From contig OZ020515.1 of the NCBI GenBank assembly GCA_963971425.1, forward strand, positions 14,214,291 to 14,278,290: a stretch of 64,000 nucleotides of DNA, in the 5' to 3' direction. The number at the start of each line of letters is the position of its first letter. The stretch's first letter is position 1. Positions 1 to 64,000 of this stretch are shown here, one piece after another. Source of the DNA: Bryoerythrophyllum caledonicum (lineage: Eukaryota; Streptophyta; Bryopsida; Pottiales; Pottiaceae). The notes beneath the pieces are model-generated. The model did no database searches, had not been told where the DNA came from, and saw only the letters and a program-made list of their open reading frames with translations. The position numbers were made by a program, and so were the translations under genes.

Positions 1-49
1 GCAGAACGTTTAAATTGGCAATAAATACTAGGAAGGGCTGTAATTCATG

Positions 50-378
50 CAAAACCTTTCTAAATGCATGAACTCTAACGTTTCAAGTTTGTTGGTGCCC
101 TTTCTGTGTTCTGGTAAAAGGCCATGTTGTGTGGACGCAGTGGGGCATGTTAGATTCGTCACATGAGCAGAGAAAAACAACCGAAAGCGGTCAACATAGA
201 GACAGCACAATTGGCAGCGTGCCAGTTGTGCTTTATCTTCCTCTTACCACATTCTATTGTCTTTCCTCTACTCATGTGATGAATCTAACATGCCCACACA
301 ACAGGGCCTTTTACTAGAACACAGAAAGGGCACCAACAAACTTGAAACGTTAGAGTTCATGCATCTAGAAAGGATTGC
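50..378. repeat. Long foldback (inverted repeat) in intron of the ExAD-like gene
   Basis: The left arm (about 50-205) and right arm (about 228-378) are reverse complements over roughly 130-150 bp with few mismatches. Both contain GAACTCTAACGTTTCAAG and, nearer the centre, GCACAATTGGCA. The centre of symmetry is near 217, so the arms close almost without a loop. No clear target duplication is visible at the ends. It is either a foldback/MITE-type element or an intronic hairpin that could make double-stranded RNA when the minus-strand gene is transcribed. Confidence 0.75.
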
Positions 379-418
379 ACAAAAACCGGAAAATCAATGA
401 CAAAACACTGTTACTAAC

Positions 419-1584
419 CTTACAGTAACCCTGGTGACAAACGCCGTTGTCACTACACTGATTCACACAAAAGCTCTCCGAGGCGCTCTCACAAAGCGCG
501 CCCCACCGCCCATCGTACTTACAGTCGCACTGCGGATCCTTGGCACGAAACGTGCCCTCACTGACGTCTCTTGCACCCGCGTTGCACCAGCCCTTGTGGC
601 TCTTGTTGCCATAAATGTAGTCCGTATCCGCCCTCGTCCAGTCCACAGTAAACCCATCCTCCCTGCAAAGAATAACATTATAATTAGAATCTGCTTCTAG
701 AAAGCCTTATAATACTCAGCAGATGAGGAAGCTGTGGGTTGTTTACTTAAGATGGAATCCACAGGCTTCGGCGACTGGTCGATCAGGGAACTTGGTGTTG
801 TTGCCGCACAGACAGAAGGATGTGTGCTTCTCACAGAATGCGGGGCACATGGACACCCCCCAGGAACCGAAGGGCTGCGCTTCCGTGACGTCTCTGTTGC
901 ACGCGCGGTGGACCTCTTGTTCGCAGCTTGGTCCTGTACAATTGATTGGTGAGTTTCTTTCTTTGCCAATTGTGGAGTCTCTCTCTCTTTAACCAATGTA
1001 TAGTTTGTTTTTCTCGACTCATGTGATATATATGACACGCATCTCCGCGTCTACATAACATAGCACGTTTAGAATACGAAAAACGGTATCGAAAAACTCA
1101 TAATTCACATCTAGACTGTAGTAGCACCAACCAATTGAATAGGTCATAATCCCACACGCACCTGAGAACCCCAGTTCGCACCGGCATTGCGCAACCTCTC
1201 TGTTGCACATGCCGCGCCAGTTGCACCCCATAACACAGTCCTTCTCCCAAAACTCCTGCCCCATCATAAAACATGAAAAACCTGCAAAATGGTGGAAGAA
1301 CCTAAGAAAGCGAGAGAAAGAGAGTGAAAACTTACTTCGACAACAGAGACTGGAACTGCGAAGTTGCCACATTGTGAGAACCAGCGACCGACTTCGGTTT
1401 TCCAGGTGGCGTTCCGGTACACAATTGCGCCATCCTCGCTCTCACGATCAAAATTTTCGATAGGGTGAAAGACGAGTGCGCCTGGCCCCGCAAAGAAAGT
1501 GGGCGTCACGAAGAAGTGCGTCGCCACAAGGAGAGCAACCAGAGATACTCCCACTTGCCAAGGTGACGCCCGAATCGAACCCAT
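419..1584 (-). CDS. EGF-domain exostosin-family (GT47, ExAD-like) protein, N-terminal part
   Basis: Four exons are visible on the minus strand: 1584-1336, 1255-1162, 933-747 and 662-419, each with GT donors and AG acceptors and compatible phases. The gene runs off the left edge before the catalytic domain. It starts MGSIRASPWQ, followed by a hydrophobic signal-anchor (about residues 11-30), as expected of a Golgi type II protein. Cysteine-rich EGF-like segments follow: CVMGCNWRGMCNREVAQCRC, then FCEKHTSFCLCGNNTKFPDR with PVAEACGF, then CDCKYDGRWGALCE and CVNQCSDNGVCHQGYC. This order (TKYPNRPVAEACGF-like, then an ECDCKYD-like motif, then CVNQC) is that of the plant exostosin-family protein ExAD (Arabidopsis At3g57630), which adds arabinose to extensin glycans. 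The family assignment is strong. The exact sugar activity cannot be inferred because the GT47 domain lies outside the window. Confidence 0.7.
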
Positions 1585-3523
1585 TATTTCATATTCTCCA
1601 TCACCTCAGCAACCAGCGATTGAAAGCTAATTCATGCCCTCAACTCAAATCTGTTGAGAAGAAGGCAAAATTTGGGAGCAGAACATCCGAACGTGACACG
1701 CACGTCTTACGATCCATGACAGACGCAACAAGTGTCGAAATCCGAAGTTCTACAAAATGAGGAGAGCGTGGTTACTAATCTGAAACTGGTAGTTACTCCA
1801 TATGCAAAGCACATGATTCCGCAGCAAATGCTTCAAACGCGAGTGAACCCACGAGATGAAACCGCCATTCGTCTACGAAATTGGAAGCTTCGAGAGCGAG
1901 CGACTATGGAGGTTCTGTTGCGCAGCTGATGATAAAGGTCAATTGTAGATCCCCCTTCGTGCCGCCTCTTCTTACTATTTCAAGCAGTTTAGGAGCATCC
2001 TCTTCCACAGTCTGCGTAAGAGAAGGGCGACACTATTCGAGTGAGCAGCGACATGGTTGCTTGGAGTCTGAGGCTGTGAGGTGCAGGCGTTACTGCAAAG
2101 TGGGGCCATCATTTTCTATAACTGGTCATCTCACAGAGTTCGACAGAAGTCTGCAGCCATGACGCCGATGCGGAAAAACTGTCGCTCACCAGCTGAAGAT
2201 CACAAGAGACTGACGAATTTGTAGAGGTTACTGAGTATTCGTCATGAGAGATTGAGAGGTTCCTGGTCATTTGGCCGGGTAATTTGTATATTTTATCATC
2301 AATGTGAAGGATTGCCAGGTTTTTCATGATTTGGCAACGGAACGTGAGCATTGTATGGTCGTTGCGGTTGCTCACTGATCTCGGAGAGCTTCTTGAGGTG
2401 TCGCAGCTCTTGTTGCATGACCAGCTCGTATTACAGCTGATGTTGAAGTAGCTCGTTCTGCAATTGCAGTAACATGAGCCACATAATGGAGTTATATAGA
2501 GTTATACTGTGACTTTTGACCTCTTTTCCCATTTATCAGCCCTGAATAGTTCTAAGGAAATCCTTCCAAATTATTCTACAAATGACTCTATTTTAAAGAA
2601 GAATTGCAGCACTTTTACAGGAGGGAATCGCAATGATTCCAGGGAGGAAATGTAGCCTATCTTATAACATGACTTAAGCATTGACCAACAAAATTACAAG
2701 TGATGACTCATAAAATTATAAGTGATGTGGTCACCGGCTATCCTCCCTGACATCTAGGAAGGATATAGAAGGGAGGGATTTAGAATCATCCAACCTAAGA
2801 GCAGCTCCATTGCGAGCCCCCATCCCGGCAAGCCTGCCCGGTTTGGGGGGTCTGGGGAGCATGGCTCCTCCACCGCGGGCCCGGGGCACTATAGGCCTCC
2901 ACATGATTTTGGCGTGTTTATAAAAGCGACCGAATAATTTGCTCATATGGCGGCCTCCTGAAAAAGTTCAGCGGGCGCGATCGTAAATAATGATCTTCCA
3001 CGTGGGGCCGCAGACGACGACGCAGCAGTCTCCGGCACCTTCGTGGCTTTCTTCAGGGTTATTATAAACATTTCCAGTTTTGTGGTGGAGGTCCGCAACA
3101 ACTGCGTCACCACCGGCCCCGATTCCAGCGTCTCCACTCGGCCAGATTTCCCCGGTTCCCAGGCCACCGAGTGGAGATGCTCTAAGCAACTGGAAAAGTT
3201 TCGAACTTGGCTGTTCATCCAATGGTTCATAAGAGAGAAGTACTGTTTAATCCCATCCAGAAAACGAGAGCGCTAGTGAAATAGAGTGGTTCAAGGAACA
3301 AAATTCCATGACCATATATGTATTCAGAGAAGCCTTTCAAACCGGAAGAGTCATTGCGAGGAATGCCATTTGATCATTCCAAAGCAAACTCTCTAATCTA
3401 CGCTTTTGATTAAGAATACACCTAAGAACACTCGGTTTTGGACCAGCAAGCTAGCTGACCTACGACGCTGTGCAAACTGTCACTCTCAAAACAGCGAGGT
3501 CAAGCAGAAAAAACAAGGGTGTC
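1585..3523. other. Intergenic region, including a GC-rich block
   Basis: This lies between the upstream side of the ExAD-like gene and the 3' side of the LRB-like gene, both on the minus strand. No convincing coding sequence was found. About 2790-3190 is distinctly GC-rich against AT-rich flanks and has short open frames on both strands without recognisable domains. It could be an old element fragment, but I see no terminal repeats. Confidence 0.5.
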
Positions 3524-3560
3524 GATGACCGTGGGAGGGATTCCTCCCTGGATGGTCATC
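3524..3560. other. Short strong hairpin just downstream of the LRB-like gene
   Basis: GATGACC..GGGAGG pairs with CCTCCC..GGTCATC around a 4-base loop, with a bulge near the middle. It lies about 80-120 bp past the stop codon of the minus-strand LRB-like gene, so it is probably transcribed within the 3' UTR. Function unknown. Confidence 0.5.
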
Positions 3561-3642
3561 GCACAGTGAAAGCTTTTCATCTTTTGAGCTGTTTATTTTT
3601 ACATCTGAAAATGTACAGTTCCTCCAGAGCGCTTGAAAATCA

Positions 3643-6600
3643 TCAGTTCGGTGGCTTCTTGATAGTAAGCTCTGCCCGCAGATGAACAATACCGTCACGA
3701 AAATAGGGGGAGTCCTCAGCAATGAATTCCTGCCACTGCATGCCAAACAAGTTCCGGTACCCTACTGCTTTGCCACCAGTAAATACATAACTCCCTTTGG
3801 ACTTGGGCACGAACTCCCAGTTGGGCTTCATTCTTGCTGCGAACTCGTAGTCGACAGCAAAGCTCACGGAACCTTTTTCCTGTCGAACCAGTGTTCTAGG
3901 ATTAGAATTCAGCACCCCGGATCAATAGTTCACAGATAGAGACCGAGTCAATGAATAAGCGAAGTGGCAGAAACACTAGGACGCACCTAACAACATAAGA
4001 ACTTAACCTAGAAAATTATCCAACTGTCGGAGCAAATGAAATTATTACCTGCATCCCAAGGAAGAGTCCGAAGCATTTGCACTGGCCTTGTTGATCCAGG
4101 TTGCAATGAGCGGACAAGAAGAACCCTTGACCACCCAAATGAAAAGCCTGAGAATAGACGCGTCCTTGAGGATAGAGGGCACGACACTCGTCAATCTTCA
4201 AGTCTAAATAGACTAGGCACTGACACGATGAGTCAAAATCCACCACTTTCACTGGCCTGTACTTGTACGCCCGCTCACAGAAGCGTTTATGCATTGTCTC
4301 CTCCATGGCTAGCTGGCGTTGTCGGTGTGAAGGCTCCGCCTTGAAGAATAGCGCCTCAAGGACCAATCTGGATGCTAGTTCGTGTTCAAAATCAAAACAG
4401 GTCAATACCTTGCGAAGTTTCCTGCTCGACATCATAGGGAACCTGATAAGCCACACAAGCCGAGATCCCAAGACTTCCCGGCGATCCTCAAGTTTATGGT
4501 AATGGTGACGCGACCATCGTAAGGCAAAATCATAAACTGCGTCCTCACTGGCAACTTGTAGATCGTCACTCGCAAGCACTGCTTCCACTCCGGCAAGTGG
4601 TAAGCCCATGACGTCATCAATGAATCTGTCAAAAGAAAACCAAATATTAATTCCAGAGTAGCATCTTTACAGTGAATTCAGAACTTCTAAGCTGTAAAAC
4701 AGGACTCACTACTACTGTGTATCACTGGGCAGTGAACGAATAAATGTATTCGATTGTACTTTACTAGAGAAAAGTGATTTAACTGTGCAGGAGGAATCGA
4801 TATCCAATGAACGAAGTTTCAATAGAATCTGGGACACCAAAACAATGAAATCTAAGGTTCCTCATGAATCACTGATTCATAGAACAAGCAAATAACCAGT
4901 ACAAGCATGAACACCCACCGCGTGATGTCTTTGTAGCGGTTCGCCAGGTAAGTTCTGGCAGCATCCGTCAGAGGCTGAACAGCTTCTGCAAGGAGAATGC
5001 TGGAAGGAAGATCAAGATAGAGTAAAGCAGACTCCGACGTCATGGGCAGGTTCCTGAGCAATCGGCTGCAGTGACGCATACAAGTAGCCACCTCATATTT
5101 ATCAGCCGCCATCAGCACGTCGAGTACAGTGGAGGGGGTATTAGCCTGAACCCTTCCACTATACATAAACTGAAGCAGATCCATCAGTGGCGTTTCCTCT
5201 GCAAATAAAAATCCAGTCCAACGCAGCAATTTCAGGGGCAAACAGTAAATAACTTCATATTTCAGACTGCACCCATCACAGTTGGGAAGCATCCCATTTG
5301 TAAACTAAAGCAATTACGGCCAATCAACAAAGTCATTGGTCGAGAACTTCCACTAAAGTCATTGGTCGCGAGTTCTCACCTGCTTGAGTGATCCGAAGAG
5401 TAACATCGCGTTGCTCAGACTCTCGCATCCCATTAGAAAAGAGCTTCACAGAAAAAATAGAATATGATGATCAGAAAATAAGAGGCACGTCAAGGCTATT
5501 GTACCGTCTTACAGCAGGGAAATGCAGAACGTGATACTCTTTGGTGAATAACACAAAAAGTTCTGGAGTGGAAACCATAGAAACCAGAAACGACATAATT
5601 CATAATAAGAGGTTTGCAAAATAACCTTATAAAAGTAAGGGCTCTTGGCAGCCAAAATGGCAGAACTGATGTGCACTGTCTTGCTCCTCATAACAGAAGC
5701 TGTATCCATGTTCCAAGATCCAGAGGATGTCCCACCGTCCTCCCCTGCAAAGTCTACTCACGCACTAACTCAGTTCATGACAAACATTCCTTGGGCCATA
5801 ATATGCATCCCAAAGGAAATATTCAGGCCTAGTTGTTTTGGAGCTGAAACCATCCAGAGAGCCCTGTCAAGATCTACTAGTCTTCATTACATCCCGAGAA
5901 GGGCTTGCTTACAAGATGGTCGACAAAACCCGATAAAGATAACCAATACTAAGCAAGAAGCACCAAAATCTTATTTTTTCATAAGTACAAAATACGATGT
6001 TTATTTCTCAACCCTAAACATGGACCTTTATATTCATGTAATCATCTGAAAAGTGCCAGATTAGTAGTACACAGTTTTATCACACCAGCGAAGTAAAACT
6101 AGTGAAAGTACAATTGTTACAAATGCAGGAGAGGATAGAGAATTAACCTCCTTGTCCCATAAACATGTTATTAACTCCATATGGCTCTTCCATCATGGCT
6201 ACAGCCTCTTCATCGGCTTCTTGAGGTGCTACATCGTCACCATACATGACCTGTTCCTCTTGTCCTTCTGCTAGTTGAGTTTCCGGAGGATCGCCTAACA
6301 ACTTCGCGACACCTTCCGCAACTGTCATAAGAGTACGTTAGTCACCAGCTACACCATGAAATCAAAGTTGTAAAACAGCACATAAAATTTCCTGGCTTTT
6401 GCATATTCACACTAGAACAATCAAATAAGTGATAGGAAACTAAATTGAAACAGATGAATGAGGAAAGTTTCAATTCAGTCCATTTCTACATGACGGCCGT
6501 GCACTACATACGGATTCATCACCAACGATAGTAATTGCACAACACAAGCCTGATAGGGATTATTTCAGCTACTTCAACGTCACAGCTATCCCACAGCAAA

Positions 6601-7202
6601 ACATCGAGTATACGATAGACTTCTAACATTGAGCCTGCTAAGCTACGACAATGAAGAATATGTCAGAACTAAGCAAGACGAGAAAATCTTCGAGCTGGAA
6701 TCTTCCATTCTGTAAAGTTTACAGCTCCGGAAACGCGAAAAAAACCCTCAATCGTATCATAAGTTCATCTGTAGAAGACGCGCAATAGTCGTCTCAATAT
6801 GAGCAGAGAAAATTGCACTACGCTCAAAAACAGAGGGCACAATTTTCTGCCTACACCGGAAGCATGAGGCTGAATGCGCAGTTTCTTCCGACCTCTAGGT
6901 GAGATAGGACACCTCATACCACCACAAGCCCCACAACATATCCCTTTAAATTCAATAGCCTAACTTCAAAATATCGTGTGCACAAGGAACCAAGCTGCGA
7001 TAAAGTCCAAACCTGCTTCGCAAGTGCGATCAGCACGTCTCCTCTTCTTCTGCCTCGCGCTCGTACCACCGGCATCGTTCTTCTCCGACGCGGCCACGAC
7101 CTCGATCCGGAGCACTCGATCCGAAAAGTTGCTGTCATTAAACGCGAATGTGTACGTCGTTGGCGCTGACATGCCACCACTGCTGCAACCTTCATGATCC
7201 AT
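3643..7202 (-). CDS. LRB/POB1-type BTB-BACK domain protein (complete, 7 exons)
   Basis: The exons are 7202-7013, 6321-6148, 5744-5626, 5443-5380, 5198-4919, 4625-4049 and 3879-3643. All have GT/AG borders and the phases sum to 547 codons (546 aa), close to Arabidopsis POB1/LRB2 (about 560 aa). The start ATG at 7202 gives [10 protein letters not shown], then the family's N-terminal box [17 protein letters not shown], a basic KKRRRAD stretch (likely nuclear signal) and an acidic linker ([13 protein letters not shown]). The BTB domain (about residues 125-230) contains [35 protein letters not shown] and [20 protein letters not shown]. The BACK domain follows ([27 protein letters not shown]). The C-terminal region has [31 protein letters not shown] and [14 protein letters not shown]. 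Family members act as CUL3 E3-ligase substrate adaptors, for example in phytochrome signalling in Arabidopsis. No frame damage is seen. Confidence 0.93.
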
Positions 7203-8040
7203 GCTCTATATCGGCTTTCTTACATCCTCCACATGCGCTTCTAATCCTCTCCTACCACTCCACTCCACCACACGCACCCCGCCCGACCTTCATAAACTCC
7301 GCATCCAAATCTCCTCCACCACGAACCTCGAATCAACTTCTCACCAACCACAACCACCTTAAGTCAATCTCTCCACTCCCCTCAGCGCCCTAACCCTACA
7401 CATTTTGAACCACCTTCAACCAGAAAAAAAACAAACCTTCGCACCACCCGCCCCTCTCACCTACCTACACCAATCAACCAAAAACGAAAGAACTAACCAA
7501 TACGCTCTCCCCACACTCACTCCTCCCAAATTCCACCACAAACGAGCTCCACAACTATCCACTCCTCCGAAAATGCCAGCGACAGAGCCAGCACCTGCTT
7601 GCGATCTCCAACACCGCTTCAAACCCTCACACCACCAAACCCTAATACATCCAAAGCGGCCTGCAATCCTACCCAAACGCCACGACGCGAACCTCTAGAG
7701 GAAGCAGCGGGCGGGGCCGCGGTAGTGGCGCGGGCGGCAACGCGGACACAGAAACGACCGAGAGCCAGCAGACGAGAGGAGCGCGGGCTGAACGTGCGCC
7801 ATAGCCGGCCAAACTCCACAACAACAACAACAACTACAACAAACAAAGCCTCAAACACATCTCGTCTTCACCATTCTTCCCTGTATTCGCCTTTCAAGTG
7901 ATCCACCTCCCAAACCCGTCACGGCGCGCTACCCGAACATCCCAGGCACTCAATCATACGAAATCCCTAGATAGTAGCACCTCACGCATTTGAGTTCGCT
8001 TCCATGATTTTTAAATGTGTCGCGGAGATCGGCGCCCGCG
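7203..8040. promoter_or_regulatory. Upstream/leader region of the LRB-like gene, strongly strand-asymmetric
   Basis: From about 7205 to 7680 the plus strand is almost free of G and very rich in C, so the gene's sense (minus) strand is G-rich and C-poor. An ACAACAACA microsatellite lies at about 7818-7845. I see no confident TATA box. The open frames here are compositional artefacts. Confidence 0.4.
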
Positions 8041-8563
8041 ACGGTGAGCGCGGTCATCAATTGCGGATTTCGTTTCCGTGATTCACGGAAGGCATTTCCA
8101 AAACCGTCACCCTACCACAATCTACCAATCCAAGATTTTTGTTCGTGGTGACGGTTTTCGGTACGAACCCCTGAGTGACGCGGAGATGAGTCACGCATGT
8201 CATCCGTATCGTAGATTTCTCTCCATCACCGGAGGTGGTGCATTTGGGTCCTATCGGGTCTAAGTGCACACGCGGCTTACTGTTCAAACTCAACGACTGC
8301 CGAACGGACTGGCGAATTTGTTGACGAGCGTGGGCCTTCGTTCGTCCGGCGTCATGAATTAGGTTCTTGCAGTTGTCTGTATTCCTGGAGGAGAGGTTGT
8401 TTTTTAATGTTTTAGGGATTTTTTTAATGGCATTAGTGATTCATTTTTAACTCGGCTGTGGGTGTGATTGGCTGGATGTTGTGGGCAGGTGAACAACCTA
8501 CTCCCGGGTTATAGGTGATTGTGAAAAGTTTCAGGGTTTTAGAATTGCAGTTCAATAGGTACT

Positions 8564-8634
8564 CTAACCCTTTAACACTGCGGGATTTTTGGAGACAGTG
8601 TTGTAGAGGCCCATTTTCCGCGTTAAAGGGTTAA
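8564..8634. repeat. 71-bp TTAA-type palindromic mini-element (family B)
   Basis: The left end CTAACCCTTTAACACTGCGG and the right end (reverse complement TTAACCCTTTAACGCGGA) form terminal inverted repeats around a short core. The tetranucleotide TTAA (CTAA on the left) borders it. The ends resemble those of the 519-bp element at 10986-11504. Confidence 0.5.
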
Positions 8635-8740
8635 CTTACTAATCATCTCTCATAATAGTGGATCTTTCCGAGTGTTGCTTTTCAGTATGGTAAGCTGTCC
8701 TATGATTGACAAAAGAAGAGCACTCGAATTTATGTTGAGT

Positions 8741-9020
8741 GAAGTGTTGATTTGAAAGTGCAATAAATCATATAGATTTTTTATGGCTGAGAGCACAACT
8801 ATCTAATCTACTCAAAGAGGGTGATCATTGACAACATTGTTGGTAAAATTCATTGTGAGTAAAAACTTTAAGCATTTGTAGAAGAAGAACTCCGATCCTT
8901 GAGGGGGTTGGAGTGAATAATGTGTCTATTTGTTCCACCACTAAATCCATGTCCACCAAACATAGATTTAGTAATTTAGCATTTGTATATCATATTGTGT
9001 AGCTACAATAAACATATAGT
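8741..9020 (+). repeat. Direct repeat, copy 1 (flanks a TTAA element)
   Basis: It begins GAAGTGTTGATTTGAAAGTG, runs through GAGAGCACAACTATCTAA and TTGTTGGTAAAATTCATTG, and ends near AGTGTAGC-like sequence. It matches 9955-10145 in the same order and orientation, but has an extra internal block of about 90 bp (8880-8975). That block has its own diverged relative at 24284-24369. Confidence 0.7.
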
Positions 9021-9953
9021 TTAACCCCTAAAGAACCATGACCACTTTCACTCTAAAACCAGTCCAAAACTGCCACTGCCAAAAGAGACATGAAAATCAC
9101 ATTTTAAAGCGAATTTTCGGATTTCCAACCGTAAGATCTTAAAATAGACTTATATATAAACATGTTGTTAAATTTTGGTTGCAATCCACCACAGGGATTG
9201 ATAGATTGTAGTGTTTAAAGTCAAAACAATGGTTCATTTTCTTCCCTGCGTTGAGTAGATCAGCAGACTTTGACTTCACTTTGTATCAAATTTTTGCATT
9301 GTACAAGGTCTAAATCTCTTACCATTGTCTTAAGCATGATGTTATTTCCCGACACACCAATTTTTAGAGGTAAAAAAGGGGTGTAGCATATTCATAACAA
9401 GTGTGCAAGGAGTGGAGGTTCAAAAATTGCCATTTCACGTTTTATTTTTTTGTGAACTACGTATCTATTCAAATGATAATCCAAACGGTCAATAAGAAGG
9501 TTTTCACCACATATTGTTGTTGAAAAAATAACAAGTGAAAAATATGAAGATCTCTAGGTTTTATGTAGAAAAGATGAAGTTTTTTTCCCCCATTGCCCGA
9601 CAATGTGTGAAAATGTTTGACTTGGAATAAAATGCCTTTTTACACTAAAGACAAGAATTTTTTTTGAAAATTTCCCGAAAAGGAAATATTCTTTATATGT
9701 GTGAAAAATCTCAATGTCAATAGAAACTTTGTCAAAGTTTTTGGAGGTGCCCGGTGTCCCCACTTTTGGCTTTAAGTGGTACTAACTTTCAAACCACAAA
9801 TCCAAAAAATAAAATAAAAATGTGTCCACGAAGCTCTTATGAGAGGCAATCTAAAATAAAAATTTCAGAGAAAAAGGATTTTTTTTCAAATTTTAGGAAC
9901 CTGCCCAAAATAAGAAATCCCCCCGAAGGAGACTCTGGTCCTTTAGGGGTTAA
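9021..9953. mobile_element. TTAA-flanked 0.93-kb non-autonomous DNA transposon (piggyBac-like, family A)
   Basis: The ends read TTAA-CCCCTAAAGAACC and GGTCCTTTAGGGG-TTAA. TTAA at both borders plus inverted termini starting CCC is the classic signature of piggyBac-type insertion. No coding sequence is present. The interior is shared with 11591-12543 in opposite orientation and with copies near 47.1-48.0, 60.5-61.9 and 63.0-64.0 kb (shared landmarks: TCTTCCCTGCGTTGAGT, GACTTTGACTTCACT, ATCTCTAGGTTTTATGTAGA). Confidence 0.75.
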
Positions 9954-9954
9954 T

Positions 9955-10145
9955 GTAGTGTTGATTTGAAAGTGCTATAAATCATATCTTCTTATGAAGA
10001 TTTTTTTTGGTTGAGAGCACAACTATCTAAACTGCTCAAAGAAGGTGATCATTGTCAACGTTGTTGGTAAAAATTCATTGTGAGTAAAAACTATTAGCAT
10101 TTATAAATCATATAGTGTAGCTACACTAAACATAAATTTTAGTGT
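9955..10145 (+). repeat. Direct repeat, copy 2
   Basis: GTGTTGATTTGAAAGTGC, GAGAGCACAACTATCTAA, GGTGATCATTGTCAACGTTG and AGTGTAGCTACACTAAAC match copy 1 at 8741-9020 at roughly 85-90 percent by eye. The two copies bracket the TTAA element almost exactly. Confidence 0.7.
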
Positions 10146-10985
10146 AGTGTGGGTTTTGGAGGAGACGCTTACTAATTAAATTGTTTGTTAGTGATAGTAA
10201 ATAGTATAACCATTTTAACACAAGTGATTTCAAAGTGATACATTTGAGACAATGACATTCGAATGTTTCTTACATATTTATGTTGAAATATCTAAGAATA
10301 TCTAAGTTTCAAACTCAATTGAACATGTTGCTTGGGCAACAATGATCATTAAATTGGTCAATAAGTTAGTGGAGGATGTGGCATCAATGTCGTTGTTGTT
10401 GATCCATTTGAGAATTGTGCGGCAATGACTTCTAAGTGGTGTATTACATGGGCATCACCAAGACAAATCTCTTGAGTTTCTTTGGAAAATCTCCATTGTG
10501 AAATAATTATGTACAAACGTTACACGCACGTCAAAATGGGAAAGGAGATGAGTGGAACTCTACTTGATGAACTAAGGTAAGCCTCTCCATAACCAACAAA
10601 AACCCATAGCCAAAGCCTATAAAATTGGGGTATATTCAACCCTCTTCCATCCCATTACCACCAATTGAGCTTCAAATGGAGGTTTGCTACTAGTCAAGAC
10701 CCTTACTTTTGGTTGTTGGGTATGGGGGGTTATGGGGGGTACCTACTGCTGGCCGCCCACTAAACATGGTTGCACAATTTGAAAATTCATAACCAATTAT
10801 GTTTCCATTGAAAAAATATAAAATCACTTGGGTTGGAATTGGAATTGAAAAATAATAGTATAATTATCTCCTCTCTCCATATATGCACATTCCTTAACTT
10901 GTCGATTTTAGGGGGGGCTTACTTTACTAGAGCTTATAGAAATTCAAACTAATCTCCTAAATACTGGAAACAATAGTGTGTCAAT
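10146..10985. other. AT-rich intergenic DNA
   Basis: No open reading frame, RNA gene or clear repeat was recognised here apart from short GGGG runs near 10725-10740 (GGTATGGGGGGTTATGGGGG). Confidence 0.5.
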
Positions 10986-11504
10986 TTAACCCTTAAACGA
11001 CGGAGCCTATGACCGTGGCATCAATCTAAATTTTCATCAACTATATGCTCTAGTTTCTCATCAAATATGAGTGGATTTTTTTAAAAAAAAATTCAGAGAT
11101 GAGATCTTATGTCTCAATCATGTTACAAAAATCACAGAATTTTTTTGTGGAAATTTGAATTTATTGTGATTTTTTGAAGAAAAAGTGAAGAAAATTCATA
11201 TTAAATACAAATTATGCTGAAAAATTCTGAAATTTTTACCAAAGGTGGACATTATAGTGACAAAACTTGTGGTGTAAATGAAAGTTCCATGTTTGGCTAA
11301 AATTAGAACCACGGTTATAGGTCCAAGTTTAAATTGCAATAACTTATTCAATTTCACGTATTTTTTTCAATTGCAATAACTTGTTCAATTTCATGTATTT
11401 TTACGTGCAAGGAACTCTCCTTAAAAAAAATTGGATGAAAAAACAGCTGTCCAACAATGTCATCCGATAAGCCAATTTCTGGCTGCTTCGGCGTGTAAGG
11501 TTAA
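10986..11504. mobile_element. TTAA-flanked 0.52-kb element, family B termini
   Basis: The left end is TTAACCCTTAAACGACGG then AGCC. The right end, reverse-complemented, is TTAACCTTACACGCCGAAGC. Imperfect inverted termini bordered by TTAA differ from the CCCCTAAAGG termini of family A. No coding potential. It is probably a second MITE family using the same TTAA target. Confidence 0.5.
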
Positions 11505-11590
11505 ATGAGATGGAGTACTTTGAGTAGACCCCACCCTTTTGAAGTACAATCAGACGTGAAGGATGCGTTAGTGATTTATTGAATTTCACA

Positions 11591-12543
11591 TTAACCCCTA
11601 AAGGACCAAGTGTCCAAATTTGGCTTTTTGAAAAATCGGTTAGGTTCCTATGGTGTCAATTTCCAACATTCCACTTTGAAATTTTTACTATAGAAAGACA
11701 TTACCAAGAGCTCAGTGGGAAAACAATTTTTTCCTAAATTGGACATTTGATGAAAAAGTTATAGGGTTTTGAATTTGAAATGGGGAGGGCGGGCACCTCG
11801 GGCACCTCCAAAAACTTTTGATAGGATACTCTATTGAAAGTGAGATTTTCAGTACTCGCAAGTAATATTATTTCCCTTCATGTTGTCAAAAAAAAGTTCT
11901 TGTCTTTAGTGAAAAATAGCATACCAACCCAAGTCAAACATTTTCACACATTGTCACTCATTGTTGGGCAAGGTACCAAAAAAACTTCTTCTTTTCCACA
12001 TAAAACCTAGAGATCTTCATATTTTTCACTTTTTATTTTTTCCACAACAATATGTAATGTAAACCTTCTTATTGACCATTCGGACTATCAATCAAAAACA
12101 TATTAAATTCAAAAAAAATTAAAGTGTGAATTAACAAATTTCGAGCCTCCACTCCTTGCACACTTGTTTTGAATATGCTACACCCTATCTCTACCTCTAA
12201 AAATTGGTGTGTAAGGAGCTCACATCATGCTTAACAAGATGGTAATAGATTTAGACCTTGTGTAGTGAAATTTTTTGACACCAACTGAAGTCAAAGTCTG
12301 CTGATCCACTAAACGCAGGGAAGAAAATCAACCATTTGCTTGACTTCAAACACTATAATCTTGCAATCCATGCGGTCAAAGTTTATGAAATTTTGTACAT
12401 GTATTATTTAATAAGCCTTTATTGAGATCCTACGGTCAGAACTAAAAATCAAAGTTTTTGTTACCTTCTTTATTCATTGCACTAGAATCCATTAATTTTG
12501 AAGTGTTTTTGGTGTAAAACTGTCTTGGTACCTTAGGGGTTAA
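11591..12543. mobile_element. TTAA-flanked 0.95-kb non-autonomous DNA transposon (family A, inverted copy)
   Basis: It begins TTAA-CCCCTAAAGGACCAAG and ends GGTACCTTAGGGG-TTAA. The interior is the reverse complement of the 9021-9953 copy (GAAGTCAAAGTCTGCTGATC, AACGCAGGGAAGAAAA and others). No open frame of note. It would need a transposase supplied in trans, and none of piggyBac type is seen in this window. Confidence 0.75.
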
Positions 12544-13292
12544 CACTGGAGAGTGCCGTGATACCTCCGTTTTAATTTATCCACTATTGAAATTAGTGTG
12601 ACCCATCAAAAGTGTTGCTCATTCCACACCAGATAATACAATACATATACAGATTCGTATTGCATGTTACAGCCAGATGAAAGCTAATCATCTCACAAAA
12701 TTCAGTGCCCATGGGCGGGAGACGAAGACTAAATCACGTTCTAAATGTCAAATTAATTTGGTAAAAAACTTCACACAAAGGGTGTGGATGGAGAAAAAAA
12801 GAGGCGCCAACTCTCCAGAAACAGGACGACCATGTAGAGGCCGCTTGATCCTGTAGGGGTCAAACAAAATCCTCCAACGTCTTTAAAGATGTTTTAAAGC
12901 ACCATAAGGTAATTAACTGCCATCTGCGTTATGCAGAAACTAACAAGAGAGAACGATAGGTACCTATCAGCAGAGGATGCTACTTCTCATACACTAACCA
13001 TCTGGTATTTCCAACTACACAAGGAGAGCCTTCCAACAGTTGAATTGGCTACTAAAGCTTATCCACACCACTGCGATCTCCTGGGTATGGAGCGCACTGA
13101 GACGACAAAATGAGACTCAAAGAATGAGCATAGTAATCTCCATTTACATCCCGTTTCCCTATTCTGTAAACTACCTCATACATGCAGGAGAAACAAAAAC
13201 TGTGAGGGCCAAACTGGGGCCGATTCGTAAACTTCAGCAGCAGCTTCCAGGCAGTCATGCTCACCTACTCAGAAACGAGCGACTGCGAAGCC

Positions 13293-15375
13293 TCAGGAAT
13301 CGACGCAAGTGACTCGAAGAACAGCTTGGGCAGTAACAGCTGGAAGACTTTTAAAACAATACTGCTCCCAAGGGTCTTGCTTCGACGCTGTAACCTCGCT
13401 GTCTGGCGCTGGAACCTCGGTTTCGGGCGCAGGAACCTCTTCTGGAAGACTGGCCACTGGGGGATTTCTGCAGTATACACCATGCAAGTGAAGCAACAAT
13501 TTGCGGGCAGCTTCTCGAGCTTCGGGGAGCCTGTCATTCAACTGTGCAGCAGCGGTCTGTAGCAATGACTCGAGCCCAATTTGCTCGATGCCCTCAATTT
13601 CCTGTCACAACGCAGATAGAATTGTCAAATGTGAGCGTAAACGGAGCATTCACTGTACTTCACTCATAGAACTTCTCAGAAGAGCATTAGATCTTACATG
13701 TAGCCCACTGCTGCCAGATCTTACTTGTGATCAGTTCAGAGACGGGATCTTTCAAATACACAGAAATAATATACAGAGCCAGATGAGAACATACCAGTCT
13801 GGACGCAGAGTTGTAAAAACACACAGATGCCTTCGCCCGCACTTTTGGATTGAAGTGTTTCACGTAAGGCTGTAACTTTTGCAAGAGAGGTTGGGGAGCC
13901 ATATAGGTAGTCATAACCTCAAGAGACTTCTCAGCTTCTTCACAAACAAAACGCTTGTCCGTAGACGCCTTCAACAGGAGCTGCAGCAGCTGTAGGCACA
14001 TTTGCTTCATGTCAGATTTCAAAGCAATACATCACCGACTAGATTGTAGCGCTTCAAACACAAATGAAACTGACACCGTCAACAGACTCGAGAATCGGAT
14101 CTCAAAAGAACGAATACAAAATACAGAAAATACAAGCCAAGCGCTATTGCCAGATAATTTATGAGACCTACACTAATTGAAAATTGATGGTATTGTGCTA
14201 CATAGAGACACCGCAAGTGACATGATATATGTAAATGCTTCGCAATAGGTTCTAGAAAAAAAGCTTTGGAGCATGCAAGTACCAGAGGATCCAATATATG
14301 AAGCAAATGCTCCGGGTAGCCTTTGAATATTTCCGCACAGGACATGATAGCCGTCTTACATAATGCGCTCCGTGGATTTTTCATGGTTTTCGTCACCAGC
14401 ACAACAACTTTGTCTCTGTCACGCAAGAGATTTATTAGACGATTTCAAGGTCGTACAAGAATGCTTACAGAAATGACTACACATGCAACAAGACAGTTCT
14501 GTAAATGCAGATTAACACAGTAAGTACGCCATATCATTTGCAAGAACGGAACAAGCACACGCCTGTAACATTCTACCACAACCTCTAAAATGAAAATCAA
14601 GCTTACAGAATCGGCAGCAGCAACTCCGTGTGAAAAATAGCCAGCTGCCGGACATTGGTGATCGCCTCCAAGACTATCAGCCATTCTTTCGATTCAAGCC
14701 TTTCGAGCAACGTCTGAGACATGACAACAGGTTTTCACTTCATTGCTACACTCTCACAGCTCTCAAGTAGCCAGCAGCCTAATTCACCCTACCAAAATTC
14801 GAAAACCGAATAGTCAAACTTTTCGTTATCTCAATTGACTCAAAACTCATCCACAGCAGGCAAATCCACATTACGATCGAAAAAACCAGAACTCCTCTAC
14901 AGCCAAACTTGTCGTCAGAACGGGCGACTTAAACACAAAACGACAAGGTCACCAAGAGCGCATTGACAAGAACACACTGTGCGCAGTCTTTCCAACCTCC
15001 ACTCACTACCGCAAGACTGAACAAAAACTACAACCTCAACAGCTTGAAATTTTGAAAAAAATTGTAAAATAAAAAGAACCAGATCATCAACTGATAATAT
15101 TGCAAAATACTCGCTGGTCGTCCTAATTCTCCGACCCTTCCACCGCGCACACTCGAAAGAACCTCACACCAGCGAGCTAAATTTCACTCCTGGTGCGCAA
15201 GAACGCTTACTTGCAGGTGACAGACGACGTCGCACAAGTCCTTCAAATCCTCGGACAACACATACTCCACCTCGGCCTGCACGGGCTCGCCTCCACTAGG
15301 CAGCGCCACGGACTCCTTGGAAGACGGCGCCATCACTTTCTTCTCATCGCACGGCTCCGACACCGCTAACATCAT
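13293..15375 (-). CDS. ARM-repeat/TOG-like protein (At4g15830-like), 5 exons
   Basis: The exons are 15375-15211, 14713-14607, 14415-14283, 14004-13795 and 13601-13293, which splice in phase to about 307 aa. Exon 1 starts MMLAVSEPCDEKK; an ATG one codon later, or the one at VMAPSSKES, is also possible. The body has LLERLESKEWLIVLEAITNV, FHTELLLPIL, KTMKNPRSALCKTAIMSCAE, LLKASTDKRFVCEEAEKSLE, LLQKLQPYVKHFNPKVRAKA and LNDRLPEAREAARKLL. The tail DPWEQYCFKSL matches the plant family. This is the plant CLASP/TOG-related ARM family (Arabidopsis At4g15830, At3g01450), about 300 aa, with a helical HEAT/ARM fold. A microtubule role is inferred from fold only. The exon 4 acceptor could alternatively be 10 bp further in. 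Intact. Confidence 0.8.
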
Positions 15376-17329
15376 TCAATGCCACAAGTACTCCAAAACT
15401 TCACCGATCGCACCGCAGCAACACCTTCCCTACAACGGCAACGCGCATTGGAATGCAACAGCAACCAAACCCTAGCAGCAAACCAAGCATTGAATGGAAT
15501 AATGTACAACACCGAGGGTTCAAGGCGATGGTGGAGGGAAAAAGCCGACGACGAAGCGCAATAACGCCGTTCACAACATGCACATCCCGGGTATAGAACC
15601 AGTATCACACGTTTATCACCCCGGTATTACACGAGTATCGGACATTTATCATCCGAAACTGGAGGCGTTCGGAGTGGTGAAGGGAGGGTGAAGCGGGTAC
15701 CGTGCTGTGTCATTGGGGCAGTATCATAGTGGTATTGTGCCGTTATCGGGCGGAAAAATTTGAATCGTTCGGAGTATCTAGGGGCGGGGGACGGGAAGTG
15801 ATCGGGTATTACGCTGGTATCATCCCAGTTAGAAGAGGGTATCTGTGCAGTATATGGTAGGTATTGGGGTAGTATTGGTTAGGTATCAATACAGGGCTGA
15901 CGATGAGGGTGGACTTGGACGTTTCAAATCAGTTTCGGTGGTTTGAATTTGAGTTGACGTGGTTTGGAGGGATCCAAGTTGAGGGATTTGAAATAAGGGA
16001 CTAGGAAAGGATATTTTGAGATGCGAGCAGAACTTTGAGTGGTTTTTGAGCAGTTCATTGATTTGCTCTTGGATTGAAGTGTTTTCAGTTTTCCAAATTC
16101 CAATTTTAAGCATCAACTTTCAAATAAACCACATCTTGTTTGGACCTTATTTCTTTATAACAATTCCATTTTTTCCCTTGAAATACCTGCCAAGGAGTCC
16201 ATGCTGTACGTGAAGTTGGTGGTAAAAGGACATAAAAGTTGGTGGTCTAAAAGTTGGTGGATTAAGAGTTGGTGGGCTAAAGGATCTCAAGCGTGCAATA
16301 CTTGTCAGTAGCGATTCCTTTGTTTTTTGTTGCTCAATATTATGTGGGTTTTTAATAATATTTTATTAATCAAACTAATATTTTAACAATCTCACCTAAA
16401 TTGTTTATCGTAGCTTATTAGCCTCTGAGACAGAAAATTGTTAATTCTAAGGGTATCTAAAATATTGGAAATTAACTACACATTAGTATGCTTACTTTTG
16501 GATCACCACTATTTGGAAAGAATCAGCTACTTACGAATTTCATTAGATCACAGTTGAAGGCGTGAAATAGCTAAAAAGCTACGTAAACCAATTTGTGAAA
16601 AGAAAATAATCCACTTTACAAATCATTTTAATGGATCGCTTAAGAAAAAGAACACTCCCAATTAGAAGAGGATTCGAACACTGTTTTTGAGTCTTGATAG
16701 TGATCTCGAAAACCCAAGGCATTTGTGAAAATGATTGTGAGCAAAATATCGCAAAAACATTGGTGGTGATTTGTGAAGAGTTACAAAAGCGTCTAGAACA
16801 ATGCCTGAAACTCAATATAGTATAAATGTGGTAAGCAACACAATTAAGCAAGGCAACTAGAGAGACAAACTCATCTCTCAGATGTAATTGTATGACACAA
16901 TCAATAATGGAATATATTTCACAGATAAAAAAATGAAATGTAAGAAAGAATCTCTACTGAATCACTCCCTTCCGTAAATCCACTCACTGATGCGAGAAGG
17001 CTAACAAAAAGACAACTGCCTCCATAAAAAAATGTCTCTCGAATAAAGAAAAAAATGTAAATATGTGTCTAGAATACACCGACATACAAGCCACTCCAGT
17101 AAACCCCACAAATACAAACATGCTTCTATCCGGCTCAGAGGCAGGCGAGCAACGACAAAGGTTATGTCCAGTATTCTGAATCTAGGGTTTAAGGGAGTAA
17201 CCAAGGCCACTCATTGATGGTGATGTTGGAAACAAAAAGCCATAGTGATAACAACAGGGGAAACTCACGACACACCTTTCTCCAGCGGATGGATTCCAGC
17301 CATTGTTTCCTTCCCAGCGCGTGCATCGT
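15376..17329. other. Intergenic region between the ARM/TOG-like and NHX genes
   Basis: The first 500 bp lie upstream of the ARM/TOG-like gene and contain many short TATCA/GGTATT-type reiterations (15595-15895). The remainder is AT-rich. No coding sequence or RNA gene is supported. About 17000-17329 should hold the 3' UTR of the minus-strand NHX gene. Confidence 0.45.
16213..16283 (+). repeat. Short tandem repeat AGTTGGTGG
   Basis: Four spaced copies of AGTTGGTGG(G/T) with connecting TAAAAG-like linkers occur in about 70 bp. This is a small minisatellite with no known function. Confidence 0.6.
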
Positions 17330-20300
17330 TCACGAGGGGCGGAATGGGGAATGGAACGGGTACGCAGCTTCGTCCTCAGCGTGAGCGAAGCCGTCAGCGT
17401 TGTAGGGCACAAACCCCCGGCCACCGAACACGGGCCGCATGTAGGCGTCGTCAAACGCGCGCCATCCGTCGTGGATGAAGTTGGTGGGGACGGCGAGCAG
17501 CATTGCGAGGGAGGAGCGGCGCGGGGGGCACAGGGGGCTCCCCCCGGTTACGGCCTCGGCGTCCAACCCCAGCAGAGGCACCCGGAAGTCGGCTTCGAAG
17601 GAGAAGATTTTGGGCGTGTTCGGCTCGGAGGTGGTGTAGTCGTAGTCTGTTCTGGAGGATGGTGGCAGGACCCATCGCATTAGTGGCTTCGTGGCTGTTC
17701 CGAAGACCTGTGGGGAATCATAGAGGTGAGTGCCCAAACTTGTTTCTCTTTGCAACATCTGTAGATCAAAACTAGCAAACTGGTATACGTTAGAAGCAGA
17801 ATAGATGTTTCAAGCAATGAGGAATTGGACTTTGAACTACCATGAGAGTAAATAGAACAATGCCGATGGTGGTGGTGATCGCTGTGGCGTACTCGGGACT
17901 TTTTGCTTCTCCAGCGCTAGTGAACTGCAAAATGCTCAGAAGAGAATACACCACTCTGAGATGAATTTGTTGCCAACATTTGGAGAATTAGGAACTCTTT
18001 GTTTGGATGGGAAATTAAAAGCCGTCCCCCGTACACACTTGCCTGGAACTGACAAAAAGCAAACCTTACAGAAATTCACACTAATCGTGCCTACAATTTT
18101 TTTATTTACTCGTGACTGCTTGTGGAGATGGACAACCATACTCGTGACTGCTTGTGGAGATGGACAACCATATGGTTCGTAATGTAACAGGTTGATCAAA
18201 GCTGTACCTGGTTAAAAGCCAAGGCAATAGACACTGCTCCTCTCATCAATCCAGCCCACCAGATCACAATCTGCAAGACGAAACAATCTTCAGTATCTCT
18301 TTAGAAAACAAGAAGTAAGATGAGCCCGTCATTGTTTTATGAGCAACTAAAGACATAGATATTAACCTCAAGCTAAAAAACCTGCTTCAGTGAGAAACGC
18401 ATTGAAAGGATACTACCTGCTGACGGAAGCTGATCTTTGTATCGCTGCTCTTTCGCATGTAGTTCGAAAGTGCAGACAGTGGGAACACGAAGGCAGCCCG
18501 TCCAACCAAAATCAACATGAGAGTGGTTGCAAAGAGGCCGAAAGATTGTCCTGCGCTGAAGAGTCCAGGAAAGGAACAATGTACAGCATGAGTATTGGAA
18601 ATATAACAAAATTACAGAAAACAATCAATGGCAAACCGGACTTACTTCAGTTGCACCATCCTCCACTTGTCCACATCTAATGCATCCATCCCCACGTACA
18701 AGAAGATGAACGTCTCTGCAATGAAAGACATGGTTGCAAATCCATGCCTGCCATTACCACGAGGATAGAGTCAGCATACAATCTCTGGTCTTGATCTTAA
18801 TCAACAAATGCCTTCTCGATCCAATCAGTTGTAATTTTAACCATACACTAAATACTGAGATGAATAAACGTTTGGAGCCAACGTACTTGGTTGTCACTCT
18901 TGAGCTTTCAGTAACATTATGCCAGGTGTAATGGGACATTACAATGCCGCAGAAGAAGACCGTAAGAATCCCACTCAGATAAAACAGCTGCATACAATAT
19001 ACGGAAGGGTAATGAATTAGCAAAACAATACAGCAAAAAAGATCTGGATACGCATGAGACTAGGACTAGCATGTTTTTGAAGCAAACTAGATATAGCCGA
19101 GAGAGAGAGAGAGCTAGTAACCTCAGCTAAAATGTATGAAAGGTAAGCCATGATAGTCATCAGTGCAATTTCACGGTCTGTAGAATGCCTGCAAGGAAAC
19201 ACATCAACAGCCTTTCATCACTTAATATGTGGTGAAAGATAAAAGTAGACTCATTGTGGTCTGATGAAGACTTTCAAACGAACAGTGCAGGTGCAAAATC
19301 TACTCAGAAATTTCTCACCTAGCAAGATAAAGCGTCTTGATAATGTAAGCACTCAATAATCCAATCTGCAGAAAAGAAGAGGACGCATGCCTGTTAGTGA
19401 TTCAAAACCGAAGGTTGTGATCAAAAGACGACAAACACGTGAATCCAATCAAATATAAGCCATGTCCCAGAGAAGGACATATGTAGAGAAACTTCACTTA
19501 CCGCAGTACCGAGAATGGTACTGGAAAAAAACAGCTGCAAGAAGCTCCCAAATATCCGAAGCACCTCCATGCCCGTGAAGTCTTTGAAGGCTAGCTTCTG
19601 TACGGCCCGAAATAAGACCACCGAGGTAGCGTCGTTCACCACTCCTTCTCCAAAGACAAGGCTGTACAACAGAGGTGACTCGTCCTGGCTTAGGACCTGC
19701 ATGCAAAAAAGAACAAGTCAGCAAATGCTCCCAGAAAGAATGATGATCCAAACAACTTGTCCAAAATCTCCGTCAACCAATTCAACCCACCTGAAGCACG
19801 CAGACAGAATCTGTAGCTGAGAAGATGGTCCCGAGTGCTGCAATGATACAGTCGATTACATTAGTCTAGTAAGAATAAACAACGACGTCAACCAACCGCA
19901 AGAAACCACATCTTACCAAGGTAATCACCAATCACGAGTTTGTCGAGTCCAAACTTTGGAAACATGAACCTGGAACCTGCACATGAGAAGGTCAATTGAT
20001 GCTGAAATCAGAAACCAGTTTCAGGTTATCCCACTGGATAAGACAAAGAGTTGCAAACCTCAGACTGACCAAGTATTGCGACTAAAGCCTCACTGAACCT
20101 TGAGTCAGCATACCTGCTGTGATGATGGCAAACGAGATGAAAACTCCAATTACTCCGTAAAGCATGATGGCCACAAAGTTCCGGAAGAACTGCTTCTTCT
20201 TGACCTGAAAACTGTTCACGAAAACATTCACGGCTAACTAAGTATATATCCTCGCAACATCTAAATGAATTCTGTATGATTCTGAAGAAAAGTAACGCCA

Positions 20301-21259
20301 ACATCAGAAACTAGAAAACTGGTAAAAAATCTTGGTTCTGGTTCACTCACGTACCCAGCATTGAAAATGATAGGAGGTAGTAGGTATATAAAGAAAAGCT
20401 CCTCATTGAACTGCAGAACATGAGAGCTGGCTCCCTTACTCGTCACCAGTACCACAATTCCTGTACAGAAGCCCTGCCACGTCAAAGCTTTTATGTCAGT
20501 CAGTAGCCTCTTTTCCAAAAAACAGTTCTGAGTGCACGCTTGAGAGGCAACACAACACATACTTCTAAACGATTGCATGAACCTAAACCTAAACCTAAAC
20601 CTTTTTTTACGTCAAAGTTACAAATTGGAAGACAGAGCACTTCTAGACATCAGACCATGGCAAGTAGAATGCAGTGTATTTGTTATTTTATTGTAATATA
20701 GGAACAAGTACACATCTGTCTAAGATCAAAAGAGTAGATCAATTTGGTTCTAGTGAACAATTGAATTCCTGTTTCACAACTTTTCTGTGGTAAAAATACA
20801 TAGAATGGTACACGAAACACAGAACAAAAGACGGAGGATGAAAGACTATAACAGCCCAGATTTTTAATTCCAATTTCCCTTGTTCACGTTTTCTAGCCCT
20901 GAGGGTAGTGAAGATTCGAACTATTACAACTAGTCACAAAGAAAGAGTTCCTCGTGATCGATTGCAGAAGTAAATTACGGACCAAAAAAACTACTCTTTT
21001 ACAAATATGGAAGGTGATGATCCAAACCCTCCTAGAAACTTACAAGAATGATGGCGGTGACGGATTCGCTGATCCACTGAAATTCCTCCATCAAGTGGCC
21101 CATGACGATGCACGCACATAGCAGCGTGACGAAGAGCGTGACGGAGACCACCACCATGTGGTCCTCGGCGTCGCCCAGCCCCACCTTCGTCATGAGCGTG
21201 TGCAGGGGGTGGATCGCCCTCGCGTCCATCCCGCCACCCCCAAAAAACCTCCAAGGCAA
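17330..21259 (-). CDS. Vacuolar-type NHX Na+(K+)/H+ antiporter (complete, 14 exons)
   Basis: The exons are 21259-21044, 20473-20351, 20204-20114, 19976-19917, 19837-19791, 19696-19502, 19365-19319, 19188-19122, 18987-18887, 18747-18646, 18555-18417, 18270-18208, 17924-17841 and 17707-17330. All are GT/AG and phases close to 570 aa (560 if translation starts at the ATG at 21229, MDARAIHPLH, which looks more family-like). Landmarks: LLCACIVMGHLMEE, the amiloride-binding box FFIYLLPPII (about residue 99), ATDSV, SLVFGEGVVNDATSV with the ND pair, HSTDREIALMTIMAYLSY, FFCGIVMSHYTWHNVTESSR, FIAETFIFLYVGMDALDVDK, IVIWWAGLMRGAVSIALAFN and the tail MRPVFGGRGFVP. It resembles Arabidopsis NHX1-4, tonoplast exchangers that load Na+/K+ into the vacuole against protons. 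About 10-12 membrane segments are expected. No damage is seen. Confidence 0.95.
18109..18172 (+). repeat. Perfect 32-bp tandem duplication in an NHX intron
   Basis: The unit beginning CTCGTGACTGCTTGTGGAGA occurs twice head-to-tail (18109-18140 and 18141-18172). It lies in the intron between NHX exons 12 and 13 and looks recent because the copies are identical. Confidence 0.9.
20581..20602 (+). repeat. Short telomere-like (ACCTAA)n tract in NHX intron 1
   Basis: Three and a half copies of the hexamer ACCTAA are followed by a T run. It resembles, but is not identical to, the plant telomere repeat CCCTAAA, and is too short to be more than an interstitial microsatellite. Confidence 0.6.
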
Positions 21260-22300
21260 AAACGCACCCTAACCTTAGCCAACCCTGGTCCCCAAACCCC
21301 CACAAATCCAATCAGCACCACATGTGGATCACCAAATTACCAACTTCGGTCCTCATGATCTAGCAGATCGAACAAACACAGATCCTTCACCCCACCGACT
21401 AGCTCACAATCAAATCATACATGAAGTTAACCTCAAAAACAAGATTTTCAAAGCATAAGTTCACCGATCAACTCCAACCCCGAACTCAACACCCACACTC
21501 CGAACCTCTCTGGATGAAAAGAATTCGGATCCTGAAGAACAGCAGCAGTAGATATGAAGAGATGTATGCAAGTGCCTCTTTTCTTCTCTCCAAAGACTGC
21601 GAGGCTCTATCAAACCGGTGACGAGCTAAACCTCAACACGAAGGCGCTCCGGCTTGTCGCTCGCGCCCCGCAAACTAACTCGACACTGTCATCGCTGTAC
21701 AAAAAGAGTTGCACCAATATTTCAAAAACCTGCAGCTTACATATCTAAACCCTAGAACTTGCATTTCAGAGGCTTATCTGAAACCGTCGACCACATGAGA
21801 AGTATTCAGATTTTCAAAGCGTGGGTTCACCAATCAACTCCAACCCTAACTCTCCAAATCTCTCTGGATGAAAAAGAACTCAAATTCCTAGTTTGGCCCA
21901 CTGCCTGTGGATGTTCCCCAAAAACCCCATTAACTCTATCCAAACATCCAAGCGTCCATCCTGCGTCACAATTATTAGCAGGTGGAACTTCTCACACAAC
22001 TACCAGAAACGTATACCGACTAGCAAGGCTCATCGCTGTTACATGAAAGAACGTTCTCCCTCCAAACTACAACCTCGCCGCAGCGATGCCAATTTGGCCG
22101 CAGGTGTATTTCCACGCCGTGTTTTCAGACATGAAAGGAGCGTCGCGTAAGAGTAACGAAAGAAGGACCGATTGAAGCGTAACCAAGTGAACACTGAGAA
22201 ACCCTGCAACCCAAAAGCTTGCGCTCATATTCAGCACAAAGAGGTCACCCGATAACATGGAAGTAACTTAGTCATATCAACATAGATCACAGAAGAACAG
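21260..22300. promoter_or_regulatory. Upstream/leader region of the NHX gene
   Basis: As with the LRB-like gene, the plus strand here is C/A-rich, so the NHX sense strand is G/T-rich, especially 21230-21520. The short open frames do not resemble known proteins. Two blocks share phrases such as TTTTCAAAGC, TCACC(A/G)ATCAACTCCAACCC and CTCTCTGGATGAAAA (21448-21530 and 21811-21875), which points to a local duplication. Confidence 0.4.
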
Positions 22301-23809
22301 CCCGGCCTTCTTCTTCTTCTTTTACATTTACTTTTACTTTTGGTCGATCTAGAGCCAAATTGCAAAAAAAAATTCCCGGAAAGAGAATACTCCCGAGAAA
22401 AGTGGGAAAATTGTGATATCATGTCGCCAAAACTTCATTGATGGCCGTTGCTACATCCCATATTGCCAACTAATTGAACAGCCAGGACTCCATCCTATCG
22501 CCAAGAACGATGTACAATTCTATGTTTATTGAGATGAATTCTCCGAAATGGGTGTTTATGGAGAGAATTTGATTTTGTTTGGTTTTAGGAGGAAGCTAGA
22601 AGTGCTAGAGCTCCCTAGCCTCTCTGGCTATTTCCACTAGAACGAAAAAGAAAGGGCTGAGAACAATTGTGCCGTAAAAAGCATGCGATCAGACGCCAAA
22701 CCCCAAAAATCCAAATTTTTAAACTTGAAAGCTCACTTGCACGTCACCCGAAAAGCCAAAATGCAAAGGTGTTGGAAGAAGGTGGGAAATTTGATGAGAA
22801 GAATTGGTAGGTGAAATTTGTTGTTAGATGTGATTACAAACCTTGAGGAGTTGTAAAGTAGTTGTATAGTAAGCACTCTTAAATTAAAGGGCTACCAACC
22901 AAGTGGAGTCAAATGATGCATGTGGAGAGGAGCGGAGGGATCTATATAGACGGATGGTAAGGGAAGGAGGGTGAGGACAAAACATGGCCCTTGTTTTAAT
23001 GTTGGAAGAGGGCGCTGTATAGACCAAGGTGGGTCCGTCAAGGGTAATTTGGAGCCGCATGCCCCACATTTGGCCCCAAAATTCCAAAAAAAGCACATGG
23101 ACCGCCAAATTTTTTTTAAAAAAAGCCAGAAAAAAGAAGCCTATCCCTACCTCCATGACATCCGTCTACATGAAATAAACAGATCTGGAGCGTAGAAGAG
23201 AAGAGGGAGATTATGATTGGTGTGCGGCTGCTAGTATTGTATTGTGTTGTTGTTGGGTGAGTTTGCGTGGCAGTCTCGGGGTTTGTCTCGTTGTGGAGTC
23301 TGAGGATTTATCTAGATACCGATGTCTTTATTTGAGGGGACGAGGGTGGCTGAATACTGACGTGGATGAATAGGTTGGCTGGATGTGGATTGGACCATCT
23401 TCGAAATAGTTCTATTCTCAAAGTGGTTTTTGAAGCTTTATCTAGGAGTTTTCTGTCAAAATAGAATTTCTAAAGTTTTAATTTTTGCTTAATAGTTAGG
23501 ATTTTATAGATTAAAGTTATGTGGATTTTCTAAAAGTATTTATGTTTTTCACGGCGATTATTGCATGGAGTTTAAAATGAGTTCAATCATATATTTTATA
23601 CCATACTTTTTATGTTGCTTTTAAAAAAATTGTTCATCTTGGAAATAATTCTGCTTGAAAAAATGTTCCACTTAAAAAATGTTCTAAACTAGAGTAATTT
23701 ATATGTTCTAAAATGGTTCTGTATGTCTTTCAAAAAAATATTTATCTAATCTTCTTTAGATAGTGATTCTAAAAAGTTGGATATTATTAGTGGTTAAGGG
23801 TTTGATAGA
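22301..23809. other. AT-rich intergenic DNA
   Basis: No gene is supported. The stretch has long T/A runs, simple tracts and repeated GTTCTAAA/TTCCAAAATGGTT-like phrases that also occur at 24040-24150. I cannot assign it to a known element. Confidence 0.4.
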
Positions 23810-23947
23810 TTAATCCCTAGAGGACCAAGGCATTTCATAAGAATCTCCATGATGTAGTAAAATTTTGACCACCTGGATTGAAATGTATTTGCGGTCAAAA
23901 TGAAACATTTTGTACCCAACAAGTACACTTGGTCTTTTGGAGGTTAA
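23810..23947. mobile_element. 138-bp TTAA-flanked MITE (family A termini)
   Basis: The left end is TTAATCCCTAGAGGACCAAG. The right end, reverse-complemented, is TTAACCTCCAAAAGACCAAG. These match the family A consensus TTAACCCCTAAAGGACCAAG with a few substitutions. It is a short internally deleted relative of the 0.93-0.95-kb elements. Confidence 0.6.
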
Positions 23948-24369
23948 ACTAATGTGAGTCTTTTAAAAGTATTTACGTCTTTGAGGCAATGATTATGCAA
24001 CTTATAAGAAAGATGATATAATTCATATCTCCAAAATGGTGTAATTTTGTTGTTTTGACAAATAGACCATCTTAAAAATAGTTCAAACCAAAATACCATT
24101 TCAATCCAAAAATAATGATATTCCAAACATAGTCATATTCCAAAATGGTTCATCTTTAAAAAATCATTTAAAAATTTACTTAGATTTAAATCTTCATAAA
24201 AATGATTTTTTGGCTGGTTTTTCAAACAAATAGACTATATCTCATGTATAATAAAAGCCCTAAGGGATATCAGAAGAAGAAGAACTCCTGTCTCAATCGG
24301 AGGCCAAAGTGAATAAAGTGTCTCCTTGTTCGACCACTAAATCCATGTCCACCAGACATAGGTTTGGTA

Positions 24370-27300
24370 AGGTATGAGCACCCACTCCCGTGACTTTAAG
24401 CGATTCAAGTTACTTCCTAGATTGCAGCTGGGAGATCAATTGTACAAGAACAAAGGCAAATAGGAAAGAGAGGAGAATGTAAGAAGAAAATTAAGTTTAT
24501 TGCAAATTTTGACCAGATTCCAAGCACTCAAACATGAAACTCAGTAGGCACACTTGGCTGTTGGTAGATGGCCCCATTTCCGTGCCCAATAGTAGCAACT
24601 TCCGCCTCCTACTGTACCCAAAACTTAAAACAGACATACTTGATAATCCTTCATATTGTGAATCTGGAACCGAGCTCAACGATACCTCAATACGCTGCCC
24701 TGTGTACCTACTACCGTGCAACTTGCACCACATATCTAAGACCGGAAGTTGGGGAAAACTTATTCAACTTGCACCAAAATGTGACGCGCGATGGACCTAG
24801 TTCCTGTTTGACTGGGCACCTTTTCCCCAACGCCGATGAATCCTTATCTCGCTGCCCACCACCTTCTCCACTCATGCTGCAACTTGAGTGAACCCGAGGG
24901 AGTCCGACTCCTCGACTTCTCCTCTGAGCACCCCCGCGATGGGCGAGTTTGGTTCCTCCTCCGGCTGCAATATAAGGGCTCCGTGGCTGCTCTCCATCGC
25001 CACCCCTCCCTGCTCATATGGGCGCAAATACAATTGCCGTGCTGCCTCAGGGGTTCACACCCAACTCGGCTTTTGAGCCTGCATGCTTACAACTCTACTC
25101 CACAGAGGAGCGCCGGGCTTATGCACCCACTCCGGTGGGTTTGTAGCTGGTATAGCGCTGGCATCCTCCCTTCGTCGTTTCGCCCTTCGGCGCTCAATTG
25201 CCAAACGTTGGTTCTCCTTGCAGATTGATGGCAGAAATCCCAGGAAGGGCGTGCGGAATGTGTTGGCGGGCAGAGGCTCCCCGGAGCAGATTCGATCATG
25301 AAGTCGCTGGCCGTAGGCAAAAACGGCTGTCGGCGTCCATACAACATCGAAGGCCTTCTTCCTCGCACGCTCATCTTCCCTGATTTTCTTTTTCTCGTGC
25401 TCTTTTTTTTTCTCCTCATCTCGGCGTTTTCTGTCAAGTTGACATTGCTGCCGCTTCTCTTCCTTTAACTTCTCCACAGCCTCCCTCCTTGCAGCTTTTT
25501 CTTCCATCATTGAGATGTAACTCTCACTCGTCAAAATTATAGACTTGCTGTAGTCAGCAATAGGCTCAGCCCTCCTCCGAGGCTTGTTGACTGTGACTTC
25601 CAGTTGTGTTAGAAACCTGGTGATTGATGGAGTTGGCTCCTCGAGAGGCAGCATTTCCTTATCAGAGGCCACGGTGCTCATGTCGTCTCCAGGCATCGTC
25701 TCTGCGCCATCAACGTCAACATAGAAGTGCTGGCTGTCAGGATTTTGTGGCTCTGACACTTCATGTTGAATCTCTTCAACATGGAGCTGAGTGAAGGTCT
25801 CGGCCATGTCCTCAACCTCCGAGCGGTATGTCTAAGAAGGACCCATTTTGGCAGCAATGGCGGTCCCATCCCAAGGCCATATACCAGTCACCCGGAATCC
25901 TTTCTCAATGTTTTGGACAGTAAGCGCTCTCCTCAAGCCCAAGCTGACCCACTAGGCCAAGTTCTTCTTCTTTGCAGCTGATCCAATAGCCCTATATGTC
26001 CAATAATCACGGTAGGCCTTGAATGCGGTTTTAAAAGGTTTAAACAAGCACACATCCAACGCTTGCATCGCATGTGACGTATGCGATGGTAACGTCAGGA
26101 GATCAAGACCTTATCGACGTGCTTCCACTACTGTGTCAATAGACACATGACTCACATGCCCATCTAAAATGAGCAAGTGCCTGCGCTCACATGAAATACC
26201 TCCAAACTGTTCAACAAACTTGACAAAATGGGAAATCCACTTAGAAAACAAAAAACTTGTCATCCACGCACGTGGCTGCATGGCCATGGTGGCACCACTT
26301 TCACAGCTCGCTATATAATTCCGTCGAAATCTCTTGCCCTTGAAAACATAGAAGCTAGGAATCGCTTGTCCTGAGCATTGACACACACGAGAACTGATAG
26401 CCACTCTCTCTCATGTGGCATCACTTGATGGATAGTGCGAGTACCTTTGCGTGCAAGAACAAGTGCACCTCCGTTTCGACCAGCCTGTGCACCTGTTTTA
26501 TCATAGTTCCAAATTCTATCCGGTGAGTACAAATTCGTATCATACAGGTGCTTCAAATTTTGATAAAAGGTCTGTACATTTTCCTCACAAAGGCCACGTG
26601 CACGGGAAGTCTGAAACCCTTGAGCGACTCGGAGAGTCAACTCCGGATGCCGACGGCGCCACCATCTCAACCAGCCTCGCCCGGGATACCTTCGGTAAAG
26701 GGAGTCTCTCTATCTTGACATATGTCTGCTACCTTCATCCGCAGTGAGGCCAATGTGATGGGGTGGCCACGTTGTTGGAGCGAAATGACCCAATCGACAA
26801 TGAGTTGTTCCTCTTCTGCGGACAACACGCATTTTCCACCCCGCTTGCGCCCGCGGGTGATACCATAAAGATGGTCGCGCAGTGATGATGGAGGAATCCG
26901 GTATAGGTTCCCGACAGTTTGAATTCGCATCCCACCTTCAACTGCATGCATGGCTCTGGAAAGTTGATCGTCGGTCCAGAGCCCTGTCTACCGTGACCGC
27001 TTCTTGGCCCCCTATCCTGCAGGCCTCACTCCACGTTCCCCTTCCACGTAACTGATATCTCTCAAGACTCGCCGACCTCCTACAGCTGGGCTTGAACTGC
27101 TCAGCTGTGTACCACCTCGAACTGATGGTTGTGAGCTGAGCCCAACTCCTCGGCAATCAAGATATCGCATGCCTCCTGATCCTACTCTAGATGATCTCCT
27201 CGATGCAGCATTGGCCCCTCCGGACCTGCACCCAAGATATGGGATGGCCGTTTGATCAGCCCTCATGCGCCCCTCGCCAACTTGTCTATTGTCCGCTCCA

Positions 27301-28278
27301 AACCTCCGAGACGCCCTGAGTTGAGGATTCGACATGGGCAGTTGCTGGCTACTAGTCGATCGAAGCAACTCTGGAGGCGTAGGAGCGACAATGATATCAT
27401 TGTCGTCTCCAATGATATCGAAATCGGCAGTAAGTGAGGCCGAGTTGATGCCATGCGAACTTCCAACTGAACACCTCTAGGGCTGATTGAGGCTCATGAG
27501 GGCAGGCGGGATTTCGCCCTGCAGCAGCTCCAGATCACCATCGCTCTCGTCGCCACTGCCCTGAAAGTCGCCGTGCTCCATCATCCGAGCATCTTGACTT
27601 TCAGTATCGGACCACGCACGACACTCATCCTCTCTATCAAAATTCTGACGATTCCAACGACTTGCCATCGACAATATTGGGACTGTGATCAGTGAAGCTT
27701 GCACGCTGTGAACAGTGCATGCTGCATGGAAGCTCTCATGCACCGCAAGATTGAGAATATGGCAGAGATGTGCAAATTCGATGCTGAATGACTGACGACA
27801 CTCTGTGATTTGCCAATGCCGAAGCCCACTCTTTAATATGCACAACATCTGAAATATCTCTGAACCACGAAATGTCAGTCATTAATTGCATGATGTGACT
27901 CCATTACCAAGATTAACGACTTGCCAATGTGTCACTTACTGCATTTGGTTTCCGAATTAGATGTACAACAACCCATGACCTAGAAGTATCTAAACTACGC
28001 CGAAATGAGCCACATTCTTGCCACTCACAGCACCTATAACTAAATCTCGTGGTTGACATTCCACGTCGCAGTGAATACCATTGCCGCCTTTCTATTCGCT
28101 TGTCGCCGTCGATCAGAAGTCATCAGCCCGCCACCTTGTGCACCCCGATCCGTGTTAAGTAACCCTGATATCCACGCCCCTTTGCACCCTGAACCGGCTC
28201 ACTTCAGATATACCCGGATTCGGGTGCGAAAGTATCCGTCGGGAATGGGGCCGCTCACGGGAGTGGGTGCTCATACCT
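24370..28278. mobile_element. Pogo-type DNA transposon, 3.9 kb, with 24-bp TIRs and TA target duplication
   Basis: The left TIR (24370-24393, beginning AGGTATGAGCACCCACTCCC) is an exact inverted match of the right TIR (28255-28278). TA dinucleotides at 24368-24369 and 28279-28280 are the target duplication. The interior carries a minus-strand transposase of the pogo/DDE_1 class. A further minus-strand open frame at 27477-27848 (acidic, ending LLQGEIPPALMSLNQP) lies near the 5' side and may be part of the same transcript. Perfect TIRs with a broken transposase suggest the copy may have been mobilised in trans or is a fairly recent fossil. Confidence 0.9.
25055..27005 (-). pseudogene. Pogo-like DDE transposase, decayed
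   Basis: Reading the minus strand, an NLS-like AKKRSR (followed by a stop) leads into the helix-turn-helix WTDDQLSRAMHAVEGGMRIQ and LYRIPPSSLRDHL, then the CENP-B-like second helix-turn-helix (LSAEEEQLIVDWVISLQQRG). A DDE domain follows with WNYDKTG, VFKGKRFRRNY, HLLILDGHVSH and SHAMQALDVCLFKPFKTAF. The three carboxylates expected of pogo enzymes can be placed in the YDKTG, LDGH and ALDV contexts. The tail has IEKGFRVTGIWPW and a long charged coiled-coil (EKLKEEKRQQCQLDRKRRDE). The frame changes near 26680 and again near 26360-26400, with in-frame stops near 26983, 26111, 25950 and 25832. It is therefore not translatable as one protein. Confidence 0.85.
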
Positions 28279-28773
28279 TAGTATGGAACTACTCTCTCTT
28301 CTTGAGGATAGACTAACGGATATCATTTATACCCAGGTGATACCAACTATTTATCTCGGAGAGAAGTAGGAGATATTTCCAAGGAAGAGGATTTAACTTG
28401 GAACATGGACAACACTATTACTTTTATAATTTAAGTTACCTTATCTATACTTACATTACCCATTCAAGATAACGGGTCATTATACTGGAATAAGTAAATC
28501 AGCTTAAAAATCATAATAGTACTCCAAAAATAGTTTCAATTCAAATTTAGTTATACAAAAAAAATCTACTTTCAGAAATGGCTTTCACATTGCTTGCAAT
28601 CATATTTTATAAACGTTTTCTTTCTAAATTTAAATGTTTTTAAAAAAATCAACCATCTTAGATACATTTATATTTTAAGGATTTTTTTTACAAAAAGCAA
28701 TTTAAATTAGCTCTAGATCATTTCCTGATGTTTTACTAAAAATAACAACTCTAAAGAGTCTAACCAATGTGTC
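28279..28773. other. AT-rich DNA between the pogo element and the LTR-type repeats
   Basis: Nothing coding is recognised. It contains CTTTTAAAA-like and T-run phrases similar to 23400-24200, and so could be the far flank of the same AT-rich repeat into which the pogo element inserted. Confidence 0.35.
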
Positions 28774-28875
28774 GTGTAAAGAAAGATTGATAACCACAAC
28801 AGATCGAGATTCCTAACCAACATCAAATAAACAAAAAATATACACTAAAACAAGTATACGTAATACACCCTCAAG
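28774..28875. repeat. 102-bp direct repeat, copy 1 (LTR/TRIM-like)
   Basis: GTGTAAAGAAAGATTGATAA ... ACCCTCAAG matches 29209-29310 at about 94 percent by eye, same orientation, 333 bp apart. Trimmed by one or two bases it begins TG and ends CA, as LTRs do. Either the two copies are the LTRs of a tiny (TRIM-like) element or a partially duplicated LTR end. Confidence 0.55.
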
Positions 28876-29208
28876 GAAAGAGATGCAAATCACACGTAGT
28901 CAAGCATCCTGCACTCCACGAATGGAGAATCAACAATTGCGAGCGGAACTAGAGAATGTGGAGCCTTTACTAATGACTAACAGTCACTTACAAGCAAACA
29001 CTCACAAAGCTTGACTTGACAAAGACGTCAAGTCAAGGACAAGTGCGGCGCTATACGCACACGCGCGCAACCCTAAGTGGATGAAAGTCATCCATGGATG
29101 AATGGGGTGCCATATGTCCCTAAACACGCGTAGATTAGTAACAACTAACCTACACTAGGATACTACGATACGGAGAGGCCCTTGATGCCACATCCCGTGA
29201 TAGCTGTG

Positions 29209-29310
29209 GTGTAAAGAAAGATTGATAACCACAATAGATCGAGAGTCCTAACCAACATCAAATAAACAAAAAATATATACTAAAACAAGTATACATAATA
29301 CTTCCTCAAG
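29209..29310. repeat. 102-bp direct repeat, copy 2
   Basis: Second copy of the repeat at 28774-28875. On its right, read on the minus strand, is the purine tract CTAGGGGGGACACT, which looks like a polypurine tract preceding a 3' LTR. This copy may therefore be the start of the 3' LTR of the minus-strand retrotransposon to the right. No matching LTR is found at that element's other end. Confidence 0.5.
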
Positions 29311-29677
29311 TGTCCCCCCTAGCGGATAAAGAGACCCTCTATGCAGCTAGGACCATACAACACTAACAAGTCTAAACGCCACGGTGATGATGCTGCAACA
29401 ACTGTATGCATCCAGTCGAAAATGTCGCCCGTCGCCGAATCAAAAGGATATGGAGAAGTAACAAACAGAGGGTAGGTCGGGTGCAATGTGAGCCCTATCT
29501 TTAATCGCGTTAGGAAACTTTGTTGCTAATCCCTTGGTGAATCTCCACGTTGCCTATCCCTGAATCAAAAACATGAAACTTCAACTGAATGACAACGCAC
29601 CATATAGTGACAAGTCCACGAGGAAATCAAGCCGTTTCATTGGGTGCAACGTGGCTCGAAGACCTCTGACAACAAGG

Positions 29678-30347
29678 TCAAGTCCGATCCCCACGTGGTA
29701 GAATAGAGAGGGGCGGCATCAAGCAAGCCATATGCCATCCACGTTGACAACGGTCGCATAATAACATGGTAGCCGCACCCTTCTTCTCACCACACACAAA
29801 ACACGGAAGACCCTGTGGCACAACGGCCAACTCTGGATGTACGAAGCCATCAATGGGCATATGGCAGAGCGCGCAATTTTTGGAGTGCTCCCAACACTCC
29901 CAACCATCTTTGCCTTTGAGCAACAAGATGCCATTGGGCAACACATCCTTCACACGAATGATGGTGCGCCCGGCCTTGACGTCCAACGTCACAGGCGACT
30001 CACGCTGCATATAAACGTAATCTCTAGTGGAGAAATGCCGCAACTGAGGTCGGTAAGTGCCACTGCAAATGCGAGCGTACCGTAACCTGTCGCGGTGCTG
30101 AGCGATGGATAAATTCTCCATGGGCCATGGCCATTGGCATGGCCCATTTGAAGAATTCCGCCCGGTCACGCAGACGCTGTATCCAGACCTCTGGATCATC
30201 CAAATCCACCACTGGAGCTAATTTCTCCCGTATAGAACTGGGTAAAATTGGCTCCCGTCTGTACAACAACTAAGACGGACTGGAAGCGGCCAAAGAAGTC
30301 TGCCGGCTAAACCGGTATTCCATGGCAATCCATGGTATCATGAGATC
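29678..30347 (-). pseudogene. Retrotransposon integrase C-terminal region with PHD finger
   Basis: After the integrase core, the minus strand encodes a stretch with EKLAPVVDLDDPEVWIQRLR (30200s) and then, after a frame change, QHRDRLRYARICSGTY and TLDVKAGRTIIRVKDVLPNG. This is the position where gypsy elements keep an SH3-like fold or chromodomain. It ends with a cysteine-rich module: CFVCGEKKGA, LLCDRCQRGWHMACLMPPL, then LPRGD and, past a stop, PCC. The spacing Cys2-Cys2-His-Cys with LLCD.C.RGWH..CL.PPL is diagnostic of a PHD finger, which binds histone H3 tails. The final Cys pair is disrupted: a stop sits where the sixth Cys is expected, two codons after an apparent Trp-to-Arg change. An upstream CALCHMP pair may belong to a second zinc site. 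Confidence 0.75.
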
Positions 30348-31184
30348 TCAATCACGCTGGCCACCCTGAAATAATCCATACTTCCGTAGTCGGCGCTTGA
30401 CGGTCTGAACCACACGCTCCGCCAAACCGTCCGCTTCCGGATGATCCGGAGAAGTGGTACGGAGGTCAATTAAAGCTTTGGTGCACAAAGGCTCGACAAC
30501 ATCAAGGAACACACGCCCTAGGTCAGTCAACACCTCAGCTGGGGCTCCAAAACGAGCCAGCACCCGGTTAAGGAATGCCATGGCCGCCAACTCCGAGGAG
30601 TTCTGTGGTAGTGCCACAAGCTCAATCCACTTGCTGAAGTGCTCCACCATCACCAACATGTACTTGGCTCCACGTGGGGTGACAACAAGGGGCCCGGAAA
30701 AATTCAGAGACCAATGGTAGCCCAAACCCATGATGGACAAAGGCTGCAACTGTAGAGACAAGGTGTTGAAGTTGGATTTGACTCGATCACAGACTTCACA
30801 CCGTGAAACGTACGCGGCGACCTGCTGATACATGTTGGTCCACCAATATTGGCTGCGCAACATGGAATGTATCCGTCGTACACCAAAATGACCAAGGTCT
30901 TCGAGTACCTGCCGTACCAACAAAGCCCTCTGATCCGGCGTGGGAACTATGCACCTAGTCCCATCCGGCCACACGCGAAATAGAAGGCCATTTTCCCAAC
31001 GAAACCTCGCTATCCGGTGTCCAACTTGATCGCGCTCCATGGCCGAAAGAGCGGGCGGAAGTGTGCCATATTGCAGCTTGTGCAAGACTAGATCGTCTTC
31101 CCACACGTCGCCAACGACTTGGGCCCTATCCGGTTCCTCATCTGTTGCCAAATCAATCAACATCGATGCGGAGCCAGACATCAA
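30348..31184 (-). pseudogene. Ty3-type integrase core (damaged active site)
   Basis: The 278-aa open frame contains an H2C2 zinc-binding region (HFGVRRIHSMLRSQYWW, then CEVCDRVK) and the catalytic core. The first acidic position falls in SLNFSGPL, where family members read D and this copy N. The second is LTDLGRVF, where the usual GREF has become GRVF. The Glu context HPEADGLAERVVQ is preserved. The function would be insertion of retrotransposon cDNA. The Asp-to-Asn change should abolish activity. Confidence 0.85.
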
Positions 31185-31189
31185 GGTGA

Positions 31190-31820
31190 GGTAAGCCGCT
31201 GCATGCCACCCCGGGACTGACTCCCTGTCGCCGTCCCCATGTCACCTGGCAGCAGCCAAATCCTCCTCCAATGGACTTAGATTACGAATTAGTCCATCCG
31301 CATCCTAGTTAGTGATGCCCGCCCGGTGCACAACCTCAAAATCATACTCCTGAAGCAACAAAGCCCACTTGGCAAGCTTGCTAGTAAGCTTGTCAGACTC
31401 CATGAGCCACTTCAAAGGCTGGTGGTCGGTCACCAACGTAAAACGCTGCCTATACAAGTAGGGCCTTAAATGAGCTATGGCCCAAACCGCTGCTAAAACT
31501 TATCCCTCATATGACGAATAGTTGAACTCCGCGTTGTTGTTGCTCCTAGAAGCAAGCGCCACAACGTACTCCCGTTCCTCATCATCCTTTTGAGTCAACA
31601 CGGCTCCCAATCCTATCACACTCCAAGTTGTGTGCAAGTAGAAAGGCCGTGTAGCATCTGGACGCCGAAGTACAGGTGCTGGACCGAGCTTCAGCTTCTA
31701 AATAGCAAACGCCTGCTGCTGCTCCCATCTCCAAGTCCATGGCTGATCCTTCTCCGTGAGGATAGTCAACGGCTTGGCAATCAAGCTAAAGTTCTTGACA
31801 AATCGGCGATAGTAATTTGC
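31190..31820 (-). pseudogene. RNase H domain of the retrotransposon, decayed
   Basis: Recognisable minus-strand segments are LHTTWSVIGLGAVLTQKDDE (the first Asp of the usual TD(A/W)S is lost), VLAAVWAIAHLRPYLYRQRF, LVTDHQPLKWLMES and WALLLQEYDFEVVHRAG. Stops interrupt the frame after SSYEG and after HRAGITN. This is the standard tether-type RNase H following the reverse transcriptase. Confidence 0.75.
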
Positions 31821-32702
31821 CTAGCCAAGAAAAGCTCTGAGCCGTGACACATCGATTGGGGCCAAAATCTTTTGCAGTGCGTCAACCTTCTCTTGCTGCA
31901 CGCCAAGACCTCCTGGAACAATCATATGTCCCAAGTATGGCAACCGATCATGGAAGAATTTGCATTTGCCATGGTGCAAGCGCAATCCCCACTGCCGTAG
32001 CCTCTCAAACATCGCCTGAAGATGCCTCACATGCTCTTGTGGGCTGCTACTAAAAATGATAATATCATCAATGTAGCATCGGGCAAACGGTAAACCGGTC
32101 AACACCCGGTCCATCACCCTTTGAAACTCCACGGGTGCGTTCTTAAGGACAAATGGAAGAAACTTCCAATGGTAGAGTTGATCTCTCCTATCTAGATCAG
32201 CTCCCCAGAACGCGGTCTTCACCCAGTTGTCCACTATCAATGATAACTGGTGGTATCCGAACCGCAAATCCAGAGTACTAAATACTCTAGCGTGGTCCAC
32301 CGCATCAAACAACTCCTATGGCGTGGGCATGTGATACCGATCCGACTTGGTCTTACGATTGACCGGCCTATAATCACCATACATCCGCTTCTCCGTCCAG
32401 TTTCCAAAGATGACCTTCTTTGATGGCATCACTGTGGCATAAGCGTACTCGCCGTTGGAGAGTTCAATCAAGATGGCCTCCAACAACTCTTGACAACGGG
32501 TCTGAACACCAACTTTCTCAGAAAGACTGAGCTTGTACGGTCGTCGAAAGATCGGGTGGTCGTCCTCTAACTGAATATGAATCGGTTTGCTTCTATAGCC
32601 CTTCAAATCTTGGACACTAAAGGCAAAACAACTACGATACGAACGTATAAACGCTCGTACCCTTCGTGCGTTGGCAGCGGTAAGATGTGGCCCCAAATCC
32701 AA
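31821..32702 (-). pseudogene. Ty3-type reverse transcriptase
   Basis: Two open stretches in one frame are separated by a single stop (near 32313). They show IQLEDDHPIFRRPYKLS, DYRPVNRKTKSDRYHMP, FSTLDLRFGYHQL, APVEFQRVMDRVL, the catalytic box CYIDDIIIFS and LPYLGHMIVPGGLGV. The YIDD motif and the first Asp (STLD) are intact. The region ends in ISRLRAFLG-like sequence as in other gypsy polymerases. Confidence 0.88.
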
Positions 32703-32808
32703 AGGTCAATCATCAAACTCCGTGGTCTCCTTCTCTACCGTAGAAGACTCACTACGTACCGACACGGCTGGTGATTGCTACTTGGTAGCAGAGAAGGCAT
32801 TCATGTCC

Positions 32809-34185
32809 CTAGACCGCCATCTCGCAGAGATCGTGATGATAAAACTGGGAAAAGATATCATGAGCATCCTCACGGCTAAAGTCCTCTATGAAGGCTGCAA
32901 AGACACGCTGAGCACGAAGCTCCTCAGCTGCATGCCTCTTCAAACAAAAAAGAAACTCCCCTTCCTCGATCTCTGTGAGATGTAGCATAGCTGTCCCCTG
33001 ACCATCAGAGTCTATCTCCAACACGCGTGGATGGTCACTCGAACGGCGCTGCGCGGCGAAATAGAGGCCACATACCCAAACGAGGGTGTTGAGGTCAATG
33101 GCTTGACCTAACAAATAACGGCGTTGGCCCTCAGAAAGATCCGGTGCGGTGGTGGTGCCTGTCAAAAAGCCCATCGCCCGCTCCCTCTCATCCGTAGAAG
33201 GCTCCTCGTAAGTTTGGGAAGAAGAATCCCAAACCATGCTCGGACCACGCGTCTTGAAGGCAAAAGAGCCCGGATAGCACATCAAGGTGGGAAATGCCTC
33301 CCGAGTAAAATCAACGCGGTTGACCACCGCCAATGGTGGCTCATCATGATTGGTAACCTCCGTAGATACACGGTGGTTGTCCAAGATGTCATCGACGTCA
33401 CGGCGCACGGGCCGTTGCACTTCAACAAGTACAGAAGTGAGCGTCATGGATGATGCCTTGTTGGTCCAAATCCAACGTGGCCGATGGACGTAAGATCTCA
33501 ACGCCGCAACATCAACAAATGTGGGGGGACCAAGAAGGTGATGGCTGTACGCCCCATCGTCACGCACCTTTGTCCATATATCTCCCAATCAGGGGTACAT
33601 TCTCAAAAATGTACCCCGGTGGTCTCGATTGGTCGGTAATCCACCACTGGATGAGCCTGAGCAAATCTGCAAAGAGACCCACCGTGGATCATCCAAGCCA
33701 CGTCCACAGCTCGCCCGTGAATGGCCTTGGCAAGGCTATCCGACAAACACCAAGTCCACTTGACCTAAGCGGCGAAGATCATCCTCACTGATCAACGTCA
33801 CATCACGTGGTAACTTGCCAAAACACCCCCGAATTGCAGAAGGTGGTGACTGCTCCGGATACAACGCAAGAAGACGTTGAATGTAATGGTGAGCGGCACG
33901 GTTGGATGCAAAGCCACTATCCACGTGGATATACTGTCGTACCTTAAGTCCGGCCTCTAACACAGCCGCGAGCCTCGTACCGATATCGGCAAATAGAGCC
34001 ACAAGGGTAATACCCTCATTCGATGGTCGCCACTGAATAGTATGAGCCAACAACGGAGTGGAAGAATCCACTGAAAGCTGTGGAGCATCAACAACGTCCA
34101 CAATCTCTCCACTCCGTTGAGTGAGTTCCAACGGCGTCCCTAACGGCGGAAGCAGATCCTTGCAATGACGTGCAGGGATTGCCAA
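32809..34185 (-). pseudogene. C5 cytosine DNA methyltransferase captured by the retrotransposon
   Basis: The minus strand encodes, in canonical C5-MTase order: motif I ITLVALFADIGTRLAAVLEA (33967-34012; SAM-binding F.G.G, with Gly replaced by Asp), a VDLVFVG strand and catalytic motif IV PCQGHSRA..GRGLDDPR (PCQ at 33727-33735, the preceding Trp codon now TAG), motif VI PGYIFENVPLIG (ENV at 33596-33604, read in a shifted frame), motif VIII YVHRPRWIWTN (Arg-x-Arg), then FPTLMCYPGSFAF, motif IX ERERAMGF and motif X RRYLLGQAIDLNTLVWV. About 350-400 aa separate motif I from motif X, normal for a compact enzyme. Two compensating frameshifts bracket motif VI. The domain sits between protease and reverse transcriptase and is part of the element. 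It would methylate cytosine in DNA; which strand context or target is unknown. Confidence 0.88.
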
Positions 34186-34345
34186 TGGTGGGTGCTCGCG
34201 TGAATCTTCCTCCTAAGACATAAATGCATATGTCTCATCCAAAAGTGAAGAACCACATAGCAAGTATGATGCTATAGCACTGCACCCAAACATAGCGTTC
34301 GTTGTCGAAGTCACCGACCTAGCTACAAAGACCACGGGGATGAGC

Positions 34346-34640
34346 TCATTTCCCGTGGTCTTTGTAGCTAGCGCGGTGCTGACCTACCAAAATGTCATAG
34401 TTGGTGGCGCCACTCACAGCGCACTGGAGGGATACGTGAGAGAACAAAGGAACAGATCCTATGCCGAATAATAACTGCAACGGATGTCGGGTGTAGCCGA
34501 TGGCCTTCTCTGTGCCTCCCACCGATGTAACAATCGTAAATGGACAAGGCTCGAGGTACGAAGCATTGAGATCCAAATCCTCGGCTAGCTGCTTGCCAAT
34601 CATCACTAGTTGAGCTTCAGAGTCCAACATAACACGAAGG
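34346..34640 (-). pseudogene. Retropepsin-like aspartic protease of the retrotransposon
   Basis: MLDSEAQLVMIGKQLAEDL corresponds to the usual DSGA active-site strand, with Gly replaced by Glu. The C-terminal hydrophobic loop NYDILVGQ is in the expected position about 80 residues on. It would process the gag-pol polyprotein. The active-site change argues this copy is inactive. Confidence 0.7.
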
Positions 34641-34806
34641 GGGAAGCTCGGGTGGGGCTGCCGTAAGTACGACCAACCACCATGACACCGTTATCATTTA
34701 CGAAACGTACCACCCCTGGACGCATATTGCGCCGTTCATGTGCCGACCAGGCCGCAACGTCAGTCAAATAAGCCACTCCAGAGATAAATGATTGATCCTT
34801 GGAGGA

Positions 34807-36600
34807 CTAATCCATAAGTGTGGAAGTGGCATTGGCCTCAAACGCCGAAATAGCCTCCGGCGCCAACTTGGCCCGCATTGCCACCACTTCCTCTTCGGTG
34901 GATGGAGCTGTCACTACCTGCGACACCTCCAATGATGGCATAGGCACCTTGCCCTCCAACATACTACCCGCCAAGTGGAATACACCGGATGGTAGAAAAT
35001 TCGGTGTCAGAAAGTCTACATCGGCAAACACCGACAACCGCAACACCTTGTACGCCAAGGAATGTACGGCATTCATATGAGTAGAAGAAATTGGTGATAT
35101 GGTAGTTAAAACAGGAGCGGCACTAGGAGTAGCCGCATTTGCAATGTCAAAAGACAACGGTAGCCGCGGCTGACCGATGTGGTCCAATACTCCCACATGG
35201 CGTGGACGACCACTAGTTCCCGGCACACTAGATGATGGTGGCACTGCCTGAGCAGTGGTCTGAGCATGAGTGGCGACTGCAGCCACAACCTCTTCGTAAG
35301 CACCATACAAATATGCATCCATGGCTGAGGACGAACCACGACTCTTCACCGGAGCTCGTGCATTCACCACTTGTCCCAAAGAAGCATTCGCACTTAACTT
35401 CTTCTCCAACTCCGCTTCTTTGGTCTCCAAATCCTTCACCCGTGATGAACCCGGTCGCTTCTTCGGGTGGAGAACAAAGCAGTTTTCATCACTATGGCCG
35501 GACTTGCCACAGTGAGAACAAGTAACCGGCTTCTTTTCCTTGCCCGCAACCTTCTCACCAGACTTGGCCGCCTTGATCTTAAGCTTCACCTTTCCCTTCT
35601 CTGCCCCTTTCTTCTTGGAATAGTTAGGGTTTCCTTTGGGGTGACTGGGTTCTCCACAAACCCAGCAATGTTCAACCTTTTCAAGTTGTGCCTCCGCCAA
35701 GCTACTCGTCGCAATTGCAAGCTTTTTAGACTTAGGAGCGTCCATCAATGGCGTGACAAAGTCTGTGGCCTCGGACATGCCTAGCGCTCTATCAAGTGCT
35801 TCCACCTCAACAAATGTCTGAGCTAAACTTGCGTTGGCGTGATAATAAAAAAGAAGACGGAAATGATCAAGTCCACCATCCTCTTGTCCAACTTGGAGAT
35901 AAAAATCTTCACAAATTAGCCCTCCATGAAGACATCACCTGCCTTTGCCGCCAACCGCGCTAATCGGATATACATAGTGTCTGGCGTGTCCTTCTTTTCA
36001 CGGCGGAAATCCTGGATGCACTGCGTCTGATCACGTCGGAATCCCCCGTACCTCACCTCCAAGTGCGCCATGAACCGCGGTAGAGGGTCATCGACTGGTG
36101 GCGGACCGACGGCCACCAATGCCGCCCGCGTGGCGTGGGCCAAACGCAACATGGCTCCTATGCCGGACGCCTCATCTACAAGGACAATGTCCTTCTACTT
36201 GGAATTCTCACTAAAGGAGACTCCCTCCACCTTGAGCTAATCGGTAAAGACCGGGACACGAGCAACGTCGCTCTCCTTGAACGCAGTCACCAACTCCACC
36301 CGGTCGCGCCAGTAATCCTCATTCGGTCACAATTCCTCCGCATGCAGTACCGACCACTTTCCATAGGTCTGGAGTGCCTTCAGCTCCAAATGTTGGGGCA
36401 AAAGCTCAAAAGCGTACCAGTCGTTGAACGACAGTGAACGTTGACGCATTTCTTTCATCCATGTCTGGAAATGGAGCCACCAATTGGGTAGGAAGATGCC
36501 CCCAGCCTGACCTGAGAAACGATTACGCACAACCTGGCGGTGATTGTCCTCCATGTCGTCAAACGTGCCCACACTCCAAACTCAAAGCCTACAGCCGATA
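34807..36600 (-). pseudogene. Retrotransposon gag with zinc knuckles, decayed N-terminal part
   Basis: The longest frame (34807-35805, 332 aa) has one perfect CCHC knuckle CSHCGKSGHSDENC and a degraded one CWVCGEPSHPKGNPN lacking the last Cys. They are set in Lys-rich linkers, followed by a Ser/Pro/Ala-rich region. Upstream pieces in another frame (36572-36327 and 36152-35916) contain NDWYAFELLPQHLELKALQT and PLPRFMAHLEVRYGGF, the alpha-helical retrotransposon-gag segment. Gag packages the element's RNA. Frameshifts near 35.85 kb and several stops break it. Confidence 0.75.
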
Positions 36601-36700
36601 TCCAACGCCGAAATAGGCTCAAAAGCCTCGTCGGTATCTGACCTTGGTCCAAAGTCTGAAGCCGGTGCACTCTCCGGAGAATCTAGTGTGGAAGAACGGT

Positions 36701-37091
36701 AATATCGGCTTCTCGTACCCACCATAAACAAAAATCCCGCGGGTAACTATCTACGAGTGCTATTTAAAGGGTATCGGTACGGACAGACAACCTGCACATG
36801 CAAAATCACCAAGCTATGTGCTTTAGCGGTCATCACCTATGACTAATACAGGTTCAACCACATCCCCCCACATAAAAAGTCTTGGCGGCCATGAACCGGA
36901 GTTCATCACTATTGTACCCTATCACAATCTACTACAACAAGAAGTGGGGCCACCGGAAAACATTGGCAACAAGCTCGCAACACCGGGGAGGTACTGCACA
37001 AGAATCTAGAAAATCAAAACCGGATCCTCTCCCCCAACAACATAAAAGCGGAAAAGACAAGGAGTCAGAGCCACTGGCACACGTCTGCAGT
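36701..37091. other. Sequence between the two retroelement blocks
   Basis: This may include remains of the 5' LTR/leader of the element to the left (minus-strand GGGGGGATGTGG near 36870; TATTTAAAGG-like TATA near 36770), but no second LTR copy confirms it. No gene is supported. Confidence 0.35.
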
Positions 37092-37440
37092 CAGGGTTAC
37101 CAATCCCACGTCTTTGGGGGTCTGAGAGCATCCTATGATGTCATAAAACGAGGACGTCCTGACGTCACGTCGGACCGACCGTTCGGGGGGAGTAAAATGC
37201 ATTTACGGAAGGCCCTAGTAAGTTTTTTGGACTGTCGGATTCGACAAAGTGCCATGCGGACAGATCGCAGCCGTCAAATTGCGATAGACCGTCTGATCTG
37301 TCGCTGCCATCGGGGCGATCGGACGGCACCTCGGCCGTCCGCCTGATCGGACGGCGAGCGGACCGATCGGACGGCCTCGATTTGATCGCGCGGGCGCGCG
37401 ACGGCCGTGGTGGTGGTCGGTCTCATGGCCGTCCACCACC

Positions 37441-37449
37441 GTATAAAAG
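37441..37449 (+). promoter_or_regulatory. TATA box of the TIR element
   Basis: GTATAAAAGGCGG follows the CGGACGG-rich subterminal region and precedes the coding remnant that begins about 200 bp later on the plus strand. A very similar ATAAAAGGCGGACGGCC arrangement occurs at 59801-59810 on the minus strand. Confidence 0.55.
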
Positions 37450-37639
37450 GCGGTCTACCCACCTCATTTCCTTATTTTTTCCTTCTCCTCTTAAGAATAT
37501 ATTTTTGAGTGGATGCGGAGTAGCTTTGGATGGCATTTTTCCATTCACTGGCTCCTATCTTAAAGAGGGAAAAAATGATTCACATTGATGGAAAGGTTTT
37601 GCCGTTTCTTTAAAAGTTTTCTAAAAACTTGTTTTAGGT

Positions 37640-38492
37640 ACAAACGGCGGCGATTTGAAGAAGTTGCCAAAGGTCAAGAAGAAGCAGAAGGTTGCGGACT
37701 TTGGTCCAAAGCTTCATCCATCCACGACATTCCATCTGAGGATTGCAAGATTTTCCTCATAGAACTGATTGTTAGATTCTATGAGATAAACACTTTTTGA
37801 TCATTGGAGAGCATGTATGTCAGATGTCGGGATAAAGGCCCCGAGAAGTTCCGGACAGACATGTGGCAGCACATGATGGACGCGCTTCAAGCCCCGGTGT
37901 GGAATACAGAGATCCAGAAGCGGGGGTTTTTTAACTTCTTGGAATGCACGATGCACTCTGGAATGCCAAGAACTTGTTGACCAAGTTTGGGAGGTTCAAT
38001 CTCGCGGCGGATGGAGATATCGACGACGTCTTGTTGAAGGCTGATTTGTTTGTGGCCCAGATGAAACCATTCGCGAAGATTTGAAACAGGCGTGGCTCCG
38101 TGGAATGGTAGAATTTGATAAAGGGGCACCAAAAAGACCTGCTGCGAAAAGCCCATCTCATTGCCATTTCGCCAACAGCGGCGGTTATACGAATGGACAA
38201 TGCCAACAAGAGAGGTGGATACGCCACCATTTGCAAAGTCCGCATTGAGGGTGCTCCGGGCATTGAACTATTCTGGGAATTTGCCGCCAAATTGTCCAAC
38301 CAATCGGAGACACGGCCGGACTTGGCAAAAGTGGAGCATCAAAACGAGTCGATGGCGGTGAGGATTCCACATCCGGGTGTCATCTGTTTCGTGGCCATTT
38401 ATCCGGACAAGTACGAAGGCTATGCGTTATGGTGGAATGGCGGGACAATTCGAGAGATTCCGATTATGGTGACGATGTTTCTATACATTTAA
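37640..38492 (+). pseudogene. Unidentified coding remnant inside the TIR element
   Basis: Stretches with protein-like composition occur in two alternating plus-strand frames: IFLIELIVRFYEINTF, CRDKGPEKFRTDMWQHMMDA, LQAPVWNTEIQKRGFF, LLTKFGRFNLAADGDIDDVL, KADLFVAQMKPFAKI, LRKAHLIAISPTAAVIRMDN, then IPHPGVICFVAIYPDKYEGY and ALWWNGG. At least one frameshift and several stops interrupt it. I do not recognise the family. By position it is the element's own gene (transposase accessory or cargo). The gap at 38659 hides what follows. Confidence 0.5.
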
Positions 38493-38658
38493 ACTATGGG
38501 AGATTATCCGAGGATGAGATTATTCGAGCTCATCAAGTCGTTAGTTTTTGCAAAAACAGACCGAGCTTGCGTAGGCGTTGTTGCATATCATAACGAGGTC
38601 CACAATAGCAACAATCTCCACAACGACTTGTCTCCAGACAATATCCCCCTCCACTTCC

Positions 38659-38858
38659 NNNNNNNNNNNNNNNNNNNNNNNNNNNNNNNNNNNNNNNNNN
38701 NNNNNNNNNNNNNNNNNNNNNNNNNNNNNNNNNNNNNNNNNNNNNNNNNNNNNNNNNNNNNNNNNNNNNNNNNNNNNNNNNNNNNNNNNNNNNNNNNNNN
38801 NNNNNNNNNNNNNNNNNNNNNNNNNNNNNNNNNNNNNNNNNNNNNNNNNNNNNNNNNN
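38659..38858. other. Assembly gap (200 N)
   Basis: Exactly 200 undetermined bases, a conventional placeholder length, fall within the TIR element between its coding remnant and its right inverted repeat. The true distance is unknown, and the scaffolding across it relies on repetitive sequence. Confidence 0.99.
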
Positions 38859-38969
38859 CGGCTGCGATCTGGCCGCGTGGCACTTCGTTGAATCCGACGG
38901 TCCAAAAAACTTACCAGGGCCTTCCGTAAATGCATTTTACCCCCCCCGGACGCTACGTCCGACGTGACG

Positions 38970-41900
38970 TCAGGACGTCCTCGTCTTAGGACGTCCTAGG
39001 ACGCTCTCAAACCCTCGAGGACGTCGGATTGGTAACCCTGATGAATCATTGTCTTCTTGTTGGCTTAGGCTTGAATCATCTCCTGACATGTCCTCAAAGC
39101 AATATCTGCCATCTCTCTTCTTGAATGCCTTGATTCTCTTGCCAGCTACTGGAATTCTCAATAGCGTTCCATCTAACTCACGAAGTGTATAAGTAGCATT
39201 ATTATGTACTTCCACCACTACATATGGTCCAAACCATCTACGTGCAAACTTTCTGAGAGTACTATGTTGATGCTCCAGAGTGCTATCAAACACTAATACC
39301 CAATCCCCAACTCGAATCTGGTTTGTCCTCAACCGATGAGTTCTATCAAATCTGGCTTTGTTCTTCAACCGCGCTATCTTCATCCTTTCGATGGCCACAT
39401 TGTGGTCTTCAGGCAATCTTTCCAATTGCTTTATGCGGAGTTCTAATAATCTTTCTGTGCTAACTCCATCTTCCCAATCCAAAAACACCCAAGTAGGCAA
39501 TGAGTCTTCTACAGGCAATATTGGTTTTTGTCCCATCATAAGCTCAATTGGCATATAGCCAGTGACAGTACTATGTGTAGTCCTGTCTGCCCACAATGCA
39601 AATGGTAGAAGTCTAGGCCAATGCTTTGGTTTTCCTTTACAGGCTTTGACAAGTGCGTTGATGATTGGAGGATGTCCTCGTTCACTCTTGCCATTAGCCT
39701 CAGGGTTATAAGCGGTAGTTAGCCTCAGTTTCACACCATACCTTTGAAAAAAACTTCTAGCTTCAGCTGCATTTAATTCTCCACGATCTGCTCTCATTCT
39801 GCCAACACTACCATATCTGCTGAAAATGTCTTCTAGGATGAACCTACAAATTCCTTCGGTAGACTTAGTTCTCAAGGCTCTACCTTCTACAAAATTTGAG
39901 AGTTCTTCCCTTGCCAAAACAAGGTACTTCATACTCCACAAACCTGATGGCATCGCGACTAAGTCAATTACCCATTGAAAATGTATGGCAAGTGGGTAGG
40001 TTGGATGCAACTCATCTCTGTATCTAATTTTTGATTGGAGTTGACAATCAATGCATGAAGCTACAAATTCTTCCACATCCTTGTACAAACCCTTCCACTA
40101 ATACCGTTCTTTGATTTTGTTGTAAGTGGCCCAAATTCCTCTGTGTCCTGCCCAAAGTGTGTCATGAAATTCTTTGAGGACTTGATTTTTGGTATCAGTA
40201 TCATCAACCACTCTTAACGGCATCCCATCTTTCCTCTTTGGCCTCTTCCATAACAATCCATCTCTCAAAAGATAACCATAAGACTGGTGTCTAATATCTT
40301 TATATGTCTTGTCTGACCAGTCTCTATGTTTCTTCAAAGTGCTGAGATATAAGCCAATATCCTTCAGCCTTCCTTCAAATAGATCTACCTTGAAAGATAA
40401 ATCACCATCACTTAAGCCCAACCCATCAAGTGTCATAACATAACCATAATCCCTTTCCTCATAGTCCTCTCCAATCTCTTGTGCCACCATCTCTTCCTCG
40501 CACATAAATCTGGCTCTTGATAACATATCTGCCACTGAATTCATCTTGCCAGTAATATGTGTTAACACAGGATTCAGTGATCTGATATATGCTATCCATC
40601 TCAGCATTGCAATATCTGGAGTAGAGCAATTAGCCACCATTCCGAGTAATGGTAAACAATCAGTCTCAAGCACAACATCAGCACCAATTAAATAGTTTCT
40701 TTCTGCCTTCAATGCTGTAAGTGCCCCTAAAAGTTCTCTCTTCACTTGTGGATACGCTCTTTGACGTTCTGTGAGAATTCTTGCTCCAAATCTTATGGCA
40801 TACCTTCGTCCTTCTACATCATCTTGACCAACAGCCCAACCTGTAGCAATTGGACTGGTATCAACTGTTATAATGACTGGTCTACCACAGTTGTAATCCA
40901 CTTGCTTCAAAACTGGTGGAGACATCAAAGTTTCCTTCAAGCCTTCCATGGCTAACTCTTGTTTTTGCCCCCACTTGAATTTAATCCCTTTCCTCAAAAG
41001 CTTGTACAACGGATCAGCAAGATGAGCAAAATGTGGAACCCATATTTGGTAGAAGACACAAGCCCCTAAAAACCTCCTTACTTCAGTGATGCTACCACAT
41101 GGCTTCATCCTAGAGATAGCATCTACTTTCTCAGGGTTAGGTTTTCTGCCGTATACTCCACACAAATGACCAACCACAATAATCTCATCAACACCAAACT
41201 TGGACTTCTCTACGGATAATGTCAAGTCCACCTCTCCAAGTCTGTTTAAGATCATTTCCACATCTCTTATGTGGTTCTAGACAAATACTCTGCAACCATC
41301 GTCATCCGTAGTCAAGTCCTTGATTTCTTCTTTGCAGCCTTTAATGGGAATATCATCTACAAAGGGTATAGTTTTCTCAGGCACAAAATCCTTGAGGATC
41401 TGGTTCATCGCGTTTTGCATATGCGCCACCGAATTAGTGGCTCCCTGGGGCAATGTGCACATTCTAACAAGTCCTAATGGAGATTTCATGGTAGTCAGAT
41501 CTCTGCTTTCGTTCGCAAGTTGGAACTGATCATAACCAGAATATAAGTCTCCAATGGAATAGATGGCATGTCCCGCAAATGCTTCAGCAACCTCATCCAC
41601 AATTGGCCCTGACCCTTTGTTTCTAATAGTAACCTTATTGGCTGGCTGCATATCTTGTATAAATCTAAGTGCACCAGACTTCTTTGGCACTGTAAACCAA
41701 CGGTTGGAGTATGGAGCCATTGAAGGCTCAAGTATACCCATCTGCATCTTCTCTTTCAACAAATTCACCAACTTATGAAGTAATGCTCTTGGCACTGGTA
41801 TAGGCTTTAAGTCCCACGGCACATGAGGAACTGTAAAAATCACCATTGGTACAACCACACTAGGATGGACACATCCAATTTCTTCTGGTGAAGAAGAAAA

Positions 41901-42582
41901 TGATTTCCCATGTTTAGAGAGCATATCTTGGAACATTTTTCTCTCTTGTGCATGTAAGAAATCACCCCCTCCAATCTTTAGTCCAGCCAATGACTCCTCA
42001 GTAAACTTGTGCCCAATTTTCCTTGTTTCTCTTAGCCCTGGCTCTTTTTCAGCTTGCTTGATATGTTCCTCAGTGTCTGGTGGCAATTGAGTTGCCACCG
42101 GCCTCACTTTCTTCGCCACGGTCTTGTATTTGGTATTAACCCTAGCCTCAAGATGAGAAACATAACTTCCGGTAGACTCCATGGTTGTTCTTGTTTCCAG
42201 TACCTCGTCATAAAGTTCCCTTGAATGAATCTCGATTATAACATCTCTTGGTCCCGAGCTTTGAGCTAACACTCCTTCCAAAGTCCTTATTATATCGTCT
42301 GAAAAACCTTCCTCTTCTATAACTCCTGTAATACACTCATCACTCAATACCACACCTACTCTTTTTAATTTTTCTTCAGTCTTTCTAATCCATCTCTTAT
42401 GTACACGGTCCAACTCTGTAATTTTTGTAAAGCTGACCAAACCATCCTTTGCTAAACTTAAAAGTCCACAACCACCATTTTTTACACTGGGGAATGTAGT
42501 ATTCGATGATCTGTTAGCACCCGTGGATCCCCAGTCTCCACGCGTGCAATCTAGAAATCCTGAAAGTCTTCGTTGCCACGGT
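38970..42582 (-). pseudogene. Ty3-type pol polyprotein (RT-RNase H-integrase), near-intact with two in-frame stops
   Basis: A single minus-strand frame stays open from about 42582 to 38970 except for TAG stops at 41277-41279 and 40098-40100. It overlaps the end of gag by about 30 nt in the -1 frame, consistent with frameshift expression. The reverse transcriptase has IPVPRALLHKLVNLLKE, SNRWFTVPKKSGALRFIQD, YSIGDLYSGYDQFQL, LPQGATNSVAHMQ and the catalytic FVDDIPIKG. RNase H has IITVDTSPIATGWAVGQ, ERQRAYPQVKRELLGALTAL and VLETDCLPLLG. Integrase has the zinc region HDTLWAGHRGIWATYNKIKE, CIDCQ, core DLVAMPSG, RADRGELNAAEA, NPEANGKSERGH, and the GPY/F module RWFGPYVV. No chromodomain is seen. The last 23 codons come from the inserted TIR element, so the native C-terminus is lost. 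Confidence 0.88.
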
Positions 42583-45256
42583 CATAACCCATAGGTTCAT
42601 CTCTAAGCTGATCCCTATGTCTCTCATTGTTTGATTTCACGGTGAGAAACTGTACAGCTTGCATCCCATCCAAACTACGAATTCTTGCATAGTGTGAGCC
42701 ATCATCCAAAACCTTGGTCTCCATCCTTGTTGCTGTAATATATGGCTGACCAAGAATAATAGGATAAGACCCATAGTTTTGAACAAAGTAGTTTTGTTCC
42801 ACCTCAACATTTCCAATCTTGGTCTTGACCGCTGGACATGCTCCATACAACTTGCCTTTCTCATTGTTTGCCGCCCGCATCACCCATCCATGGTTAATAT
42901 CAATAGGCCATTTTCCTTTCTCATATAACTTCCTGAATATGATATTAATTTCTGAACCATGGTCCACAAGGGCTAAAAAAGTCTCATCCAAGTCTCCAAG
43001 TTTAACACGTGTCTCTGTAGTGGCTCTTGCCCAAAATGGATGAGTAAAAGCTGTCATTGCTTCACTCCCACGCATCACTTGAGACTTGTTGTGCAAGCAA
43101 CAAGAAACATTGGCTTCTATAAAAGCCTCTTCTCCACTGACTCGCTGTAGTGTATCGTCCTCCACAAGTGCTCTGTTTTTCTCTTCCACCATCCTCTCTT
43201 CTTGGTTCTTGTTAGAATTTGCTTCAACCATATTCTTGACACTACAGCTGCAAGCAAACATCTTCAAAACCTCATCCTCCATTTCTCCATTCAATAGTTC
43301 TTCAATTCCTTCATCATCTTCATCAGTCTTTATAAAGACACACTCTGTCTTCTTCTCTTGGCCTTCTGTATCCACATGGTCATACATCAATGCAAATACT
43401 TGACCAATTTCTTCCTCCTCATCTTCTGTCATATGAGTGTCCATTGCTCTGGTCATCACTGTTTCGACAGTGATCTGTCTCTTCTTCTTGATGACATCAA
43501 TGATGAGCTCATGAAAGTCCTTTTTGGCTATGCCAAGGGCTTCCCTCAGAGTAAACTCTATCTTGGCATCCAAAATCCTCTCTTCTAGAATACCTTTCAT
43601 ATCGATAGAGGTCTCAATATCAGACTGAAGTCTATAAGCCGGTGCTTTGCCCTTCCCCTTTACTCCATCTTCCTTCGCTTTCTTCTCACCACTCATTCTT
43701 TCCTCCCACTTCTCCTTCGGAAGCGGTGCACCTCCTGGATGAGAGGTAGAAGGTCGTCCTTCTTGCCTCTGTCGTGTTTGACCTGCTGGGCCTTGATTCT
43801 GAACATTTTCCTTCCCAACAGGTGTCTTCTTCTTGCTAGCAGGTTCTTCAGCTTCATCTTCTGTATTTCTACCTCTCTTCACTTCTACAATCACATCCTG
43901 AGGCTCTTTCTCTCCATTCTCACTTCCCAAGTAGGCTTTGATGGTATTAGAGTCCACAGGATCATCCCAACCCGTTAGACTTCTGATAATTTGAGCCCCC
44001 CTGATCATAACTTCTCGATTCGGATTTGATAATGCTTCCACCCCATTCTGTACTGCTTGAATATTGTAAGTTTCAGCATCTCTGAGATGAATAGAGCTAG
44101 TCCTACCTAGCTTATCATCCACCAATTTCTTCATCCCTCCTTTACCAAAGTTCGTGGCCAGTGGATCACCTGATGTAGCATCTCTGATCATCCCTTCTCT
44201 GAAAATGATGATACCCGCCTTCAAGTCATCTGCAAAAAACTTGCAGTCTCCACGTTTGTGACTCGGGTCATCACAATAAATACATCGCACAACAAATCCT
44301 CTCGAGCCATCAGCAGAGCGGGTGTCGTTCGTCATACGGCCTTTTTTCAGAGCACTCATCTCCACCTTCAGTTCCTTGAGGCCTTTCACAAGATCTTCGA
44401 GAGTGTCATTATCAAGGACTTTGCCACTAGACGAACTTGATGGCGTTGAAGATACCGAAGATGCTGGAGTCTTGGAAAACGATACCAATGGTGCATCACC
44501 CCTCGATATAACTCCACGAGCCTTTACACGTTGCTGCTTGGCAATAAGGCTCACTGACTCCTCCAATCTCCTCCAGTTGGGATCAAAACCTCCCTCGGCT
44601 GTCACGTCTTGAAGAATAAGAAGGAGTCTGTCTTCCAAGACATCATCAGCAGCTTGGAGAAATAACTCGGACTTCCTCGTATCAAGAAGCCGCTTCTCAG
44701 ATAGGGGAAGTTGACCATACTTCTTCTCAAACTCTCTCAAGAGTTCGTTTGGCCCCATGGTCTTTCCAGGCTGCATTTCCACCCACTCCAAGAATGCCCT
44801 CTTAGACATTCGCTGAGAATCTTCATCAAAATACTCTTCCTTCAACCTCTCAGCAAACCTTGCCCATGTATTTACATTCACTGCATCATGGAGTTCTCTC
44901 ACTCTTTCTCGAATCTCGGGCACAACCGCAAGATCAAACGTCTCTATCATTCGTGCCTCCGGCACCTGATAAATCTCCATCTCACAAGTGTATGCCCTCA
45001 AAAACCCCGTGATATTCTTGCCATCAAATCTTCCAATCTTACTGATGACATCCCTCAATGCTTTCGTAGCTCCTTGTCCTGCCATATTAGTAGCCTGTTG
45101 GCCCATAAACAACTGCATGGCCCGAACAAAGTCCGCCGTGAAATTGATACCACCACCAATATCTCCAACACCACCCCCAGAGGATGACCCACCGTCGTGA
45201 TCTCCCATCTTGTCTTGACCAAATAAGTAGCCCCAAGGCTCTCTCAGTGGAAGCAC
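42551..45256 (-). CDS. Retrotransposon gag-protease polyprotein, 901 aa, intact
   Basis: One uninterrupted frame. The start could be MLPLREPWGY or, more likely, MGDHDGGSSS 16 residues on, which begins a Gly/Ser-rich stretch. The gag helical region holds ISKIGRFDGKNITGFLRAYT, WARFAERLKEEYFDED and FLEWVEMQPGKTMGPNELLR. A single CCHC knuckle CIYCDDPSHKRGDC lies near residue 320. A long charged region follows (KKKTPVGKEN, EKWEERMSGEKKAKEDG). The C-terminal aspartic protease has FLALVDHGSEINII (Asp-His-Gly in place of the common DSG/DTG) and YPIILGQPYI. The function is capsid assembly and polyprotein processing. The fusion of protease to gag, with pol in another frame, is an organisation known in some Ty3 lineages. 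Confidence 0.9.
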   Translation of the reverse strand: MLPLREPWGYLFGQDKMGDHDGGSSSGGGVGDIGGGINFTADFVRAMQLFMGQQATNMAGQGATKALRDVISKIGRFDGKNITGFLRAYTCEMEIYQVPEARMIETFDLAVVPEIRERVRELHDAVNVNTWARFAERLKEEYFDEDSQRMSKRAFLEWVEMQPGKTMGPNELLREFEKKYGQLPLSEKRLLDTRKSELFLQAADDVLEDRLLLILQDVTAEGGFDPNWRRLEESVSLIAKQQRVKARGVISRGDAPLVSFSKTPASSVSSTPSSSSSGKVLDNDTLEDLVKGLKELKVEMSALKKGRMTNDTRSADGSRGFVVRCIYCDDPSHKRGDCKFFADDLKAGIIIFREGMIRDATSGDPLATNFGKGGMKKLVDDKLGRTSSIHLRDAETYNIQAVQNGVEALSNPNREVMIRGAQIIRSLTGWDDPVDSNTIKAYLGSENGEKEPQDVIVEVKRGRNTEDEAEEPASKKKTPVGKENVQNQGPAGQTRQRQEGRPSTSHPGGAPLPKEKWEERMSGEKKAKEDGVKGKGKAPAYRLQSDIETSIDMKGILEERILDAKIEFTLREALGIAKKDFHELIIDVIKKKRQITVETVMTRAMDTHMTEDEEEEIGQVFALMYDHVDTEGQEKKTECVFIKTDEDDEGIEELLNGEMEDEVLKMFACSCSVKNMVEANSNKNQEERMVEEKNRALVEDDTLQRVSGEEAFIEANVSCCLHNKSQVMRGSEAMTAFTHPFWARATTETRVKLGDLDETFLALVDHGSEINIIFRKLYEKGKWPIDINHGWVMRAANNEKGKLYGACPAVKTKIGNVEVEQNYFVQNYGSYPIILGQPYITATRMETKVLDDGSHYARIRSLDGMQAVQFLTVKSNNERHRDQLRDEPMGYDRGNEDFQDF

Positions 45257-45300
45257 CTAATGTCGTGGAGAGAGAATTTGCCTTGGGAAAACGTAGGGTT

Positions 45301-45315
45301 CTTGGCTGCTACCAA
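45301..45315 (-). other. Primer-binding-site-like sequence
   Basis: On the minus strand TTGGTAGCAGCCAAG lies just inside the presumed 5' LTR end (..CTTCA) and about 45 bp before gag. It starts TGG, complementary to a tRNA 3' CCA. The matching tRNA cannot be named from this window. Confidence 0.45.
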
Positions 45316-45539
45316 TTTCAGTAAATGAAGAAGGGAGGTGTAATAAAGGCGTTCTTCATTGGTGATAAATTTGAAATAATACAAAGTAAGACTTAGATCT
45401 TCAATAAAGGTAAACTTCTTGACTCATCTTGACAAACCCTCGCAAGTGATTAAACAAGTAGTTTGAATGAACTTGGGGCAGCAGAATCTTCTCTCATTCT
45501 ATCAAGCTCTACCACTTCATACTTAACTTTATATGAGCA

Positions 45540-46115
45540 TGCAATAGCTTCCTAGAAAGCTAATACAGTAAGGCTCATACATACAAAATTTAAATATAAA
45601 AAAATCTATACAAATACTTCTATGAGGAATCAAAGTCACTGCTCTAATTTGCTCAAGGCAGTTGACTCCTTTCCACTCAATCTAGCATAACTCTCTCAAA
45701 TCAACTCCAATCCACTTACGTAATAGCTTTTTGAAAAGCTAACAACAAGATCAACAAGTGATAAAATTCTCAATCCTACTGACTCTATATACAATGAACT
45801 ATAGTTGCTCAAAGTCACTGCTTGAAACTTGTGGAAAACAACCCGCTCCTCCGAGAACACTCCTTCAATAGATCAAGTGCCACGACTCCATAACAACTCG
45901 GATTTGAGCTTATGATAGCTCATTGGAAAGCTAATACAATCAACACTATACACACAAAGATTCATTATCTCACTCTTTGTATACAAGTTTCTACATAGAA
46001 TCAAAGTTACTGCTCTCGAAAGTTCATGGCAGCAGTACCCTCGTTTATTCAAATCCACACCACAGCTTCTACATAACTCCGATTGGAGTGTGTGATAGCT
46101 TGTTGGAAAGCTATT
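45540..46115 (-). repeat. Four degenerate ~180-bp tandem repeats in the LTR/leader
   Basis: The palindrome-like core TAGCTT..TGGAAAGCTA recurs at about 45548, 45724, 45914 and 46096 (spacings 176, 190 and 182 bp). It is accompanied each time by CAAAGT(C/T)ACTGCT and ATAACTC-type phrases. The units are well diverged. They lie downstream of the TATA box, so would be in the transcript's R/U5 or leader. Confidence 0.7.
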
Positions 46116-46192
46116 AAAAAGTTCTACAACACTCTAAAAACTGACATCAAAACTCACAAAACTCTACCTGTCACACTGGAAAATCCGAGCGT

Positions 46193-46201
46193 CTTTTTAT
46201 A
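46193..46201 (-). promoter_or_regulatory. TATA box of the second retrotransposon
   Basis: On the minus strand TATAAAAAG lies within TTAGTATAAAAAGACGCTCG, about 0.28 kb inside the presumed LTR start, a usual distance for U3 promoters. Confidence 0.55.
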
Positions 46202-46544
46202 CTAAATGGAGGAGGCTTAGGCCGAGGGAGGAGGGAAGAAAAGTCAAGGGCCTAAATCAGCCCATGCTTCTCTAGCCTTCCTTTTGACTCACCCTTGGAC
46301 ACCAAAGTCTATTTACCTCCAAATCTTATCCAAATCTTCCCACATAAGCCTAGCTTGACTTTTATTTCCTAACCTATAACTCTACTACAAGTTGGCACTA
46401 TATTTCTCCCCCTAAACTAACCCCCAAACTAAACATTTCTTATTTCTACTACAAACTATAATACCATAACACTCTGTTTAAGTTTTTTTTTTATCTCAGA
46501 AGAGTTAGAGAATAGCTTAAATATCACTAGAGTCCACGTACTGC

Positions 46545-46760
46545 CATCGACCGCGGCTTAGTTCGGCTGGCTAAGCTTTTCGTTGCACCTCGCCGGTCCG
46601 GGTTCGATTCCTTGGCTTGTCAGAGCGGCTGGCGCTCGCGCGGTCAGGGGACTGCCGGAATCAGCAGCAAATCCAGCTGGTGGACGCTCCTAAGCCCTGA
46701 GCTAGTGACAAGATGCAGTAAAGATCCTCTAAGATAAGCTTCTGGCCTGGTAGGGTAATT
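46545..46760 (+). repeat. tRNA-derived SINE-like sequence
   Basis: CGGCTTAGTTCGGCTGGCTA resembles a pol III A box (TRGYNNAnnGG), and GGTCCGGGTTCGATTCC about 35 bp on is a near-perfect B box. The region from 46545 is GC-rich against AT-rich flanks, and about 130 bp of unrelated body follows the tRNA-like head. A complete cloverleaf could not be drawn, so I call it a SINE rather than a tRNA gene. Confidence 0.55.
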
Positions 46761-47124
46761 GAGGAAAAAGCCATTTATTCTCCACAATTACCTTAACCAG
46801 CTAAATTCCCCATTTTTCTTCTCAATCTTATTTTTTATATCATGAACTATATTGCATCACGACACCGTGCAAAGACCGACTTTTTGGAAAAGCAAAATGT
46901 GTAAAATATGATGATCTCTAGGTTTTATGTAGAGAAGACGTATATCAAATTTTACGAGTTTGGGTTCAAATTTTTTGGATAGATCATAGTGCCCATGGCA
47001 CTAAATCATACATAACCTCAACCATTTTATGTTTCTTGAATATAATTTAGCATTTATAGAAATTACCCCCATTTGAAATGCCTCCTCAGGCCCGACTCCC
47101 TACTCTTTCAACATGTCTCCTATA

Positions 47125-48030
47125 TCCTCTAAGGTATGATGACAGTTTTGCACCGAAAACACTTCAAAGTTGTTGGATTCTAGTGCAATGACCATAAGAT
47201 GAAACCAAAAGTTTGATTTCTAGTTTTGACCGTAGGATCTCAATTAAGACTTATTAAAAAATATGTTTACAAAATTTCAAAAACTTTGACCGCACATATT
47301 GAAAGATTATAGTGTTTGAAGTGAAGCAAATGGTTCATTTACTTCACTGCGTTTAGTGGATCAGTAGACTTTGACTTTACCACGTGTCAAAGTTTTGAAT
47401 TACACAAGGTCTAAATCCACTACCTTAAGCATGATGTTAGTTCCTTAGACAACAATTTTTTGAGGTAGAGGACAGGTGTAGCGTATTCAAAATAACCGTG
47501 CAAGTAGTGGAGGTTCAAAATTAGCCAATTCAAACTTTTATTTTTTGTGAACTTAATGTGTTTTGGATTACTAATCCAAATGGTCAATAAGAAGGTTTAC
47601 ACCACATATTAATGTGGAGAAAATAAAATGTAACAAATACAAAGATATGTAGGTTTTATGTGAAAATTAATAAAATCTCTTGGTACCTTGCCCGACAATG
47701 AGTGACAATGTGTGAAAATGTTTGACTTGGGTTAGTAACTTGGTATGCTATTTTTCAATGAAGAGAAGACTTGTTTTCTTACAATATCAAGGCAAACAAT
47801 ATTACTTCCGAGTATTGGAAATCTCACTTTTAATAGACTATCGTAGATTAACTTTTTGGACGTGCCCGAGCTGCCCGCTCTCTCCATTGGAAATTCAAAA
47901 CCCTATAACTTTTTCATCAAATGTCCAATTTAAGTAAAAATTAACTTCCCACTAAGATATCAATAATTTCTTTCTATAGTAAAAATTTCAAAGATGAATG
48001 TTGGAATTTCACACCATAGGAACCTATGAG
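47125..48030. mobile_element. Degenerate family A TTAA-type element
   Basis: The interior matches the 9021-9953 and 11591-12543 copies in order (GTTTTGCACC..AAAACACTTCAAAG, TGGATTCTAGTGCAATGA, ATCAGTAGACTTTGACTT, GGTCAATAAGAAGGTTTACA, TGCCCGACAATGAGTGACAA). The termini have drifted, and only a lone TTAA at 48041 marks the right side. A related fragment (ATCTCTAGGTTTTATGTAGA) lies just left at 46918. Confidence 0.6.
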
Positions 48031-48599
48031 CCTGCTGTCTTTAACCTATACGAGAATTTGAAACTCCTGTATGGAGTAATTACCAAACCCATTTGCATCG
48101 GGGATTGCTATTTTGCGTGCCCAACTTTGCGAGCCGCGAGCCGCGAGCCTAGGATTGCGAGCCTAGAAATAGAAAAAATTTGTATTATTGAGAAAAGTGA
48201 AAGTGAAAATGAAGTATAAAGTAAGGAAAAATATAATTTAAAAAAAAAAGTTAGGAAAAAAATGAAGTTAAAAGTAAAAGTTCAAGAGAAGGGGCCCTAT
48301 AGCCATGGAAATTGATGAACCGTTGGCGTTTATATTAATGTAGTCATTTTGTATTAGGGCTTCGGGCTTCGGGCTCTGGCGGTGATCTTGACTGCTAAAA
48401 TGGTTTAGGCATCCTATAACCGTAGGTGTCTGAACCTTGATTCAAAATAAATTGGTAAATTTATCGATATACCATAGGTTTATAATCATTATATCAAACT
48501 CCACATAAACTATTATAAGAGTAATTTAATATAAAGATTTCCTCACACACATACTATAGATAGCCTTCGGTAGATTTTTCCCCACATGTTTGTCATAGA

Positions 48600-49420
48600 T
48601 AGACTTGGGCAATAGGATGGACTCTTAAGTAGATTGGTGGGCATCATTATTCAAAGCTACCTTATATTGAACTCTGTAGAGCAATTCTTGAGAGGCTTGA
48701 CAGTTCAAGTTATGTTCTGGTTTAGGGTCATATTGTTGGACTTATAAATTGTAGCCTTCAAATTGATGCAATTAGAAGTAATGAGTTTATAAGGGTGGAG
48801 AGGGCAGTAGGTATTCATGACATTTATTTTGGAAGTTCTTAGAGTTAGGCAAGTAGTTCACAGAGTCTTAGAAATTTTGTTTAATTGATATGGGTGTGCT
48901 TGAGTGATAGAATCATTTTGATTTGCTAGAAATCAAGTAGAGGTGACGAAGATAGAGCAAAAAAGTCTGAATGTAGACATCACAAAGCTCATTTGTTTGA
49001 GAAATGGTGAAAACTCAAAGCTACATTTTTTACTACACTATGACTTTGAATGCAACTGGAAGTGGGTGATAACATTGACATCACCTTCAATGCGGTTGAT
49101 AATTTGGTGAAGGCATATAAGTGTGTCATTTTGATGAACTCTCAAGTACTTGAAATAATATTCAAGAATAATATGAGGGAAGCAATCTCTTCGGAGGTTG
49201 ATGTGATCTTGTATATTCTTTGACGGATTTACTTTGATGGACCCGTTGAGTTGTTGATTACGCCACCAGATTTTTGGAAAGCGGTTGATATGCTATTTGA
49301 TGAGCTATTTGTTGCATGTGTAAAGTATGAAGCACGGGCACTGGAGGCCACAATCATTTGCCGGAATCATTTGACGCGTGCAATTGCAATGTGTATTGGT
49401 GCCAAAGTACGATGATGACC
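48600..49420 (+). pseudogene. Decayed coding remnants of unknown family (copy A)
   Basis: Plus-strand stretches in shifting frames keep protein-like composition: SKLPYIELCRAILERLDSSS, GHIVGLINCSLQIDAIRSNE, then DNIDITFNAVDNLVKAYKCV, ILMNSQVLEIIFKNNMREAI and FDELFVACVKYEARALEATI. Stops and frame changes break them. The last part is similar to the remnant near 50.8 kb, indicating a duplicated ancestral gene. No known domain is recognised. Confidence 0.35.
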
Positions 49421-50529
49421 ATGAACTCGAATAGAATGCGGATTTCCAAGAGCTACATGAAGCATTAAGTTCAACACCACTTGTCAAGGTCGACAAAGGA
49501 AATGGATACTGGTAGTCGTTTTATACCCACGTTTTTAAACAAAGTCCGTGAGGATATGGGTTTTCTTTCAAAACACGGGCAATTGATATCATATGCAATT
49601 GCAACATTCCACAGTGCCATAGCAAAGTCTCAATCGGGAGAGATATGCTCCATCATTAGCCCAATGAAGTCATACAAATTTTTGTCAAATAAAGAAACAA
49701 AGAATAATGTTTGAGGAAGTAATAAGAACTCCAACTAACTTAATAAATCCAGTTTTCTTTGAAACTTTGCGGATTGTTCGATCATGAAGAAGATGCCAGG
49801 TAGACCATAAATATAAAAGAATCAACAAAATACATAAACATGACAAAATACATAAACATGACAAAATACATAAACATAAAAGAATCAACAAGTGGAGCGA
49901 TTGTTCAATCTTAAAGAAGACGTCAAAGAAGACGTCAAATCTATGAAACAAAGCCTCTCAACGGCGTCCATCAAACAAAAATAAATTCAGAAAATCAATA
50001 ATTATTAATGATCAATTCAAAAAGCACCTCAATAGAGCCGGTGATAGGGGCATTACAATTGATGAGCTTTGTGAATTGCAAATGTTAGGTTGATCTACTC
50101 AATATTGAGAAATAAACACTAAAATGAATTGCAAACGCAATTGTCCTATTCTTATAGAGTTGGACGGCTTTAATAAAAAAATGAGAGTTGAGAGAGACTA
50201 GATCATACGGTTAGTCTGGGTTTCTAAGTCTCTTTCAATAGATCTTTGTCTTTTTGAATTTTAGAGTCTTAAGATTGGCTATGGATCAATGCCAGAGATG
50301 AGAGTATTCAGGAGGCTGTGAGAGTTGTGGTTTCAATATCTAATTGCTACTGTAATTATTGGCACTTGAGATTTGAATATAGTCATACGATAGAATTAAA
50401 GATGAAGGAGACATGATATAAAACTCCGCGCTAAATTTGGACATCTTAGAGCAAATTAGCATGGGGAGGGAAAATATTTGAAATTACAATTGCTTCCATT
50501 TTAATGAAATTACAAGGTCCTCGTGTAAT

Positions 50530-50890
50530 TGGTAGTTGGAGATACTATAAGTGTATCATTTCATACAATTGTAGAATCAGTGAAGGCACAAAAGTAAGTT
50601 CTCTCAATGTATTTGACAGTATATAGAGCAATGGTGAAGCATAAGATGGGGGAAAGAATTGCTTCTATGGACGGTCTAAAACTGTTCAATGTGTTGTTGT
50701 ATGTTCTTGATGGAATATACTGTGATTGGACTAGGCGAGTTGCAAAAAACACCAATAGAGTTTTCAGGAAGATATTAATGACTATTTTGATGAACTCTTT
50801 AATGCATGCATTAAGTATGGAGTGAGGTCGCTGAAGACTACGATAATCTCTGTCATTAACGATCATTCGAAATTAGAGAATTGCCATGTG
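50530..50890 (+). pseudogene. Decayed coding remnant, paralogue of copy A (copy B)
   Basis: GDTISVSFHTIVESVKAQK precedes a stop, and then VYRAMVKHKMGERIASMDGL and LLYVLDGIYCDW follow. After a frame change FDELFNACIKYGVRSLKTTI parallels FDELFVACVKYEARALEATI of copy A (about 60 percent identical). The family is unknown; it belongs to the same TIR-bounded segment. Confidence 0.4.
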
Positions 50891-51360
50891 AATTGCCGTT
50901 GATCAATGACCATGACCTTCAATATTAGTGGAAAAGATGACTACAAGCAATACTTTGTCAATCACAAGCACTTGCACCTTTGATTTTGGACAAAGGAAAT
51001 AGAGACAAGCAAGGCATTTGCGAGCGCATATTTGAATCAAATTTGAGTTGATAAGGATTTGAATTTAAATAAATCGCGTAATTGATTGATTAGATTTCAT
51101 AAGATTCAATATAATATCATGCAATATTCTCCATCATCATCATACTTGTAAAAATGGTGCCGATATCGGCACTCCTAAGGACGCTCTTCCCTTATTCTTT
51201 GAGAGAATCTTTAAGGGAGGGACACATTGACACTCATCTAAATGGTCCTTCCTATATGTTAAAAAAATCTCCAGAGGGAGTGCCGATATCGACAATCCAC
51301 AAGAGGGCCCGTTCTATGTTTAAAAAGAGATCCGCTAAAGGAGATGCCGACATCGGCAAC

Positions 51361-51584
51361 CCCCTAGAATTCATATTCACGCTTTAGAAATTTTTCAAGG
51401 AATTCCAAAATTGTATCATATTTTATCATCCAACACTCTAAGAATAAGTTATCTACGGATGAAGTTATAAATTCCAAGACTTCATCCAAAGATAACTTAT
51501 TCTTAAAGCATTAGATGACAAAGTGTGATACCATTTTGGAATTCTCTTAAAATTTTCTAGAGCGTGAATGTAAATTCTAGGGGG
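51361..51584. repeat. Large foldback hairpin 1 within the palindromic array
   Basis: The left arm 51361-51465 and right arm 51479-51584 are inverted copies (about 85 percent) joined by a 13-base loop containing AAATTCCAAG. The stem tip is GGATGAAGT/ACTTCATCC. Palindromic 16-mers lie just outside both feet. Confidence 0.8.
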
Positions 51585-51663
51585 CACTAACATCGGCACT
51601 TTACAAGAAAGCCTATTCAATCTTTTAAAATGGAACTACTAAAAAGGACTGCCGATATCGGCA

Positions 51664-51888
51664 CCCTCTAAAATTTACATTCATGCTCTAAGATTGTTTG
51701 AGAGAATTCCAAAATGGTATCACACTTTATTATTCAACAATCTAAGAATAAGTTATCAATGGATGAAGTAGTAAATTCCAAGACTTCATCCGTTGATAAC
51801 TTACTGTTAGAGTGTTGGATGATAAAGTGTAATACCATTCTAGAATCCCCTCAAAAAATTCTAAAATTTGAATGTAAATTTCAGAGGG
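51664..51888. repeat. Large foldback hairpin 2, related to hairpin 1
   Basis: The left arm 51664-51769 and right arm 51783-51888 pair, with the same loop AAATTCCAAG and the same stem landmarks (AATTCCAAAATGGTATCACA, TCTAAGAATAAGTTATC). The two hairpins are tandem duplicates about 300 bp apart, each bracketed by the TGCCGA..TCGGCA palindrome. Confidence 0.8.
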
Positions 51889-52849
51889 TGCCGATGTCGG
51901 CACTTCTTTTTGGAAGTTCCATTTTCAAAGATTGGAAAGGCCTTGTTGTAGAGTACCGATGTCGGCACTCTCTTTAGAGGTTCTCATTGTAAACAAAGGA
52001 AGAGTGCCTAGTGGAGTGCCGATGTCGGCACCACCTTTAGAGGTTCTCTTTTTAACAATTGGAAAGGTCTTTTTGAGGGATGATAATGTCTAAAATTCTT
52101 TTTGGAGGTTCTTTTAATAAAAATGTAAGGGCGTCCTAGGGGTGCCGATGTCGGCACCTCCCTTAGACGTCTCACATTTCCTTTTCAAAGATATAAAGGA
52201 CCCTCTAGAGGAACGTCGTTGTCGACATTCCTCTACAGATTGATTTTTTTAAATGAGAAGGCTCCTTTAAACAAGTGCCGATGTCGGCATTACCTTCGGG
52301 GGTCTCTTTTCTAAATCTAAGAGGGGCTATTTAGAGGAATGTCGATAATGGGGTCAACTTTGGAGGTTCCGTTTTTAAACATAAGAAAGATCCTTCAAAA
52401 GAGTGCCGATGTCGGCAACCCCATTGGAGGCTGTCTTTTTAAAAATATGAAGGGCCTTCTAATGGAGTGCCAATGTTTGTACCTTCCCTAAAGGTTCTTT
52501 TTCAAAACATAGGAAAGGTGTTTTAGAGGGTGCTGATGGTAGCATTCCATATCAAGGTGTTTTTTTCTAGAGATACAAATGACCTTCTAGTTTGACGCCG
52601 ATGTCGGCATCCTCTTTAGAAGATTTTTTTTTCACATATAGAATGGATTCTCTTGTAGAGAGCCGATGTCGGCAACCCCTTGGGAGGTTTCTTTCTAAAT
52701 ATAGGAGAGGTTCTATAAAAGGGTGCCGATGTCGGCACCTCTTTAGTGGTTGGAGCATGCAAAGATTACCTTCAGACATTATTTTTATGACCAAAAAATA
52801 TTCTTCACAAGATCCTTGCATATGAGAATCTTGTCTTTGTCTTGGTCAA

Positions 52850-55800
52850 GTTCAAGCAAATGTCTTATCCTAGTATTTAAAATGAGATAACCGCTTTTAG
52901 ATATATGCGTTGTTTTGGAGTAATGGGTGGCATTACTAAACTAACAAGCTTTAATAATTGGGCATTTTTTTAGAAGAAGCGTTTCCCTGGACAAGCGATA
53001 GTAGTCGATAATTTTTTGATCTTCAAGATGGCGGAGATAGAACTTAAGATCAGGGTTGATTTAATTAAGATTATGCAACTTAGAGATGACTTAGAGGATG
53101 CACGGATGATGTTTAACCTTGACAAAAGTGTTTAGTCTTAGACCACTGTAGTTGCCAATGTCTACAACTCTATTTACCGTCCCGTGATGACAATTGTGAC
53201 TTTTGATATGTACTCTAAAATGTGGTATTTTAGCAAGTGTTCTGGAGATGATGCAATGAGCTTTCAACTAGGCATGCCAATTCAAATCCAAATCTCAAAG
53301 AATTAATGCTCAACATTATGATTTAGCAGCAAGATGCAAAAATCAATATTACTTTAGAGTAGAGCGGGTTTGGGCATCCAACTGTGAGTACTATATTATT
53401 CATTGCTAGAGGTCACTATCGAAGGACTGCCAACATCGGTACTTTCTTTTGGCGGTTGTCATACTTATCTAATGTACTATCTTATGCCGCTACTAGTGAC
53501 ATTTTGTATCCTAAGTTCTTTTATCACTTTGCCATGCCAAACGTTGTACTAACTATAATTAGTCATCAATAATCTATCAGAAGTTGTTCAAACATGTTTA
53601 GATGTCATCATATATTTGACGGAATTGGTGGACAACAAGTGGTTACTATATTCAAACAAAAATTATGATATGCATGTTGCGGCTGTGGATGATATGGTCT
53701 AGATATGCATCCGGATTGTTGTCTAGTACTAATATTTGAAAGGCGAAAAAACTAGGCAACGATCATGGGAAGGATTAACTCACTCTTTGTATTGCCTATT
53801 GTATCATTCAAGGCTTTGGAAAACATGCCGCACTCGCCAATATGCTTGGTGCAGATAAGTTTGTACTCGCAATCTTAACCTGTAAGGTAAGGAAGTTTTT
53901 GTATCTCTGGAAAAAAAATGGTTTCTTCTCCAAGATTAGAATTAGACTAGCATCACCTCAACAAAATAAGGGCGTCACGCTTAAAGATAAAGGCTTTTTA
54001 TATTGATCCAATGATTGCTAACCTTACAATTGTAGAGAGGCCACCGCACTGCACTTGCTCTCTTGAAGCAACTGAAGTACTTCCATCGGTTTCAATTGCG
54101 ACTTATTTCCGGAATGAGCACCTCAAAGCTGTGCATGAGACTATCTGTGATGAAAAGCTACAGCACACTGGAAGGCTTCCAAAGACATCCAATAAAGCAA
54201 GCTTTGCTCTATAGGTCGATACAAGGAAGTAGTATGTGGGCAGGATTCTGCAGCATGGAAGAAGTACATCTGCCTCAACATACACGGGGCTAATGGACAA
54301 TCTCAAGAAATTGAGAATGGAAATAATGAAATTCTTCTTTTGCAACAACATTCATAGTTGTATTATAGGTACACCGCAACGGTAATTTCAATCTAAGCTA
54401 CATATCCCAGAGTTCTGACCAATTGAAATGAAATCAAAGTAGAGCAGGATGGAGACATTCGCCCTAAAAAACGTCAAGTTCCGTCAGATTGAGTGTGAGG
54501 CATTGTCCCCTTAAAGGTTTTTTTGGAGAAGGCATACCCGTGAATATCAATGATTATCTTGCCCTTTCCAACCCTGTAGAGCATCCATTAAAGAGATTTG
54601 GAAAGAATTTCGTCCGCTTCATTTACTATATACTATAACAGTTGCGCATCTGTTCTTTCCGTGATTGAAAAAATCCGCATGATTCTAATTATACCGCCTC
54701 CAAGCCTAGGTTGTATTGTGACTTTCGAGTCTTGAAACATATGCAAGGTTTCTAGGTGTTTGATGACGATCAACAAGTTTTTAAGCAGCAGTTGCCCAAT
54801 GTTTACAAAGATGTCTAAGAAGTCACTTGGCAAAATGAGTGCATAGGCTTATTATTACCACCTCTGTTACATCTTCAAAATTGTCTGTGGTTTAGATCTC
54901 GAGGTATCTGTGTTCATTCACACATCTAGTTTCTGTTGGAAATATTAAGCAAAATTTATAGATTTTTCTGTTTAAACACTATAGTGCATAGCTGTCATTT
55001 ATAATATTTTGACCTTGTATAGTGTCACTCCAAATTCAATATAGAAGGCGGTGAGACTAAAAGGGCCACTTCTGTCATTTGTACTAGTTCTTGTCCATCA
55101 CTCGCAAGTCTATACTTAGTGACTATAACGGGACAGAGGGAGACTGAGATTGGAGATTCACACTTCCCTTGCAAATATATAGAAGTCGAGTTTAATATCT
55201 CACTCTTCCAATGTCCCCCTCCAAGATTCTTTTTAATTTTTCTGGTTCCAAAAACTACATTGTCGGGTCGTCAATTGTCCACAAACTATCCTTCATATCT
55301 CTCCACTTTTCTCCCTTATCTTTAGTTCTAAACACTTACTATTTGTCCTTTACCAATAGTTCCATACTCTAAATCATTTGCTCTTTGTCCCACTAGCTTT
55401 ATCGCCTATACACATTTTGAATCTCCCAAATTTACCATGTCTTGGGTCCTCATCCACCAAATTTAGTCGTCTATCTCTAGATCTTGCCTCTTGCTATCAG
55501 ACTCTTCCAAGCCTTCTAGGCCGCTAATTCTAATTCTAAATCTTTTGTTCTACAGTACCCAAAATTCAATCAATATTTTTGGGTGTGTCACTCTCATTGT
55601 CCCCAACGCTCCCTCTCTAAAACCTTATGTACTCTACTTGACATCTCCTTAAATTACACTAATCCCACTTCCTTCGATCTCAGGATTCCTAGAACCACTA
55701 CCACTCCAAATTCTGAAACCTTCCTCTCCACCACTCCTTCCTCTCTGACTCCTCTCTTTCCCTCTCACTCTCCCTTTTTATATCCTAAATCATGCTCCAA

Positions 55801-56040
55801 AGCTTTATAACCTTAGAAATCCTATCTTCCTTTCATTATAGAACCCTAGACTCCACGGTCATAAGTCCCTTTTTAAAAAAAAAAATCAACAATATTGTCA
55901 TTTTTTAGATCCTTCCTGCATACAATTTTTCCACCTTCCTCCACGGTAATAGGTCCATTAATTTAATGCATTTAACCAATGTCATTCTAAAAAAACCTTA
56001 AAACTTTTACTTTTTAATGCCTTTTCCAAATTAAGAACTC
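52850..56040. other. AT-rich interior of the TIR-bounded segment with faint coding remnants
   Basis: A few plus-strand stretches look formerly coding (53030-53280: MAEIELKIRVDLIKIMQLRD, then VYNSIYRPVMTIVTFDMYSK; 54490-54620: NINDYLALSNPVEHPLKRFG), all broken by stops. One isolated palindromic core copy (CTGCCAACATCGGTAC) lies at 53427. About 55150-55850 is a pyrimidine-rich tract. No intact gene. Confidence 0.35.
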
Positions 56041-56112
56041 AATTTTTGCCAACGAGGCTCGCGACCCTAGGCTCGCAGCTCGCGGCTCGCAAAATTAGGC
56101 ACGCAAAATAGC

Positions 56113-56849
56113 TTGGTCCCATTTGCATCTATAGAAGTTTAGTAGTGGTTCGCGCTTGTTTTGCAATGCATTTGAACAACCATTTTAATACGTTTTCTAC
56201 ATTACTGAATTGTATAGAAAATTGGAAGAGTAGAGAAGGAGCGGGTTACAAACATTAAGTGTTTGTTAATAGTGTTCGTGATGATTCTTAACACTTTGCC
56301 ATAGTCATTCGCGATCGATTTTCTTCCGAAGACTGTTTTTCGTCCAAGGACTGTTTTTTAAACCACGGACTACTTTTTCATCCGCAGACTATTTTCATCC
56401 GTAGTGGATGAAACTGTAATTTGGCCAGATCATATTAATAGTGAGTTAATATCTCCTAATCTAATCATTATTCTAGAATTCCGACTTTGGATATCGGCTC
56501 TCTAAGTGGGGTTTTCATTTAGTAGAAAAAACAAATTACGTAGAAGGTTTTTCAAAAACCACATTCTTGTGAGTGTTTATAATGCATTTTAAGGAAGTTC
56601 AATGCCTCACTCCGTAGGTAGATTGCTACGGCATATTTACTCAGTTTTAAATATCCATAACAATTTGAAGCAATGAAGTATATGCAATCATTAATACAAA
56701 CATGCATACATTAAAATGTAGAGGCATTCAAATATGAATAGCAAAAATGCTTATAGGAAGATTTTGTTGTATTCATTGATATTGTATAATGTATTTGGTC
56801 TACTATTTCGTGTATTCTATGGAGTAATTTCCACACACTAAAATATCCT
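56113..56849. other. AT-rich DNA between the TIR segment and LINE remnant
   Basis: No gene is supported. Several GGACT(G/A)TTTTTC..TCCG reiterations (56320-56405: GAAGACTGTTTTTCGTCC and relatives) form a small imperfect tandem repeat. Confidence 0.35.
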
Positions 56850-57600
56850 TAGAGCAGAACTTATGGCCATACACAAAACACTACAAATCATCACAACACA
56901 ATACAACAACGAACCCGCACACATATTCACTGACTGTATCAATGCACTTTATCTACTAAACATCCAAATAACAAACCCTATCCTCTACAATAGCCATTTC
57001 AACCAAACTATTTTAATGTCGTTGGTCCACATGTTACAAAACTGAACACATATAACAACCCTTCACAAAGTTGTGCTCATGCAAATATCTATGAAACGAA
57101 CAAGCAAATAAACTTGGGAAAGTGGTCCGCAAAATAACGCATGAAAATGCCAAAGACTTGGACGAGCATCTACATGCTACCCCATACCACTTCCAAAAAG
57201 AATATTGGCCTCCTAAAGAGGATACCCCCATTAAGGTTCCGGTGTTATTCTTGAACAAATATCTCAAGAAACAAGACCTCTATAACAACCTTGACACAAT
57301 CAAATAACACTTCCCTAATATAGAATAATGGGTTCGCAACAACAAAATAGACTATGAACTCTCTACGAATTCTTCGAAAAATTCCATCATCCCGAACTCA
57401 CAAATAACATGTGTCATCAAATTCCGCAATAGTCAATATATGGGAAACGCCCGAAAACAACTCTTATTTGAAATAGAAAAATTCCCATATGTAACATGCC
57501 CCATATGCACTTTCTCAGACCCCGACAAATGGCTCCATGTTCTACTCAAAATGCCAAAACCATCACATACACTCCTTAATTGTCAAAAGACATAACAAAG
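56850..57600 (+). pseudogene. Non-LTR retrotransposon (LINE) C-terminal remnant: RNase H and zinc motif
   Basis: On the plus strand RAELMAIHKTLQIITTQ and HIFTDCINALYLLNIQIT match the Glu and Asp blocks of the RNase H domain found at the C-terminus of some plant LINEs. Downstream, after a frame change, come LDEHLHATPYHFQKEYWPP and, further on, YVTCPICTFSDPDKWLHVLL. That last stretch resembles the CPxC...H...C zinc-binding tail of LINE ORF2. Stops occur after YNNLDTIK and elsewhere. The 5' part (endonuclease, RT) is not present, as usual for 5'-truncated LINE insertions. Confidence 0.6.
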
Positions 57601-58595
57601 CGGTATGGGAAATTTGAAAACTATTTACCTCCCATAACAAATCACGATGATTTATCCTCATGAATGCTAGCACCTTTAATAACAAGTTACAACCCACAAG
57701 GAAATACGGTACCCCCTTGGCTACTCCCGAGTCCCATGTATATGCGCAACTTAGCGTTGTCACTGTAACGTTAGACTCAAAGCAGACATACTTTGCATTC
57801 ATGGCCTACCATACAATGACCCTGCACCTGACCACATTAACCAAGACTATACCATTCAATTCATCAAATTCACATATTGTAATGATAGATTCTCCCCAGA
57901 AACAATTGAAAACAAAATAAATGAATACCAACCCGGCAACCCCTTATTAATGACATTGTTGCCCTCCGATGGAAAATGGACCCGCTTATTGTAATCACTG
58001 CCAGTGCTCGTGCCACCACCTTTATCCCATCTATAAATATCCTGTGAGTTACCTTTAAAATCTCCATCGAAACAATTTCACACACTTTCAATATTTTCAA
58101 CACCGTTGCCATTCAACAAGCCATGTCCATTTTACTACACCAACGCAAAATTGAAAAACAACCAAGTCCTCCCCGACACGGTGTCTGGTGAGCATGGTCT
58201 TAGTGATGGAACGAACAGACCCTTTATTCACGCCCGCTCCTACGCGGACCGGCGTTCTTCTTCTTGCTTTAACTTTTGGGTGAGAAATACTCAAGGAATT
58301 TTAGGGGTATAGGTGTAAAAGGAAATTTGTTGAACATGCAATTATATGAAGTACTCTTGAACTTATATGAGGTGAATGAAAAGTTGGAATGTATAAAAAT
58401 TTCTCATTCGACACATCCACTTATACAAAAAAATTATCAATAAAATTCATTTGGAAACGCGTAACATACATTGTACATTCATCATCCACATTGACATGGC
58501 CGCAACGTAGAAATATTTAATAAACATCAATTTGAAGATCTTGAATAATGACCTTCTAAATTTACAAAATAGTCAACATTGTTCTCGCAGGAAGA
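57601..58595. other. Region downstream of the LINE remnant
   Basis: Some plus-strand composition looks coding (57660-57920), possibly more of the LINE C-terminus, but there is no recognisable motif. A GC-richer block at 58160-58260 (CACGCCCGCTCCTACGCGGA) stands out. Nothing further can be assigned. Confidence 0.3.
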
Positions 58596-58599
58596 CATT

Positions 58600-59649
58600 A
58601 TCCACATGGATTACATTACAACGTGCCCATGTATGATTAATCGGAATCTCAGTCAGTATCACATCTTTGACTTGGCCCAGCGCCACTTGAGTGCGGCTCG
58701 CTTGAATAAACATCATACAAGTTATTATACTGCCTGTTCATGTAGCGAGATTCATCTTCGAGCCTGCAGATGTACTCGTTCTGGCTATGTATTGTGGCTT
58801 CGTGCATTTGTCTTTCAAACTCGGCATCTTCGTTTTAACGAGGTGGAAACGTTGATGGAGGTGTATTGTCTCTCCCATCTAAGCTCCGGCCATATCCATC
58901 GTAAACACGGCCATATCCGTCGTACTAGACGTGTGCAGAGTTTGGGGTGTCGTGTTCTTCCTCTTTTCCAGGGGAATTACAACCAGACTCGTACGTATCC
59001 CTTCGATGCGTTGGCATATAGCTCTGAGGGATGTTGGTCCCTGTACCACATTGGCCGCCTTCGTAGTAATGGCTGTCACTCTCCCCATCAAATCATTGCG
59101 AGAGTTGTAATCGTTGTAGTTATGGCCCTCGTACTCTTGTGGAGGTGTCTGCCGTTGTTGGAGGGCATCGGGATCGTCTCCGGATCTTCGGTTTGACCAA
59201 CGTGGCCAACAATCACTAGGTTGATTCCAGGTGGTTGGTATAGAATGGGCGGATCGATCCATCAGGCTAACAATATGCTCCGCCACGGTGCCCCAAACCA
59301 CATCCTTGTGTAGGTCAATTTCCGCCCAAACCATCCCTATGTTTGAGTGTAACATGATCTCCAGCCTTGTGTTGCGCACACCCATCGCAGCAGTGACCTC
59401 ATGATATCGATGTCGGAAATGGTCGCTCTGACAACTACTCGCTAGACCTTTGCGCCGCGGCCCCGATATCCTCTCTTGTGCCTTGGGCTACAACTTCATG
59501 AGGTGCTTCATCTTCACGTACCTCTTGCACATGGTGCAAGTCCACAGCCTCTCTTCTTCATCCTGCCATCCGTACTCCACGACAACATCTGGATCGTACG
59601 TTGCGTCCCAATCCATCTCGGGAACAACGGGCCGGTGAGACCTTGGCAT
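58600..59649 (-). pseudogene. Unidentified element gene remnant with a Cys-x2-Cys motif
   Basis: From the ATG at 59649 the minus strand reads MPRSHRPVVPEMDWDATYDP, then VVVEYGWQDEEERLWTCTMC and KRYVKMKHLMK before a stop. The C-x2-C....H pattern after a WTC recalls the BED/zinc-finger start of hAT-type transposases, but the match is weak. After the stop the region 59385-58879 stays open (168 aa, MGVRNTRLEIMLHSNIGMVW). A later frame at 58840-58680 has ERQMHEATIHSQNEYICRLE and RYMNRQYNNLYDVYSSEPHS, a plausible coiled-coil C-terminus. It is probably a degraded transposon gene. Confidence 0.4.
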
Positions 59650-59800
59650 CTTCCTTAAGTGGAACAAAGAATTAAATGAATGAAAAGAAATTAAATGAAT
59701 TAAAATATAATGCGCCACTCGAGGGGGCGCAAGCGATTCGGCAGAATATGCCAAAGCGACCAGCTCGCCCACTAAAGTGTGGGAGAATGGTTGGCCGTCC

Positions 59801-59810
59801 GCCTTTTATG
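59801..59810 (-). promoter_or_regulatory. TATA box of the 59-kb element gene
   Basis: On the minus strand CATAAAAGGCGGACGGCC lies about 150 bp before the ATG at 59649, in a stretch dense in CGGACGG/CCGTCCG (59795-59935). The same module precedes the gene of the 37-kb TIR element. Confidence 0.5.
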
Positions 59811-60124
59811 CCAACTGCGGATGGCGGACGACATTGGCAGATGGTCGGCGAATCGTCCGAGCCGTCCGATGGCGGACGGCCATAATGTCGCCACGGACAG
59901 TCGCGGTTGTCCGCGGTCGACCCCGATCGGTCGGCCTCCTTTCTTCGCTCTTCCACTTCTCTACGCTCTCTCCCGTCCCAACTCTCTCCCCTCTCAACTC
60001 CCTTCCCTTGTCCTCCACTTCCTTTTCTAGGACGGTTGACATTGCTCGTGCACTCCAAATCTAGAGATCCAGTTACGTACATTGATGGTCGGAAGAAAGT
60101 CGGGAAGATTTCATGCGCATTCAC

Positions 60125-60469
60125 CAGGATATTCCATTGTGCTCGTGGAAGTACAAATTTATATAGTTTCTTAATAATGGTTCCACTTAAAATATCCTAC
60201 ATAACATGTAAGAGATGCTCGTTTCCTTTTTTTATGTTTGACTCACCACGAGGAAATTGGAATGGCTTACGGGCACAATGTTCCAAGGGCCAAGGGTACA
60301 TTGCCCACGGTATAAGCATAACTTTGTCTGGGAGGATTTTTGGCCTACACATGACTAAATCTCCTTTGCAGTGAGTTTTTAATTTTAGGCAGGTTTCTGG
60401 AATTTGAATACGAAGAAATAACTTTCGAAAATTTTATGTTAGTTTATCCTTGAGAAGAGCTATTTCAAT
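60125..60469. other. Intergenic DNA
   Basis: No gene or clear repeat is recognised. The region lies between the 59-kb element leader and the next TTAA-type element cluster. Confidence 0.35.
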
Positions 60470-61312
60470 GTATTAATTTAATTTTTTTTTGGATTTGTGG
60501 TTTCTTATTCAGTACCACCAATAGTGAAAAATGGGGAGCACGGGCATCTAAAATCCTTTTATAGAATTTTCTATTGACATTGAGGTTTTTCATACTCATC
60601 TCGAATATTTTTTTTAAAAGATTTTCAAAAAAATGATTGTCTTCATTGGAAATTCGCATTTTATTCAGAGTAAAATAATTTCACCATTTTTTGTGCAATG
60701 TGCAACAAAACTTCTTCTTTTCCTCAATAAAACTTACAAATTTTTATATTTTTTTTCACTTCTTCTTTTGTTCTCCTAAAAGATGTGATGTACACGCTTT
60801 TATTGACCAATTGGAATATGGATAAGCATTCTAAAAAATATTTAGTTCACAAGTGATTGTAATGTGAATTGGCCATTCTTGAACATCCACTTGTGGTTGA
60901 ATTTTTTTGAAGATGCTACATCCCTCTTTTACCTCTAGAAATTGGTGTATTGGGTATGAACATGATGCTTAACTTTTAAGACATTGGTAAAAGATTTGGA
61001 ACTTTTCTACTTTAAACATTACATAGAAAGTGAAGTCAAAGTCTACGGACCCGGGAAGAAAACTCAACCATTGTTTTCACGTTAGACACTATAATCTATC
61101 GATTCGTGCGGTAGATTGCAACTATTACTGTATGGCGTGTTCATATATTTGGTTCCTATCAACCGCACGGATACATAAATCATGGTGTTTACAATCCAAA
61201 AAACAACTCATTCTCTTCCCTGCGTTGATTCATATTCATGAGACAGTGAGACTTTGACAACACTTCGTATCATATTTATGTAATATGCAAGGTCTAAATA
61301 TTTTACCCTTGT
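60470..61312. mobile_element. Rearranged family A TTAA-type element
   Basis: 60470-61120 follows the 11591-12543 orientation (GGATTTGTGGTTT, GGGGAGCACGGGCATC, GAAGTCAAAGTCTACGG). From about 61125 to 61310 the same family continues in the opposite orientation (TCTTCCCTGCGTTGATTC, CAAGGTCTAAATATTTTACC). It is a composite or internally inverted copy without clean TTAA ends. Confidence 0.5.
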
Positions 61313-61856
61313 TTGAAACTCTAAAGGAACATGGCCAATTTAGCTAAAAAATTAGTCCATACCCGTCACATCGAAATAGAAGCATAGCAATCACATTTTT
61401 CAAGTGATCTTTAGAATTTAAATCGTAAGATACTAAAGTAGACTTCTAAATGAACACACCATGCTCTTATGGTTGCAATCCACCGCATGGATTGATAGAT
61501 TATAGTCTGTAAAGTAAAAAAAAAATTGCTCATTTTCTTCCATCGTTGACTGGTATTGTAGACTTTGACTTTTCTTTCCCTAAACCCTGATCCAATCCAA
61601 AAGTTCATAATTTTATATTGTTCTGTGAAGCTTGATGATAATTCCATATACACCAATTTATAGAGGTAAGAAACGGGAGTAGCATATTCAAACAAATTTG
61701 TGCAAGGAGTGGAGGTTCAAACATGGCCAATTCACATTTCACTTTTTTGTGCACCTGGCATCTTTTAGAATGTTCATCCAAACGATCAATGAGAAGGTTT
61801 ATAACACATCTTGTAGAAGAGAAAACAAGATGTGTCAAATTTAATAAGATGTACAT
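61313..61856. mobile_element. Truncated family A TTAA-type element
   Basis: CTCTAAAGGAACATGGCC and the downstream AGATACTAAAGTAGACTT, GGTTGCAATCCACCGCATGG, ATTGATAGATTATAGT track the left half of the 9021-9953 copy. It fades out near 61856, before the other terminus. Confidence 0.55.
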
Positions 61857-62457
61857 TTATAATTGTCCCTCTCTCTCTTTGGTTCTCTTCTCCTTCTAGT
61901 TTACTTGAGAGCTTAATTTTTATTTGGTTGTCCCTCTCTTCCTTTTGTCTTTTAAAAATAAAATAGAGGTGTTCCTTCCCAATCTCACACCTTCTGAATT
62001 ACTTAATATCTAAATCAATAATTGTCCCTTAAGCCTAAACCCTCTTCCTTCCCTTCTAATTTAATGAAGACTTCATTTATTATTGTCCATCTCTTGTTCT
62101 TGCCTCCCTTTTTTTTGTTTTTTGAAGAACCTTCTTTATTTTTATTTATAATTTTTTGCATTCTTCCCTACTCCTTCCAATAATAAGAAAGTGGAATTAT
62201 TTTGCCTTGGATCCTCTTCTTCTAATTTGATTAGGATCTTCTTGAACGATTGTCCATCTCTCCCGTCTCCACTCACTCCATCTAAATTAAATAAGATCTA
62301 CATTTATAAATGTCCTTCTCTCTCTCCCTCCCTCCCTTCTCTTTCCGATTTAGTTCAGATCCGGAATTTCGTAGATTGTCACTCTCTTCCTTTTGTCCTC
62401 TTCATTTATTTATTAGTTTTGTATTTCTTTGGTTTTTTAAAATTCCTCCCGACTCCT
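61857..62457. other. Pyrimidine-rich tract
   Basis: Long CTTCTCTTCC/TTTT-rich stretches contain TTGTCC(C/A)TCTCT repeated several times (61862, 61927, 62084, 62249, 62310). This suggests a decayed tandem repeat. There is no gene. Confidence 0.4.
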
Positions 62458-62680
62458 TTAACCCCTAATGGTCTAAGCAATTTTAGATTAATCTCTACTT
62501 CGTTGATTAATAACTACAAAGAAGAACTTCTTGAAATTGTAACTATAGGATTTCCTTCTAAACTGATATGAGATAATGTGGTTAAAATTTTGTGAATTCT
62601 TTTTGTACGGATTGAAAGCTAAATGCTTGTTAAAGTATGCATTTCTGTGCCATGGAGACACTTGGGCTAACAGGGGTTAA
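62458..62680. mobile_element. 223-bp TTAA-flanked MITE (family A termini)
   Basis: The left end is TTAACCCCTAATGGTCTAAG. The right end, reverse-complemented, is TTAACCCCTGTTAGCCCAAG. TTAA borders and CCCCT-starting inverted termini match family A. The interior is unrelated to the 0.95-kb copies. Confidence 0.6.
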
Positions 62681-63024
62681 ATTGGCAAAAAGAAATGAAA
62701 GCCTTTGTGCCTATTGTTAAAGTGAAAGTCAACTTAGAAACGATGAGAAGATTCTATATCCGCATGAGGTAAAAGAACTTATGTTTCAGTATCCGCTCAA
62801 AGTAAAGTGAGCTTGTAGTTTACTTTACCTTCTACGGTGGGAGGAAAGTATAATGTATATAAGGCAACTCTCTTACGAAGTTGAAAAAGCTTCTCCCTAG
62901 CTAATATATTTCAAATATATTTGTGTTATTTGTTGTCTCTCTCTTATATCTATTGTCTCTCTCTCTTATATTTTGGTTTCCTTAGAGTATGTAGCTCTAT
63001 TATCTTACAGTATATAGCTCCATC

Positions 63025-63975
63025 TTAACTCCTAAAGGATCAAGTGTCAAAAATGGGCTTCTGAAAGTTTGGTGAGGTTCCTATGGTGTGAATTTCCAAC
63101 ATTCTTCTTTGAAATTTTTACTGTAGATAGGCATTACCGATACCTTAGTGGGAAAACAATTTTTTTTAAAATTGGACATATGATGAAAAAATTATAGGGT
63201 TTTGAATTTCCAATGGGGAGAGCGGGCAGCTCGGGAACGTGGAAACACTTTTGCTACGACACTCTATTGAAAGTGAGATTTTCAATACTCGCAAGTAATA
63301 TTGCTTCCCTTGATATTGTAAAAAAACAAATCTTGTCTTTATTGGAAAATAGCATACCAACCCAAGTCAAACATTTTCACACATTGTCGCTCATTGTTGA
63401 GCAAGGTACGAAATATAAATTCTTCTTTTCGAGATAAAATTTAGAGATCTTCATAATTTTCACGTTTTATTTTTTCCACAACAACATTTGGTGTAAGCCT
63501 TCCTATTGACCATTCAGATTATCAATCAAAAACATATTTAAATCACAAAAAACTAAAGTGTGAATTGGCAAATTTTGAACCTCCACTACTTGCACATTTG
63601 TTTTGAATATGCTACACTCATCCTTTACCTCTAAAAATTGGTGTACCAGGAACTATCATCATGTTTACAAGATGGTAATGGATTTAGACCTTGTGTAGTG
63701 CAAAAATTTGACAACAAGTGAAGTCAAAGACTCGTGATCCATTGAGTGGAGGTAAGAAAATGAACCATTTGCTTGACTTTAAACACTATAAACTTTCAAT
63801 CTGTGTAGTCAAAGTTTATGAAATTCTCTGAGTACATTATTTAGTAAGTCTTAATTGAGATCCTACTATCAAAACTAGAAATTGAAGTTCTTGTTTCCTT
63901 CTTTGTTCATTTCACTATAATCCAGTACTTTTGAAGTGTTTTTGGTGTAAAACTGTCACGGTATTTAGAGATTAA
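63025..63975. mobile_element. TTAA-flanked 0.95-kb family A element
   Basis: The left end is TTAACTCCTAAAGGATCAAG and the right end ACGGTATTTAGAGATTAA. Length and interior follow the 11591-12543 copy in the same orientation (GGGCAGCTCGGGAACG, CAAGTCAAACATTTTCACAC, TTGTGTAGTGCAAAAATTTG). Non-coding. Confidence 0.7.
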
Positions 63976-64000
63976 CACCTTTCATTACTTTTAACGAAGG

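Follow-up and report, generated by a model that had tools for sequence, protein, structure and literature searches.

In 2018, dinoflagellates and a single charophyte alga were reported to harbor retroelements encoding a cytosine methyltransferase (MTase), acquired on separate occasions (PMC5890265), and the streptophyte and dinoflagellate cases have been cited as LTR Copia and DIRS (PMC12344493). SymbioDIRS-Dnmt3 and SymbioLINE-Dnmt resemble the moss element described here in being retroelements that carry cytosine MTases, SymbioDIRS also in its split repeats, but they use a tyrosine recombinase or a LINE endonuclease, reside in dinoflagellates and represent independent captures according to the paper (PMC5890265). 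The closest known system is KnitGypsy-Dnmt3 of Klebsormidium nitens (de Mendoza et al. 2018, PMC5890265), with which the moss element was compared by published description. The two share the Gypsy domain set, a DNMT3-related MTase, DIRS-like repeats and purifying selection on the MTase, and the legend to Figure 4c of that paper gives the same split-repeat layout for the Klebsormidium element (PMC5890265). By contrast, the MTase of KnitGypsy-Dnmt3 sits in the Pol ORF (PMC5890265), while that of the moss element shares ORF1 with Gag and protease and precedes a leaky-type stop codon; and the acquisition of the former was placed in the K. nitens lineage (PMC5890265), whereas relatives of the element studied here occur in moss, Sphagnum, liverworts and Closterium. 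The main text on KnitGypsy-Dnmt3, its supplement aside, contains no occurrence of "PHD", "readthrough" or "target site" (PMC5890265), and in the titles and abstract openings of the open-licence literature, subscription papers aside, we found no description of the element in mosses or liverworts, of its stop codon or of its PHD finger. Set against KnitGypsy-Dnmt3 as that main text describes it, what is new is the occurrence in land plants, the encoding of the MTase with Gag ahead of a leaky-type stop, a PHD finger, target duplications of 4 bp and a joint phylogeny of MTase and reverse transcriptase (RT) across bryophytes and Closterium. With such elements abundant in a moss, and active there in recent times, the role of transposon self-methylation becomes testable in bryophytes, and it is this access to the question in land plants that gives the element its clear interest.

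The DNA analyzed here (the window, 64,000 nucleotides from the moss Bryoerythrophyllum caledonicum) contains, at 37091-28770 on the minus strand, a decayed Gypsy-type retroelement with DIRS-like repeats. It belongs to one of at least two families of MTase-bearing element found in this moss genome, of which 437 Mb in 894 contigs were scanned: family B, the window's own (L012, L013, L017), and a related family A (L009, L010, L011, L014, L018, L019). By blastn, the window element is 89.0% identical to L012 over 34352-29116 and 78.5% identical over 37091-34377. Its 5' end is cut off at 37091, where an inverted repeat of 183 bp has its edge. The two arms of this repeat lie at 37091-37273 and 38859-39041 and are 88.5% identical, and a gap of 200 Ns (38659-38858) lies beside the repeat. 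The remains of ORF1 (Gag, protease, MTase and tail; 32781-36746, from tblastn of L012 ORF1) match in four pieces and three frames over 36746-32830, and include a Gag CCHC piece at 35682-35407 and an aspartic protease remnant at 34376-34660 (82% by tblastn). The 3' end of the protease is lost in this copy, L012 positions 4566-4648 being unmatched at a blastn break, and a small inverted duplication lies beside the broken end at about 34342-34378. A broken DNMT3-like C5-cytosine MTase domain follows at 33013-34032 (tblastn to the L012 MTase), and the leaky-type TAG between ORF1 and ORF2 is retained at 32778-32780 in the context AAG TAG CAA TCA, read from 32783 on. The remains of ORF2 (RT, RNase H, integrase and PHD finger; 29630-32777, 86% and 82% to L013 ORF2 by tblastn) comprise an RT core with one in-frame stop at 31920-32396 (Pfam RVT_1, 1.5e-23 on 31821-32315), the integrase zinc-binding domain and DDE (rve) core at 30438-30938 (Pfam), and a PHD finger with a broken 3' end at the integrase C-terminus, 29663-29815 (Pfam PHD, 1.1e-7); stops interrupt the RT, RNase H and PHD finger. 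Downstream lie repeat B1 (29205-29310), repeat A2 (28871-29200, 78% to a sibling A1) and repeat B2 (28770-28875), the 3' terminus of the element, all on the minus strand like the coding remains. Elsewhere in the window, a second decayed Gypsy element at 38970-41666 on the same strand is distant (its RT is 26% identical to that of the first, and the family-B query has no match there), and a repeat found beside a copy on contig C7 (L023, 3260-4186) recurs at 10986-11376 with 76-79% identity.

A sequence-only reading of this DNA had assigned 32809-34185, a span that also covers a linker and the C-terminal tail, to a C5-cytosine MTase between the protease and RT of a Ty3/gypsy element. The C5-MTase motifs on which it relied, I, IV (PC), VI (ENV), VIII (RxR) and IX-X, were all found on the minus strand in the order given. 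In a frame-tolerant tblastn search, the MTase of the open-frame sibling L012 matched 34032-33019 over residues 1-338 of 340 with 79% identity (E 1.5e-173), which excludes a chance resemblance. The placement also holds, with the protease remnant upstream and the RT, RNase H and integrase downstream. The PHD finger behind the integrase, the leaky-type stop and the split repeats had no place in that reading. The domain itself is damaged: an in-frame TAG (33738-33736) stands immediately ahead of the catalytic Pro-Cys-Gln, whose Cys codon, located by pattern position at 33730-33732 on the minus strand, is still TGC; the frame slips and then returns between motifs IV and VI, with PGYIFENVP in another frame; and motif I is substituted. 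With the MTase split into pieces, none of nine window ORFs matched PF00145 in a Pfam scan at E 1; both sibling MTase domains scanned passed the Pfam cut-off (E 2.6e-13 and 6.8e-15). We regard the identity of the window MTase, and purifying selection on the enzyme, as nearly certain.

Copies with full reading frames reveal the intact layout. Their ORF1 (1,353-1,371 aa) contains Gag with CCHC knuckles, protease and MTase, and their ORF2 (1,041-1,047 aa) contains RT, RNase H, an H2C2 zinc domain, a DDE integrase and a C-terminal PHD finger, with RT, RNase H and DDE integrase in the Ty3/gypsy pol order (Pfam on the ORF2s of L013 and L009). ORF2 is in frame with ORF1 and separated from it by a single TAG, which is followed by CAA CCA in all six family-A copies listed and by CAA TCA in all three of family B. 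UAG-CAR-YYA is the leaky-stop signal of tobacco mosaic virus, and both TAG-CAACCA and TAG-CAATCA fit this sequence signal. Of the 30 RT loci that rank nearest to the family-B query, 29 have TAG-CAATCA and one has TTG at the stop position. Across the genome, at least 245 family-A junctions (with a pattern that had TAG built in) and 226 family-B junctions were found, with none for the reversed-pattern controls; when the codon was left free in family B, 98 of 100 listed sites (226 in total) had TAG, two had TTG and none had TAA or TGA. One family-A copy (L015) has an open frame of 1,710 aa that runs from the MTase into the RT. The fifteen best listed database relatives (P0001-P0015; 1,228-1,451 aa) end at most 190 residues past motif IX, and no RT motif was found in them. 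Judging by the junction sequences, the MTase is probably translated together with Gag, and ORF2 by readthrough of the TAG. Lying upstream of the stop, the MTase should accompany every round of Gag synthesis, and this placement predicts its presence in the particle at Gag stoichiometry.

The order A1-ORF1-ORF2-B1-A2-B2 was found in all three copies followed to both ends, and ordinary LTRs, with one direct repeat per end, were found in none of them. Repeats A and B measure 372 bp and 233-239 bp in family A, and about 367 bp and 106 bp in family B; the termini read TGTC...GACA, and the inner B1/A2 junction reads GACA-GC-TGTC in both families. In one copy the A repeats agree at all 372 bp (100%), and in two others they are 99.7% and 98.6% identical, indicating recent movement of the elements. 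All three followed insertions are flanked by 4-bp target duplications (CCTC, TAGT and AGCA). The element therefore resembles DIRS/PAT-type retroelements in its split direct repeats (A-coding-B-A-B), whereas these have a tyrosine recombinase and make no target duplication, and the moss element has a DDE (rve) integrase, TGTC...GACA ends and 4-bp duplications. Thus, DIRS-like repeats are here combined with DDE-type integration, a combination that bears on the origin of DIRS-like repeats.

The PHD finger on the integrase scored best against PHF12 and CHD4 chains, then one fission yeast protein, followed by KDM5B, PHF21A, KDM5A, UHRF1, ATXR5 and BAZ2B among others. Chromoviruses are Gypsy elements with an integrase chromodomain, and the moss element resembles them in having a histone-reader-type domain fused to the integrase C-terminus, but in its two ORF2s and three whole relatives Pfam found a PHD finger and no chromodomain. 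Several of these proteins read unmodified H3 tails, so that the integrase of the moss element would be steered to inactive chromatin. We propose a model in which most ribosomes would stop at the TAG, yielding MTase in Gag-like amounts for packaging into the particle, and occasional readthrough would add polymerase and integrase. The packaged MTase would then methylate the cDNA of its own element, either ahead of integration or in the course of it, the PHD finger would steer insertion to chromatin with unmodified H3K4, and new copies would arrive already resembling the silent chromatin of their landing site. In Physcomitrium, the host DNMT3 makes de novo CHH methylation (PMC9516144), and a pre-methylated insert could thus feed into host silencing. 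We consider cDNA self-methylation the likeliest selected role of the MTase, with a confidence that falls somewhat short of even. Several observations weigh on it. CpG depletion was looked for in 29 sibling loci, and the mean observed/expected ratio (0.82) was not below those of the window flanks (0.75 and 0.64). Decay of the window copy was mostly C-to-T or G-to-A (116 of 189 changes) and was highest at CHG (29 of 183 sites, against 19 of 256 at CG and 50 of 793 at CHH), pointing to host CHG methylation rather than the element's enzyme. The Klebsormidium enzyme produced no methylation in yeast, a result termed inconclusive by its authors (PMC5890265). The departures of motif X and PCQ from canonical DNMT3 count against the preferred explanation as a whole.

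An alternative is that the MTase works once integration is complete, in company with the integrase complex and its PHD finger, and sets a silent state in the chromatin of the insertion site, leaving the cDNA unmarked. DNMT3s act on nucleosomes, and the likeness of the PHD finger to PHF12, CHD4, KDM5B and other proteins, several of them readers of unmodified H3, would fit such an action. The MTase and the PHD finger are, however, encoded in different ORFs, and the MTase would have to enter the nucleus; we consider this action unlikely. Another possible substrate is RNA, with the MTase methylating packaged genomic RNA (m5C) or the tRNA primer in place of DNA. Gag-like amounts and packaging in the particle, as expected of an MTase upstream of the stop, would suit that role as well, and so would the absence of CpG depletion. 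Against it, the nearest enzyme families act on DNA, DNMT3A scoring 97 bits in the profile ranking and the tRNA enzyme DNMT2 only 37 bits; this makes RNA methylation a still less probable role than action at the insertion site.

For the element enzyme, profile, fold and tree all identify the DNMT3A/DNMT3B catalytic domains as the nearest relatives. The sequence-only reading had seen a writer of methylation carried by the element, and this part stands; the accompanying view that the enzyme looked bacterial or viral in type does not, since all three comparisons place it with DNMT3. It had also remarked on the absence of PCN, correctly, as motif IV reads PCQ. This motif is what M.HhaI has, and a derivation from a bacterium or a DNA virus could also draw on the folds of 4dkj and M.HhaI, which trail DNMT3 by only 2.6 to 3.2 Z units, and on a tree in which support for placement with DNMT3 is moderate (90/92) and the DNMT3A branch is long (1.52). 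By contrast, the profile ranking with its bacterial control and the tree favor DNMT3, and a search of IMG/VR with an alignment as the query gave 82 relatives, of which 80 were kept, with 25-62% identity over short stretches and no close relative among them. With one sibling sequence as the query, none of four candidate stretches in IMG/VR was a relative. The best of 384 open frames (200-700 aa) from the 80 loci scored 75.7 bits, against 95.1 for DNMT3A, although the elements' own motifs had served to select these loci. We therefore hold a DNMT3-type origin of the element MTase to be very probable and a bacterial or viral one very improbable. DNMT3A and DNMT3B have PCN and, in motif X, GRS, whereas the element enzyme has PCQ and GQA at about 24% identity; of the 116 relatives that span this position, 113 have Gln after the catalytic Cys, in place of the PCN of DNMT3. 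Because of this PCQ, the enzyme is termed DNMT3-like, not DNMT3. Pfam scans of the MTase pieces, the ORF2s, the pieces of the window and three relatives in full length listed neither ADD nor PWWP. That the elements had recently captured a gene of their host was considered and rejected: one candidate exon in the genome (L059) has PCN and shares 35% identity with human DNMT3A, against only 23-25% with the enzymes of the elements, and another (L060, past motif IV) is 37% identical to DNMT3A and matches an element enzyme in the expected place over only 23 residues. Separately, the assembly contains a free-standing bacterial-type C5 methyltransferase of 370 aa (L001, G000:C14:16014858-16018817), whose closest solved relative is M.HhaI; it adjoins a frame that looks transposase-like by eye, in a 22-Mb scaffold, and represents contamination, misassembly or transfer.

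The MTase shows constraint between subfamilies of family A. Its dN/dS between L009 and L014 is 0.04 (dN 0.067, dS 1.50; 50 nonsynonymous and 158 synonymous changes), a rough value because a dS above 1 is near saturation; for the other domains of this pair it is 0.02 (RT-RNase H), 0.05 (integrase), 0.09 (Gag), 0.10 (PHD finger) and 0.11 (protease). Closer pairs gave 0.08 (L009/L011), 0.16 (L012/L013) and 0.32 (L012/L017) for the MTase, and L014/L018 gave 1.27 on only four nonsynonymous and one synonymous change, so that constraint in close pairs is weaker or without sign. Among 151 database relatives, the catalytic Cys is retained in 114 of 118 covering the site and the Glu of ENV in 116 of 119. 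A noncatalytic role for the domain, as a structural or regulatory passenger, might be argued from relatives in which the catalytic residue is lost (Cys in 4 of 118) or its surroundings are changed (PCL in P0047), but the retention of both residues and the dN/dS of 0.04 make this highly improbable.

The same enzyme recurs at the same place in sibling copies. RT loci were ranked by closeness to the family-B query, and the 30 closest were taken from 121 scored (4,780 candidates), the window copy being among the other 91. The MTase lies directly upstream of the RT in 29 of these 30, is full length in 27 and stop-free inside in 18 of the 27; in the thirtieth, a 1.26-kb insert pushes the MTase region beyond the flank examined. 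Open frames of at least 1,353 aa accompany 18 of 123 scored PF00145 matches (1,054 candidates); in one of the 18, a TGA was flagged within the match. An insertion of an MTase gene into the window copy alone, the outcome that would have undone the sequence-only reading, is refuted by the 29 sibling loci and by more than 100 scored MTase matches in the genome. Both outcomes that the sequence-only reading had named as its own refutation were thus looked for, on the closest copies, and neither was found. Its constant position across siblings, together with relatives elsewhere, indicates instead that the MTase is a long-kept part of the element. Our preferred explanation, which as a whole we hold to be reasonably probable, takes the window copy as a dead member of a family of autonomous moss retroelements that moved in recent times and have a DNMT3-like MTase as a standard protein. 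Three further DNMT3A-like matches (G000:C4:29812591, G000:C642:10176 and G000:C2:28152453, with open frames of 1,398, 1,408 and 1,150 aa) are perhaps a third MTase-bearing family. The assembly also contains two different plastid matK genes of bryopsid mosses (L026, G000:C821; L027, G000:C894) that are 63% identical over 325 residues; among named rows, one contig is nearest to Orthodontium (75%) and Bartramia (74%) and the other to Barbula (92%), so that two mosses may be mixed in it.

Two database searches, each with 7,999 candidates scored, gave at least 47 and at least 107 relatives, at least 151 proteins together. The named hosts among those listed are Marchantia polymorpha, Calypogeia fissa, Sphagnum fallax and Closterium, and most of the listed relatives come from metagenome contigs without a host name; one row labelled as a bacterial bin is presumably mis-binned, and the name Klebsormidium was not found among the matches listed, most of which carry no host name. 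The MTase occupies one of two positions, before the RT or after RT-RNase H. In P0032-P0035 it follows RT-RNase H and precedes the integrase, P0041 ends inside the MTase, and P0021 and some other database relatives have one fused ORF. Trees of MTase and RT for 15 elements (three from the moss genome and 12 database rows) largely agree: the second MTase position forms one clade in both (MTase 90/85, RT 100/98), and in both trees Marchantia groups with family A to the exclusion of family B (93/89 and 98/95). When DNMT3A is included, some deeper MTase branches differ from the 15-element tree, P0023 is placed differently, and the two rows that represent the second MTase position nest beside P0023 and P0021. 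The simplest reading of these trees would be one capture, joint descent and one relocation; horizontal transfer between hosts may also have taken place. More broadly, it is possible, if rather speculative, that the elements form an old streptophyte-wide clade with its own writer and reader, in which a DNMT3-like enzyme was captured once, was kept across moss, liverwort and Closterium with one relocation, would be made at Gag level ahead of a leaky stop and would methylate cDNA before insertion, with the PHD finger directing it to chromatin with unmodified H3K4. If this is true, a parasite would partly write the de novo methylation landscape of its host. Among the relatives, Glu replaces Pro before the catalytic Cys (ECQ) in P0021, P0023, P0032, P0037 and P0040, and Glu is found there in 12 of 118 covering the site. 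P0047, a metagenome protein of 1598 aa with RT, integrase and, by eye, a PHD-like end, has PCL in place of PCQ in its MTase and is a possible catalytically altered branch.
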